A stretch of 64,000 nucleotides of DNA from Incurvaria masculella (Eukaryota > Arthropoda > Insecta > Lepidoptera > Incurvariidae): positions 15,872,001 to 15,936,000 of the forward strand of contig OX335657.1 in the NCBI GenBank assembly GCA_946894095.1, written 5' to 3'. This document shows positions 1 to 64,000 of this stretch, piece by piece (the stretch's first letter is position 1; every line of letters starts with the position of its first letter). The notes under the pieces are model-generated. The model searched no databases and was not told where the DNA came from. It worked only from the letters and a program-made list of their open reading frames with translations. A program made the translations under genes and the position numbers.

Positions 1-176
1 TAATTGGACAGGATCGTCCGAGCGTGACGGACACCCTAAAATCTATGCCGCCGACGATATAGGCGCGACACCGGGGCACAGTACACGAATACGGGGCAGT
101 ATCTCAACTGACTGAGAATGTGTGGGTATTTAACTATGTTAAGTAACAATTTTTTTCTTTGTTGTACAAGTTGACT

Positions 177-305
177 TTGTGTTTGAAAAATGTTACGGCT
201 TTTCACGCGGCAGGAAGAGACATTCTCCGACGTTTCGAGCCAATCATTCAGTCCGTTGTCAAGGAGGCATCCGCCGCGTTCGTACGCAGCAGACGACTGA
301 CTGCA
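177..305 (+). repeat. dispersed repeat with CGAAACGTCGG-type core (copy 1)
   Basis: This stretch of about 130 bp, from GTTTGAAAAATGTTACGG through ACGTTTCGAGCC to the region with CGCAGCAGACGAC, recurs as both arms of a palindrome at 10179-10396. Parts also recur at 10486-10681 and 16158-16232. The open frames crossing it are not conserved between copies, so I read it as non-coding repeat. The family is unknown to me. Confidence 0.75.
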
Positions 306-548
306 AACTTTCAACTTTCAAGCAGACTTTCGAACATGTCTAACGACCGCGGTAATCTCAAAAAGTTGACTTTAGTTTCCGTGCCTACGGCGCTTCTGAT
401 ATTATATTATATGGATAGGAGAGAATAAAATCTGCGTCGTAAAGAATGAATTAAGTAAAGACCATTTTGTCATTTTTTATAAAAATGGTTGCTAATAAAC
501 ATGATCCGCATTTTCACATAAATGTATCCTAGTACTAAAATTTTCAAT

Positions 549-666
549 CGCACTTTGAAGTATGCTATAAATCAATGGTATTTCACCATTGATTTATAGC
601 ATTTTTGTAGTAAGTGTACTTTTTAAGTAGTAGTAGTAGTAAGTACTTTGTAGTATTCAAAGTGCA
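549..666. repeat. small foldback element with nested inverted repeats
   Basis: The outer inverted repeat is GCACTTTGAA / TTCAAAGTGC. Inside it, 562-579 and 585-602 form a perfect 18-bp hairpin with a 5-nt loop. A short TAG/AAGTA-rich stretch lies between the inner hairpin and the right outer repeat. The structure resembles a very small MITE or a degenerate foldback. The flanks 306-548 and 667-1088 hold nothing I can name. Confidence 0.5.
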
Positions 667-1088
667 CGGTAATGTGTTAAAAACTATACTTCTTTAGTAA
701 TGTAGACTTTATGTCGAATTCAATGCCCGCATGGTACGAAATACCGCAAAATATTGTAAGTAATTTGATTAGTTGTTTAGTTAGTTATTATTTAGTTGTG
801 TTTTGCTAATACGGTAACGGAATGAAAAAGTCCTCAATTTATCACTCACTCGCCTGGATCATGCGGTGATATAATTCACCATGGTTGGAAGGCCTGATTT
901 AAACATTAGGTAACTTTTGCTACTAATTTGAATAACTGCCCCGTTCCTAAGCTGTGACCTGGGCCTAGAGGCTAGAAGCACGCGTTTCATTTGGGATGCC
1001 ATGCTAATGTTGTTTCAGAGATTGACTTGGGATTTGTCGGCTCGTCAGGTCTCTTATCATTCGAGTTTTACCTCGCAAAATTACCTTA

Positions 1089-1168
1089 TTAAGGCTCCAA
1101 CTGACCCTAGCGTTCAGCCAACAAACGATAATGGCGATCTCCGGAAGCATTGAGTTTGCGGTAGGGTC
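1089..1168 (+). mobile_element. left-end fragment of TTAA MITE family b
   Basis: It starts TTAAGGCTCCAAC and continues AACGATAATGGCGATCTCC, GGAAGCATTGAGTTTGCG. It matches the left ends of the longer copies at 37123 and 39444 and then breaks abruptly into a LINE remnant. Confidence 0.7.
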
Positions 1169-1430
1169 GATATTGGACACCGGGTGGCTAAGCTCAAGTG
1201 GCAGTGGGCTGCTCACGTCAGCCGAAGAGACGACGACCGTTGGAGTAACCGTGTCCTACACTGGCGGCCGTGGACAGGAAAACGGAGTGTGGGAAGACCA
1301 CCCGCCAGGTGGGACGACGACATCAAGTGCGTCGGCGGAAAGCAGTGGTTCCGTACCGCTGAGGGCCGGGAGGACTGGAGAAAAATTGGAGAGGCGTATG
1401 TCCAGCAGTGGACGCAAACAAGCTGACTGA
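1169..1430 (+). pseudogene. RTE-like LINE ORF2 C-terminal remnant
   Basis: The + frame at about 1184-1426 encodes an 80-residue peptide. It contains KWQWAAHVSRRDDDRW, then TGKRSVGRPPARWDDD, then AEGREDWRKIGEAYVQQW. This is the characteristic end of RTE-type (and related) non-LTR reverse-transcriptase polyproteins, downstream of the RT domain: a region of the pattern W-GHV-R-DDRW followed by RxxGRPxxRWxDDI and a final W-YVQQW. There is no RT domain upstream, because the reading frame is joined directly to a MITE fragment ending about 1168. This is therefore a 5'-truncated dead copy. A stop follows at about 1424. Known from the family: this C-terminal region is retained because LINEs truncate from the 5' end. 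The call to the RTE clade rather than a neighbour rests on recall of the motif and would need a search. Confidence 0.75.
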
Positions 1431-1611
1431 CCGAACACTTGTATGACGTTAGCAAACTTTCCCTATCACTTATCTATGCTGCCGTTTACTATGCTTAGTG
1501 CATATCTAATAGTATAGTAGTATCTAAGTTTCTATGCATTTTTAATAAACCTGATCGATAGTTGGCGCGCATGGGTAATGCTAAACTTCTACTTACACTA
1601 CACCACATAAG

Positions 1612-2003
1612 AATTAATCAGTCGTAACAGAAACTATGACCAACGAAAATTAGTACTTTGTGACGTGACGTATCTTTGCATTACTTTGAGATTTCGCCCA
1701 TACAAAATTTGTCAAAGTGACGTCACAAAGTACTACTTTTCGTTAGTCATAGGCTGAGATAAATAGTTATAACAAAAACTAAGACTAACGAAAAGCAGTA
1801 CTTTGTGACGTCACTTTGACACATTTTGTATGGACGAAATCTCAAAGTAATGCAAATTGACGTCACAAAGTACTAGTTTTCATTAGTCTCAGGCTGAATA
1901 TTCGTAACTGAAACTAAGACTAACGAAAAGTAGTACTTTGTGACGTTTCTGTTACGACTATTTATCTCAGCCATAGTTTCTGTTACGACAATTTCTCTCA
2001 GCC
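1612..2003. repeat. cluster of palindromic units carrying TGACGTCA octamers
   Basis: Consecutive inverted units share CGAAAAGTAGTACTTTGTGACG, with a central CAAAATTTGTC / TTTTGTATGGACGAAATCTC part. Perfect TGACGTCA octamers lie at 1718-1725, 1806-1813 and 1858-1865. Units are joined by TCAGGCTGA and by CGTAACAGAAACTA linkers. A short piece of the same family is seen at 40996-41045. It is probably several foldback MITEs inserted into each other. Confidence 0.65.
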
Positions 2004-2022
2004 ATAGTGCTTCACACCTCAC

Positions 2023-2095
2023 TGGCCCGCCCGTCCGTCACAGGGCTGTATCTCATGAACCGTAATAGGTAGGCAGCTATGACTCTGTGTCCTTC
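2023..2095 (-). repeat. MINE-1-like element fragment
   Basis: It contains CCGTCCGTCACAGGGCTGTATCTCATG and CCGTAATAGGTAGGCAGCT, the central part of the dispersed element seen complete at 37651-37957. Confidence 0.7.
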
Positions 2096-2424
2096 TTCGT
2101 GTGTGCCTTAGCTCCCTAACAATATCCCCCATTTAATATTACGCAAGCGCGAAGAAAAAAATAACAAAACGCTAATTGCAAAAATAACAGCTTTCAGATT
2201 GCTTCGAGCAGCCCTTTGTACCGCCGCCTTTGCTTCGGCCGCCCGCGTATTTTTTGCCCGGCGTGGGCGTAACTTCTTTTCATTACGGACGCAAATGTTG
2301 AACTTGCCTAATTGAGTTGTAAAGCTTCTCCGAGCTGCCGGTCGATTCCACCTGACGTCTAACGAAAAAGTCGCATTCAAGCAAATTGGACGTCTATTCG
2401 ACATTTTTGAAATGAAGCGCTACA
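2096..2424. other. unassigned stretch, moderately GC-rich centre
   Basis: The part at 2140-2400 is richer in GC than its surroundings and has a 98-codon open frame on the minus strand. The predicted peptide is basic and low in recognisable motifs. I see no domain, splice context or repeat partner for it, so I do not call a gene. Confidence 0.3.
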
Positions 2425-2551
2425 CTGGTAAATAAGTACTGAACTCGTATTAAATGACTAAACTGGCAAACAAAGTACTAAGCTTGTACAGTACTAAACT
2501 GGTAAATAAAGTGCTAAACTGGTACAGGACTTAAACTGGTAAACAAAATAC
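2425..2551 (+). repeat. short degenerate tandem repeat
   Basis: About five imperfect units of 20-28 bp follow the pattern CTAAACTGGTAAATAAAGTA (variants CTGGTACAG, CTGGCAAAC). The array stops at the TTAA element that begins at 2552. Confidence 0.7.
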
Positions 2552-3052
2552 TTAAGGTTGGCCATCCCGCTCAACTCCCCATACAAACGGGGAAAGAAGA
2601 TCACGCCCATATTTCTTGTCGGAGATCCAAATTTTTGCTCAAAATTGCTTTAATTGATCAAACTAGATGTCTGATGACCGTTGGCATTGTAAAATTGTGT
2701 TTGGTTTCTAAGTTATAAGGTCCGAAAGTTCGAATTTTTCGCGCGTTTTAGGCAGTAACTTTGGAGGTGGATTTCGCAATGATAAAGTAAGAACATCTTA
2801 AAAAGATTAGTCATCCGACATAGCTTATTTAATCAAGATTTATAATCTATTTGGTTTTTGTAAGATTTTTTACTACAGCGGTCGTGGTTTAGTTTTAGCT
2901 ATAAGTCGTTTTGTAATAAGAATTTTCGTAAATCTTACCAAATCACACACTATGCACATTGTCTTTTTTGTGGACTGGTTGCATCTTCCTCATCACGGAG
3001 CATGTCTTTTTCTTTGAAACAGAGAAGGTCCCAGCGCGCAACAGCTTGGTTA
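2552..3052 (+). mobile_element. TTAA MITE family a, right-truncated copy
   Basis: It begins CTTAAGGTTGGCCATCCCGC and runs co-linear with the full-length copy at 34278-34814. It is lost shortly after GCGCAACAGC, so the right terminal repeat is missing. Confidence 0.8.
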
Positions 3053-3128
3053 GATTTATTGATTAAAAAGATAATTGCAAAAAAAAGAAAAAATATTTAG
3101 TAAATCACGAACGCTGTATCATCGCATC

Positions 3129-3280
3129 GAGTGAACGATGGTCGACGAGGCAATGAAAATTGTCCGTGTTTTCCATCCAGTTCAATGCAGCGCAACAGAA
3201 GGTCCTGGCATGCCACCTAGTTACTGTGTAGTGTTATTGGCGAATATCAATGATAGTAGTGGAGTAGCTATCCATGTCGT
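3129..3280 (+). mobile_element. SINE fragment (3' half)
   Basis: It contains the SINE body CGATGGTCGACGAGGCAATG, GTCCGTGTTTTCCATCCAG, then a diverged tail with GCTATCCATGTC. The tRNA-like head and poly(A) are absent. Confidence 0.7.
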
Positions 3281-4377
3281 TTACTAAATATTACATTAGA
3301 ATGTGGTTACTTACGCAAAACTCTTAAGATTATTTTATTCAAATTTGTATGGGACAAAGCAGTCTATCTGAACAGACGTATGTAAGAATTTTTAAGATAT
3401 GAGGACGCAAGATACATATCGTGCACTCATATTGTACTTTACAATCCGAGCATTCCTTGGCTGTGCACAATAAACAAACCACTCTATGAAATGGGGCAGG
3501 TCGCAAAGCCGCATAATGCGATGGCGCGCACCCGCCGCAAAAAGCGGTCACGATGCGGTTGTCGGGGCGCAGGTGAAGACTCCAAGAATACTCCGATGGT
3601 TGCTCGGCTCGTAAGGAAAGTAGCAATAAATAACAGGCCACCGCAATATGTATGCGAGATCCGTCCGGCGGCCTCGCTCCGGTCGTCGCTGGATAACGCT
3701 CGCTCAGCTTGGAATTAGCTGAGCGTATGCACGAATTATTTGTGCACGCGGGATTGGATTTCATGGAACACTATAGGCCACCTTCCCTATTTATTCTAGA
3801 GTTTGGGACCATCCCATTGAACTCAATATGATACAAGCAGCAATTATAATGTTCCGTGTTTTTCCAGCTCGATGAACGCGTGGTCACATGTCACTGGTAT
3901 TTTCCTAGAATTTGCTATTACGGGCTGACATCATGACACTATTTTATTATAGCCTAGCATGCCAAATAAAATTATCGATGTATCCGCGTTTCTTGCTATT
4001 CTAGTATCATAAATTCTAATAATAAAATGTAACAAACTCGAGTGCAGCGTTGCTATGGATAAACAATGAACAATTAATAACAGTACACCCAACAAATAAT
4101 AATCTGGTTACGGCATGGGCAATGTAGAAGTTAATGTAGAATGTAGAAGAAGCAGCAGATATTCGATCCAAGGATTACAATACCTATAAAATGTAAGCAT
4201 TTATGTAAATATACTCAATTAATATTATATATCAGGTAAATGTGTATTTTACTATATTATGTACATTAACTGAGCTCTAGAAATTGTTTTCTTTTAAGTA
4301 AACATTCATGGAGTAGAAACTGTTGTCGCAGTTGTAAACGGTTTTAAAAATCATTTCTCTCTCTGCACTGCACTGAG
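3281..4377. other. no recognised feature
   Basis: AT-rich DNA. An open frame on the minus strand at 3339-3764 (141 codons, starting at a possible ATG) has no motif I recognise and is overlapped by an equally anonymous + frame. No repeat partner was found in this window. Confidence 0.3.
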
Positions 4378-4784
4378 CGGCTCGTAGCCTAGTGGCGCGG
4401 GGACTGGCCTAGCGTACCAGAGGCCCGGGTTCAATACCAACTTGCACCACTGTCTTTCTCTTTCAGAGTTCGATAAGTGCATTTCGTCACGAATGCGAGC
4501 TGCTCTATGGTTCGGAATCCATGTAAAACTGTAGGTCCCCTTCCCCTACTAGGTGGTAGGGTTTAGGCCCGCCCGGGTTGGTACCATCGCATTGGATGAA
4601 AAGATGGTCGAAGCGGCAATGAAAAATTGTCCGTGTTTTCCATCCAGTTCAATGTAGCCGTGCTCATAAAGGGAAGGTCCTGGCATGGCACCTAATTCCT
4701 TCGGGAATGTGGTGTATTGCGCTAATATCATAACGGTAGTTGTGTGGTATTAGCCATCCATGCCAGGTCGCATAAAAAAAAAAA
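4378..4784 (+). mobile_element. full-length tRNA-headed SINE
   Basis: The head contains an RNA polymerase III A box (TAGCCTAGTGG) and a B box (GGGTTCAATACC) about 40 nt apart, as in a tRNA. The body runs through GAGTTCGATAAGTGCATTTC and GGAATCCATGTAAAACTGT, then GGTACCATCGCATTGGATG and CCATCCAGTTCAATGTAGCC. The tail is CATGCCAGGTCGCAT followed by poly(A). At about 400 bp it is long for an insect SINE. Other copies are at 6703, 12270, 13660, 18494 and 52111. No clear target duplication is visible. Confidence 0.9.
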
Positions 4785-5662
4785 CTGGTTGAAGAACTCG
4801 CAATCCAGTGGCGACCATATCCTTGCATCGTTGTAGCGTTCAAATGATTCCTCGGCTCTTTCTACTCCAGAATATATCTTACGGAAGCAGTTCCGCTTCC
4901 GGTCCTTCATTTACTCGAGCAATTTCGTTCTTCTTTACTTAATGTGTACGCTTAACTGTAGTTTAGCCGTTTCTCCTTTACCCATTTACTGTTGCCAGAA
5001 GAAGAGTTTATTTAGACAGTGACAGAGAGTTCTATGCTAAAAAACTGGACAAGTACTAGTCTGCTCGCGCACTGAGGGTTTCGTACCAATTTTGTAAGTT
5101 TCAGATTTCTTACTATTTTTTTCCAATTCTTCTTGCAGAATTGCATAATTGTAGTCTGGATAAACGGAAAGTAACGCATAGGTTTTATTCTATTTGCGAG
5201 TGTAAAAATATGAGGCACGGGATCAATGGCCATATTTTGTATCGCGTTTTTTACAGCTCCAAGAGATTACAGACCTAAGAATTTGATATTAACTTTAAAT
5301 TAATAACCCCACAAGTTCTCGCGTCGAATGGGATCCCCTGACTGCCAAACACTGTCTTTATAACACAAACACCGATTCTGATTAATAACTTTATTTCCAA
5401 AAATAATACACGGAGGGCACACGTTGCGCTAGCTGGATTCAACTCGACTCTCTTAAAACAATACCCTTGGCTAGAGATGGGAACACTTCCTAGTGATATA
5501 AAATGTATCGACTCGATATAATTTACTCTATCATTATGAACCGTCATTCTCTCACACACACGCTTTGTTTGTTTTATCATTTATAGTTTAATATCTCAGT
5601 CATAATAAAAACATAAATCAAGGTCTTGTTATATTTTATAGGCGGTTCTCATTGTAGTTAGT
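4785..5662. other. no recognised feature
   Basis: AT-rich DNA with short anonymous open frames only. Nothing in it matches another part of the window. Confidence 0.3.
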
Positions 5663-5884
5663 TTTAAGTGTTCCGTACTCAAAGGGTGCCATCGGAACCC
5701 TGTTTTTAAGTCTCCACAGGGCTGTATCTCATGAACCGTAATATGAAGGCAGCTGAAATGTTCACAAAGTTTGTATTGATTTTGCCGCTATAATAAAAAA
5801 AGGAAAATTAATAAATCAAAATAATTAAAGTGGGCCCCATACTAAAAACCTGATTTTTTGTGTTCAATCTTACAAATTGTACGA
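5663..5884 (-). repeat. MINE-1-like element, degraded
   Basis: It has TTCCGTACTCAAAGGGTGCC, CACAGGGCTGTATCTCATG and TTTTGCCGCTATAATA in the order of the family. The GTCC microsatellite and the CGAGTCGG head are lost. Confidence 0.75.
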
Positions 5885-5891
5885 TTTAAAA

Positions 5892-6129
5892 TTTAGGGCC
5901 GATTTTTCAATCCTCAGATAGTACTTATCAGACTGATAGTGCAAATTCACGTTTGTCAAAAGACAGATAGTCATTGCCGGAGAATTATATCTTCTATCAC
6001 ACTTATCTGACTTTAATTTTACTAATAAACATATGTACTTACTATATCGGATGGATAAGCAGAAGCGTAAATAAATCCGTCGAATAGTTATCTGGCTGTT
6101 TATCCGACCATTGAAAAATCAGCCCTAAA
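5892..6129. mobile_element. MITE with 19-bp terminal inverted repeats
   Basis: The left end TTAGGGCCGATTTTTCAAT is the inverse of the right end ATTGAAAAATCAGCCCTAA with one mismatch. Internal sequence has no coding capacity. The total is about 238 bp. Confidence 0.8.
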
Positions 6130-6702
6130 GGTACTTGACCGATTTTTTATCTTTGAACGTGTTTGTTTTGTTTAACTTCGTATAAGACTACCTTTCTCTT
6201 TAAAAAATAAATGAAATACATGATTTCTCGTGTTTAGACTTGTTTGCTTTTCTTCTGTTTGTTTCCGTATTCAAATATTTCCATCTACTACCGAACAATA
6301 CGTTTGTTAACGTCCGCTAAAATTTTTTCACTTTGCGTACCTCCAAAGCGCCCACATCAGTTATAGTAGTACGAGACAAAAGTTCGCAAGCGGTCCCGAG
6401 TTTCAAACAAGTCTGCAAAGAACAATAATATAACTCCAGCCTCGTGTACATAAATCATAACTTCGTAACTTATGCGAGAGATTGTACCGCCAGCCTGGAC
6501 TGACAATCGGGGGAAAAAAACCGAGCGCGTCACTGGGACTGTTACGGATGGAAAACTGTTTCATGAAGTTTTTTTAATGTAATTGGACATTGATGATTAA
6601 CACTATAACTAATGTCATTATATTAGCCCCACACACCTCATGGAAACAAGGTGCCATGCCAAGAATTTCCGTATATTGCACGATTACAATTAACTGACAC
6701 TA
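6130..6702. other. no recognised feature
   Basis: AT-rich interval between a MITE and a SINE. No repeat partner or conserved frame seen. Confidence 0.3.
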
Positions 6703-7117
6703 GGCTCGTAGCCTAGTGGCGCGGGGACTGGCCTAGCGTACCAGAGGCCCGGGTTCAATACCAACTTGCACCACTGTCTTTCTCTTTCAGAGTTCGATAA
6801 GTGCATTTCGTCACGAATGCGAGCTGCTCCATGGTTCGGAATCCATGTAAAACTGTAGGTCTCCTTCCCCCCTACTAGGTGGTAGGGTTTAAGCCCGCCC
6901 GGTTTGGTACCATCGCATTGGATGAAAAGATGGTCGAAGCGGCAATGGCAAAATTGTCCGTGTTTTCCATCCAGTTCAATGTAGCCGTGCTCATAAAGGG
7001 AAGGTCCTGGCATGGCACCTAATTCCTTCGGGAATGTGGTGTATTGGGCTAATATCATAACGGTAGTTGTGTGCTATTAGCCATCCATGTCAGGTCGCAT
7101 AAAAAAAATAAAAAAAC
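6703..7117 (+). mobile_element. full-length tRNA-headed SINE
   Basis: Nearly identical to the copy at 4378, with the same A and B boxes and the same tail, ending in an A-rich tract. The left flanks of the two copies differ, so they are separate insertions and not a local duplication. Confidence 0.9.
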
Positions 7118-8168
7118 TTTGTTTTCCTTTCAACTTTCCACTTTTAGCTGGTGGTATTCTGCCCGAAACTTACCAGAAATTTATATATATAACGTTCCAT
7201 TGATAAACTGCTTTTTTCGTACCTCTGCTGTGGTTTGGGGTGTTATCCACCCAGAATACCTTTCAACTACACTTTCATTGTAATGGAAACACACCACACT
7301 TTGGACGTGTTCCAAAAATGCTTTGCATGGTCTCACTGAACTATGACCGCAATAGGTTCTGCTCTGTTCTTCCTCTTTTGGATCGCCAGTTTTCCTCGTC
7401 GCGTTTTCCTGGTGGTCTTTCAAGGTGTCTCGATTTTTGCTCGTTGGCATTGGACATTGTGCTTTTGTTCATTTTCCTTTAGCCGGCTAAAAGCAACGCA
7501 ATTACTATTTACATAGTCGGTCAAAGATTTCATCTATGGCAAGGAAATAACGTCCACAAAAACGGGAATCCCGATAATACATTATAGCTTACAATTGTTC
7601 AATGATAAATTATGTTTTTTTATTCCACGTCAAATCATCAAACAGTTCAAAGAATTAAAGACATCTTGGCAGGCAGATACAAGACTGTTCCATTCGAATA
7701 AAATTTAGGTTCTCGTTGCTCTAAGTTGCAACATTTTCACCGAGTAGATGCTTAAGAGCTATTGCTTCCACTGATAACGAAGGTGTAAATTTACAGCTAC
7801 AAACGCCCCATTAGCTAGACTAATTTGTGGGAGCAGCAGACGTTTTGTCTCGAGTTACAATTACGCGTACATTCCGCAACACAGCGCCCGCTGTGTCTCG
7901 CCAAGAAATAGGGAACAATAAAAATGATGGATGCGCCAATTCCACCGGCAATAAAGCCGGAACGGGTTGGGGTCACAGCGCTGGCTGTTGGCAGCCCAGG
8001 GCGCTTTTCTGTTTCTCAGGAGCTCTCAATCCAGCAATAGACTTCAATTTGGACACCCTCGTTTCGTATTGTTATGACACTTGCGATTCAGTAACATATG
8101 GTCACTGTACGTAGTTCATGGACTGAAATAATAGTATTAAAACTAAATCGTACTAAGGTTTTACAAAA
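7118..8168. other. no recognised feature
   Basis: There is a 95-codon + frame at 7827-8114 and several smaller ones, none with a motif I recognise. No exon-like structure can be supported. Confidence 0.3.
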
Positions 8169-8742
8169 ATTGCCACTGGAGCATCGCTTTAAGGATGTTC
8201 CGACCCATACAATGTTTTTTTTACACAGAACGCAAAAAGTATTGCACTTTAAGGCACGAATTCGTCAAAAATATTAAATATAGCCATAGTAGTTGCAGCG
8301 AAAACATATTCACAATTTCAGGTTTAATGGTTTCGTTGTAATTGCCGATTAGAAGTTTTACACCGTTAGATGGCGCTGTTAAATAAAAATCGTATTTAAA
8401 TAAATTGTAACAAAACTAATCATCCTGAAATTGTGAAATTCGCTGAAAATTGTGAAATGACTATATTAAACTTTTATTATTAATTCGTGGCTTAAAGTGC
8501 AATACTTTTTGCGTTATGTGTGCAAACAACTTTATATGGGTCGGAACAGCCTTAAGGTCCTTGCTTGTGGTGACGCTGGGTTCGGGTCTCCTCTTTCCCT
8601 TAAATGTCGTCGAGAGAGGCGATGGCTGTGCCCGGCGTGATGCTCGTGAACGGGTGCTGTTTGCGGAGACTGGCTTGCTCCAATTGGCATCATGTCAGAT
8701 GGCGGGCATGGTCTTTACAAATAAACTTATATTTGTCATGAA
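8169..8742 (+). repeat. dispersed repeat carrying a nested MITE
   Basis: The outer pieces 8169-8192 (TTGCCACTGGAGCATCGC) and 8553-8742 (GTGACGCTGGGTTCG, GGCGATGGCTGTGCCC, GAGACTGGCTTGCTCC, ending near AAATAAACTTATATTTGTC) match 44147-44340. In that copy the two pieces are contiguous. The family is unknown; the end resembles a LINE or SINE 3' region. Confidence 0.8.
8189..8555. mobile_element. TTAA foldback MITE (family c) with paralogous empty site
   Basis: Both ends are TTAA (8189-8192 and 8552-8555). The inverted termini read TTAAGGATGTTCCGACCCATA on the left and the inverse of TTAAGGCTGTTCCGACCCATA on the right. Inverted similarity continues inward for about 150 bp (CGCAAAAAGTATTGCACTTTAAG in both arms). 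The related host repeat at 44166 has a single TTTAAGG at the same point, which is the expected empty site. TTAA duplication is typical of piggyBac-like transposons. Confidence 0.88.
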
Positions 8743-9390
8743 CACACGACATTTTGAATTGTTGATTCTCGTCAATTCATATTAATTTTGTGCTTTTGCC
8801 TGTGATTGTTAGCAGGGGCAAAAACTTTTGTAAACTTAGACTTAGTGGGCGTTGAAAAAAAATCCAGCGGAGTTTCTTGTCAGTTCTTCTTCGCTGGAAT
8901 TGCTGAAGTGGCTAACGATAAAATAGGACAAATCCTAGTGCAGTGTACTGTCTATGGATGATGAATAAACAATGAACAATAGGATTCAGTGTTACTATTG
9001 GGCGCAACTATAAAAAAGTGTATGAAACTTAAACGGTTGCGACCTTATAACAATTTTTAGATTACCGCGGTCGTTATACATGCTTGAAAATACTTACCTT
9101 GACCTTGTTTTGTCTTATTTCGGTATTAAAATGACCAGATAAAACGTTGTGTTGAAAGAAATCATGAAACTTGTTTGGTGTCTGTAATTAGTGTCAATTG
9201 TTGTTTGGAAGTATAATTGATATTTAAAACATTCAAAACGAAATTGAAACTGACCTTAAATATTTATATGGTTTACATGCTGTCCTATTGACATGATTTT
9301 CAGTCATGATTATTCAATTCAATAAATAATAAATAGCATTGGACGAAGTTCCCAGAGCTACGTTCTTCTTTTTTGTTTTTTTTTCCTTTT
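8743..9390. other. no recognised feature
   Basis: AT-rich. A short piece near 8865-8910 (AGCGGAGTTTCTTGTCAGTTC) resembles the 3' tails of insect short elements, but there is too little to call. Confidence 0.3.
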
Positions 9391-9929
9391 ATCCCCGCTC
9401 ATCTCCCCATACAAAAGGGGAAAGAAGATCACGCCCATGTTTCTTGTCAGAGATCCAAAATTTTGCTCAAAATAGCTTTATTTGATCGAACTAGATGTCT
9501 GATGACCATTGGCATTGTAAAATTGTGTTTGGTTTCTAAGTTATAAGGTCCAAAAGTTCGAATTTTACGCGCGTTTTATACAATAACTTTGGAGGTGGAT
9601 TACGCAATGATAAAGTAAGAACATCGTCAAAAGATTAGTCATCAGACATAGCTTATTTAATCAAGATTTATTATCTATTTGGTTTTTGTTAGATTTTTTA
9701 CTGCAGCGGTCGTGGTTTACTTTTAGCTATAAGTCGTTTTGAAATTAAAATTTTCGTAAATCTTACTAAATCTTAAATTATGCACATTGTCTTTTTTGTG
9801 GACATGTTGCAACTTGCTCATCACGGAGCCTGTCTTATTCTTTGAAACAGAGAAGGTCCCAGAGCGCAACAGCACGGTTTTGTACCGCGCCCGCGAATGA
9901 GTTGGGCCCGCCGGGTTGGGCCGCCTTAA
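9391..9929 (+). mobile_element. TTAA MITE family a, near-complete copy
   Basis: Co-linear with 34278-34814, but the left TTAA terminus is eroded (starts CCCCGCTCATCTCC). The right terminus GGGTTGGGCCGCCTTAA is intact. Confidence 0.85.
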
Positions 9930-10178
9930 CAGGCATACGCCATTCAACGAACCTCAGCTAACGTCGACTGCGCGCGCGATTCGCTTTGTTGTAGAATGGA
10001 AGTTTATTGCGTGCTAAATGGAAAAAGTGAAGCGTTACAAAATATTTTATCATCCGTGGAAATAAATTATTATCGCTTTCTCTCGGTATAACCAATATAT
10101 ACCATTATGGCGACAATGGTATTGATAACAAACTACGAGTATCACATGATACTTTTGAGGTTACCACGGTCGTTAGGC

Positions 10179-10396
10179 ATGTTTGAAAAATGTTACCGCT
10201 TTTCACGCGGCAGGTAGAGATATTCTCCGACGTTTCGAGCTTATCATTCAGCCCGTTGTCAAGGAGGCATCCGCCGCGCTCGTGCGCAGCAGACGACGGA
10301 GCGGATGCCTCCTTGACAACGGGCTGAATGATTAGCTCGAAACGTCGGAGAATATCTCTACCTGCCGCGTGAAAAGCCGTAACATTTTTCAAACAT
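10179..10396. repeat. near-perfect 96-bp palindrome of the CGAAACGTCGG repeat
   Basis: Arms 10179-10274 and 10301-10396 are inverse copies differing at only two positions I could find, separated by 26 nt. Each arm is a copy of the 177-305 repeat. The spacer equals the adjacent part of that unit, so one copy appears to have been duplicated in inverted orientation. Confidence 0.9.
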
Positions 10397-10485
10397 ACGA
10401 GTATCACAATTTATTAATGTGCTTAAGTAAAACATATGACGTTTTTGCAACCGACAGTAATAAGTTGTTTAAAAAACTCATCGTT

Positions 10486-10681
10486 TCTCACGCGGCGGGA
10501 GAAGACTTGGTCCGACGTTTCGAGCTGATCATTTAGCCCGTTACTTTCTGAGACTTTGAATCTGGCACAAGGCAGTGCAGTTGCCATAAAGGGGGTTTCT
10601 GTTGAATCCTTCAAAGAAACAACAACAACATCCAGGCCGTTGACGAGGAGGCAGCTGCTACGCCCGAACGCAGCAGCACAC
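10486..10681 (+). repeat. CGAAACGTCGG repeat interrupted by about 95 bp
   Basis: It has TTTCTCACGCGGCGGGAGAA, CGACGTTTCGAGC, CATTTAGCCCGTT. About 95 bp of unrelated sequence follows, then GGCCGTTGACGAGGAGGCA resumes the unit. The CCGTT at both edges suggests a small insertion with duplication. Confidence 0.6.
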
Positions 10682-11132
10682 TGGAAGAACAAGTGTTCAT
10701 TTCTAACCCTTCATCACTTTTTGCTGTCCTATCTATACTCTATACTAATAATAAATCTGCAAGGTATGTTCATAGAGTAAGTTACTTTGTTTTAAAAGAT
10801 ACTGCGTTTGTGGACTCATGTATCATACTAAAACGAAATTTACGATTTTTAGAAATCTTTTTTGTACGTATGTATGTATGTTCCTTCATAACTCTTAAAC
10901 CGATCATCAATACTAGATGAAACTTAGTACACGTACATTTAACTACCAGGAACACAGGATAGGCTAAATAGAATTCAGTTCCGCTCACGCTAAGATGTGG
11001 CTGTCATACAAACCGAAATGCTTCGCGCGCCCCGGCGGGAGGGTGGCGGCTGAAAGAGAGAGGGATAGCAGCTGAAGGGGAGAAGCCGGCGGCAGCGGCA
11101 CTTCTTAACCACGCAACGAATATATTAGATTT
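10682..11132. other. no recognised gene
   Basis: Includes a sequence near 10870-10935 (TTCCTTCATAACTCTTAAACC) of the type seen near the 3' ends of dispersed insect elements, and a GC-richer patch at 11020-11100. No gene can be supported. Confidence 0.3.
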
Positions 11133-11164
11133 ATAATATACTAATATATATATTAGTATATTAT
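11133..11164. repeat. 32-nt perfect AT palindrome
   Basis: The left half 11133-11148 and right half 11149-11164 are exact inverse complements without a loop. Composition is AT-rich with one C and one G, so cruciform extrusion is possible but chance or slippage origin is also likely. Confidence 0.8.
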
Positions 11165-11350
11165 CAACCCACAGGATCTCTGGGCGCAGTCAGGTTCCGG
11201 GTGGGTTACCGTTAAACATGTATTACATAAAAATTACTAACGTGCGATTACCCGTCTGAATTTCCATTTGGACTTACTGATGCGTTTCACTACATACTCG
11301 TACGTTTCTATGGCGCTACGTGTTGACTAGCCTATAGCGAGTTAATATTA

Positions 11351-11901
11351 TTCCGGGAGGTCACGACATTTTTGGTCACGATAAGGTAAATGGCTGAATC
11401 TGGGTTCACATGTTAGAGACCAACCCTCTGATGCTAAATATGTCGGTCTGCTTGTGCCAAGTGGTTGCGTTATCTAGATTGGCTATATAAAATATATGTT
11501 GGTATGTACCTGCTGATGAATATACTGATTGTCTACACACATTGATACCTATTAATTATACAACAATAACCAGTCGGTTTTTTAATTAAATACTTAAATA
11601 TACCTAATTTATATCTGTAACCTAAATCGCCTATAACTACGTAATGCAACCAAAGCTTTGTTCAGTTTTGGTATTGCTAAGCAAGTATGTACTCATACTT
11701 TCATGCTTCGTTATTTGCAGCCATTTACCATCATATATATTTTTTGTCACCATAACTACTTTTTCAGGCGCATTATCTAAGTAACGCAACCACTTGGCAC
11801 AGGCAGACTGACACATTTAGCTTCAGAGGGTTGGTTTTTATCCTGTGAACCCAGTTTCAGACATTTACGTTATCGTTACCATTTTTGTCGCCACCTCCTA
11901 G
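11351..11901. mobile_element. foldback MITE with about 150-bp inverted arms (copy 1)
   Basis: The left arm begins CCGGGAGGTCACGACATTTT and includes CTGGGTTCACA, ACCAACCCTCTGATGC and CAAGTGGTTGCGTTA. The right arm carries the inverse of all of these and ends ACCTCCTAG. A second copy is at 47076-47474. The loop of copy 1 contains an extra piece shared with 37066-37110 (ATACTTTCATGCTTCGTT), a probable nested insertion. Confidence 0.85.
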
Positions 11902-12269
11902 TCTATATAGAGAAAGCTGTTGTTGCTGAAACCGCATAGCATTCACCCAAGTAGGCCGTATTGATGAGTTCAGCGCTTTTATTGACGTCTGGCGCGAGGG
12001 CCAATCATACTTTGAGTGATATTTGAACGCCGGAATGAGCCCCCGGCCTGTTCGCATTTCGCGTCCGTCGAGTTGGTCTCATTTCCCCCGTCCCTCGGAT
12101 ATTGTCGTTTCATTTCCGCCCACTGGCGTCTGATCGTTGCGCCTAATCACACGCACATTTTCAACATATTTACATATTTTCGACACATTTCTATTATTTC
12201 ATAGTTCTATACAAATGTAAAAATCCATGGGCGGGCGATTTAGCGTATCCCTCAAATGTCTGTTCTATT
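11902..12269. other. no recognised feature
   Basis: Short interval with anonymous open frames and no repeat partner of note. Confidence 0.3.
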
Positions 12270-12694
12270 CTTTTTTTGTATGCGACCTGACATGGATGGC
12301 TAATACCACAAAATTACCGTTATGATATTAGCCCAATACACCACATTCCCGAAGGAATTAGGTGCCATGCCAGGACCTTCCCTTTATGAGCACAGCTACA
12401 TTGAACTGGATGGAAAACACGGACAATTTTTCATTGCCGCTTCGACGATGTCGTCATGAACAATCTTTTCATCCAGTGCGATGGTATTTAACTCCGGGCG
12501 GATTTAGACACTACCACCTAGTAGGTGAAGGGGACCTCCAGTTTTACATGGATTCCGAACCATCGAGCAGCTCGCATTCGTGACGAAATGCACTTACCGA
12601 ACTCGGAAAGCGAAAGACAGTGGTGCATGTCGGAATTAAACCCAGGCCTCTGGTACGCTAGGCCAGTCCCCGCGCCACTAGGCCACGAGCCGCT
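12270..12694 (-). mobile_element. full-length tRNA-headed SINE
   Basis: On the plus strand it starts with poly(T) and ATGCGACCTGACATGG and ends with the inverse of the A-box head (CCACTAGGCCACGAGCCGCT). It carries a small internal insertion near 12450 (GATGTCGTCATGAACAATC) relative to other copies. Confidence 0.88.
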
Positions 12695-12828
12695 TAAATG
12701 TTGTAAATCTACGGTAACGAAGAGTTCAGCGAAATATCGATAACTGATTTGTAACTCGTAATAGAGCCTCTGATTTTATTCCTATGTTACTGTAAATTAA
12801 TTAATGTGATATGTTTGTGGAATCGACC

Positions 12829-12855
12829 GTAAAGCAAGGACACATTAATTAAATA
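12829..12855 (-). repeat. tail fragment shared with tRNA-Leu-like element
   Basis: CGACCGTAAAGCAAGGACAC plus ATTAATTAAA is the inverse of the 3' part of the element at 24638-24812. Another fragment is near 38872-38898. Confidence 0.55.
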
Positions 12856-12877
12856 AACAGTCCTGCAAAAAAACTAC

Positions 12878-13165
12878 TTAAGGTGGCCCTGCCCGGCGTG
12901 ACTAACTTATTAGCAAGCAAGATACGAAACCGTGCTATTGCGCTCTGGGACCTTCTCTTTCAATGAAAAAGACAAGCTCCTTGATGAGGAGGATGCAACA
13001 TGTCCACAAAGCAGACAATGCGCATAGTGTTTCATTTGGTAAGATTTACGAAAATTTTAATTACAAAACGACTTATAGCTCAAAGCAAATAACGACCGCT
13101 GTAGTCAAAAAACCAACATAAACAAAATCGATTATAAATTTTCATGAAACAAGCTAGGTCTGATG
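12878..13165 (-). mobile_element. TTAA MITE family a, partial inverted copy
   Basis: It begins TTAAGGTGGCCCTGCCCGGCG, the inverse of the right end of 34278-34814. It runs backwards through GGTAAGATTTACGAAAATTTTAATTAC before losing similarity. Confidence 0.85.
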
Positions 13166-13614
13166 ACAGCACAATTTGGAAGAGTCAAGCTATGCGTACA
13201 TACAAACTGCATCAAAGCGGATCGGGTCGAGAGACGCCATACGTTGAAGTTGATAAGAGCCATCGCATCACTCAATTAGAAACACTCTCACTAGATTTGC
13301 CAGGGCGTCGCGAGGGGTGAATCGCTACGTGGAGCTCCGTCGACTCCAGACTCCTTCAAAGGCTTCGAGGACTTGGTATTCAGGCGCGATTGAATATTCC
13401 GTGGCTATTGCAAGACGACGATAATGGCCACCGAAAATGGAGAACGCTTGAGCGGTCTTTCAAGTGGCCGATTGTTTGCTGGGCTCTTGGCTGCGCGAAG
13501 CACGCGGGTCGGCAACTTTTGATGGGAAAACCAACAAATGGGTCGAATAATATGGGTGGGGAATATGATAATCTGTGACTACGTTCTCGGCGCACAGCTT
13601 TCATCCCATTTGGA
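13166..13614. other. no recognised feature
   Basis: Overlapping open frames of 62-75 codons occur on both strands at 13380-13604. There is no motif and no repeat partner. I do not call a gene. Confidence 0.3.
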
Positions 13615-14675
13615 AAACCTAGTTGAACGTCATTTTCCTCTTACACATTCTGAAACCCTATTTTTTATGCAACCTGATATGGATGTCTAGTACCACACAA
13701 CTACCGTTATGATATTAGCCCAATACACCACATTTCCGAATTAATTAGATGCCATGCCAGGACCTTCCCTTTATGAGCAGGGCTACATTGAACTGGATGG
13801 AAAACACGGACAATTTTTCATTGCCGCTTCGACCATCTTTTCATCCAATGCGATGGTACTTAACTCCGGGCGGACTTAGACACTACCACCTAGTAGGGGA
13901 AGGGGGCCTACAGTTTTACATGGATTCCGAACCATCGAGCAGCTCGCATTCGTGACGAAATGCACTTATCGAACTCGGAAAGAGAAAGACAGCGGTGCAT
14001 GTCGGAATTGAACCCAGGCCTCTGGCACGCTAGGCCAGTCCCCGCGCCACTAAGCTACGAGCCGCTCAACAATAAATATATTCGTCCACCTTTAAATTTA
14101 AACAACCGTGTACGGTGACAAAAAGAAAACTTAGTGCTGAGTCGGAAAAGAGCCGAAATAATAGTCCGTCCAATTTCGCCCGTTAACGGCGGCACGTTTC
14201 GCCATCACGCCCGATGAGCGTCCTTTGAGGACGCCCCATGAATGCTTTAAACGTCACTTTCCTCTTACACGCTCTGAAACCCTAATATGAATATATTCGT
14301 CCAGCTTTAAATTTAACAATCCATGCACGGCAACAAAAAGAAAACTTAGTGCTGAATCGAAAAAGAGCCGAAATAATAGTCCGTCCAATTTCGCCCATTA
14401 ACGGCGGCACGTTTCGCCATCACGCCCGATGAGCGTCCTTTGAGGACGCCCCATGAATGCTTTAAACGTCATTTTCGTCTTACACGCTCTGAAACCCTAA
14501 TATGAATATATTCGTCCAGCTTTAAATTTAACAATCCATGTACGGCAACAAAAAGAAAACTTAGTGCTGAATCGAAAAAGAGCCGAAATAATAGTCCGTC
14601 CAATTTCGCCCGTTAACGTCGGCACGTTTCGCTATCACGCCCGATGAGCGTCCTTTGAGCACGCCCCATGAATGC
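13615..14675 (+). repeat. 215-bp tandem array, interrupted by a SINE
   Basis: Units begin near TATATTCGTCCAGCTTTAAA (phase marks at 14081, 14296 and 14511, an exact period of 215). They include AACTTAGTGCTGAATCG, GTCCGTCCAATTTCGCCC, CATCACGCCCGATGAGCGTC and end CACGCTCTGAAACCCTAAT. The end of an earlier unit (AACGTCATTTTCCTCTTACAC) is at 13623-13658, separated from the rest by the SINE at 13660-14067. About three units are visible, consistent with a small satellite-like array. Confidence 0.9.
13660..14067 (-). mobile_element. tRNA-headed SINE inserted into the 215-bp array
   Basis: It runs from poly(T) plus ATGCAACCTGATATGG on the plus strand to the inverse head (CCACTAAGCTACGAGCCGCT). Array sequence lies on both sides in register, so the SINE entered an existing array. 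Confidence 0.9.
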
Positions 14676-15589
14676 GAGAGTGGACCCGCGCCGCCTTTCC
14701 GCGCGCTTTTAATGAAAACTGCAGCGTGATGAGTCCGTATTGTTCGCCCGGTGTAAGTTGGCACTTCTCTCGCTACACCCGCTCCGCCGTCTTGGACAAT
14801 GCCGAATGACATCGATTCGGCATTCAGAAGTCGGTTGGCTGCGGGCGTATTTAATCTTAGTAAAGTACGTTTTTTTTGGCAACATTGTTCATAGTTCATT
14901 TATTTAATAGATTTTTCTACGTCGCTTGATTCTACGTCATTTGCTTAGTTTGAGGATGCGGTTTAGTCACGAAATATGACGTATTAGTAAGTGAGTAACT
15001 TTCAGAGTTCTTCTTAAAAAAAGCAGGTGACATACATTTTGTTATTACAACTGATCATATTTGGACCTTTACTGTTTCGTCGTGGCACCAAATTGTTGTA
15101 ATTATTCTTGTCAATTTTCCAGGACGGTATGCGACTGATACACTCGTTGTTACCGCGGAGATATTTGATGCCTTTAAAGTTTAGTTCCTGTTAAGTTTAT
15201 TTGCTACATTATTTTATTGATGTGTTCTCCTAAGGATTTAATATGTGGAAACTCGAGCGAGAGCTCTGTCATCCTATTCAGGCGTATATGGTTTGAGCAA
15301 AAAAATAAAGCCAGCTTCTCAAATTGACCACTGCCAACTTGTGCTGCTATAACAATATGTGTGCATTGGGCGTTCACTAGCGCGAGAAAATGGATCTCAC
15401 CCGGTTTCATTAAAATTTATTTTAAAGCTGCAGATTTAGGCTTTGAAGTGGTCAGCGTGAAATGGCCTTAGTTTTCCGAGGAAATGCTAAAATGTTTGCG
15501 CGTAGAAAAGCCTAATTCGGGTTAAAGAGGAGGCACCTCTGTCAAACTCCTGGGAAGTTTATAACTTATTGCACGCATAATTTTCAGGG
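14676..15589. other. no recognised feature
   Basis: GC-richer to about 14830, then AT-rich. Open frames of 112 codons or less have no recognisable domain; the 112-codon minus frame at 14561-14899 overlaps the tandem array and is not a gene call. Confidence 0.3.
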
Positions 15590-16060
15590 AACTGAAAGTG
15601 TCATTTAGTCGCCGTCGGTTGCCCGCCGCGCAATTTGCCGAATGTCCCAGCTAATTTGAATGCTAATCGTCGGAGTGCGGGCGCGCAATTAGTCGCCGTC
15701 GTGTTTTTGGCGTCACTCATCGGGCGTTCGGGCGTACTCGGGCCCTCAAGTGTCAGCTCACGTCTAGGGCGATGACGGCGATGTGGACCGAGGAGCGGGT
15801 ATGATTGTTTGAGTGAGTTTTAATGAGTTGAACGCCGGCGCGTGTGCTCCGTCAACTGGAGTGCCCCGCCGCCGTCGTCTCGTGGCGCACCGGCCGGTTC
15901 CGGAGTGGACGTGTCGTCCGGCGGTTCCCGGAGTGGCCGTTTTGCTTGAATCCTTTCCCTTGGTAATTTGCTCTGATTGAAGGAGTAAGTGGAGCTTGCT
16001 CGAGCGTAAGTACCTGCTGGAGGATTTAATTTGCTTCGCATGCTAGCGTGATTGTCGTTT
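15590..16060. other. GC-rich unique stretch, possible regulatory or exonic DNA
   Basis: Markedly richer in CpG than its surroundings. It contains a repeated AATTAGTCGCCGTCG-like motif (around 15606 and 15688) and a possible splice donor GAGCGTAAGTAC near 15998. No repeat partner in the window and no convincing reading frame (73 codons at best on the minus strand). It could be a promoter-proximal region or non-coding first exon; this is only an impression from composition. Confidence 0.25.
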
Positions 16061-16157
16061 TAACGGAGATGTGGGCAAACATTTGTGATGCGGTCCGATC
16101 ACGACGAGTGCGTACTTTTTAGATTTCCACTGAACTTACAGCTGCGAACGGCGACCT

Positions 16158-16232
16158 AAGATCAGCTCGAAACGTCGTAGAATGTCTCCTCTCCTCCGCG
16201 TGAAAAGCCGTAAGTTTTCAAACATGTACTCT
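16158..16232 (-). repeat. CGAAACGTCGG repeat fragment
   Basis: AGATCAGCTCGAAACGTCG, then CCGCGTGAAAAGCCGTAAG and TTTCAAACATGT. This matches the inverse arm at 10334-10396 with several changes. Confidence 0.7.
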
Positions 16233-16991
16233 ATTCGCTATTTCCACAGATAACCGTGGAAAATGAACTCGCCGGTGAATAGGCAAGAGAGTGATTAAAT
16301 GTCGTTAAGTGGCATTTATGCTTACTAACTGTACACTGTCAAACGTCGACGTGTTATTCAGCAATTGAACTGATTTTTACCGGTAAGTATGGTACGAAAT
16401 GCTACCGTAGATTTATTCACTCACTTGCCTATTCACCCGGCGATATAATTTACCATGGTATGTTACCAATTACCCTATAACATCGACAATTTCGTCTGCG
16501 CCTTTCTCTTTGCATTTTGTTGGACCTCTGTTTTATTCTCCTATTTATACTGAAGCTTTTAGAGAAGTTACTTAAAAAAATAGTCCTTTCAGCCTAGTTT
16601 GTAGATGAAGTCTAGGTACCCATATACTTTTCACCGGTGACTGAGAAGGACCCTTTTCCGCAATTGCCACCCGCGATGCATCACCGCATGGATCCGTCAC
16701 GCTCGTAAGGCCACACATTTCTCCTGCCCGTTATTGATGGCCTCGATCGAAAGTGACATGTCGAATTCCTGCAGCAATACAGAAAGTACAGCCGGTTAAA
16801 CTAAACTATTTTTATTTCACTATAAAGAAAAGGGTTATTGGACAAAGGACAATTCTGTCAACTGTAGTTGTTCTACAATAAAGATTTTAAGTTTCAATGG
16901 AAATCCGTCGTACAGATTTCCTTCTCTTATGACGTTTCGTGACCTGTTCGCCTCTTTCGATATTGTCAAAAATGTACCTACGCTCACTTTT
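16233..16991. other. no recognised feature
   Basis: Mixed-composition DNA without repeat partners or credible frames. Confidence 0.3.
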
Positions 16992-17305
16992 AAAAACCGA
17001 CCAAGTGCGAGTCGGACTCGCACACAAAGGGTTCCGTACCATCGTACAAGATTTAACACAAAAAACACCTTTTTAAAGGTTGGTAAAGGGGCCCCCTTTA
17101 ATTTTAATATTTTTTATTTTACCTATTTGTTGTTATAGCGGCCAAATAAATACACACTCTGTGAAAATTTCAGCTGTCTATCTGTTACGGTTACTGAGAT
17201 ACAGCCCTGTGACAGACGGACGGACGGACGGACGGACGGACGGACAGCGGAGGCTTAGTAATAAGATTCCGTTGGAACCCTTTGGGTACGGAACCCTAAT
17301 AAAAT
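16992..17305 (+). repeat. MINE-1-like element, complete
   Basis: The head AAAACCGACCAAGTGCGAGT, with the B-box-like GGGTTCCGTACC, is followed by CAAGATTTAACACAAAAAAC, a T-rich middle, AAATACACACTCTGTGAAAA and GAGATACAGCCCTGTGACAG. Then come (GGAC)n at about 17217-17245 and TTGGGTACGGAACCCTAAT. The head and tail GGGTTCCGTACC motifs are inverted relative to each other. Assignment to the lepidopteran microsatellite-associated type is from memory of the consensus. Confidence 0.85.
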
Positions 17306-18053
17306 CAAACCTGCTAACCGAGCGCAAACTTTCCTGCTTGTAGGGTTCAATTCATAAGATGATTCTTGTGATTTTCGGGTATTTTTATTGCTTTTAATTA
17401 ATATAGGATGAGGAATGGTAAAAATTAGGCTTGTCATCTTCTCGTTCGTAAATCAATTTCTGGGGTATCACGGCTTTATTCGCATCAGATCGGCTGTTAG
17501 TCATAAGAAAATCGAATCTTTAGCCCCGGTTGCACGAAGAAACGGCTGAGTTAATCAATGTTCAAACACGTCATTTTGAGTGATCCGCATAGAATTCCTA
17601 CTGTCCACACAAAGTGACGTGTTTGATAATACTTTGACGTTGATTTTAATTTTTTGTCCTTTCGTGCACTCGGCCCTTAGATAATAGAATGCAGATCTTC
17701 TCTACTAAATTGTTTGCCAAATCCGATGAAACCGGACTTTCAGGTCGTCGCGAAATCCGTAGAGATGCATCGAGTCCAATTCGATGTCGTCTGGACAAAA
17801 TCATTCAATGAAATCTCCCGGCGCACCGAGAGTTGCTTGTCTGACTTCGTTTTGTCCCGGAGCTTTTCTGGCTCCGGAAAGAGCTTTTCGAAGGGAAGTT
17901 GTTTTACTTTTTCCGTGCTGAGAATTTCGCAGGAGAAGTTCGGTGTTCAATCTGTCGCGGGCCGGGTCTTGCCTCCGCGCTTATCCGCCGACTCGGGCGG
18001 CGTGTTCTGAAATTATGTTGTTATTTTTTCGCTCTGGTTCGGAAAGCCTGAGC
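17306..18053. other. no recognised feature
   Basis: A 98-codon + frame at 17714-18010 has no motif. No repeat partner found. Confidence 0.3.
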
Positions 18054-18401
18054 CGGTAGTCTAAGTTGTCACCTAAATTGGCGTTACGGCAAACCGATCG
18101 ACTGGCGTTTTCAAATGTATGGAGAAATTGAAGAGCGCGCGCAGCGGGCGTTAAGCGCACTAACATTTGCGAGTCCGAGCTTGATTTGACAGCTTACTCA
18201 ACGTTGCCGTAAATACGTCGACGTTGCCGTTTACGTCCACTCCGCGTTTTCATACAAATCGGAAGTCCGCGTTTGACTTTGACAGCTTGAAGAAGTAAAA
18301 CCACAGAATATCTTGCAAAAACTTGTGTGGAGTTTGGAGAAAACGCCAGTCGATCGGTTTGCCGTAAACGCCAATTTAGGTGAGAACTCAGACTGACCAC
18401 T
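18054..18401. mobile_element. MITE with long terminal inverted repeats (intact copy)
   Basis: The left TIR runs AGTCTAAGTTGTCACC, TAAATTGGCGTTACGGC, AAACCGATCGACTGGCGTTTTC. The right end is its inverse (GAAAACGCCAGTCGATCGGT, then GCCAATTTAGGTGAGAACTC). Arms are about 65-70 bp. A second copy at 30703-31444 is split by a SINE. Confidence 0.88.
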
Positions 18402-18493
18402 CTGAGCATTATTTCAGCAATGAGCGTATTTTCTAAGTTTACCAGAAGTGAAAAAGTCGTCACTCGATTTTCAATTTTATTTCTTTGTTGATT

Positions 18494-18886
18494 GACGCCT
18501 AGTGGCGCGGGGATTTGCCTAACGTGCTAGAGATCTGGGTTCAAATCCTCGCCCCGATTATGCACCACTTTATTTGTCTTTCTAAGTTCGCTAAGTGCAT
18601 TTCGTCACGAATACGAGCTGCTCCCTGGTTCGGAATCTATGTAAAACTGTAGGTTCTCTTCCTTAATAAGCGGTAGAGTAGAAGCCCGCCCGGGTTGGTA
18701 CCATCATCATCGGATGAAAATATGGTCGAAGCGCCAATGAAAAATTGTTCGTATTTTCCATCCAGTTCAATGTAGCCGTGCCCATCAAGGGAAGGCACCT
18801 AATTGCTTCGGAAATTTGGTGTATTGAGCTTATATCACAATGTTAATTGTTTGATATTAGCCGTCCATGTCAGGTTGCATAAAAAC
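18494..18886 (+). mobile_element. tRNA-headed SINE, diverged
   Basis: The head GCCTAGTGGCGCGGGG with B box GGGTTCAAATCC is followed by TCTAAGTTCGCTAAGTGCAT and CATGTCAGGTTGCATAAAAA. This B box is closer to a true tRNA than in the other copies. Confidence 0.88.
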
Positions 18887-19055
18887 AATTTAGACATACG
18901 TATATTATTCGCGGAGTCAAAGTGCTGCCTCTAGAGTTGATGCACGTTCAGGCTAGTTCAGCATCATTTCTCACGTCTTCTCATAACTTGGTACAAAATT
19001 CCACTTCTCCTAGGAAATTCCCCTTTCCGCAAGGCTTCTACCTTAGTTTATTTTC

Positions 19056-19140
19056 AATTATTCCAATATTCGTACTAATATAAGTTTCCAATATAAGTTT
19101 CAATATTAGTTCTAATATTACTTCCAATATTAGTTCTAGT
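19056..19140 (+). repeat. short TAATATTAG-type tandem repeat
   Basis: Five or six imperfect units follow the patterns TTCCAATATTAGTTCTAATA and TTCCAATATAAG. Confidence 0.7.
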
Positions 19141-19320
19141 GAGCCGTGGTTCGTATACGTGTATTGTGCTCTTGTTTACATCAAACATGTCTAAGTCGAG
19201 ATTAAATAAGACGTAAGCAGTAGAATCAATGTTTTTTTTTAAATTCAAATATTTTTTTGGTAGCTATTTATTAGGCTCTATAAAAAGTGTACTAGTCATG
19301 AGAACATTTAGGAAAATAAA

Positions 19321-19455
19321 GTATTCATTAGTGAATTTCGTTACGAATTCGAGCTGTTCCATCGTTCGGAATCCATGCAAAACTGTAGGTCCCCTTCCCC
19401 TACTGCCACCATCGCATTGGATGAAACGATAATTGGTCCAGTCACACAAAAAAAA
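19321..19455 (+). mobile_element. SINE fragment with internal deletion
   Basis: Body piece GTTCGGAATCCATGCAAAAC, CCTTCCCCTACTGCCACC, CATTGGATGAAACGAT ending in a short A tract. Both head and 3' body are missing. Confidence 0.7.
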
Positions 19456-19996
19456 CATATAAATTAGGATTTCTTACTTCTAATAAAGAGTATTTATGTA
19501 CTCCGTTTCTTTCTCTTCGAGTTTGATGAGAAAGAGCATTTATTTAAATTGAACGCTTACTTTGAATGGAAATTACGTGAGGAAAACACATTAATTAATT
19601 GGGTGGTGTGTGGGGTCTAGCAACAGATGGATGACACCCCCTCCCCCCCCTGACTCACAAAATGGCGGAACAAGGTCGACATAAGTCAGACGCTGCGATA
19701 GCCGCTACCGAATGTTCGGTTCTCGGGTGCCAGAAACGATGACCGCGACGATGTGTTTGATCTAAGAGGACTTTGAGGTGATTACGTTCCATACAATGGG
19801 CGTGCCTGTTGCCTCAGTCAAATCAAGACATATATTTTTTTCAACATTTTCATATTAAATAAATGATTTACTTTTGTACGTTTCTTTTTTATATAACTTA
19901 ACTTGTATCCATGATATACGTCTTTTTGTATTTCTATACAACTTTTTAGAGGCAATATCATGGATATGAGGATAAGTCCGACTCGTACTTGTATCG
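19456..19996. other. no recognised feature
   Basis: Contains a C-rich homopolymer patch at about 19641-19650. No other feature seen. Confidence 0.3.
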
Positions 19997-20293
19997 TTTT
20001 TTAGGGTTCCCCACCCAAAGGATGCCAACGGAACCCTATTACTAAGCCTCCGCTGTCCGTCCGTCCATCCGTCCTTCCGTCCGTCTATCTCATGTACCGT
20101 AATAGGTAGGCAGCTGAAATTTTCACAGAGTATGTATTAATTTTGCCGCTATAACAACAAATGGGTAAAATATAAAAATAATAATACTTATAGGGGGCCC
20201 CATACAAAAAACGTGATTTTTTTGTGTTAAATCTTGTACGATGGTACGGAACCTTTCGTGTGCGAGTCCAACACGCACTTGGCCGGTTTTTTT
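19997..20293 (-). repeat. MINE-1-like element, complete
   Basis: Starts TTTTTAGGGTTCCCCACCC, has CCTCCGCTGTCCGTCCGTCC and ends ACACGCACTTGGCCGGTTTT. All family landmarks are in order. Confidence 0.85.
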
Positions 20294-20899
20294 ATCTAGC
20301 CTCAGCCGCTAATGGAAAGCAAAAATGTAATGGCCCAACGTCTTTATGTGTACTTACTTCCCGTTGCAGGTTTAAATACTGCTCCCGCTAAATGGATCTC
20401 GTGTTACCGAAATATTAAAAAGTCCATTGGGCGCAAAAAAAATACCGCTAGCGGCAAGGGGATGTAATTTACCACGGTGCCATAAATACGGCTCTAATGT
20501 CCTGATACAATCTTATTCAATTAGGGCCTGAGAAAGTATTCAGGACCTGCCGACATGCCCTTTTTTAAAAATAGGTTTTATGATGTTGCATTCATATTTA
20601 ACAAATATTACTAATTTCCTTGTATAACTTTACTTATTAATAACTTTATGTTATTATCATTATAATTATAACCTTACCATATAGTTGCATGGAAGATTCA
20701 GCTAATATTTAATATCGAATATTAAGGACTTTGGACTTAATGCTCGTTTGCAATAATTTCATTGTAATAGAAAAAACTGTATTTTTATTTCTCAACAGCA
20801 GAATCGAATAAGTGGCAAAATTTGGTTACCCATGACTAGATAGACTTTGACAGCTGTCACAAGAAGGATTCTATATTCTTCAGTTTTGGCAGACAATAT
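20294..20899. other. no recognised feature
   Basis: AT-rich. No repeat partner or frame of note. Confidence 0.3.
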
Positions 20900-21300
20900 A
20901 AAGATCGATCACCACACATCGGTTAATCTCAACTTATTATTAGTCCTAAGAAGGATTATAGTAATTATGTGTGTTCATTGTTTTGTAATAAAAATTAAAA
21001 AACGAAAAGTATCTATAACATTTTCTAGGACTAGCTTAATGTTTTCTGGGAGGGTTGTCATAAGAAATAGTGATGGAACCAGAATAGAGCCCTGTAGGAC
21101 AACAAATATTCTAAGGAAAGTTCTTTCCTTGATTGGTGCCTTTATTATCAAAGTTTTTTTTTTCGCTGTGTCATCAACCAATCTTAAGTTATTTTGATTC
21201 AGAATAATGTTACAAACAAAACTTTTTAAAACTTGAAAACAATGCCTTAACTCAGTGGATATAATGTTATAACGGTCAGAAATTAAAATCATATTTTTGA
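20900..21300 (-). pseudogene. degenerate non-LTR retrotransposon RT fragment
   Basis: A minus-strand frame at 20975-21292 contains VLQGSILVPSLFL, a damaged form of the LINE reverse-transcriptase block normally written PQGSxLGPxLF, followed by LPENIKLVLENV where NDLP would be expected. The preceding residues do not keep a clear catalytic aspartate motif and no full frame survives. I infer an old Jockey/CR1-like copy; the clade is uncertain. Confidence 0.5.
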
Positions 21301-21990
21301 ATTGAAAATATTTGAACTTCTTACCCTGATCACTTCATTCGGACCCAGTTTAGGCATAAATATTTAAAACCAAATTTTGTTTGTCACATAATTCTAAATT
21401 AAACTAAGTATGATTGATGGCTGTGCGAAAAAAAACGGCATCACGTTCCATACAAAATGCGCCATTGTCCTTTGATAATGTCGTTCCTTCATTGTCCAAG
21501 GCGTGTCCTTAAATATTTGGAAAGTGCCGCCTACCATAAATGTACCTTGCAAGGTGATCCATGAAGCATACACTATTCTTGAATTCACTTACATATGTAT
21601 TTATACTGATACCTGTAAATTACTAATTAAATGCACTTTTTTTTTAAAGATGATTTTGAAGACTTGTATTATGATTGTAAAATTGGTTTTTGAAACAGCT
21701 TATTGTTATGGCACTGATCACTTCCTCTTGCAGTTTAGTTCACTAATCCGTTGGATATAAAATGCTATATCTTGGGTTTGAGGATTTCTATTTCGGCTTA
21801 GTTTACTTATTTTACATTGTACATGTTGGATGCATTATATTAGTGTTTATTTTATTTATTAACATTGTTTTGCTTTCATACAATTTCATCAATCATTGAG
21901 TTTTTCAAGGGAACTCTTTTCGAGAAGTATTTTTTTTATTTTAACAGAAACATTTTGAAGTTTATATGTCAACCTCTGAAAGTTATCAGT
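21301..21990. other. AT-rich, probably further decayed retroelement
   Basis: Between two LINE-like fragments. Anonymous short frames only. Confidence 0.3.
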
Positions 21991-22065
21991 ACTTCCAAAC
22001 TCAAACCCTGCTACTAATAATCCCAGATCATCGTCTGAATAGTTATACAATGTTTTGTCCCTTTC
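21991..22065 (-). pseudogene. LINE RT motif-C fragment (inverted partner)
   Basis: On the minus strand it encodes LYNYSDDDLGLLVAG, a form of the Y-ADD-LLV block of LINE reverse transcriptases in which the alanine is replaced by aspartate. It is the inverse of 22095-22152. Confidence 0.45.
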
Positions 22066-22089
22066 TATCGAATTAGAAACTGCCTGTCA

Positions 22090-22315
22090 ATGCAAAGGAA
22101 AAACTTTGTATAACTATTCTGCTGATGATCTAGGATTATTAGTAACAGGGTTATTGTGTTGTGCGAATGCACATTGCCACATACATACCAAATGTAGAAT
22201 AGTAATTTATTCAAGCGGCGATTCTTACTGAAATTGTGGAACAGACCGACAGTTAATGAACATACGCTGTTAGGTTTTCTTGGGAACCCTGAAAAGACAC
22301 ACATTATTCCATTTT
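22090..22315 (+). pseudogene. LINE RT motif-C and downstream fragment
   Basis: The + strand encodes LYNYSADDLGLLVTG, a typical F/Y-ADD-LL(V) active-site block. Further on, out of frame with it or after small indels, it encodes FKRRFLLKLWNRPTVNEHTL, followed by GFLGNPEKTHIIPF, compatible with the region C-terminal to a LINE RT. Frames are broken. Confidence 0.45.
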
Positions 22316-22759
22316 AACCGTGAACTGAATACGTAAGATTGTGAATCTCGGTTCGATGCATTGGTACTGTCCTATTCCGTACCGCTAGCGCCGTATACGC
22401 TTTTATGTTGGCAAACAAGATGTAGCCAAATTATCAAATTGGATTTTCAAGCGTAATGTGCATCTATTAGAGTTGTAAAACGTCTGGGCTACATTTACAA
22501 CTTGGACGATTCCGTTATGTTCCGCTTGCAAGCTTGTTTGCAGTCAATTTTTTTTTATTTTTTATTTTATATAACTGCTCTGCATCTGGAATGTCTTTAT
22601 GATGATTGTTTTTGGAATATATTGTCTTTTCATTTGCTACGTTGATGCGTGTAAAGTGGTTTGCATGGTTTTCTACCTATGGAATTATCATGTATTTACT
22701 ATGTATCAGAAAAAATATATAAATGCAGAGCTTGCCACACTGGTCTACACACACTCTAT
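22316..22759. other. no recognised feature
   Basis: AT-rich. No repeat partner. Confidence 0.3.
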
Positions 22760-22918
22760 AGGTCGCATTTCTCAAACGATTCTCTTAAAATCTTGCGAGC
22801 AGGTTCGATATTTGTAAAGATTTAATTAGTCGAGCCGGTTTTTAAAAAATAATAATAAAAAAATCAAATTTAAAAAAGGCAGCCTCGCGTGGTCTACAGC
22901 TCAGAGAGCCACTAGTTA
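22760..22918 (+). mobile_element. dispersed element ending CCACTAGT (copy 1), possibly Helitron-like
   Basis: It starts AGGTCGCATTTCTCAAACGA, with GCGAGCAGGTTCGATA, and ends GCCTCGCGTGGTCTACAGCT, CAGAGAGCCACTAGT. A small hairpin (GCTC-AGA-GAGC) lies just before a terminal CTAG, as in Helitrons, but no clear 5' TC end was found. Copy 2 is at 27053-27311. Confidence 0.6.
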
Positions 22919-24637
22919 TATTAGTAAAGATCACCCGTATCGTTCGACTACTGCGTGTTGTAACCATGGGGGTGAAGAAATATCAGGAGAATGGATGGAA
23001 CTAAAAAAGTGTCGACACGTCAATTGTGCCGCCGGAGGAATTTGGCCTTTGTTTCGGCATATATTCTTCTACCTACCAATTTGGGAGACTTCAAATTGGA
23101 TTTTTCACTGCAAATGTGTACGGCGATTTTTTGCGCGCTCGTTGCATGGAAGTTATTTCCCCATACATTCTTGATCCTCCATGGTTGTAACGCGACGCAA
23201 CGGAATAGGGCCGCCGCCAGAGCGTTAGGGCGGGCGGCCGCGGAGAGAATGTATACAATAATTGTTCGTGGCCCCCTTGTGCTTGTCGAACGTGACTAGC
23301 TTCTATTACCGACGCCTGCGTCAGGTGTGTCTGTTAGTTATTCGAGCCACTAATGGAACATTGCCTTTATTTATGAGCTCCCATTGGATAGGCTTAACAT
23401 TTTTTCCTTTTTTCTTTTCAAGATTTTCAGATAGTACACATACAGACTTCACATATAATCTATGGATTTAAAATAAAATGCATTATGATTTAAAATAACT
23501 TGTTTCGCTTTACACGTTCAAATAATCGCAATATTCTCAATTATCGTACCTCTATGTACATAGTATAAACGACGGGTTGCTTCACAACGTTGGCTACGTA
23601 ATAAGATAAAAAATACTAAAGAAAACTTCAGGAAAATATATTAAAAACATTATTGGGACATTATTGAAATAACGTGTAACGCACGTTTGCGTACTTGCAT
23701 TGGACTTAGTTTTATAGATCGTTTAGAAAAAAATATGTCATTGACATAAAAATACAAAAAAAAAATACATGACGTGGTGGTTTATGTAATACATATTTTG
23801 AGTGCAATAACAGGATGGGTACAACAATTTAAATACTTTTTTTGTGTAAAGCGCGGCATTAGGACCTCTTAAGGTGGCTGCCGACGACGCTTTTGAACTT
23901 TTAAGGGGGATGCGAAAACCTAATCAAAGATAGTCTTGCGTACTGTATCGAGATCTTAGAATATGTATATTACAATGTATTTTTACACCCTGCATACTCT
24001 ACATTATACATTGAAAGTAATAAAATTTGATTAAGTACTTCAACTAAGCAGGCAATTTTTAATCTGACGCAATATTTTATCCTACTTCAGATAATAATAT
24101 TAAATGGAACCAAAATTATTTTAATTTTTTTTTTCACAATCGTAAAACACCCTTCTACATAAGTATGTATCTTAGGTTCAAATACTGCGATTCAATATTA
24201 AAATTAAGCGTGATATAAAATAATAGTATGACGTAATAACACGCGCATTCTCTCCCGGTGCAGTTTGATCTCTCGCAATCGGATTAAAGAAAAAGTCTTT
24301 ATCTGAACAGCGGCGGCGCCAGGCGCGGCGAGATGAGAAACTTAAATGGAATTTGAAACTTGGCACGTAACTTTTTTCTCTCGCCGAGCACCGAGTACCT
24401 GAGCACGAGGCTTGCCGAGCAGGAAGTGTCACAGTAAGCAGAAGAAATCAGGAAGCAGTAGGTTAACCAAACATCGGTGTTGATTGATATAATTAGGTGG
24501 TGAGTGAATTTTTTCATGAAAAACCACTATGGGTGAACTTAAGCAACTATGATTTTTCGTACTAAGCACGTAAGTCGCTTATTCCACGGAGGGATGCGGG
24601 AGGAGGGATTGTACGAGAATTCCAAATTATGGATACA
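22919..24637. other. no recognised feature
   Basis: Long stretch, AT-rich apart from 23200-23250 and 24240-24430. At 23869 a TTAAGGTGGCTGCC resembles a TTAA-MITE end, but no matching right end was identified. Open frames are short and anonymous. Confidence 0.3.
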
Positions 24638-24812
24638 GAGCCGGTGGCGAAATTGGTAGACGCAATACCCGCGAATGGTATGTTTTGCTGGTCGGGGTCC
24701 AGTCTTGCAGTGTACTTGTAAAGTCGTTATTTTTACTGAGCTCTTGCTTTAATTAATGTGTCTTTGCTTCACGGTCGATAAATAAATAAATAATAATAAT
24801 AATAATGTTTTA
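24638..24812 (+). mobile_element. short SINE-like element with a bacterial-type tRNA-Leu-like head
   Basis: The first 70 nt, beginning GAGCCGGTGGCGAAATTGGT and continuing AGACGCAATACC, strongly resemble the D-arm side of bacterial or plastid tRNA-Leu (GTGGCGAAATTGGTAGACGC is near-diagnostic). They include a T-arm-like GGGGTCCAGTCTTGC. The anticodon stem can form (ATACC / GGTAT), but the loop lacks U33. It is followed by about 85 nt (GTAAAGTCG, TTTAATTAATGTGTCTTTGC, TTCACGGTCGAT) and a microsatellite tail (AAAT, AAT). The 3' part recurs at 12829 and about 38872, supporting a dispersed element and not a lone tRNA gene. Confidence 0.55.
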
Positions 24813-25815
24813 TTTATTTAATTATTTAATCGATTAAACATACATGCATGTCACATTCCCACATGGCTGTGCTGAGAGACCAAAGGTTCTCAGAAAAGCC
24901 GAATCCACCTCACCGTTTGGATTTGCGGATTATTGCTTAGTTATCGAGGTTGTTCAAATTACATTTGATGACTCTCTGGTAATAGTTTGAGGAAAAACAC
25001 CCGCCGGCAGACAGTTCCATTTCCTGGCGGTTCGGCAGAGAACCGAGTTTTAGAAACTGTTTATTCTCAGAAACCTAATGTCTATCACAGGGGGATGATT
25101 ATGATTTTCTGCGGTCGGTGCGGGTGGAGATGTCAGGGTACGTACTCTATATATTATTTTAAAACGATTGCTCCATCAACAACTAGCAATCCGGACCGAA
25201 TCAGATCTTTCTCCATGTGAAAGCAACTAGTTTTTGCCAGAAAACTACAGTTTTGAGCTATAAACTAGAATAAGTTTCACTATCGCAATCCATTTGTTGT
25301 TATGTTTAGTCGCATTCAAAATCCACTAGCACATTCCAACGCGATTGCTATGAAGCGCTCGTATCGCGCGGAGGTGAAGCGCCCCACCCCCCGCCTGAAA
25401 ATCGGTTGGCGGGGGAAGGGGTTCGCCACATGTGTAAAACAAACCCGACCTGGACTTATGTCGTCGATGGTACTATTTATTTGTATACAAATTTGAAATT
25501 AATTACAAATTCTTAGATATATGATCCCTCCTTGGAGCTTTAAAAAGCAAGCTTCGAAGTTAACACAATAAAAAAATACTGCAATATATGCCACATTATT
25601 TGACACTTACAAATAAATCAAAACATAAATTTGTCAAGAAGCTCGGTCTTACAGCACGCACAAATTTTATTTTCGCTAAACTTTTTCCAAAATAAGCAAC
25701 GACGTCATATACTAGATGGGGTAGCGACAATTGAAAAGGTATGTGAAGATGGTTTGGACATATAATCTGAATGGGTGACAAAAGAAAGAAGTCCAAAACC
25801 CAGAACATCCAAAAG
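24813..25815. other. no recognised feature
   Basis: Contains one small GC-rich patch (25340-25430). Nothing nameable. Confidence 0.3.
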
Positions 25816-25838
25816 TAACCTAACCTAACCTAACCTAA
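25816..25838 (-). repeat. interstitial insect telomeric repeat (TTAGG)4
   Basis: Four perfect CCTAA units on the plus strand (25819-25838) equal TTAGG on the minus strand, the ancestral insect telomere motif. The tract is too short to be a telomere. Confidence 0.85.
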
Positions 25839-26689
25839 TTAAAAAAGTTCCGAATTCATTAGTGTTTTGGACGGTATGGGTTTTGGACTTTGTGCTTTTT
25901 GGACTTTATGATGCGTCCCCAAAAGAATGACAAAAGAATGACAAATATACAGAGCAGATACATAGTTCGTGGAATTTGTCGAATTATGTCGCACCCTTGG
26001 AGCATGTCCTACCACATTGATCATAGAAACATTCTTACCGTCCATTCGTACAACTCCATCTCTGTCTACCGCTCCGGGTAAGCGGCGCGGTGTATGTATG
26101 TACTTTTAATAAAAAAATGTAATTTACTGTTTACCCTTTCTACTGTGTTTGGGCGGGGATCGGTGGTGGCAAATTTGTTCCTTTCTTCAGTCTGAGGCAA
26201 TTAGGATCGGAAGGCGCTTTAGGCATGAATCACTCCCGTAAGATGAGACAAATTGAGGTTTAATTTGACCGAAAAACGAAGATCTGAGAGAAGTGAGTAA
26301 TAAGAATTTTCTTAGCATATATTTTTTGTCATTCAAAAGACAGCCTTTAATAAGCGTTTGCCTTCTTTGCCATTCTACGAATGAGTTTAGATAGCATAAA
26401 GATGGAATCAAATTGTGTAGCCTTTTATGAGCAAACAATTTAGATTAGTATGGAAATGATTTCAGCGCCGTCGTAAAGTTAGTTCAAGATTAAACTTGAG
26501 ATTGTTCTGAGCTTTGTGTATATATAATAATTTTATATTACCGACTTCGGACTTGCCTGCGTGCGCTTTAAAATATTTAAAGGAAAAACAAATGTTAGAA
26601 TAATTATGGTGTCGAAGTTAAGCAGTCTAGCTTGGTGACAACCATCTCGCAATATTTGATAAGATGCCGTGGCTACACCACGCTGCTAC
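25839..26689. other. no recognised feature
   Basis: Unremarkable DNA. No repeat partner. Confidence 0.3.
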
Positions 26690-27617
26690 ATCTTGTATCA
26701 GCTTCACAGCTAACTGCATTTTGTATCATCTTCACTACGAAAAGTATTTGAATATTGTATCGAATTCGTCGCCGAATAAAGCTGCATTTTGTATCAGCTT
26801 CATTACAATATTTTGCTGCATCTTTTATTAGCTACACCACGAAATGTAGCTTAATTTTGGATCGGCTTGACCACGAAATGTAGCTGCATTTTGATTGAGC
26901 TTCATAACGAACTGAAGCTTCATTTCGTATCGGTTTCACCACGATATTTTTTTGCCGTATTATTATTTTATGTATTTTCGACGTGCAGCATCTACGTTTC
27001 AGCGTGGGCTTAAATGCTTTCGTATGTCGGGCTGTCCAGCTTATCTCCTGTACAGGTCGCATTTCTCAACCGATTCTCGTGTATTTTTGTGAGCAGGTTC
27101 GATAATTGTATGGAATTTTTTGTCGATTCAGTTTTTGGAAACTTTCTTTTTTTTTTTGTCTAAAATTGTCCCTAAGCGTTAGGTACTTAATAAAGTGAGA
27201 TAAATACGAGAAAAATAATAGGATTTATATTTAAGGTGCGCGGTGAACATTTATTCAGTAAGCTATCTAAAGACAGACTCGCGTGGTCTACAGCTCAGAG
27301 AGCCACTAGTTTCACCACGTTATGTAGCTGAAATTTGTGTCGGATTTACCACGTAATATAGCTGCATTATTTATCGGTTTCACCTCGAAATGTAGCTACG
27401 TTTTGTATCGGTTTCACCTCGAAATGTAGCTACGTTTTGTATCGGTTTCACCTCGAAATGTAGCTACGTTTTGTATCGGTTTCACCTCGAAATGTAGCTA
27501 CGTTTTGTATCGGTTTCACCTCGAAATGTAGCTACGTTTTGTATTGGTTTCACCTATAAATGTAGCGGCGTTTTGTATCGGTTTCACCTCGAAATGTAGC
27601 GGCGTTTTGTATCGGCT
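26690..27617 (+). repeat. 34-bp minisatellite, diverged left half and regular right half
   Basis: From 27312 to 27617 there are about nine tandem units of 34 bp (TTTCACCTCGAAATGTAGCT followed by ACGTTTTGTATCGG). Four or five consecutive units are essentially identical. From 26690 to 26960 the same unit is recognisable but diverged (GTAGCTGCATTTTGTATCAG with variable spacing). A 259-bp transposable element (27053-27311) splits the array. Open frames across it reflect the repeat. Confidence 0.9.
27053..27311 (+). mobile_element. dispersed element ending CCACTAGT (copy 2), inserted in the minisatellite
   Basis: It shares both ends with 22760-22918 (AGGTCGCATTTCTCAACCGA; CTCGCGTGGTCTACAGCTCA) but has a longer interior. 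Confidence 0.65.
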
Positions 27618-27935
27618 ACAACGTGAAACGTTTTTCCCGTCGGTACCACTCTCAATACGGCGGCTTCGCTGGCCCTGATTCCTCCTATTACCAGGCGGGA
27701 ATTGTGAGTCGTACCATGATGTTGTATACACTATTCAAACGAAATAAGGTCACAGACTGTTGAATAATGTAGTTGTTTTTTTTTTCTTTCAGGTATTTTC
27801 ACAATTTACTGATTACATGGTGACATTTGCCGAGCTACAGGTAAGATCTTTGCTGAGTAATCATGTGCCTTCACTAGGTGAAAAATCGTTAAACCATATC
27901 TCTGTATGCTCATTGTGCGAAACCGGAAACCTACC
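27618..27935. other. no recognised feature
   Basis: Contains a C/T-rich tract followed by AG at 27770-27792 and a GT at 27841. This looks like a short exon with splice sites, but there is no coding or conservation support. Confidence 0.25.
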
Positions 27936-28221
27936 CTTTTAGGGTTCCGTACCCAAATGGTGAAAACGGAACCCTATTACTAAGCCTCCGATTTCCGTCC
28001 GTCTGTCACAGGGCTGTATCTCATGAGCTGTAATAGGTAGGCAGCTGACATTTTCAAAGAGTGGGTATTTATTTTGCCGCTATAACAAGAAATAGGTCAA
28101 ATACAATAATAAACTTTAAAGAGGGGCCCATACATAAAACGTGATTTTTTTGTGTTCAATCTTGTACGATGGGACGGAACCCTTCGTGTGCGAGTCCGAC
28201 TCGCATTTGGCCGGTTTTTTT
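27936..28221 (-). repeat. MINE-1-like element, complete
   Basis: Starts CTTTTAGGGTTCCGTACCCA and ends GACTCGCATTTGGCCGGTTT. The GTCC tract is shortened. Confidence 0.85.
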
Positions 28222-28228
28222 GTAATAA

Positions 28229-28410
28229 ACTAGCTATCCCCGCGGCTCCATCAAACAGTTTTTTCACGTTTATTTAACCTCATATTTAACCCCACCGCTC
28301 ACCCCTCAGATAGTTTAACGTGCTGCATCGAAATCGGTTGAGTGGTTGTCTAGTTGTAAGCAGGCGGACGGACATACGGCATACGTTGTATTTTATAAGT
28401 AGTAGAGAAG
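28229..28410 (-). mobile_element. small Helitron-like element
   Basis: Read on the minus strand it starts TCTCTACTACTTATAAAATA and ends GAGCCGCGGGGATAGCTAG followed by T. CTAG preceded by a GC-rich short hairpin is the classical Helitron 3' terminus. There is no coding capacity. Confidence 0.6.
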
Positions 28411-28469
28411 AGACGAGTATCTCAGGCTATGCCGCGAGCCAAAGGCGCTCGAAAAAGCCAAAAAGCGTG

Positions 28470-29072
28470 GTACCATAGGGGGAACGGCAGAACGTCTAAT
28501 ATGCAGATCGTATAATGTCATATTTTAACAAAATTTTAAAACCATGCACAACGTATAATCGGCAGATCGTATAATTTTATACGTAGTGCATGAAGAAGTT
28601 TAAAAAATAAAATTACTTATTTCTCCATGCATAACGTATAATAGTCACAACGTATAATATTATGATCTTTATTTAACAAAAAAAGAAAACCATGCATATC
28701 ATATAATCCAAAAACTTTTCATAGGATAAGCGCCCTTACGTATATACGTTTAAAGCGTATACTCGCACGTGACGTTTCGACCGTCTCAAATAGCGTAGGG
28801 TGGCCTTTCGAAATTGTAGCAAATATCGATTCGTAGCAATTTCAGCCTTAAATGTATCGTTATTAGGGCGCTTTATGCAGTGCTTTTTGGCATATTATAC
28901 GTTCTGCATGGTTTTCTTTTTTTGTGAATTCATGTTAGGAATATTATACGTTGTGACTATTATACGTTCTGCATGATGCAAAGAGTTGATTTTATTTTTA
29001 AACTTTATTCATGCACAACGTATAACATTATACGTTGTGAATATTATACGTAGTGAATACGACTCGTACCAT
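28470..29072 (+). mobile_element. CGTATAAT-rich dispersed element (copy 1)
   Basis: About 600 bp containing roughly ten exact CGTATAAT or ATTATACG octamers plus variants, mostly in the context of CATGCANAACGTATAAT. One end is GGGGGAACGGCAGAACG and the other GTAGTGAATACGACTCGT. An inverted second copy is at 45733-46372 with the same ends and order. No protein-coding potential, and ends are not simple TIRs, so the class is unclear. Confidence 0.8.
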
Positions 29073-30702
29073 ACTGTCTGTCTACTGATACCAATAATCC
29101 TTTTTTTAAACCAATTTTTACCATGTCTTGATTCTAATAATATGTCGTGTGCGCGGCGTGCTCGGGGGTGGCGCAGCTCAGTGAAACGAATCAAAACATG
29201 GGGAACCAGAACTTTATTTTGGAAAAAACTTATTTCCTAAAACAAAACTCTCTCAGATTAGCTTTTCTAGTCCCTTCTTCGAACACGGAACTGTCATTTT
29301 CAAACTATTCTATTTTATTTTTATGTGCATGGCCTGGCATGACACATACCAATATATTTGCGAAGCATTGCAGAGGTAAATATCTAGCTTGACAATACAA
29401 ATACATCCTATGAAGTATTTCAGGTGAAAAGTATGAGGTAAGGCACTCGCCCGTACACAGTTCCATAGACTGCCAGCAAAACAAAATGGAGGTAGAGTCC
29501 GTGCAGAAAGAGAACCGGCGTGGCGTACAATGGAACTAACATTAAGATTTTTACATGGCAACCCAACCTAGCCATCTGTCAAATGTCAAACTTCATTTGA
29601 CATAGATACATACATACGCAAAACTCAAGCGTGATTGCCAAAAAGGCTAATCCACCAGCCTGGTGTGAAGCCTTTAAAGAAGAAGAAGAAGATTATACAT
29701 GACGTTTGTTACAGTCATACTATAATGACGTGTTGTCAACAGGACATATACGGTACATGTGCGCCCTCAAATCTTACATCGGTTCTCTTTCCGCAAGGAC
29801 TCTACGAGGCAGGAGCTCTCTACAGAGGGCGTGGTTTACGACAACGTATTAAGGCTGTATTGTCTCGAATCGCTCATCCGCTGCGGGCGGGGTGACGGAA
29901 GCGAGCGCCGAAGCGGCGCTTATCAATTTTCCGCCGTTTTGTCTCGAATTTCTGCGGTCCCGGACTGATTATTCTGCAAGTAGTGGCGCTATAAATTCTC
30001 CCGTCAACGTTTATTTTGAATCGTTGGCGGATTTCCACTTCTGTCGTCATCTTCAAGGCCAGTTCTGCCCCTTTTGGATTCGTTGAAAATCGTTGACCGA
30101 GAAACAGCATACAAAATCAGTCACCAACAGAAGTCACGGGAAATTTGGAAGATTTTAAAAAGGTTAAGAAATACATTCTTTATCCGTTGGCCAAGGCATT
30201 CAACTAGCGAACGTTTCCCTACCCCTGAAAGTGGTCAGATTTTTATCAAAATCACTTGAGAAAGCTTTATTCTATGTCGGTATGTTTTAATTTTTTTTTT
30301 GTAAATATCTGTATTTTTCTGTTAAAAACTCGAATATGAACGTAAACGTTGACGAAGGCGTTTACACCCGAAATAAATACTCAATATGTATAATTATTAG
30401 GTAATTAAGTTAGGTAATTTATTTATTATTTAAGACTTTTCACATTGTGGGTTGTTGTTTCCTTGTAGTTCTTAGTTCTTTGCTTTAGACCGTTCTATCA
30501 ATGTAAATTTGGTAGTAGCATTTAGGTATGAAATCATAATTGTGTTATATCATTTATGTGGACGAAAAAAAAGCCAAAAAAACAACATAGTTTATAGACC
30601 AGTGAAGTGTCTTTGCGGGTTCTTCTTTACTGGTTGATCGAATCCGCGGATCAATCAAATTGTGACATGACTTAGTGTAGTTTGACTACCAGTACCCGAA
30701 GT
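29073..30702. other. no recognised gene
   Basis: Contains an (AAG)n-rich tail at 29679-29692 preceded by CACCAGCCTGGTGTGAAGCC, probably a short retroelement 3' end. A GC-rich patch at 29870-29960 carries only overlapping anonymous frames on both strands. Confidence 0.3.
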
Positions 30703-31444
30703 CCCAGTTGTCACCTAAATTGGCGTTACGGCAAACCGATCAACTGGCGTTTTCAAATGTATGGAGAAATTGAAGAGCGCGCGCAGTGGGCGTTTAGCAA
30801 ACTACCATTTGCGAGTCCGAGTTTGATTTGACAGCTTATCAGCGTTGCCGTAAATACGTCGACGTTGCCGTTTACGTCGACTCCGCGTTTTCATACAAAT
30901 CGGAAGTCCGAGTTTGACTTTGACAGCTTGAAGAAGTAAAACAACAGAATATCTAGTAAAAACTTGTTTTTTTTTATGTGACTGGACATGGATGGCTAAT
31001 ACCACAAGTTCTGTCATGGTATTAGCCCAACACACCACATGGGAACTAGGTGCCATGCCAGGACCTTCCTTTTATTGCACGGCTACATTGAACTGGATGG
31101 AAAACACGGACAATTTTCATTGCCGCTTCGACCATCGTTCATCCAATGCGATGGTACCAACCCGGGCGGGATAAACCCTACCACCTAGTAAGTAAGGAAG
31201 GGGACCTACAGCTTAACGTGGAATCCGAACCACGGCCAGCCTCTTTCAACGGTCGAATGGTCACCCATCCAAGACCAGACCGGACCCAGCGTTGCTTAAC
31301 TTCGGAGAGCGATCGCCGAAGTGTCGCGCCACTGGGCCACTGAGGCTGACAAATATATGGCAAATTGTATGGATATTGTCGTTTTTACGGAACTTCGAAG
31401 TTAAGTAAACGCCAATTTAGGTAAAAACTCAGACTGACCACTCT
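30703..31444. mobile_element. TIR MITE (second copy) split by a SINE
   Basis: The left half 30703-30965 and right end 31408-31440 match 18054-18401. Between them is the SINE at 30966-31348 and about 55 bp of other DNA. The right junction is not clean, so a deletion or second event is likely. Confidence 0.8.
30966..31348 (-). mobile_element. SINE variant with tRNA-like plus 5S rRNA-like head
   Basis: The 3' body (31000-31215) is the same family as the SINE at 4378. The 5' part differs. Read on the minus strand it begins CCTCAGTGGCCCAGTGGCGC. It then has CTCTCCGAAGTTAAGCAACG and TCTTGGATGGGTGACCATTC, which are the internal-promoter segments of insect 5S rRNA. CCGTGGTTCGGATTCCACGT follows. The tail is CATGTCCAGTCACATAAAAA, not the GGTCGCAT of the tRNA-only copies. 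The result is a chimeric-headed SINE in which both promoter types are recognisable. Confidence 0.85.
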
Positions 31445-31483
31445 GAAGTTAAATAAATAAATGAAATGAAATAAACAAAGTCA

Positions 31484-31812
31484 ACTTTTTTCCTAGGTTT
31501 TTTCTGATCCAAAAGGTATATTAAAACAATTAATCAACAAGACAAACAAAGAAACAAGTCTGATGACTAATCTTTTTAAGATGTGCTTACTTTATCGTTA
31601 AGTAATCCTCCTCCAAAGTTATTGTATAGAACACGCGAAAAATTCGAACTTTCGGACCTTATAACTTAGAAACCAAACACAATTTTACAATGCCAACGGT
31701 CATCAGACATCTAGTTCGATCAAATAAAACTGATGGATTTCTGACAAGAAATATGGGCATGATCTTCTTTCCACGTTTGTATGGGGAGTTCAGCGGGAAG
31801 GCCCACCTTAGC
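31484..31812 (-). mobile_element. TTAA MITE family a, partial inverted copy
   Basis: It ends with the inverse of the family's left end (GGGAAGGCCCACCTTAG). It includes GAAAAATTCGAACTTTCGGA and CAATGCCAACGGTCATCAGA. Its other end is lost near 31484-31550. Confidence 0.85.
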
Positions 31813-32348
31813 ATAAATTAGGTCGGTTAAAAAGATACAACCAGACACTCAACGTATGCTACGTATACGATGACGCAATTTGCGCCTAATTGGCGGGTGG
31901 ACTGAAAGTTAGAAACGTGAACATCATAACTCGAATGCGAAACCCGGACAGCGACCCGCGGGCCGGCAGTTGGGATGCCTCCGCGGGAGCCCAAATTGGA
32001 CGTTAATTCATAATTAGGGCTTTTTCATTTCTGTTTGATGTATAATTTGTTTGAAGCTCCCTGGCTCTTGTTCGCGCTTGACAAATTGAATGAACGTTAC
32101 ATTGTTTGGGAAAACTCTGCTCGGTCTTTCGTTAGCTTCACGGCCTTGTGGTCTGATGACCGGCTCATTTATAAGCTAGAGGAGGTCCCTGCGGTATTCA
32201 GGTGAGGTAGGAATTCCCTAAATTCGAATCCCGTAAGCTTTGTTCCCTATACAAACGTAGTTTTGACATTCATACCCATTCGATTAAGTGGAGGGACACT
32301 GAAACATTGTAATCAGATTTTTAAAGTAACCTGAAAAAGTATTATTTA
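31813..32348. other. no recognised feature
   Basis: Contains CTATACAAACGTAGTTTT near 32248, a scrap of the foldback family at 42006. Otherwise nothing. Confidence 0.35.
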
Positions 32349-32478
32349 CGCCCGGTTCCACCACCTCCAGCTACAAAAATCCCAAAGTTATCTTTCGGTT
32401 ACATCATACAAATATGCAATGTAGCCGAAAGTTAACTATAGGATTTCAGGTAACTGGAGGTGGTGAAAACAGGGTTTA
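32349..32478. mobile_element. hairpin MITE of about 130 bp
   Basis: Left arm CCGGTTCCACCACCTCCAGC, then GTTATCTTTCGGTTACAT. The right arm is the inverse (ATGTAGCCGAAAGTTAAC, then CTGGAGGTGGTGAAAACAGG). Arms are about 55 bp with a loop of about 16 nt. The hairpin is essentially the whole element. Confidence 0.85.
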
Positions 32479-32510
32479 GTGCTGTCGATTCAAGTATAAT
32501 CGATAAAATC

Positions 32511-32582
32511 TCTGAGATAGCTCAGCGGTAGAGCACTGGACATGTAATCTAAAAGTCGCAAGTTGGAATCCTGCTTCCGAAC
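32511..32582 (+). pseudogene. tRNA-Thr(TGT)-like pseudogene or SINE head
   Basis: A perfect D-arm GCTCAGCGGTAGAGC is followed by an anticodon arm with loop CATGTAA (anticodon TGT) and a T-arm GCAAG-TTGGAAT-CCTGC. U33 is replaced by A, the T-loop TTCGA is TTGGA, and acceptor pairing is poor. It is unlikely to be a working tRNA. A decayed tRNA gene or the head of an unrecognised SINE both fit. Confidence 0.5.
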
Positions 32583-32699
32583 AATGTGCAGGCAAAAAAC
32601 GTATTTTCAAAATTGGATTGCACCTCTTCATTGCATGAAGATGTCGCTGGATCACCTTATATCAATGAAATAATGATAATGTCGTATGCATCAAATATC

Positions 32700-32860
32700 G
32701 TATCCATTCCGCTCCCCTAAAGTGGTAGGCAGCAAGGAACTATGAAATAAATCATTTGAAAATCACTACCAATCTACTTGATTGTTTGTATCTAACATCA
32801 CTCAATTGATATCTCTGTCTGCACAGTTTTGTTTTTGGAACAGTTTTTCTCATTATTTCA
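32700..32860 (+). mobile_element. fragment of foldback family d
   Basis: ATCATTTGAAAATCACTACC, CAATCTACTTGATTGTTTG, ATATCTCTGTCTGCACAGTT resemble the left arm of 42006-42381. Confidence 0.6.
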
Positions 32861-32960
32861 AATTAAAACATGAAACATAACTACAGATCATTATTTTAAT
32901 TCTACATGGCGATTTGGAGATGTTTTAAAGTAGAATAAGTAATTTCAGTAAACTTTCAGA

Positions 32961-33128
32961 ACGATGGTCGACGCGGCAATGATAATTGTCCGTGTTTTTC
33001 ATGCAGTTCAATGTAGCCGCGGAATAAAGGAAGGTCCGGGCATGGCACCTAGTTCCCATGTGGTGTGTTAGGCTGATATCTGACGGTCAGTTTCGCATTA
33101 GCCATCCATGTCCAGTTACATGAATAAA
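32961..33128 (+). mobile_element. SINE fragment with 5S-variant tail
   Basis: Starts ACGATGGTCGACGCGGCAAT and ends CCATGTCCAGTTACATGAAT. The tail matches the 5S-headed variant, not the tRNA-only form. Confidence 0.75.
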
Positions 33129-34277
33129 ATGTGTATGAAAAAATGTTGGTCTCGTTAACTCTGAAAGTCTAAAAGTTAACTCTGTGTGTCCTTTGTTCTG
33201 TTCATAACTGCCAATTTCACTTTACACCTCGCGACAACACGGCCAGTTAGTCCCTCTTTAAAAAAATGACGATTCCAAGAGTGTATGTATGGAGGAAAAT
33301 ACACAAATAAAATGACAGTTAGTTAGTCGCTGATTTTCGGACAATATTGCTAACGAGGTATTTTTTTCTACATTTGATATGTTAAAGCTATAATGATAGG
33401 CACCCCAGGAGAGAGTTTTAGACCCTAACAGTGCAATAGAGAAACGGTGGGTTCTGAGAATCATAATGTCCGCCACTAATGTCTGTCAAGATTGATCGCA
33501 TAATACGTGAAAGGGTTCGGGAACTAAATCATTCCCATAAGTCATAGTCTAAACCAGAGTGCGTGACACTCGGTCGGCCGACGAGTTCCCGAACTCTCGA
33601 AATTCCGCTTAATTTTAAATGGTTATTCCATGTTGGTCAACACGACGTATATGTCCTTTGATTTACACCTTCGCTGGACATGCTCGTAATGTTTTGATAA
33701 CTTACAGTTTTCCGGTGTGTAATGCCGTGCTTGGCCGACATGTTTCGCCTCAACGACGTAAGCATCGTCTGGGTCCGAAGATATGCAGAGTCTCTCTCTG
33801 TGTTCTATCTTCTCTGCCATGGAGAATGCTCATCGGAGCTGCATGACGCTGGCACTCTGTCCCAGTTCACTGTCGACATTCCTAAAATCAAAGCCAACTG
33901 ATCCTCTGGATTATTTATCTATGCATCTAGGTCTGTAAACTATAGAATTGACTCATTGCTGAGGTATTTTCCACAAAGTACAGCCTGGGGTCCTTCGAAC
34001 ATTGAATGAAGAAGCACCTGGCCGGCATGCAAACCCCGTAAAAGTGTTAAAATCCATGGGCGGCGTCGGGAGCCTGTTATGTGAGGTCCTGGCGTAGGCT
34101 ATGTGCCGCACTTAACATTAACAAAACAATTTATTTGTTATTAATGTAATATTTAGTTAATATTATATTCTATACGGCCGACCTCCTAGGGGCGAGGGGT
34201 TACTTAGTCCGTGGTATTCCGTGGTCCGTGGCATACATGGAGACAATATCGTGGGTAGATGCGTGCGTGACCACAAC
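33129..34277. other. no recognised feature
   Basis: Unremarkable. Frames of 75 codons or fewer on both strands at 33620-33846 are overlapping and anonymous. Confidence 0.3.
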
Positions 34278-34814
34278 TTAAGGTGGGCCATCCCGCTCAA
34301 CTCCCCATACAAACGGTGAAAGAAGATCACGCCCATATTTCTTGTCAGAGATCCCAAATTTTGTTCAAAATAGCTTTATTTGAACGAACTAGATGTCTGA
34401 TGACCGTTGGCATTGTAAAATTGTGTTTGGTTTCTAAGTTATAAGGTCCGAAAGTTTTAATTTTTCGCGCGTTTTATACAATAACTTTGGAGGTGGATTA
34501 CGCAATGATAAAGTAAGAAAATCTCAAAAAGAGTAGTCATCAGACATAGCTTATTTAATCAAGATTTATAATCTATTTGGTTTTTGTTAGAGCGGTCGTG
34601 GTTTACTTTTAGCTATAAGTCTTTTGTAATTAAAATTTTCGTAAATCTTACCAAATTATACACTATGCACATTGTCTTTTTTGTGGACATGTTGCATCTT
34701 CCTCATCACGGAGCCTGTCTTTTTCTTTAAAACAGAGAAGGTCCAAGAGCGCAACAGCACGGTTTTGTACCGTGCCCGCTAATGAGTTAGTCCCGCCGGG
34801 TTGGGCCACCTTAA
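34278..34814 (+). mobile_element. TTAA MITE family a, full-length reference copy
   Basis: 537 bp flanked by TTAA at 34278-34281 and 34811-34814. The left terminus TTAAGGTGGGCCATCCCGC and the inverse of the right terminus TTAAGGTGGCCCAACCCGG agree at most positions. No coding capacity. The family has five copies or fragments in the window (2552, 9391, 12878, 31484, 34278). TTAA duplication points to a piggyBac-like transposase acting in trans. Confidence 0.9.
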
Positions 34815-35164
34815 AACAATCGAGCTCTAGTCCGCGTATCGTCACTTCTCCTTTCCCATCAAATTCGCAGCCGTGAAGCGTCCTTCGCGAGCATCAGCCG
34901 TGGCATGATGAATGGGCAGCGGCTAATGGGCACCGCTAATGGCTGATCGATGTGCTGGAAGGATTAAAAGCGCTGCTCCGGACAGCCTCTGAACGCTTCC
35001 CGGCCGAATTAAGGCTGTAACAGAGGACATAGTTATTAACCGGACAGATATCAGCCTTGATAGCCTCGTGGCGTTGCGCCGCGGTGTTCTATCATCGAGG
35101 TTAAACAATTTTCTGGGCGGGTAACCGCTGGCCCATGAGGTTTTCCGTAGTTTTGGATTACAAC
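34815..35164. other. no recognised feature
   Basis: Moderately GC-rich. No repeat partner and no convincing frame (86 codons on the minus strand at 34923-35183). Confidence 0.3.
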
Positions 35165-35378
35165 TTACTAGGTGGTAGTCCATTATGAATGGATACCATT
35201 ATGAATGTCTAAGCGGCAATATAATTCGTCCGTGTTTCCCATCCAGTGTATGTAACCGGGCTTATAAAGGGAAGGTTCTGCCATGGCACTTAATTCCTAC
35301 GCGAATACGCTATTTTGAGCTAATATCATCACAGTAAGTGTGGTATAAGCCATCCATGTCCATTTCCATAAAAAAAAT
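35165..35378 (+). mobile_element. SINE fragment (3' half)
   Basis: ACTAGGTGGTAGTCCATTAT to GCCATCCATGTCCATTTCCA and poly(A). The head is missing. Confidence 0.75.
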
Positions 35379-37122
35379 GATATGGCTATAAGTATGCAAA
35401 CCCGCCCACATGTAGTGATTTTGCCATCACAACCAATTCGCACCGCGAGTGATCATGGCTTTCCCCTTTTCGACAATTACGTGGTCACAATCCGGTCCTA
35501 TTTTCCTCATAAAGTTACCAGTTCAATGTTACGATGTAAAAGACAATATTTTAGGGCGCAATTCAAATGACTGGAACGTGAATTAGGTCAGTTATATTGC
35601 AACCGACTTATAATGCTCGTGTCTACCTTCTTATTTTGTTGTTTCTTTGAAAGATAATTCTTAATTCACAAAAAGTTATTCACTTAACACACGAGCTTGC
35701 AAATATTACTTACCCCATAAATACTTAGCTATATTATATGTATTCTGAATGTTCCATCATTATGATGATAGAAACCCTTGCATTTATGCATTTCATTCGG
35801 CCTTTTTGTTTCCATTCTCGCACAAAGGTAATCTCCGTGACACTTCTGACAACTCGATGGTCTTGCTTTTCTAATATACTGTATACATTTAATAAACAAT
35901 TTGTAGACATCTTTATTGCAGTTCTAGATGATTTTATTTTGTTTAAAAATCTGTGTAAACCGAGATATTTTCAAGGTACAAATATTTGAGAGCTTTTAGA
36001 GGCTTGGCTTTTAAGTTTTGTGGTATGAGAAAAAAAATAACAAGTAGAACTTAATATAAATTGTATTTAAATTACAGTGTGACAAAACAATGTTACTAAC
36101 CAAACATTTTTCAATTGTTTTGAGCTTCTAAACTTAAAAAACATTCTAATGCTGTGTGGCTTTATATTGTATGTTAACGACACGACTTTTTGGTTCCTTG
36201 TAAAATATATTGACCAATTTAACTTGAACTTACTTTACTTTTTTACTTATTTTGATTGTACATAGGTCTCAAATAATGTATTATTTTATCTAGGAATTAT
36301 GTAAGTATCTCGACTTTTTTTCACGGAGATTTGGTGCGCAGACACGCCTGGTATATTTACATATGTTCTAACTACATTCATGGTATCACCTACTTCTCTG
36401 CTATTTCCGAGCGCGCACTGACTCGCTACGAGAATGGAAATGAGCGCTCCTCGTCCGCGCGAGTTTTCTTTGACTCGGGCAAAAAAACCGTTAACCTGGC
36501 GACCTAGGACAGACCGAGGCGAGGGTCTGCGAGCTCAAGCGAGGCGGAACGAATGTCCATTTCCATTCTCGCCACCTCGCCCATATTCACGAGACGCTGG
36601 CGAGAGTGGAAACCTACCGTGACATTTCAATTTGGGATCGTTCGCCGCGGAGCTTAAGAAGTTGGTCGCTAGAGTGCGAGTGGATTGATTGAAATGTTGA
36701 GCATCGCTGGCGGCAGATGGCACGCAACTCGATTAAACTGTCATCGACATTTCAATCGGGCTCACGAAACTCCCTCCGGCCATGTTAACCGCTCCATTGG
36801 GTGATTTAGGTAAGTATTTGTGAGCACGTAAGGTAAATTGTAATAAAATCGTTTCGGTTACGCTTGACTCATTTGCAATTCCGAATTCATTCGTATTTCT
36901 CGTAATGGATATGAGTTTAAGCCAGGCAGACATTATATTCATTTTATTTTATTCAGATTATAGCGCAAACGATCAGGTTGATTTTTAGATATAGGTTTAG
37001 AAAAGCTTAACTTTAAATGATTTTTGCGAAAACTCGACTCTTCTCAGCACGGCTGGTATGATGCAAGTATAAACTGATACTTTCATGCTTCGTTATTTGC
37101 AGCCATTTACATTGCCATATTC
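35379..37122. other. no recognised gene; GC-rich patch inside
   Basis: 36405-36740 is GC- and CpG-rich, with dense CGCG and GAGCGC motifs. Possible regulatory DNA, but no frame or repeat partner. The rest is AT-rich. Confidence 0.3.
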
Positions 37123-37585
37123 TTAAGGCTCCAACTTACACCAGCGTTCAGCAATCAAACGATAATGGCGATCTCCGGAAGCATTGAGTTTGCGTTAGGG
37201 TTCACTGTTGTATGCGCTTGAAAATCGAGCGCGACGAAGCGAAATTTAGGTTTTTGACCTGGAAAGTCAACTTTTTAAAGTGAATTAATATATGTTTCAC
37301 GCTTATTCACTAGATAAATATGTGATCTTGTACCACAAAAAAGAAAACTGTCTAAATAATTTATAGTTTCCAAGCGCCGGTTTAAAAACCTAGTTAATAG
37401 GTGTTTACAAACATATTTTTTCCAAAGAATATAAGCAACTCATTAAAACCGTTTTAAAGTCATAACTAGATAATAGTCTAAACTTTGATAGTTAGAGTTT
37501 TCTGTTTGTGTTTATTCTTAACCGACGATGAGATTAAATAAAAATAAATCCAAAATATTAGACGTTGGCGTCATATGGACTGTAA
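37123..37585 (+). mobile_element. TTAA MITE family b, right end decayed
   Basis: TTAAGGCTCCAAC start. Internal GAGCGCGACGAAGCGAAATT and CAAGCGCCGGTTTAAAAACC are shared with 39444-39902. It ends near GGCGTCATATGGACTGTAAC, where the expected GGAGCCTTAA has mutated. Confidence 0.8.
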
Positions 37586-37650
37586 CGGGTTTAGGGCGTC
37601 CTTCGCGGAGCAAAGCAGATGTGACACCTTAGTTGGGGGTTGGAATATAG

Positions 37651-37957
37651 TTTTTAGGGTTCCGTACCCAAAGGGTGAAAACGGAACCCTATTACTAAGC
37701 CTCCGCTGTCCGTCCGTCCGTCCGTCCGTCTGTCCGTCTGTCACAGGGCTGTATCTCAGTAACCTCAACAGGTAGACAGCTGAAATTTTCACAGAGTCTG
37801 TATTTATTTTGCCGCTACAACAACAAATAGGTAAGATTAAAAAATAATTTAAAATTAAAGGGGGCTCCCATACAAAAAACGTGTTTTTTTTGGTTTTTTT
37901 TTACGATGGTACGGAACCCTTCGTGTACGAGTCCGACTCGCACTTGGCCGGTTTTTT
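37651..37957 (-). repeat. MINE-1-like element, complete
   Basis: TTTTTAGGGTTCCGTACCCA, (GTCC)n at about 37708-37740, CCCATACAAAAAACGTG and GCACTTGGCCGGTTTTTTT in order. Confidence 0.88.
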
Positions 37958-39443
37958 TATACTGGATCTGCTCGCACGCACGCGAGCACGCTTTGGAAAT
38001 GAACTGAACGGGACAGTTCGAAACGGCGGCGGCCACAAGGACCGAGGAAGATAACTGAGGTAAGCCAATATCAGACAATTGTTAAACACACACAGAACAC
38101 TCAAATTTTCATGAAATCTCTAAAAATTATGTTAATTAAATTAATAAACCAGTTTAAATGGGCTCGATTTACATAATCTATTGAAATATCGAATTTATTT
38201 ATGAAATTACAAAGTGTAATGTTTATATTACACTTTAAATATTATTTTGGCCATATTTAATTTCATTTCTTTTATTTTTACTTTTTAGTAGTCAAACTTC
38301 ACCAAGCTACCTCAAAAAGATCCGCGTCTTCGATCAACTCACTAAAAAAGAACCTGCTAAGAAACTTCACGGGTTTACACAACATATTTTTCCATTCACA
38401 ATTATGAAATACACGAATGCTACTGCCAAACAATTCCTTGGTAGAACAGATTAAGGCAAATAACAAAGAACAATAGAAACAGCAACCCTCAGTTTAAATT
38501 ACTTACAACTAACCAAGTTACTAATGCAATAATATAAATTAATGTAATTTATAGCGTTACAAGTATTCTCTGGTTTAAAAGCCGTCGTCAGCTTAACCTA
38601 TGTCAGGTGTATAAAGCTATAAATATATTGAGCTCAATATGCTGTTTTTTCAGAATCTTCAGGTCTTCTGACTCGTCTCCAACGAAATTTAGCGACGTTA
38701 ATTCATTTTTAATGCATATCACAAATTCCGAATGGAAAATAGAACCATTTTAAGAGTTTACAAATGGGTTGCTAAGAAAACAAATGACAAAAAGCTGCGA
38801 TTTGGTCACGTTAGGAAATAGGGCAGAAATTTCCACACCGCACCTTGTATTGATCGAAATGTTTCTTTAATTAATGCGTCCTTGCTTCACCGTCGATTAT
38901 ACATACATATCAAATTCGTTAAAACGAATATACAACCTTCGTAATATTTACAAAATAACAGGCTTTACCAAATGATTATCTTTCATGTGACCGAAATTTA
39001 CGTGTGTACGGTTACTGGCATAATTGACGACCCTTATTCGTACCCTCTCAGGATTCGACCGATTCCAATTTAGATGTTACTCCTAAACAATGCGTAGGAA
39101 ACTAACCGTTCGCCTCCGACGGGCCAGGATGTAATCTAACCCGGCCTCTGTCCCCGCCGTCACCCGGTTGGCCCCGCTCTAAACATCTTGACGCGCGTCT
39201 CTGATTGGGCTGGCGAGGGGCATGTATTGTATTGTATTTTTTAAGCATAAAACAAAGTTACATGAATGTAACAAAACATTGTCAGGTACATGGTGGTCGT
39301 TCGTGGTTCGTTCTCAATATTTTCAATAGAAAAAAATAAAACATTATCCATTCTAACAATAACATTAAATAAAATTAATTAAAATGTCAACAGTCATGTT
39401 GGTCACAATAACCAAATAAAAAAAATAACTACAGAAAAATCAT
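37958..39443. other. no recognised gene
   Basis: A (GTATT)3 stretch at 39225-39240 followed by TTTTTAAGCATAAAAC looks like the 3' tail of a LINE in minus orientation. A tail fragment of the 24638 element is at about 38872-38898. Otherwise nothing. Confidence 0.35.
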
Positions 39444-39902
39444 TTAAGGTTCCTCCAGCAAACAATCGATAATGGCGCTCTCCGAAAGCATTGAGTTTGC
39501 GTTAGGTTTGTTGTATGCGCGTGAAAACCGAGCGCGACGAAGCGAAATTTAGGTTTTTGACCTGTAAAGTCTACTTTCTAAAGTGAATTAATATATGGTT
39601 CACGGTTATTCACTAGATAAAGATGTTTTCTTGTACCACAAAAAAGGAAATTGTTTAAATAATTTATAGTTTCCAAGCGCCGCCGGCTTGAAAACATAGT
39701 AAAAACTTGTAAATAGGTGTTAACAAACATATTTTTTTAAAGAATAGAAGCAACTTATTGAAACCGTTTTATGGTCATACACTAGATAGTAGTCTAAACT
39801 TAGATATTTCGATGTTTTCACGGGTGTTTACGCTTAACAGAATCTGAGATAAAATAAAAATAAACCCAAAATATTGGAGGCTAGCGTCATATGGAGCCTT
39901 AA
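39444..39902 (+). mobile_element. TTAA MITE family b, full-length copy
   Basis: TTAA at 39444-39447 and 39899-39902. Left end TTAAGGTTCC, right end GGAGCCTTAA. Length 459 bp. Same interior as 37123-37585. Confidence 0.88.
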
Positions 39903-40314
39903 GTCAACAAATATACAATTGTACGAATATCATTATCAAGATATTCGTTTACCTTGTAGTAGGGTCTGTTCGTTAACAGGTCCTTTAACCGGCCCCTAAA
40001 TATATCATTATTTTCAATTGTTTTTAATGACTAAGCCAATTTTTTATACAATTTGGCCCCTATTACCTGTTGCGAATTATAGAGAATCTTCCCCTAGAGA
40101 TTGTAGGGGAAGTGTGGCTCTGATCTGGGGGCCCATGGCTGCGTGCATGACGGCGTCACTGGTGGGAAGGCCGATAGCAACTGCTGTGCCCCAGGCTGAG
40201 AGGTGACTCAGCTCTTGATACTAGCTGCGTACCTTGCTGACGGGGCGACACGCTGGTGGGAGGGACGGGGTTGAGCAACCCTGGACGCGGCCACATTCTG
40301 GATGGTTGGCCGTC
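39903..40314. other. no recognised feature; GC-rich right half
   Basis: 40085-40314 is GC-rich and could be the decayed 3' part of a retroelement (CACGCTGGTGGGAGGGACGG), but I cannot assign it. Confidence 0.3.
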
Positions 40315-40600
40315 TTGGGGTTCCGTACCCAAAGGGTGAAAACGGAACCCTATTACTAAGCCTCCGCTCTCCGTCCGTCCGTCCGTCTGTCACAGGGCTG
40401 TATCTCATGAACCGTAATAGGTAGGCAGCTGACATTTTCACAGAGTGTGTATTTATTTTGCCGCTATTACAACAAATAGGTAAAATAAAAAAATAATAAA
40501 GGCGGGGTCCCATACAAAAAACCTGATTATTTTGTGTTGAATCTTGTACGATGGTACGGAGCCCTTCGTGTTCGAGCCCGACTCGCACTTGGCCGGTTTT
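40315..40600 (-). repeat. MINE-1-like element, complete
   Basis: GGGGTTCCGTACCCAAAGGG through CACTTGGCCGGTTTT, with a short GTCC tract. Confidence 0.88.
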
Positions 40601-40604
40601 GACC

Positions 40605-40830
40605 TTTGAAGCAGGTCGTGGTTCGGATTCAACGGAAATTTTTAGTTTACCTCTCTTACTTACCATTTGGCTGGGTTAATCCCGCCTGGGATGGCACCAT
40701 GTTGCGTTGAATAAAGGGCGGTCGAAACGGCAACAAAACATTTTCAATGTAATGACCTGCAATGGCAACAAGTTCCCATGTGGTGTGTTGGTCTAATAGT
40801 CCAGTTCCATAAATGAACACATTTTGCGTG
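40605..40830 (+). mobile_element. SINE fragment, 5S-variant type
   Basis: AGGTCGTGGTTCGGATTCAA is the post-5S segment of the chimeric head seen at 30966-31348. The body CGGTCGAAACGGCAAC and a tail with TCCAGTTCCATAAATG follow. The 5S core itself is absent. Confidence 0.7.
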
Positions 40831-40857
40831 AGATGGTTCGCTCAAAGTTTAATTAGG

Positions 40858-40995
40858 TTTTTTTTTTTGATGTGACTGGACATCGATGGCTAATACCACA
40901 AGTTCGGTCATGGTATTAGCCCAACACAACACATGGGAACTAGGTGCCATGCCAGGACCTTCCTTATAATGCACGGCTACATTGAACTGGATGGA
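40858..40995 (-). mobile_element. SINE fragment, 5S-variant tail
   Basis: Poly(T), GATGTGACTGGACATCGATG, down to CATTGAACTGGATGG. Then it is cut by a fragment of the TGACGTCA palindrome family (40996-41045). Confidence 0.8.
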
Positions 40996-41045
40996 TGGTA
41001 CTACTTTGCGTTAGCATTAGTTTCGGTGACAACTATTTATCTCAG

Positions 41046-41339
41046 CCAAGTGCTAAAATAAGTCTTGTTTTATTTTTTATTTTCATGTAATCCTAATCCG
41101 TTTAGCCATTGATATTTCTTTTAATTATAGAATTTCCCTCAATTATTTTTTTAACTGTTGGTCTCTTAATTTTAAGTAAAAGTAACATATATATATTTAT
41201 ATGCAATATTATATATGTAGGTTTATTGTTATAATATTTTTAAGTAAGTTTATTACATAACTAATGTATGTATGTATGTACCAAATGATTACTTAGTTTT
41301 AGGTTAATACTCAAAGTAACAAACCAAACCTACCGCCAC
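41046..41339. other. no recognised feature
   Basis: AT-rich with a (GTAT)4 microsatellite near 41265. Confidence 0.3.
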
Positions 41340-41520
41340 TACCTACGAATATATACCTATTAAACTTCTCAAACACCCAAAGGTCGGCTGGAAGAAATCT
41401 CTTCGAGGGATAAGCCCGCCTTTGCGCCCCACTTATGTTGTTTTTGCACTATACTTTCTTTTGTAAATTGTTTTTTTTTTCGTGGCGTAATAAAGAATTT
41501 TCAATCAATCAATCATTATG
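41340..41520 (+). mobile_element. LINE 3' UTR with (TCAA)n tail
   Basis: GGTCGGCTGGAAGAAATCTC, GATAAGCCCGCCTTTG, CGTGGCGTAATAAAGAATTT then TCAATCAATCAATCA. A polyadenylation-like AATAAA followed by a short tandem tail is typical for non-LTR elements that do not use poly(A). A related copy is at 43310. Confidence 0.7.
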
Positions 41521-42005
41521 GTCTTCTGTTTTCAGGTAAGCCGAAAATAAGGAATATTGTTTAAAGCCGTGGGTAAGTTGAAGCGTATGAAACAACAAAA
41601 AAAAAATACACACAATATTATGTAAAAAAATACGATCAAAGTGTGCCTTCCAAAACAATAATAACACAAACAGTATAACGCCGTTTTCCCGGAGGGGTTG
41701 GCAGATCTTCTCTTCTTACACATGCCTTCCATCTATCTTTATAGCCACAAAGGCAACCTAAAATTTCAGGCATTCGACATTCATTCCCACTTTCTTGCAT
41801 CAATTGCATGCCGCGTTTTCGATGCAACAGCCTCATAAGGTGTTCCGCAGTAATACGTGACTCATAAGTTTCTTCTTAAAAAAAATACAGACTTAGATTT
41901 TGACAATATATTTTAGAATACAATTTTTAAAAAACCTAGTAAAACATCAAGGGCATGTAAACAGCTATTGCCCGTAGCATGGGGAATGAATAGGGTAACG
42001 ATCTC
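41521..42005. other. no recognised feature
   Basis: Short overlapping minus-strand frames of 66 codons. Nothing recognised. Confidence 0.3.
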
Positions 42006-42381
42006 TTAAGGTGCCCCCGTAAGCAGCAGAAAATTTCGCCTCCCATACAAACGTAGTTTACTAATCATTTGAAAACCACTGTAGCAATTTACTTGATATT
42101 TGGTATCACATATCTGGCAACAAATATCTGTGTCTGCATGCCTTTGTTTTTTCTATAAATGTATACTGAGTCAAACCAAAGAGAAAACAAAATTAGTATG
42201 AAGATTTTGTTTTTGCTTTCATCTGATTCGGTTTGGATTTTTCAAAAAAACAAAAGCATGCAGACACAGATATTGGTTCCCTGATTTTAGATATTAAATA
42301 TCAATTTAATTGGAACAGCGGTTTTTAAATGATAAGTAAACTACGTTTGTATGGGGAGCATAGCTTACGGGTCGTTCTTAA
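42006..42381. mobile_element. TTAA foldback MITE (family d)
   Basis: TTAA at 42006-42009 and 42378-42381. Inverted arms of about 115 bp: CCCATACAAACGTAGTTTAC, CAAATATCTGTGTCTGCATG on the left and their inverses on the right. The termini CCCGTAAGC / GCTTACGGG also pair. Fragments of the family occur at 32248 and 32700. Confidence 0.88.
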
Positions 42382-43309
42382 AATGTGCGCTGAAATCGTC
42401 GCCACCAGCGCACCAACAGCCTGCCATGGAACGCGGAGGATACGCGGGGGTGGAGTGTTTGTTTCGTCGACACCTGGACCGCCTCCCACGCCGGGGCTTT
42501 GACAAATTATTTTGATTGATGATTGATCGCACCGGCAGATTCCCGGGATTCGGAGAAACGTTCGCCCTAATTCACTGATATTTCCAGCATGCGATTTGAA
42601 TTAAGTAGTTGCGTGTACATGCATGCAGCAAATAATAAATGGGGTATAAAGAAGCGACACTCCGCTTGACCTTGAAAATGCCTCGGCGGGCCACTCCCAA
42701 TGGCGTGCACGGCGCAAAGCTTTACCACCCGATGGCGCCACATAAATCTATGCCAATCTATCACGTAGATGTTATGTTTACTCGCGAATCACAGGCAATC
42801 ACATTGTCCGTGTTTTACATCCATTTCAAGGTAGCTATTCATATTAACTCAGTTTAATTAGTCAACAACCTATAACCTTGAAATGAAACCGTGGCATAGT
42901 TTTATGTGGCGGGTGGTAATTTTGGCAGCCGGCCTCCCCATTGTGGCTGTAGTTTGGCCAAAGTCATCCAGTAGGGCGCGCGCTCATCATCCAGTAGCCC
43001 GTGTGTCGTCGCATAAAATTGCCAACCCTGCACGCACACCCGCGCCGCACAAACACACTTGCGTGCATGCGTGACTTTTTTTGCCGGGCGGATTGTTTCG
43101 AAGAGTGTCGTAGGTGTGCCTGCGGTTTCGGCCACAGATAAAAACAGTGAGTTTTTTCCTGGCTTATCTCATATTAACCCCTCTGCTCACCCATTAGGCC
43201 GCCAAGTCATTTAGCGTTGTGGTAAGTACCATAATAGATGGAAAGCATCCCAAAAATTATACGTACATATGTAATGATTTATATAAATGTAGGCTACGTA
43301 TTAAACTGT
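42382..43309. other. no recognised gene
   Basis: GC-richer around 42390-42520 and 42900-43080. Frames of 77 codons or fewer on both strands. No motif. Confidence 0.3.
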
Positions 43310-43450
43310 CAAATCCAACGTGCCGCCGCTACCTACGAAAATGTCCACATTGAACATCTCATACACTCGAAGGACGGCCGGAAAAACATTTTATGTCTTT
43401 ACTGGACTGTACTTTCTTTCGAAAATTGTTTTACGTGGCGTAATGAAGAA
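43310..43450 (+). mobile_element. LINE 3' UTR fragment
   Basis: CCGCCGCTACCTACGAAAAT, CACTCGAAGGACGGCCGGAA, TTACGTGGCGTAATGAAGAA, a diverged relative of 41340-41520. Confidence 0.65.
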
Positions 43451-43989
43451 TCTACTTATTTATGTATCTGTCTTAATAGAAACCGCGTCAAAATCGGGTA
43501 ATGGGTTCTTAATCAATAAGCGGTCATACAGACATATGCTGGAAGAAATATCGAAGGACGACTATGGCGCCACCTACATGGAAGCATAAACCACCTTTAA
43601 ATAGAGAGTAAGTGAACAAAATTGAATATTCTTCGTAATTAAGTGACCGCCCACGCCCACCGCGCCGTGCGCCCGCTTATAGAAATTCGCAAACATTTCT
43701 CTCGCGTTCGAAAAATCATTTCGTTGTATTCTTATCGACAGAAATATACGCTTCCAGAAATCAATGTTATTTGGCGGAAATGTTTTTTATCTATTTTCCG
43801 AAACATTTGGCCCAATGATAAGATTGAGCTAGCTATAAAAATGTTGAGCAACGAAATTCGCCAATGGACTGTACACAGTGATATCGCATGCTTTTATACG
43901 GAAAATAATTTAATTTAGGTTTTTTTTGCGAAGGTGTATCTTTAGGTGTAATCAGACACCTGGGGCCGTCATACCTAAAGACGTCTTCT
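43451..43989. other. no recognised feature
   Basis: A 91-codon + frame at 43643-43918 is basic and anonymous. I do not support it as a gene. Confidence 0.3.
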
Positions 43990-44130
43990 GTTATGTAACT
44001 GGACATGGGTAGCTAATATCACGCCCACTGTCGTGACATTAGCCCAACACACCGCATTCCCGAAGGAATTAGGTGCCATACCAGGATCTTCCTTTTATGA
44101 GCACGGCTACGTTGAACTGGATGGACAACG
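43990..44130 (-). mobile_element. SINE fragment, 5S-variant tail
   Basis: TTATGTAACTGGACATGGGT to GTTGAACTGGATGG. The 3' third of the SINE. Confidence 0.75.
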
Positions 44131-44146
44131 CAAACGATGTTTAATT

Positions 44147-44340
44147 GCCACTGGAGCAGTGCATCGCTTTAAGGTCCTTGCTTGCGGTGACGCTGGGTTC
44201 GGGCCTCCTCTTTCCCTAAAATATGGTTGAGAGAGGCGATGGCTGTGCCCAGCGTGTTTGTAGAGACTGGCTTGCTCCAATTGGCAACATGTTAGATGGC
44301 GGGCATGGTCTTTATAAATAAACTGATATTTGTCATGAAC
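44147..44340 (+). repeat. dispersed repeat, uninterrupted (empty-site) copy
   Basis: Contiguous equivalent of 8169-8742. The TTTAAGGTCC at 44168-44178 is the unoccupied target of the MITE inserted at 8189. Confidence 0.85.
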
Positions 44341-44350
44341 TGTTGCATAT

Positions 44351-44595
44351 GACCTCCGCTGTCCGTCCGTCCGTCCGTCCGTCCGTCCGTCCGTCCGTCC
44401 GTCTGTCAGAGGGCTGTATCTCATGAACCGTAATAGGTAGGCAGTTGAAATTTTCACAGAGTGTCTATTTATTTTGCCGCTATAACAACAAATAGGCAAA
44501 ATAAAAAATATATAAAAATTACAGGGGGCGGGCATACGAAAAACGTGATTTTTATGTGTTAAGTCTTGTACTCGACTCGCACTTGGCCGGTTTTT
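44351..44595 (-). repeat. MINE-1-like element with expanded (GTCC)n
   Basis: The left end is missing. About ten GTCC units lie at 44361-44402. It ends CGACTCGCACTTGGCCGGTT. Confidence 0.88.
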
Positions 44596-45732
44596 GATTA
44601 TTTATTGTGAAAACATTATATTTCAATGCGTTATATCGGATATAGGTTCTTCATAAATAAAGTATTTTTTTTAAGAAATCGAATCGGTAACGCATTAGGT
44701 CATCAAAAATCGATTTGTATTAGACACGTTAAAGTAAAATAAATAGTTGGAAAGACTATTATGAGAAGAATCAAGCTATACGCAGAAATAAATCCAATTG
44801 AAATTGAGTAGGTGACTATTCAACATACTCTTGTATTTACTTCTCTCACATGTAACCACTTGCTATCAAATATTTCGCCGTTAAAAAGTCAAACTATACG
44901 TAGATACAATCCGCAATTAAATCATGAAAGTTGTTCTCAAGTCGTAAGCGAACGGACAAACAGAAGGCGTACAATGTGAACTTTCTACGTCTCAATCTGT
45001 GCGCAAACAATATAATATAGTGTGGATAAAATTGGATTCCCCATAAACTCACACTGAATCCACTAAAATACGTTAATATATTTGTCTATGTAGCCATCGG
45101 CTATACTAAACCTACGTGTGTAGGCGGTTTAATCAAATCATAAATATGGCAAATATAACAGCGGAACGCATAATATTTTAATACTTCAGCAGAATTTGAG
45201 CACGCGTTATCCGCAACGCCGTAGGAAAAAACGCGGATTTATTTACCGAAAACGCGAAATCTTTATTATCTTCCGCTCCTCTCCCCATTGTTACGTGGGA
45301 GCTTCCCTCCACAGTTCGTATATTGATAAATCTCCGCACTGCCCCGTGGCGATCGTCCGTCATATTAGATAGACACGACGGACGGGCGCACGGAGTTGGA
45401 AGTGTTCTAGAAAGGCCAATGCTCTCGCATCTTTATTTTTCTCGCAGTTGTCCCTATTTAGAACACCGATCGGAGCGTATTTTTCGTTCGTAACGAAATT
45501 GCGCGCGCCGATGCAACATATAACTAATTTGAATATAGAATATCTCGCCCCTTACGGCCATTTGTATTTGTATTTAATTAATCATCGAAAGACAGCTCGC
45601 TGCAGTCGGAATCGTTATATTTCCACGTTTAACTTAAAACGTTATTACATTTAGTTCTGAGAACCATCGTCAATTTGTATTATTGTTGAATATATCACAT
45701 ATATAGGACATATATTTCAATAGTGTATGAAC
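44596..45732. other. no recognised feature
   Basis: AT-rich, then GC-mixed at 45200-45500. No frame or repeat of note. Confidence 0.3.
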
Positions 45733-46372
45733 GAGTCGTATTCACTACGTATAATATTCACAACGTATAATAGTATTTTTTTCCAAAAAATTAAAACCAT
45801 GCATATCGTATAATATTCACAACGTATAATGTTATACGTTGTGCATGAGTTTAAAAATAAAATAAACTCTTTGCATCATGCAGAACGTATAATAGTCACA
45901 ACGTATAATATTCCTAACATGAATTCACAAAAAAAGAAAACCATGCAGAACGTATAATATGCCAAGAAGCACTGCATAAAGCTCCCTAACAACGATACAT
46001 TTAAGGCTGAAATTGCTAAGAATCGATATCTGTTGAAGAGTAACAATTTGCTACAACGCTAATTGAGACGGTCGAAAAGTCGCGTGCGAGTATAATCTTT
46101 AATCTTATATCGATAAGGGCGCTTATCGTATGAAATATTTTAGGATTATATGATATGCATGGTTTTCTTTTTTTGTTAAATAAAGATCATAACATTATAC
46201 GTTGTGACTATTATACGTTATGCATGGAGAAATAAGTAATTTAATTTTTTGGACTTCTTCATGCACTACGTATAAGATTATACGATCTGCCGATTATACG
46301 TTGTGCATGGTTGTAAAATTTTGTTAAAATATGACATTATACGATCTGCATATTATACGTTATGCCGTTCCC
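45733..46372 (-). mobile_element. CGTATAAT-rich dispersed element (copy 2, inverted)
   Basis: Ends GAGTCGTATTCACTACGTAT and CGTTATGCCGTTCCCCC are the inverse of the ends of 28470-29072, with the same internal order. About 40 bp longer, owing to an extra CGTATAAT-bearing segment near 45775-45830. Confidence 0.8.
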
Positions 46373-47075
46373 CCGTATGAACTAAAGAAAACAAAAACTA
46401 ACAAGTCAATAGACAAATAAAACTCGATCACCTCATTCTCCTCTTAAATTGAGTTGGTAGTTTGAGAAAATTTGTGACAGCGGGTCTCACTGCTGCGCGC
46501 TAGATGGCACGTCTATGGCGTAATTTGAAATTACAATTTTTACCTACCCTTGCACTATGTATAGGTATACTTTTCAATAGGTACTTATTATTATGTGACT
46601 AAAAAAAACGGAAATTTCATTTTACCTATTTTCCCCGACTGCTCATTTTGAAGGCCCGAAAATTGGGCACTGTGGAAAAAGCAGGGCCAAAAAAGCACCT
46701 GTGGATTTTGAATACGCCAACCAGTTTTGTGAAGATTTCATTATTAAAAATATATTTATATTTTGTGCGTGAAATTTACACTAAATGTCGTAATGTAATT
46801 TTGCGAGCCTTCAAGGGATTACTTGGCGGTGCCAAAGTGCCTAACCAAACTGTACCCAGATTGTTGTTTTCGAATCGTTAACATTTGATTAGCCTCGATT
46901 GGTCGCGGTATCATTAACCTTTACCGAACGGCAGGAATCTTGATAAATCATATTTTATAAGTCATATTGGGAAAACATAACTGCCGAATCGTAGGACCAG
47001 TACAGCCGTAAAGCTACGTATTTGATTTCGCACTGGATGGCCATCGGATATCACTCGCCTGACGCGCTACCATTA
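46373..47075. other. no recognised feature
   Basis: 77-codon + frame at 46648-46881, anonymous. No repeat partner. Confidence 0.3.
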
Positions 47076-47474
47076 TTCCGGGAGGTCACGACATTTTTGG
47101 TCACGATAAGGTAAATGGCTGAACCTGGGTTCACATGTTAGAGACCAACCCTCCGATGCTAAATAAGTCAGGCTGCCTGCGCCAAGTGGTTGCGTTATCT
47201 AGATTGGCTATATAAAATAGAAGTTGGTATGTACCTGCTGATGAATATGCTGATGGTCTTGGAATATTGATACCCAATAATTATACAACAATAACCAGTA
47301 TTGTTCATATATTTTTGTTGTAACGAGAACTACTTTTTCAGGCGCATTATCTAGGTAACGCAACCACTTGATACAGGCAGACTGACACATTTAGCTTCAG
47401 AGGGTCGTTTTTATCCTGTGAACGCAGTTTCAGCTATTTACGTTATCGTTACCATTTTTGTCGCGACCTCCTAG
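47076..47474. mobile_element. foldback MITE with about 150-bp arms (copy 2)
   Basis: Same ends and arms as 11351-11901 but with a shorter loop (about 100 bp against about 250). It lacks the ATACTTTCATGCTTCGTT insert. Confidence 0.85.
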
Positions 47475-48149
47475 TCTACATGGCATCGCTTACCCAAACC
47501 GAAGTAATTATTAGTATTATCTTTGCCCAAACATCGCCAGCAAGCGCATTGTTTGAGAACGGCTGGACCGATTTAGCAAATATTTGTCGTTCTTTATGGA
47601 ATGAGAACATGAAAAAAAAACATGTATAATTCTAGCTAACGTTCTAACAAAACAGAAAGAAATATGTTATAGAAATTGATATTTTATGCGTGGAAAAAAA
47701 TGTTGAAGTCTGATCTCAAATATATTATTTTTCAAGTTTGCGGCTTATATTGATATTAACGAATATTTATTTTAATACCATTTCAAAGATCTTAACATTC
47801 AGCGAAGAACATGTTTAACTTTTTAGAATTTATTTAACGAAACAATAAAAAAAACTGTTTTACGCGTTATGTGGGTTAGTCACATCTAGAAAGAATTATT
47901 CCGAGCTGCTCTAACTAAGCGACGTCGGGCTCTGGCTATCTCGTTTTAATCGCAAGAATTGGTCCAAAATGTTTAGGTATGAGGATGCTCTTAATACGAA
48001 AGTTTGTTTGTTTTTTGCGCTTTCACGTCTTACCCAATCGACTGTTCCTAAAATATCTTTTAGACGGTCGTCCGGCTTAACAACTGGGCCTGCTGCAAAT
48101 AATGAATTACATTTTGATGCCTGGAGTACAGAAAAAGGAAATCCACATT
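47475..48149. other. no recognised feature
   Basis: AT-rich. Nothing named. Confidence 0.3.
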
Positions 48150-48179
48150 AACACGAGCGAAGCCGCCGGCGAAAGCTAG
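48150..48179 (+). mobile_element. Helitron-like 3' terminus
   Basis: ACACGAGCGAAGCCGCCGGC GAAAGCTAG then T. GC hairpin-like sequence followed by CTAG. The 5' boundary cannot be placed. Confidence 0.45.
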
Positions 48180-48712
48180 TCTTGTCTAAATGTACACAGT
48201 AATAGCACAATGGAACTTCTCCATTCGCTCATTCGTGCTTACTCAAATGGCGGCGGCGGAGCGCGGTAGGGTCGCCCCGCTGCGAGCCGCGCGCGGACAA
48301 TTTATCGCGCGAATAAATCACACGGCCCAATGATGCCGTCCGGGGGAATATGGCGCCTCGTAGTTTTCGCGAAATTGCTCGAAAGATCGGGGTAACGTGA
48401 CGTCCTAAATGGAGTGTCGCGGCGGTCTCCGGTATGCAGGGCCGCGATGGATTGAGTTCATGAGTGAGCACATTATTTGTGACTGTTGCGAGCTAACAGG
48501 ATGTGATATTCGTATGTTATCTGGGATAACATTTGGACGTGAAACGTTATAATCAAGCCGAAATATACGAATACCAGAACTGTATAGTGAACCGTAACGA
48601 AAAGGTCTACAAAATTGCATAAATATTAGTCTCTAGGAGATCATTTTAATATTATTTTTGAGCCGTAAATTCGCGGGCAAGCGGGTTGGCCGTGAGGACA
48701 CAGCCTAGGACC
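48180..48712. other. GC-rich unique patch
   Basis: 48230-48440 is GC- and CpG-rich without repeat partner. Open frames on the minus strand reach 80 codons. Could be regulatory; no evidence beyond composition. Confidence 0.3.
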
Positions 48713-49140
48713 CATTATCCACTAAAGCGGAGCTGGGCGGAGCGGGTAGGAGCGGAGATGCCTAGCGGGTTGGGTGTATCCCACTGAAGCTGAGCGGAGA
48801 TTTGTGCTGGCTAGAGCGGAGCTGTGGGCGCCGGCAAGCAAAGGAGTTCGGTCAGTTCCGTACATAGCGAGACTGCTGGCCAGGCGGATATAGCGACAAC
48901 AGAAGCGCGCCTCCCCGGCTCACATCTCCTCTCGCCTCCGCTGCGCGCCGCTACCGGCTGCCGGCTCGCTAGACACCGCTCGCATTTCCGCTTTGATCGC
49001 GAGGCCTATAAAAATTGACACATCTCCGCTCCGCTCAGCTCAGCTCGAGTCGTGTCCACTGAAGCTAAGCGGAGCGGAGATTGATAAATAACGAAATCCG
49101 ATTGGTTGTTTGAAACACATCTCCGCCCAGCTGCGCTTGT
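48713..49140. repeat. GCGGAG-motif-rich imperfect inverted repeat
   Basis: Both ends carry TCCACTGAAGCTGAGCGGAG-like sequence. The motif GCGGAG or CTCCGC is repeated many times on both strands (for example AGCGGAGCTGGGCGGAGCGG, ACATCTCCGCTCCGCTCAGC). Probably a dispersed element with internally repetitive ends. Confidence 0.6.
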
Positions 49141-49600
49141 TATGGCCCAAAACAGCTAAATCCTGCCTAAATCAGACAAAACAGGCGACCCACAGATCAA
49201 TCGATCGACAAGATTAAAGTAATAAACAATATGTAATACGTAAACATTTTTATTACACTTAAAAAAAACTTCAGGCAGCCACAGCGCATGCAAAAGCCAG
49301 TTAATATACGTTATATATATTTCGTTGGAGAGAAGAAGTTATGGACCGTTAATAATTTACTACAATGTTCGATATCGAGTGAGCAAGACTCGATCGGGAG
49401 CCTCGCAAACTTGGCTCGGCATGTCTAGTAAACGATGCTGTCTACTTCAACGTTTTTTTTTTCTAGCTGACTTTTGTCTGCTGACACCTTCTTCTACATA
49501 ATTATTTTGAAGTATCAATAAATAGTGCACAATATCAAATCTTAGGTTACTTTTCTTTTTGTTGCTACCTGTATATTTTGTCCCATTATCGGGTTGATTG
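49141..49600. other. no recognised feature
   Basis: AT-rich. Nothing named. Confidence 0.3.
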
Positions 49601-49604
49601 GAAG

Positions 49605-49692
49605 ATATTGACTTTAGGCAATAAGTCCGCCCTTGCATGTACCATTGTGTATGGAAGCAATAAAGAATATTATTATTATTATTATTATTACT
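49605..49692 (+). mobile_element. LINE 3' end with (ATT)n tail
   Basis: ACTTTAGGCAATAAGTCCGC, CCTTGCATGTACC, GCAATAAAGAATATT then (ATT)n to 49692. Confidence 0.65.
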
Positions 49693-50330
49693 TCGCGAGC
49701 ACCTTCTACCGCTGCAGCTACTAAATGTAGGTGACTGTACCCGCCATTTTCTGGATACCTATTAGCGTGCAATGTTCGACCTCAATTTACTTCTCAAATC
49801 ATAGGCGAATATAAAATAAAATAGTCGTCGAATAACGGTTGGAATAACCAATAAATAACAAAAAAGTCGTCGAAAACTAGTCGGAATGAAAATCTAGAAC
49901 CGATTCATTTCAAAATTAAACTGAACACGCTCTCCATGTTTGGTATTAATTTCAAGTCCACTAAAAGTTACTTGCTAACAAAGATGTTTCACGATGAAAC
50001 TGACAGCTGCGTGCTGCGACACAACCCTACCCACTTTTTTTATTTATTGCATTACAACTTAACAAATTATGCAACGTGACAAACCTATTGATAAATATTA
50101 GCAAAATTACGCAATGATTTATTTTTTATGCCAATTTTGCCTTTACAAATTCTAAAAAAGCACAAGACCCAAAACATAGAACATAAAAAAAAATATTTTG
50201 GTCGTAAATAATACCATAAAAGCGTACACTCTAAAAAACATTAGGGCGTTTTATTATGTAGATTTGAAACGTCGGTATTAATAAGTATAAAACTGAGTTT
50301 TGGATCCAATGTGTTTTGGAATTTGTGCTT
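49693..50330. other. no recognised feature
   Basis: AT-rich. GTTTTGGATCCAATGTGTTTTGG near 50297 is faintly similar to 25868-25900. Confidence 0.3.
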
Positions 50331-50583
50331 TTTAGGCTTCCGTACCCAAAGGGTGCCAACGGAACCCTATTACTAAGCCTTCGCTGTCGGTCCGTCCTTC
50401 CGTCTGCCACAGGGCTGTATCATGAACTGTAATAGGTAGGCAGCTGAAATTTTCACACAACAAGTCGGTGAAAATTAATAACAATAAAAAAGAAATACAG
50501 AAAACGTGTTTTTTTAAAGTTAAATCTTGTATGATGTTACGGAACCCTTCATGTGCGAGTCCGACTTGCACTTGGCCGGATTT
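50331..50583 (-). repeat. MINE-1-like element, shortened
   Basis: TTAGGCTTCCGTACCCAAAG through TGCACTTGGCCGGATTT. The middle is shorter than in other copies. Confidence 0.85.
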
Positions 50584-51074
50584 ATGACTGTATGATGCAC
50601 CCCCTTTAATCATAAACTTTTATGTTTTACAGGAGCGTTTCGCTTGCAAAATTCCAGCAGTAATTCCAGACTGAATATTAGTTGTTAATGGCCTACGGCT
50701 ACAGACCTCACTTAGCCATTAACCTTCCGATAACAATACCAATTCTCTCGATTTTATGGTCCCCCTACTCCCGGGTTCGTTTCGCATACAATTTCATTTT
50801 ATAGCGCAAAGAAGGTTAAAGTAGACCCTAGGCGTGGTGTCCTTATAGTTGGAGGTCATACGGACCCTATTTGCATACTTACGAAGCTTTCCAAACCCTC
50901 TTCGGGTAGATTAAATGTTCGGTAACGCGACGCTGAATAGGGTAGACGGGCGTGGATTAGGCTAGTCCGATCTCCGTGGGTAAGGGCAAATCACTATCAC
51001 TATCTCTATCACTACATAGTATAAAACAAAGTCGCTTTCTCTGTCCCTATATCCCTATGTCCCTATATCCCTAT
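50584..51074. other. no recognised feature; CCCTAT microrepeat at right
   Basis: TATCCCTATGTCCCTATATC at about 51048-51073 is a short tandem repeat. The rest is anonymous. Confidence 0.35.
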
Positions 51075-51245
51075 AAATCAAATCAAATCAAAATGTTTTT
51101 ATTTCGGCGAGCATTATCGGTGGAAAAATCCATCATGCTATCTATAGAAATAGTCAATTACAATATTAAATTTTCAAAAAGTTCACATCAAAAATATAAA
51201 AAGCAATAAAATGATAAAATTAAGTAATTAAAAATACATTAAGAA
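51075..51245 (-). mobile_element. LINE 3' end with (GATTT)n tail
   Basis: (AAATC)n then AAAATGTTTTTATTTCGGCG on the plus strand. Read on the minus strand this is an AATAAAAACATTTT end followed by GATTT repeats, typical of non-LTR elements. Confidence 0.55.
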
Positions 51246-51249
51246 TATA

Positions 51250-51754
51250 AATTCAGTCACTGTAGAAACTAAAGACATATCACCAATAAAACTCTATGTA
51301 TGCTTAAATCTTTAAAACTACGCAACGGATTTTGATGCGGTATTTTTTAATATATAGAGTGATTGAAGAGGAAGGTTTATATGTATAATACATTGTTGAT
51401 TTAATATAGATCTATATGGCCCTTTACGGCAGATGATTTAAATGAATATTTTCGAAGATATTACAGATTTAAAAATTGCGGGACGTAGTGTTTGCGCCGG
51501 TACCGGCCGGCCGGGGCGGCGGAAACGTGCCTATAAATAGTGCGTCGGAGGCCGCGGTTCTGCCTATTGCAATTTGAATTTATTATTTCTCTAATATCTA
51601 ATAATCATGTAATAATAATATCTAAGTTTTTTTTTATTTCAAATATTTCAATTTAGCAACTCTACGTAAAAAGGGTTTATTTGTGTATCATTGTGTCAAA
51701 ATAATATTTTTTTAAATTATATTATGCCCGTGCAAAGCCGGGACGTGCTGCTAG
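51250..51754 (+). mobile_element. non-autonomous Helitron-like element
   Basis: Internal ACTACGCAACGGATTTTGAT and AGTGATTGAAGAGGAAGGTT are sequences I associate with lepidopteran Helitrons. It ends GCCCGTGCAAAGCCGGGACG, TGCTGCTAG followed by T, with a CCCG/CGGG hairpin shortly before the terminal CTAG. The 5' terminus is not certain; 51250 is approximate. Confidence 0.65.
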
Positions 51755-51779
51755 TAATATATAATACATACTGCGTATG

Positions 51780-51925
51780 AGAAGGATCAATTCCCGCCTC
51801 CCCCTCAATCCGGCTGCTTTCCGCGCGTTCCCCTCTCTCGCCTAAACATTGCGAGAAATCATACACACGTACGACGCAGTCGAGCAAAGCGCCCGCAGTC
51901 GGCCTTCAAATATTTCATAGGTGAG
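51780..51925 (+). other. possible non-coding first exon with splice donor
   Basis: GC-rich sequence with an Inr-like ACGCAGTCGAGC ends in a strong donor consensus at about 51920 (TTCATAG, GTGAGTAAAC). No repeat partner. There is no transcript evidence, so this is a weak suggestion only. Confidence 0.2.
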
Positions 51926-52110
51926 TAAACTACGTTAATTATTGTTATGCAATATCTATTGACGCAAAAGTATGTTGAAGATCGTCGAATCGCGTATATC
52001 AATCATTTACGTTTACATACCATCGCATACGGCGGGCGGCGTGCGACGCGGTGGGGCGGGCGCGGAGGCGGCAGTGGAGATGCGAGGCAGCCCTCTAGCG
52101 AGCCTCGAGC

Positions 52111-52516
52111 AGCTCGCAGCCTAGTGGCGCGGGGACTGGCCTAGCGTACCAGAGGCCTGGGCTTAATACCGACATGCACCACTGTATTTCTCTTTCCGAG
52201 TTCGAAAAGTGCATTTCGTCACGAATGCGAGCTGCGCCATGGTTCGGAATCCATGTAAAACTGTAGGTCCCCTTCCCCTACTAAGTGGTAGGGTTTAAGC
52301 CCGCCCGAGTTGGTACCATCGCATTGGATGAAACGATGGTCGAAGCGGCAATGAAAAATTGTCCGTGTTTTCCATCCAGTTCAATGTAGCCGTGCTCATA
52401 AAGGGAATGTCCTGGCATGGCACCAAATTTCTTCGGGAATGTGGATTATTGGGCTAATATCATAACGGTAGTTGTGTGGTATTAGCCATCCATGTCAGGT
52501 CGCATAAAAAAAAATC
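52111..52516 (+). mobile_element. full-length tRNA-headed SINE
   Basis: AGCTCGCAGCCTAGTGGCGC head to CATGTCAGGTCGCATAAAAA tail, close to 4378. Confidence 0.9.
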
Positions 52517-53019
52517 CCTTTCTCTGTGCCATGCATTTAGATAGCGCGTGTGCGCGCAAGTGTAGTGGAATCGGCTGACTCGATCACAATACAAAATTCG
52601 GCGAGTTGCCGGGAACGGTAAGGGGTAAGTCGGATCGGGAGAAATTGTGTGAATTGGATACGGTGGACAGGCGAGGAGGCCTGCAGCCCACGCCGACGCT
52701 CACCCAATAGGTGCCCGACGACGCCCATGGGCTTTTCAACTTTCGAACGCTCGAATTTCGATTGGGACAGAGTCCAACTATAGCTAATCTTTAAGCCGAT
52801 TAGGTGAATTGTTGTTTATTGTTGTTTGTAAAATTTAATAATGGCGAACACACGCGCACCGAAATTTTAAATATAATTATTAGAATATTACAATTAGCGT
52901 AAACAATGGATAGCAACAATTAAAACGCAGTTTAATTAAATTAAATTCATTTCGGACTTCTAACCGTAATCATTTATTTTCATTTTATTTATTTTTTTAT
53001 TTTATATGAAAATATATTT
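52517..53019. other. no recognised feature; left flank of the PLE locus
   Basis: Becomes very AT-rich towards 53000, which is the target into which the PLE structure is inserted. Confidence 0.35.
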
Positions 53020-53033
53020 ATAAAATATTATAA
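53020..53033. repeat. left target-site duplication of the PLE locus
   Basis: ATAAAATATTATAA, identical to 62223-62236. It abuts the 3' end of the left full PLE unit. The last A may belong to the element. Confidence 0.8.
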
Positions 53034-53506
53034 CTGGTTATGGTGCTGTCTCTATAACAAACACAAAAACAACAATCGTTGTTATTAATATTATGTCCGC
53101 CTACAGAACCAATACGGTAAAAACAACTAAATAAGTAAATAAATTAATAAATAATAAAATAAATAAGAAAAACAGCTAATCTGGTTGTATGTAGCTGAAC
53201 GCCCCCTCTTGTGTCCCGCGCCGCCGTCTCTATGCGGATCGGATGGCGCGAGCCGCGCCCCTGGAGCTGCAATGGGGTGCAGGGAGTGCAGGATCGGGAA
53301 TCGGGAGCCGATCCTGAAACATAACATAGATATCGTAAAAAGCAGTAATATTTCGGCATTCGCCGTTATCAAACTGAATTTTATTTGCTATGGCAACGGT
53401 GTTTTTAATTTTGGCATCGTGTGAAAAAGTAGGGTCGATTGCCAGCACCACGCATTCATGGTATTGTCAATCTATACTACTGTTAGAATGTTCTTCTGTG
53501 CGGATA

Positions 53507-55729
53507 TCAGTGCATTTTGTTGAGGCCCTCATTAAAATGTGCTCCGAATTGCCAGATATAAGATAATTCGTAAGTTTTTAAGTCAATTTCGGTTGTTGAC
53601 TTTGAAAATGTTCTTACAATCCGCACAGTGAAACATTAATTGAATGTCGTGTTGTGTGTTCGTGCGTGTGTAGGTATTGGTAATGTAGTTTGTGCGGATG
53701 AGTTTACCGAATGCCTGTGTCCATTCATGCGAATGTGTAGTGGCGTAATCATTTCTCCAATATAAAACGCGTTGCAGAACCTACACTCTAGGATATAAAT
53801 GCAGTTTTTTGTTAAGCAATTAGCGGAACAGAAAATGCGGAATGGATGTGTCATGTGATGTGTTTTTATTGTAGTATTTGTGTTTATAATAGCGCATGTT
53901 TTGCATCGGGGGCGCAGACAAGGTTGTGTACCTAGTGGCGTGTCTGTATTGTTTGGAGTGTATTTTTTATTTAGAATAGATTTAAGATTTTTATTTTGTC
54001 TGTATGATATCTGTATTTTATTGGGGAGTAGTTCTTTGGTCAGATTGTGTGTTTGTAAAATTGGCAATAAATTTTGAATAGCATTTTTAATTTTTTGCAC
54101 CCCATGAAAATATTTCGTAGTGAGTCTAATTTGGTTCGTGTTGTTAGTGTTGTGTATTTGTGACCTAGCATGCCTGGATTTTTTAGAAAAATGTTTTTTA
54201 ATGAATTTAGAGGGATAATTTCGTTGTTCTAGGGCATCTGTAATAATTTTGTCGTATGTTTCCAAACTATGTGTGTTGTTGCAAATTCTGTTACCGCGCA
54301 CCGCAAGACTATTAGGAATACTCCGCTTAGTGTGAGATGGGTGACAGCTATCGAAGTGTAGGTACTGCAATTTGTTTGTCGGTTTGAAATGAACGGAAGT
54401 TATGAATGTTTTGTCAATGAATGTGATATCCACATCGAGAAAGGTGATTGTGGAATCTGATATGGTGTACGTGAAGTCAAGGCAGCTAAACGAGTTGAGA
54501 GCATCAAGGAATACCGACAGTGAATCCCTGCCATGAGTCCAAATTGCAAAAATGTCATCAATAAATCTTACCCAACACAATGGTTTTAAACATTGAGAAT
54601 TTAGAAAATCGATTTCCAATTTCCCCATAAATAAGTTTGCATACGAGGGAGCCATGCGCGTGCCCATGGCTGTGCCCTTAATTTGCCTATAAAATTTGTC
54701 CTCAAAAGAAAAGAAATTGTTTTTTAGGACCAAATCTGTTAAATCAATTAAGAATTTTGAAGAAATTGTGTGAGGAAATTGGCGTCTTTCTAGGAAATGA
54801 TTCACCGTTTGTAGTCCCTGATCGTGTGGAATGTTAGTGTATAATGAGACTGCGTCAATTGTGACGATCAGTATGTCAGTGTTGTCTGGAATTTTGACTC
54901 TTTTAAGAGCTTCCAAAAAATCTTGTGTGTCCCTAATGTGTGAAGGTAGGTTTTTTGTTAGTGGTTGTAAGTGAAAGTCCACAAAACTAGAGACCCTTTC
55001 GGTGGGACATCCACAAGAGGCAACAATAGGTCTACCGGGGTTGTTTGTTTTGTGCACCTTTGGAAGCATGTAAAAGTGAGGTGTAGTGGGATGAGGTGGA
55101 ACTATTGTTAGGATATCAGATTTGGACAAACCCTCCGCAGGTCCAGATTGTTTGATATAATCCCTTATGGTTTTGGTAATTTCATCGCATGGGTCTTTGT
55201 CCAAAATTTGATAAAATGTGGTATCGTTTAGCTGCCTATAGCCTTCCGTTATGTAGTCAGATTTGTTTAGTATAACTGTTGTTGATCCCTTATCTGCTGG
55301 TAGAATGACAATCTCATTGTCGTTTTTTAAATTTTGTAGAGCTTTTTGCTCTTGGGGTGATAAATTTTGACCTTTTGATTGCAAAGTTTTGAGAAAACTT
55401 TGGCTCGAAAATTTTGCCAAAAGTTGGGCAGAGAAGATTTCCAAAGGATGACTAGCAGGTAAGGGGGGTGGTTCGTGGGGTGAAGGTAATTTGAATTTGT
55501 CTAAAGACTCGTGCAACGTGTTTGTTTGCGCGATATGATTGGGTGGCTTATTCATCCAAAAATATTTCCATTTTAGATTTCTACAAAATTTTACAATATC
55601 TTTAGTAAGTTCAATTTTGCTAAATTCCGTAGTCGGACAAAAGGAAAGACCTTTGTCTAAAACACATTGCTCGAGTCTTGTGAGTGTATGAGAGGAGAGG
55701 TTGAGAATATTGTTGTTATGTTGTATCAA
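53507..55729 (-). pseudogene. PLE ORF2 (RT + GIY-YIG), nonsense-truncated copy
   Basis: Same protein as the intact copy at 59583-61805 up to residue 697. There GAA (Glu698) has become TAA at 53636-53638. The remaining 43 codons to the original stop (53507-53509) are still readable. Lost residues include the conserved C-terminal part of the GIY-YIG domain: the glutamate at 721 likely to bind metal, and the final GLN motif. A second change, ACG to ATG, replaces Thr660 by Met directly after the YIGE motif. The RT domain (catalytic Asp292, Asp391 and Asp392) is unchanged. The copy would yield an RT without a working endonuclease. Both changes are absent from the other copies that cover these positions, so they postdate the source RNA or arose at its reverse transcription. 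Confidence 0.92.
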
Positions 55730-56378
55730 ATGACACTTGAGACAAGTGTGGGATGTGATGGGTATGAGCGCTAGAGGATATGGAATGAGAGGGATTTGGT
55801 TCGAGTGAAGGAGCCTTAAATTGGGGGGTGAATGAATGAAATGGCGATGCTTGTGATGGTGATGAGAGTTTTGATGGCGGTGGCGGCAGACTAAAAAGAA
55901 ACTCGGAATTAGTGTCCAAAAATGTTAAGCCAAGAGAAGGGGCAATTAACGGATCGAATGGAATAGGGATATTTGAATCAGTGTAGAAAATAATTAGTTT
56001 AGAGAATTTATTTGATAGTTGCGATAAATTTTGTTCCATTTTATTTTTTGCCTGCGCCAAAATTTGTTTTATGTCCATGAATATACTTGGAAAAGCGACT
56101 AACGCCACTTTGAGTGTGTTCGTGAGTAATTGTTTGTGATGTATGCAAAGAGAACCGTATTGTTGGTGGAGTGTGTGCGTCATTTGTAACCCAAAACTGT
56201 ATTGTAATGTGATGAGGGAAGCTCTGATAGGGGGGGGAATTGCTGCCAGAGGCATTTTTAACATGAGTCCCTTCGGGGCTATTCCGCAGTCGAAACATCT
56301 CCTTAGGAACTCATAGTGGCCAAAATATTGTGCAAGCTTATGGCTGTGATAATAAATCTGATCGAGAACTTCCTCCAT
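55716..56378 (-). CDS. PLE ORF1, 220 aa (left copy)
   Basis: Amino-acid sequence identical to the right-hand ORF1 (58934-59596), and described there. It starts with ATG at 56376-56378, 148 nt inside the unit's 5' start. It overlaps the downstream ORF2 frame by the same margin as in the right arm, so the two-frame arrangement is inherited by both arms. Since the associated ORF2 is broken, this copy is intact in itself but belongs to a damaged element. Confidence 0.8.
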   Translation of the reverse strand: MEEVLDQIYYHSHKLAQYFGHYEFLRRCFDCGIAPKGLMLKMPLAAIPPPIRASLITLQYSFGLQMTHTLHQQYGSLCIHHKQLLTNTLKVALVAFPSIFMDIKQILAQAKNKMEQNLSQLSNKFSKLIIFYTDSNIPIPFDPLIAPSLGLTFLDTNSEFLFSLPPPPSKLSSPSQASPFHSFTPQFKAPSLEPNPSHSISSSAHTHHIPHLSQVSFDTT

Positions 56379-56471
56379 TTAGAGTAATGTGAAAAGTGTA
56401 AATAAATGAATAAATATGATAAATAGGAATAATAAAAGACAAAACGGTAAAGGTCTGTAGGTTTCAGAAGC

Positions 56472-56508
56472 CCTGACAGAGCCACGTGGGTGCACGGAGG
56501 CCGTCAGG
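56472..56508 (-). ncRNA. PLE 5' leader hairpin (left copy)
   Basis: Inverse of 58804-58840: CCTGAC/GTCAGG, GCC/GGC and CGTG/CACG stems with a 4-nt loop. Confidence 0.6.
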
Positions 56509-56526
56509 ATCGCAAGCGCGACTAAA

Positions 56527-57918
56527 ACTGGTTATGGTGCTGTCTCTATAACAAACACAAAAACAACAATCGTTGTTATTAATATTATGTCCGCCTACAG
56601 AACCAATACGGTAAAAACAACTAAATAAGTAAATAAATTAATAAATAATAAAATAAATAAGAAAAACAGCTAATCTGGTTGTATGTAGCTGAACGCCCCC
56701 TCTTGTGTCCCGCGCCGCCGTCTCTATGCGGATCGGATGGCGCGAGCCGCGCCCCTGGAGCTGCAATGGGGTGCAGGGAGTGCAGGATCGGGAATCGGGA
56801 GCCGATCCTGAAACATAACATAGATATCGTAAAAAGCAGTAATATTTCGGCATTCGCCGTTATCAAACTGAATTTTATTTGCTATGGCAACGGTGTTTTT
56901 AATTTTGGCATCGTGTGAAAAAGTAGGGTCGATTGCCAGCACCACGCATTCATGGTATTGTCAATCTATACTACTGTTAGAATGTTCTTCTGTGCGGATA
57001 TCAGTGCATTTTGTTGAGGCCCTCATTAAAATGTGCTCCGAATTGCCAGATATAAGATAATTCGTAAGTTTTTAAGTCAATTTCGGTTGTTGACTTTGAA
57101 AATGTTCTTACAATCCGCACAGTGAAACATTCATTGAATGTCGTGTTGTGTGTTCGTGCGTGTGTAGGTATTGGTAATGTAGTTTGTGCGGATGAGTTTA
57201 CCGAATGCCTGTGTCCATTCATGCGAATGTGTAGTGGCGTAATCGTTTCTCCAATATAAAACGCGTTGCAGAACCTACACTCTAGGATATAAATGCAGTT
57301 TTTTGTTAAGCAATTAGCGGAACAGAAAATGCGGAATGGATGTGTCATGTGATGTGTTTTTATTGTAGTATTTGTGTTTATAATAGCGCATGTTTTGCAT
57401 CGGGGGCGCAGACAAGGTTGTGTACCTAGTGGCGTGTCTGTATTGTTTGGAGTGTATTTTTTATTTAGAATAGATTTAAGATTTTTATTTTGTCTGTATG
57501 ATATCTGTATTTTATTGGGGAGTAGTTCTTTGGTCAGATTGTGTGTTTGTAAAATTGGCAATAAATTTTGAATAGCATTTTTAATTTTTTGCACCCCATG
57601 AAAATATTTCGTAGTGAGTCTAATTTGGTTCGTGTTGTTAGTGTTGTGTATTTGTGACCTAGCATGCCTGGATTTTTTAGAAAAATGTTTTTTAATGAAT
57701 TTAGAGGGATAATTTCGTTGTTCTAGGGCATCTGTAATAATTTTGTCGTATGTTTCCAAACTATGTGTGTTGTTGCAAATTCTGTTACCGCGCACCGCAA
57801 GACTATTAGGAATACTCCGCTTAGTGTGAGATGGGTGACAGCTATCGAAGTGTAGGTACTGCAATTTGTTTGTCGGTTTGAAATGAACGGAAGTTATGAA
57901 TGTTTTGTCAATGAATGT
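56527..57918 (-). mobile_element. PLE left 5'-truncated unit
   Basis: It begins inside ORF2 at codon 436 (Thr of the TFIDKTF stretch) and continues through the complete 3' end, joined to the full unit at 56526/56527. Identical to the full unit apart from the 5' loss. Confidence 0.9.
57001..57918 (-). pseudogene. PLE ORF2 C-terminal 305 codons (left truncated unit)
   Basis: Residues 436-740: the end of the RT, the linker, the Cys/His motif and the whole GIY-YIG domain, with an intact stop at 57001-57003. Glu698 and Thr660 are normal here. No start codon of its own; it is a truncation product. Confidence 0.9.
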
Positions 57919-57928
57919 TTATATTATA
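57919..57928. other. central junction filler of the PLE palindrome
   Basis: Ten AT-only bases (TTATATTATA) not assignable to either truncated unit. They lie between codon 436 of the left unit and codon 615/616 of the right unit. Composition resembles the target flanks. Confidence 0.75.
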
Positions 57929-58310
57929 TATAAACACAAATACTACAATAAAAACACATCACATGACACATCCATTCCGCATTTTCTGTTCCGCTAATTG
58001 CTTAACAAAAAACTGCATTTATATCCTAGAGTGTAGGTTCTGCAACGCGTTTTATATTGGAGAAACGATTACGCCACTACACATTCGCATGAATGGACAC
58101 AGGCATTCGGTAAACTCATCCGCACAAACTACATTACCAATACCTACACACGCACGAACACACAACACGACATTCAATGAATGTTTCACTGTGCGGATTG
58201 TAAGAACATTTTCAAAGTCAACAACCGAAATTGACTTAAAAACTTACGAATTATCTTATATCTGGCAATTCGGAGCACATTTTAATGAGGGCCTCAACAA
58301 AATGCACTGA
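57929..58310 (+). pseudogene. PLE ORF2 C-terminal about 125 codons (right truncated unit)
   Basis: Encodes the histidines of the Cys/His motif and the complete GIY-YIG domain to the native TGA. It lacks the RT and the three cysteines. The in-frame codons upstream (57915-57930) are junction sequence. Confidence 0.9.
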
Positions 58311-58785
58311 TATCCGCACAGAAGAACATTCTAACAGTAGTATAGATTGACAATAACATGAATGCGTGGTGCTGGCAATCGACCCTACTTTTTCACACGA
58401 TGCCAAAATTAAAAACACCGTTGCCATAGCAAATAAAATTCAGTTTGATAACGGCGAATGCCGAAATATTACTGCTTTTTACGATATCTATGTTATGTTT
58501 CAGGATCGGCTCCCGATTCCCGATCCTGCACTCCCTGCACCCCCATTGCAGCTCCAGGGGCGCGGCTCGCGCCATCCGATCCGCATAGAGACGGCGGCGC
58601 GGGACACAAGAGGGGGCGTTCAGCTACATACAACCAGATTAGCTGTTTTTCTTATTTATTTTATTATTTATTAATTTATTTACTTATTTAGTTGTTTTTA
58701 CCGTATTGGTTCTGTAGGCGGACATAATATTAATAACAACGATTGTTGTTTTTGTGTTTGTTATAGAGACAGCACCATAACCAGT
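57929..58785 (+). mobile_element. PLE right 5'-truncated unit
   Basis: It begins in ORF2 at about codon 615 and runs to the complete 3' end (ACCATAACCAGT), joined to the full unit at 58785/58786. It carries two private changes: A at about 58348 where the others have C (AATAACATG against AATACCATG), and one extra C in CTGCACCCCCATTG. Confidence 0.9.
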
Positions 58786-58803
58786 TTTAGTCGCGCTTGC
58801 GAT

Positions 58804-58840
58804 CCTGACGGCCTCCGTGCACCCACGTGGCTCTGTCAGG
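58804..58840 (+). ncRNA. PLE 5' leader hairpin
   Basis: CCTGAC (58804-58809) pairs with GTCAGG (58835-58840), GCC (58811-58813) with GGC (58829-58831), and CGTG (58816-58819) with CACG (58824-58827) around the loop CACC. It lies 19 nt inside the unit, right after the tandem junction. Some PLEs carry hammerhead ribozymes in this region. The conserved core CUGANGA...GAAA is not present here, so I call only a structured leader. Confidence 0.6.
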
Positions 58841-58933
58841 GCTTCTGAAACCTACAGACCTTTACCGTTTTGTCTTTTATTATTCCTATTTATCATATTT
58901 ATTCATTTATTTACACTTTTCACATTACTCTAA

Positions 58934-59596
58934 ATGGAGGAAGTTCTCGATCAGATTTATTATCACAGCCATAAGCTTGCACAATATTTTGGCCACTATG
59001 AGTTCCTAAGGAGATGTTTCGACTGCGGAATAGCCCCGAAGGGACTCATGTTAAAAATGCCTCTGGCAGCAATTCCCCCCCCTATCAGAGCTTCCCTCAT
59101 CACATTACAATACAGTTTTGGGTTACAAATGACGCACACACTCCACCAACAATACGGTTCTCTTTGCATACATCACAAACAATTACTCACGAACACACTC
59201 AAAGTGGCGTTAGTCGCTTTTCCAAGTATATTCATGGACATAAAACAAATTTTGGCGCAGGCAAAAAATAAAATGGAACAAAATTTATCGCAACTATCAA
59301 ATAAATTCTCTAAACTAATTATTTTCTACACTGATTCAAATATCCCTATTCCATTCGATCCGTTAATTGCCCCTTCTCTTGGCTTAACATTTTTGGACAC
59401 TAATTCCGAGTTTCTTTTTAGTCTGCCGCCACCGCCATCAAAACTCTCATCACCATCACAAGCATCGCCATTTCATTCATTCACCCCCCAATTTAAGGCT
59501 CCTTCACTCGAACCAAATCCCTCTCATTCCATATCCTCTAGCGCTCATACCCATCACATCCCACACTTGTCTCAAGTGTCATTTGATACAACATAA
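58934..59596 (+). CDS. PLE ORF1, 220 aa
   Basis: Starts at an ATG 148 nt into the unit and ends TAA at 59594-59596. Residues 1-60 include HYEFLRRCFDCGIAPKGL, reminiscent of the N-terminal module seen upstream of the RT in several Penelope-like elements (from memory, unchecked). Residues about 100-130 (IKQILAQAKNKMEQNLSQLS) are helical and possibly coiled-coil. Residues about 163-215 are rich in Ser, Pro and His (run of four Pro near 165) and likely disordered. No catalytic motif. Function is unproven; RNA binding or RNP assembly would fit. Its last 69 codons overlap the open ORF2 frame (59388 onward) in the +1 frame, so ORF2 could be made as a fusion by frameshifting or splicing. Identical in the left arm. 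Confidence 0.85.
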   Translation: MEEVLDQIYYHSHKLAQYFGHYEFLRRCFDCGIAPKGLMLKMPLAAIPPPIRASLITLQYSFGLQMTHTLHQQYGSLCIHHKQLLTNTLKVALVAFPSIFMDIKQILAQAKNKMEQNLSQLSNKFSKLIIFYTDSNIPIPFDPLIAPSLGLTFLDTNSEFLFSLPPPPSKLSSPSQASPFHSFTPQFKAPSLEPNPSHSISSSAHTHHIPHLSQVSFDTT

Positions 59597-61805
59597 CAAC
59601 AATATTCTCAACCTCTCCTCTCATACACTCACAAGACTCGAGCAATGTGTTTTAGACAAAGGTCTTTCCTTTTGTCCGACTACGGAATTTAGCAAAATTG
59701 AACTTACTAAAGATATTGTAAAATTTTGTAGAAATCTAAAATGGAAATATTTTTGGATGAATAAGCCACCCAATCATATCGCGCAAACAAACACGTTGCA
59801 CGAGTCTTTAGACAAATTCAAATTACCTTCACCCCACGAACCACCCCCCTTACCTGCTAGTCATCCTTTGGAAATCTTCTCTGCCCAACTTTTGGCAAAA
59901 TTTTCGAGCCAAAGTTTTCTCAAAACTTTGCAATCAAAAGGTCAAAATTTATCACCCCAAGAGCAAAAAGCTCTACAAAATTTAAAAAACGACAATGAGA
60001 TTGTCATTCTACCAGCAGATAAGGGATCAACAACAGTTATACTAAACAAATCTGACTACATAACGGAAGGCTATAGGCAGCTAAACGATACCACATTTTA
60101 TCAAATTTTGGACAAAGACCCATGCGATGAAATTACCAAAACCATAAGGGATTATATCAAACAATCTGGACCTGCGGAGGGTTTGTCCAAATCTGATATC
60201 CTAACAATAGTTCCACCTCATCCCACTACACCTCACTTTTACATGCTTCCAAAGGTGCACAAAACAAACAACCCCGGTAGACCTATTGTTGCCTCTTGTG
60301 GATGTCCCACCGAAAGGGTCTCTAGTTTTGTGGACTTTCACTTACAACCACTAACAAAAAACCTACCTTCACACATTAGGGACACACAAGATTTTTTGGA
60401 AGCTCTTAAAAGAGTCAAAATTCCAGACAACACTGACATACTGATCGTCACAATTGACGCAGTCTCATTATACACTAACATTCCACACGATCAGGGACTA
60501 CAAACGGTGAATCATTTCCTAGAAAGACGCCAATTTCCTCACACAATTTCTTCAAAATTCTTAATTGATTTAACAGATTTGGTCCTAAAAAACAATTTCT
60601 TTTCTTTTGAGGACAAATTTTATAGGCAAATTAAGGGCACAGCCATGGGCACGCGCATGGCTCCCTCGTATGCAAACTTATTTATGGGGAAATTGGAAAT
60701 CGATTTTCTAAATTCTCAATGTTTAAAACCATTGTGTTGGGTAAGATTTATTGATGACATTTTTGCAATTTGGACTCATGGCAGGGATTCACTGTCGGTA
60801 TTCCTTGATGCTCTCAACTCGTTTAGCTGCCTTGACTTCACGTACACCATATCAGATTCCACAATCACCTTTCTCGATGTGGATATCACATTCATTGACA
60901 AAACATTCATAACTTCCGTTCATTTCAAACCGACAAACAAATTGCAGTACCTACACTTCGATAGCTGTCACCCATCTCACACTAAGCGGAGTATTCCTAA
61001 TAGTCTTGCGGTGCGCGGTAACAGAATTTGCAACAACACACATAGTTTGGAAACATACGACAAAATTATTACAGATGCCCTAGAACAACGAAATTATCCC
61101 TCTAAATTCATTAAAAAACATTTTTCTAAAAAATCCAGGCATGCTAGGTCACAAATACACAACACTAACAACACGAACCAAATTAGACTCACTACGAAAT
61201 ATTTTCATGGGGTGCAAAAAATTAAAAATGCTATTCAAAATTTATTGCCAATTTTACAAACACACAATCTGACCAAAGAACTACTCCCCAATAAAATACA
61301 GATATCATACAGACAAAATAAAAATCTTAAATCTATTCTAAATAAAAAATACACTCCAAACAATACAGACACGCCACTAGGTACACAACCTTGTCTGCGC
61401 CCCCGATGCAAAACATGCGCTATTATAAACACAAATACTACAATAAAAACACATCACATGACACATCCATTCCGCATTTTCTGTTCCGCTAATTGCTTAA
61501 CAAAAAACTGCATTTATATCCTAGAGTGTAGGTTCTGCAACGCGTTTTATATTGGAGAAACGATTACGCCACTACACATTCGCATGAATGGACACAGGCA
61601 TTCGGTAAACTCATCCGCACAAACTACATTACCAATACCTACACACGCACGAACACACAACACGACATTCAATGAATGTTTCACTGTGCGGATTGTAAGA
61701 ACATTTTCAAAGTCAACAACCGAAATTGACTTAAAAACTTACGAATTATCTTATATCTGGCAATTCGGAGCACATTTTAATGAGGGCCTCAACAAAATGC
61801 ACTGA
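59583..61805 (+). CDS. Penelope-like element RT with GIY-YIG endonuclease, 740 aa, intact
   Basis: Copies element RNA at the target by target-primed reverse transcription, the endonuclease nicking the DNA. Residue order: DKG motif at 146-148 (LPADKGSTT), characteristic of PLEs; fingers GRPIVASCG about 232-240; motif A TIDAVSLYTNIPHDQG with Asp292; motif B GTAMGTRMAPSYANLFMG 352-369; motif C FIDDIFAIW with Asp391/Asp392; then the YL-FDSCHPSHTKRSIP region. C604, C609, C612 and His624/625/628 form the Cys/His motif before the nuclease. GIY-YIG: CIYILEC 643-649, YIGET 656-660, Arg667, Glu721, final EGLN 734-737. The listed start is a TTG. The frame is open from 59388 without any ATG, and the first ATG is Met59 (59757), still upstream of DKG. 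Expression may therefore use a +1 frameshift from ORF1, an intron, or the internal ATG. Length matches canonical PLEs. Confidence 0.95.
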   Translation: MIQHNNNILNLSSHTLTRLEQCVLDKGLSFCPTTEFSKIELTKDIVKFCRNLKWKYFWMNKPPNHIAQTNTLHESLDKFKLPSPHEPPPLPASHPLEIFSAQLLAKFSSQSFLKTLQSKGQNLSPQEQKALQNLKNDNEIVILPADKGSTTVILNKSDYITEGYRQLNDTTFYQILDKDPCDEITKTIRDYIKQSGPAEGLSKSDILTIVPPHPTTPHFYMLPKVHKTNNPGRPIVASCGCPTERVSSFVDFHLQPLTKNLPSHIRDTQDFLEALKRVKIPDNTDILIVTIDAVSLYTNIPHDQGLQTVNHFLERRQFPHTISSKFLIDLTDLVLKNNFFSFEDKFYRQIKGTAMGTRMAPSYANLFMGKLEIDFLNSQCLKPLCWVRFIDDIFAIWTHGRDSLSVFLDALNSFSCLDFTYTISDSTITFLDVDITFIDKTFITSVHFKPTNKLQYLHFDSCHPSHTKRSIPNSLAVRGNRICNNTHSLETYDKIITDALEQRNYPSKFIKKHFSKKSRHARSQIHNTNNTNQIRLTTKYFHGVQKIKNAIQNLLPILQTHNLTKELLPNKIQISYRQNKNLKSILNKKYTPNNTDTPLGTQPCLRPRCKTCAIINTNTTIKTHHMTHPFRIFCSANCLTKNCIYILECRFCNAFYIGETITPLHIRMNGHRHSVNSSAQTTLPIPTHARTHNTTFNECFTVRIVRTFSKSTTEIDLKTYELSYIWQFGAHFNEGLNKMH

Positions 61806-62222
61806 TATCCGCACAGAAGAACATTCTAACAGTAGTATAGATTGACAATACCATGAATGCGTGGTGCTGGCAATCGACCCTACTTTTTCACACGATGCCA
61901 AAATTAAAAACACCGTTGCCATAGCAAATAAAATTCAGTTTGATAACGGCGAATGCCGAAATATTACTGCTTTTTACGATATCTATGTTATGTTTCAGGA
62001 TCGGCTCCCGATTCCCGATCCTGCACTCCCTGCACCCCATTGCAGCTCCAGGGGCGCGGCTCGCGCCATCCGATCCGCATAGAGACGGCGGCGCGGGACA
62101 CAAGAGGGGGCGTTCAGCTACATACAACCAGATTAGCTGTTTTTCTTATTTATTTTATTATTTATTAATTTATTTACTTATTTAGTTGTTTTTACCGTAT
62201 TGGTTCTGTAGGCGGACATAAT

Positions 62223-62236
62223 ATAAAATATTATAA
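62223..62236. repeat. right target-site duplication of the PLE locus
   Basis: ATAAAATATTATAA, exact match to 53020-53033. Confidence 0.8.
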
Positions 62237-62308
62237 AATATTTATATAATAATCATATTTGCAAGCAACGGGATAGGTCTTGTGATTGCGCTGTTAGCTT
62301 TTGTGTCC

Positions 62309-62605
62309 TTTTTAGGGTTCCGTACCCAAAGGGTGAAAACGGAACCCTATTACTAAGCCTCCGCTGTCCGTCCGTCCGTCAGTCCGTCTGTCCGTCTGTC
62401 ACAGGGCTGTATCTCAGTAACCGTAACAGGTAGACAGCTGAAATTTTCACAGAGTGTGTATTTATTTTGCCGCTACAACAACAAATAGGTAAGATTAAAA
62501 AATAATTAAAATTAAAGGGGGCTCCCATACAAAAAACGTGTTTTTTTTTTACGATGGTACTGAACCCTTCGTGTGCGAGTCCGACTCGCACTTGGCCGGT
62601 TTTTT
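62309..62605 (-). repeat. MINE-1-like element, complete
   Basis: TTTTTAGGGTTCCGTACCCA to ACTCGCACTTGGCCGGTTTT. Closest in detail to 37651-37957 (shared CAGTAACC and GGGGCTCCCATAC variants). Confidence 0.88.
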
Positions 62606-62770
62606 AACTCCTAGACAAGGCTGCTGCCTGTTTTCCAAAAAGTCTATTTGCGTTTAGTAGCAGTGGTTGATATATGAATAAAAGTATGGCTCGAGCGTTT
62701 TGAGAGTCACATATTCTTTCCCTTTTCTAGTCAAATCAGTTCCAGTGAAGTTCAAATCTCCGAAGTCACC

Positions 62771-63047
62771 AAAAAAACCTGCCAAGTGCGAGTCGGACTC
62801 GTACACGAAGGGTTCCGTACCTTCGTTCCAGATTTAACACAAAACAATCACGTTTCTTGTCCGGGCGGGCATTAATTTTAATTTTATTTTGACTATTTGT
62901 TGTTATATCGGCAATAGAAATACACACTCTGTGAAATTTTCAGCTGCCTACTTACTACGATTCATGATATGCGGGCCGCTGCTGACAAACGGCGGAGGCT
63001 TATTAATAGGGTTCCGTTGACACCCATTGCCTCCGGAACCCTAAAAA
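62771..63047 (+). repeat. MINE-1-like element, opposite orientation
   Basis: AAACCTGCCAAGTGCGAGTC to CCGGAACCCTAAAAA. The GTCC tract is lost and the middle diverged. It stands head-to-head with 62309-62605. Confidence 0.82.
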
Positions 63048-63214
63048 TTAAGCTCACGAAAATATGAGGTTCGGCCATCCGAGTAAGAGCAAAACGCATG
63101 TCTGTGTATCCGCGCGTGAAGGGACCTCCCTGTCGGATTAGACCGTAGGATTACGGTGAATCCTTTCGCCGTCCGCGTGTGACCGGCGGCGTGACCTCTC
63201 GCCGCGCCGGACGA
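63048..63214. other. no recognised feature
   Basis: Short GC-mixed spacer. Confidence 0.3.
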
Positions 63215-63681
63215 ACTATATAGCCTCTATAATCCGAAATACCAAAAAATACAACCCCTGTTCGGACTCGCGGGGTGTTCGGATTATAGTATGTTAAAAA
63301 ATGCAAGTATATTTTGACAGAATAAGTATATTTATTGAGGTACCTGCGGTAGCATACATACTAAAACCACAAAATACGTTACTTATTCTGTTACATAGTT
63401 ATCAATTTTAGTTTGACGGTTTTCTTTGTTTTAAGCTTCTCTTCTTCTTTGTTAAAAAAAAATCTTGATGTTTAAAGCAGAAGTATTGTCAACAAAAGAC
63501 TCGTCATTCCCAGACTCGTCAGTCTCTTACGTAAGTTGGGCTATGATCTCATCATCAGTTATAGGTTCTGTGCAATTCTCCTCTTCGCTGCGATAGTCAA
63601 AAAGGGACAGTCGGCCGTTCGGATTAAAGCGGCGTTCGGATTAGCTGAAGTGAGTACGGATAATCAAGGCTCTACTGTACT
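63215..63681 (+). mobile_element. pogo/Tigger-like non-autonomous element
   Basis: The right end GGATAATCAAGGCTCTACTG plus TA, and internal GTTCGGATTAAAGCGGCGTTC, match the pattern of pogo-type termini (CAGTAGAGCCTCGATTATCC). The left end TAGCCTCTATAATCCGAA is an eroded inverse of it. The TA at the right border fits the expected TA duplication. No transposase remains. Confidence 0.65.
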
Positions 63682-63907
63682 CACCTGTGTGCCGTGTGCG
63701 AAAGGGCGTCCAAAAGCGCTAATGCGCCCTCGAAGTGGAAGGCTGGCCGGTCTGTCACGACGTCGTCAACCCTCGCCATGGGCCAAGGGACAGCCCGGGA
63801 AGTCTCAGGAAGCCGCTCGGTAGTTGTGAAGGGTTCGTTTCACCAAAGATTTGTATCAACATGTTTAAGGGTGTATATCATGGATATAAGTTAAGTTACC
63901 AAATTAT
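63682..63907. other. no recognised feature
   Basis: A 95-codon + frame at 63536-63823 starts inside the pogo-like element and has no motif. Confidence 0.3.
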
Positions 63908-63936
63908 AATATAATAATAATAATAATAATAATTTA
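63908..63936 (+). repeat. (AAT)n microsatellite
   Basis: About eight AAT units followed by TTATTTCAATCAGG. Possibly the tail of a minus-strand LINE that runs off the window. Confidence 0.75.
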
Positions 63937-64000
63937 TTTCAATCAGGTGCATTGTCCCATAACATTGTAAATAATATTAAAACTAAGTTACACATTAATA

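Follow-up and report, generated by a model that had tools for sequence, protein, structure and literature searches.

Head-to-head Penelope-like element insertions in Incurvaria masculella: a probable case of two-sided target-primed reverse transcription with asymmetric start sites

How do two arrays of a retroelement come to lie head to head within a single target site duplication? The question is raised by a palindrome of Penelope-like elements (PLEs) at positions 53020–62236 of the window, i.e., the 64,000-nucleotide stretch of Incurvaria masculella DNA analysed here (contig OX335657.1, positions 15,872,001 to 15,936,000). The route of PLE insertion is unsettled. In the rotifer Adineta vaga, head-to-head copies have inverted pLTRs within one duplication, with a tail that is regarded as optional, and self-priming from an antisense template is the favoured explanation (PMC3846280). 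The purified Poseidon PAc enzyme of Anolis, which favours AT-rich DNA, was able to cleave both strands and to extend each of them, with two adjacent start sites that bound a tail (PMC11167929). In PMC8969392, inverted pLTRs and 3' extensions appear as peculiarities of single copies. The evidence presented below makes it highly probable that the window's locus is one PLE insertion, produced by target-primed reverse transcription from both sides of the cut with asymmetric start sites.

As described in an earlier note on this DNA, each arm of ca. 4.3 kb comprises a 5'-truncated PLE unit followed by a full one (unit period 3494 bp), and in both arms the 3' ends point outward and the truncated 5' ends inward (Table 1). 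The count of about four differences given there was also correct: in a self-BLAST alignment of 53085–57382 with the inverted 57929–62227, the 4299 columns contain four mismatches and one gap (99.9% identity). One of the mismatches sits in the right target junction, while the remaining three are substitutions located elsewhere. Two of these are private to the left full unit, and one of the two cuts the endonuclease short by a premature stop; the third lies in the right partial unit. The 14-bp target duplication reported around the whole was confirmed as well, and it reaches 15 bp when the preceding shared base is included; ATAAAATATTATAA is found at 53020 and 62223, with no further occurrence in the window on either strand, and a 14-bp repeat was reached by one of 20,000 dinucleotide shuffles of the two flanks. 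The truncation points of the two arms are 536 nt apart, the left partial unit being the longer one, and the outer end of the left array lies ca. 51–56 bp deeper into the next unit than that of the right array, an extension that had escaped the earlier note and is referred to here as the tail. A short near-palindrome is present at the centre. A likeness of the AT-only filler to the target was set aside, as such DNA would probably show it by chance. The full units of the two arms have in common 12 variants that none of the other insertions in the comparison shows, with two private variants in the left unit and none in the right one, and hence both come from one source; these shared variants fit one RNA as well as two, as the source copy may itself carry them.

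Table 1. Features of the head-to-head PLE insertion (window coordinates)
Feature	Position	Strand	Remarks
Left target site duplication	53020..53033	+	exact match to 62223-62236; 15 bp (53019-53033) with the shared T
Tail, 3' extension of the left array, unit positions 1-51	53034..53084	-	probable distal start of reverse transcription
Left full PLE unit	53085..56578	-	two private substitutions
RT/endonuclease ORF of the left full unit, 697 aa	53636..55729	-	shortened within the endonuclease
N-terminal ORF of the left full unit, 220 aa	55716..56378	-	
Left 5'-truncated PLE unit, unit positions 2155-3494	56579..57918	-	
10-bp AT-only filler between truncated 5' ends	57919..57928	none	
Right 5'-truncated PLE unit, unit positions 2691-3494	57929..58733	+	
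Right full PLE unit, no tail	58734..62222	+	probable proximal start of reverse transcription
N-terminal part of the PLE protein, 220 aa ORF	58934..59596	+	tblastn of relative P0001
Reverse transcriptase and C-terminal GIY-YIG endonuclease, 740 aa ORF	59583..61805	+	frame different from that of the N-terminal part
Right target site duplication	62223..62236	+	exact match to the left copy

Judged by its coding sequence, the element is an endonuclease-bearing PLE. Its reverse transcriptase domain matches RVT_1 (E 2.8e-9), and the best relatives of the window's protein show 58% identity at 99% query coverage; these are taken to be PLEs on the grounds of domain order and of general knowledge of the group, and not of a tree. 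Among relatives of named source the leafhopper Macrosteles heads the listing, while no relatives came from one protein scan of viral contigs or from one tail-pattern scan of prokaryote contigs. At the C-terminus the GIY-YIG domain (PF01541) is matched with E values of 0.0044 and 0.00062, both short of Pfam's curated cut-off; this cut-off is passed by the 58% relative P0001. The endonuclease motifs IYILEC...FYIGET...RMNGHR could be aligned. The N-terminal part of the protein and its remainder lie in separate frames in both window arms. Among the 22 listed arms or copies with a length of 2.6 kb or more, nine keep a single frame of 960–964 aa. Further PLE traits are the pseudo-LTR-forming tandems of a partial and a full unit, present in the window's arms and in other insertions, the target site duplication, and the short 3' tail on part of the ends. 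A hammerhead ribozyme is usual, not universal, in the pLTR of PLEs; neither a CTGANGA core on either strand of 52900–62400 nor an Rfam hammerhead match was found here.

Head-to-head insertion is a common mode in this family and not a one-off. In a genome search (552 Mb, 31 contigs) the best 30 of 1814 candidates were scored, and the 87 matches fell into 29 clusters (set 1), of which 18 are head-to-head with outward 3' ends, ten are one-directional, and one is rearranged. As set 1 favours the longest copies, and set 2, introduced below, those closest at the 3' end, neither choice being random, the value of 18/29 is no genome-wide rate. About a third of the insertions are one-sided (10/29 clusters in set 1, 11/30 loci in set 2). 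A duplication of at least 11 bp encloses the entire palindrome in 16 of the 18 head-to-head insertions among the best 30 of 1814 candidates, versus none of 306 mismatched flank pairs, so that further copies with outward 3' ends around one duplication, for which the earlier note had suggested a search, do exist in the assembly. The duplication of C24:1.67 has only 8 bp, a length also reached by 18 of the 306 mismatched pairs, and for C24:9.28 none was found by flank comparison; that of C5:6.79, in T-rich sequence, has 13 bp by one scoring and 9 bp by another. The remaining 15 duplications of set 1 are AT-rich (0.84 AT), and in the 15 target sites oriented by the tail no clear asymmetric motif was seen by eye. 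The same note had suggested looking for an empty allele with a single target; the window's own insertion yielded no empty site, but element-free paralogues of four other two-sided insertions (two for C25:8.78, one for C22:1.31, two for C5:6.79, one for C8:13.02) and of a one-sided one carry the target once, at 84–100% identity. The empty copy of C8:13.02 is 100% identical over 289 bp; it is a local duplicate of the target (L015:986-1274), and the insertion is therefore probably younger than the duplication. Sister arms agree in their subfamily marker in all 16 scored pairs of set 1, a 17th being assigned by its flank, which fits one RNA as well as two. In five of 17 cases of set 1, compared over at most the last 600 nt, the sister arm is less similar than an arm of some other insertion, for which, in young subfamilies, few later mutations suffice.

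Several further features of these copies were observed as well. About 1.9 kb of other sequence with a 455-aa ORF interrupts the tailed arm of the two-sided insertion L025 and L019 (C9:7552103-7561774), another two-sided insertion, L032 (C18:6844456-6844928), has a 0.47-kb insert inside its right arm, and tandem repeats spaced at 54 bp (L011:1-1331, C22) directly adjoin a one-sided copy.

The outer ends of 21 insertions with a duplication (17 two-sided and four one-sided) form two clusters, at unit positions -9 to 0 and 46 to 53. Copying would thus start at one of two sites ca. 55 nt apart, a tail marking the distal start. One tailed and one tail-less end were found in all 17 scorable two-sided insertions of set 1 (best 30 of 1814 candidates), the chance of which is 7.6e-6 if the ends are chosen independently; the ten one-sided copies, six tailed and four tail-less, use either site. 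They were left out of this count together with C24:1.06, which is rearranged and shows no ends, and C24:9.28, whose partner arm has no 3' end. Set 2 was obtained with the last 204 bp and the tail as a query and comprises 30 loci from the best 40 of 1923 scored candidates, each with one tailed end by selection. The prediction that the partner end has no tail was recorded before scoring, although an earlier listing had already shown some inverted partners ending before the tail, so that the test was not fully blind there. In all 14 two-sided loci with both 3' ends visible (best 40 of 1923) the partner was tail-less, with a chance of 0.5 to the 14th, ca. 6e-5, if start sites are independent; these outer ends were judged by eye, their coordinates being ambiguous by a few bases. 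The duplications have 13–15 bp in 13 of the 14 loci and 9 bp in L055, a length reached by two of 306 mismatched pairs. The rest of set 2, left out of the count, consists of 11 one-sided loci, three whose partner has no 3' end (L066, L074, L068+L076), and two without resolved ends (L067+L077 and L072).

Taken together, one tailed and one tail-less end occur in 31 of 31 scorable two-sided insertions. The earlier note had proposed that both strands of one staggered cut primed reverse transcription, the two cDNAs meeting in the middle, in a symmetric manner. Priming of both strands is supported by the outward 3' ends, the duplications, the empty paralogues, and the one-tail rule; symmetry is contradicted at the level of the RNA by the pairing of a distal with a proximal start, and the way the cDNAs met may differ in the 6 of 14 short pairs with coinciding stops described below. 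No statement of the one-of-each rule was found in the accessible parts of the literature searched (including PMC3846280, PMC11167929, PMC8969392, PMC8848866, and PMC12910113). The exceptions are four head-to-head copies whose partner arm has no element 3' end, i.e., C24:9.28 (L035, C24:9283569-9286825) and the three such loci of set 2; no duplication was found at their flanks, and they may result from a deletion or from priming inside the element. The tailed arm is the longer one in 13 of 17 insertions of set 1 (p 0.049), a difference on which no argument is based. Because the z-scores of tail hairpin folds are weak (-0.21 to -1.32 in four pieces) and the fold varies among variants, nothing is inferred from them. 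Nor is anything claimed from the overlap of 0–6 nt between target end and template, which may be near chance and inflated by the maximal-match definition of the duplication.

In set 1 the sister arms are truncated at points 122–1710 nt apart (17/17), and at the centres there is an overlap of 0–4 bp or a filler of 1–18 bp. The shorter copies of set 2 have overlaps of up to 9 bp and fillers of up to 49 bp, and in 6 of 14 pairs the sister arms end within 30 nt of each other, versus 2.6 expected from re-pairing (1% of re-pairings reach six). Favoured stops explain part of this coincidence, as 10 of the 11 one-sided copies of set 2 halt in the same stretch, at unit 3170–3284. Coinciding stops would also be expected from a shared end of one RNA, or from self-priming. 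Two of the six coinciding pairs, L060 and L062, join at a small palindrome near unit 3263–3289, a setting in which pairing between two cDNAs of like polarity is possible, and joining by hairpin may contribute in short copies with coinciding stops. Frequent truncation points of short copies, both one- and two-sided, were noted at unit 3204 and 3263–3298 (window 61937 and 61996–62031); the latter stretch contains a small GC-rich palindrome, which raises the question of favoured reverse transcriptase stops. In L063 and L070, counted as one-sided, the truncated 5' end bears an inverted piece of 15–16 nt resembling a snap-back.

These features bear on the competing explanations. In self-priming, published as a proposal for rotifer Penelope palindromes (PMC3846280, accessible part), the first cDNA, or the product of an antisense transcript, folds back and primes the second copy to give a hairpin. 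Near-identical arms, the near-palindrome at the window's centre, the coinciding truncations in 6 of 14 short copies, and the inverted pieces of L063 and L070 speak for it, but with inner ends as far apart as in all 17 pairs of set 1 the hairpin needs a long loop. Moreover, the second copy should repeat the outer end of the first, whereas the tail is on one end only in 31/31, the six coinciding pairs included, and every outer end lies on one of two defined start sites beside the target duplication, which makes self-priming unlikely. Counted against two-sided priming, in turn, are the coinciding stops, the L063 and L070 pieces, the four exceptions, the one-sided third, C24:1.67, the five of 17 arms with a closer match in another insertion, and the absence of a start-site difference between strands in the in vitro data (PMC11167929).

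Twin priming of the LINE-1 type also employs both target strands, which prime on the element RNA, the second strand priming inside the same RNA and leaving an inverted 5' piece; the four exceptional copies, with the outer end of the partner arm internal to the element, resemble its products. There, however, the start of the inverted segment is internal to the element and the overlap of the cDNAs is minimal, while here element 3' ends stand on both sides in 31/31 and the arms overlap along the entire shorter arm, so that an origin of this kind is very improbable for this main class. The preference of PLEs for AT-rich sites, reflected in the composition of the 15 duplications, might bring two independent insertions of opposite orientation to one place. 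That this happened is extremely improbable, as one duplication lies outside both arms, the arrangement recurs in 18 of 29 clusters whose flanks differ (best 30 of 1814 candidates), the arms of an insertion are of one subfamily, and the empty sites carry the target once. Long palindromes are also a known assembly hazard; nevertheless, a fold-back artefact is extremely improbable, and so is the inverted duplication of a single array at a later time, given outer flanks that are unrelated and yet carry the duplication, outer arm ends that differ, and a pattern found on many contigs.

Two-sided priming with asymmetric starts would proceed as follows. The element nuclease would cut both strands of an AT-rich target ca. 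13 nt apart, leaving, to judge by the duplications, 3' overhangs, and both 3' ends would prime on element RNA of one source, one strand starting at the distal site, with the tail, and the other ca. 55 nt upstream, without it. The two antisense cDNAs would extend towards each other, and their ends would be joined, probably by end joining, with an overlap of a few bases or a short filler, in some short copies at the small palindrome of the element. Fill-in would then give outward 3' ends with a single target duplication outside. Facing 3' ends on 3' overhangs, if both prime, account for the outward 3' ends, the inward truncations, and the one duplication. Tentatively, and with slightly more doubt than conviction, the palindrome may be regarded as what a single asymmetric integration complex normally produces. 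Both 3' ends of one staggered cut would be placed on two fixed start sites ca. 55 nt from each other, which probably lie on the same RNA molecule, kept in place by a protein dimer. Each full reaction would give exactly one tailed and one tail-less cDNA, and failure of either cDNA would leave a one-sided copy; the coinciding stops in short copies would then mark the broken end of the one RNA.

Head-to-head PLE copies and in vitro extension of both strands have already been published (PMC3846280 and PMC11167929, accessible parts). The PLEs of A. vaga resemble the window's element in having tandem partial and full copies, an inverted pLTR, one outer duplication (8–10 bp), and a short tail on one inverted pLTR; in the accessible part of PMC3846280 the inverted piece detailed is mostly a pLTR of ca. 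0.2 kb, with long tandem or inverted structures mentioned for Pen3 and Pen4, while in the present family the arms range from ca. 27 bp to several kb and the duplications have mostly 13–15 bp. Poseidon PAc shares the C-terminal GIY-YIG domain, the AT-rich targets, and the two start sites bounding the tail; it differs in that the data are in vitro, a hammerhead ribozyme is present, and the available text of PMC11167929 reports no strand difference in the start site. The main text of that paper uses the word "inverted" a single time, in connection with a blocked dT, and thus does not treat inverted copies in genomes. The two-sided insertions link both views by providing genomic evidence for priming on both strands, and the presence of one tailed and one tail-less end is a rule that every model must meet and gives a reason for the "optional" tail. 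A retrotransposon that copies from both sides of a cut could serve RNA-templated DNA insertion tools.

Apart from the palindrome, the window contains many copies of a dispersed repeat of ca. 0.3 kb (62309–62605, 62772–63047, 50324–50589, 37651–37957, and others) and, at 27309–27615, a minisatellite of nine 34-bp units.
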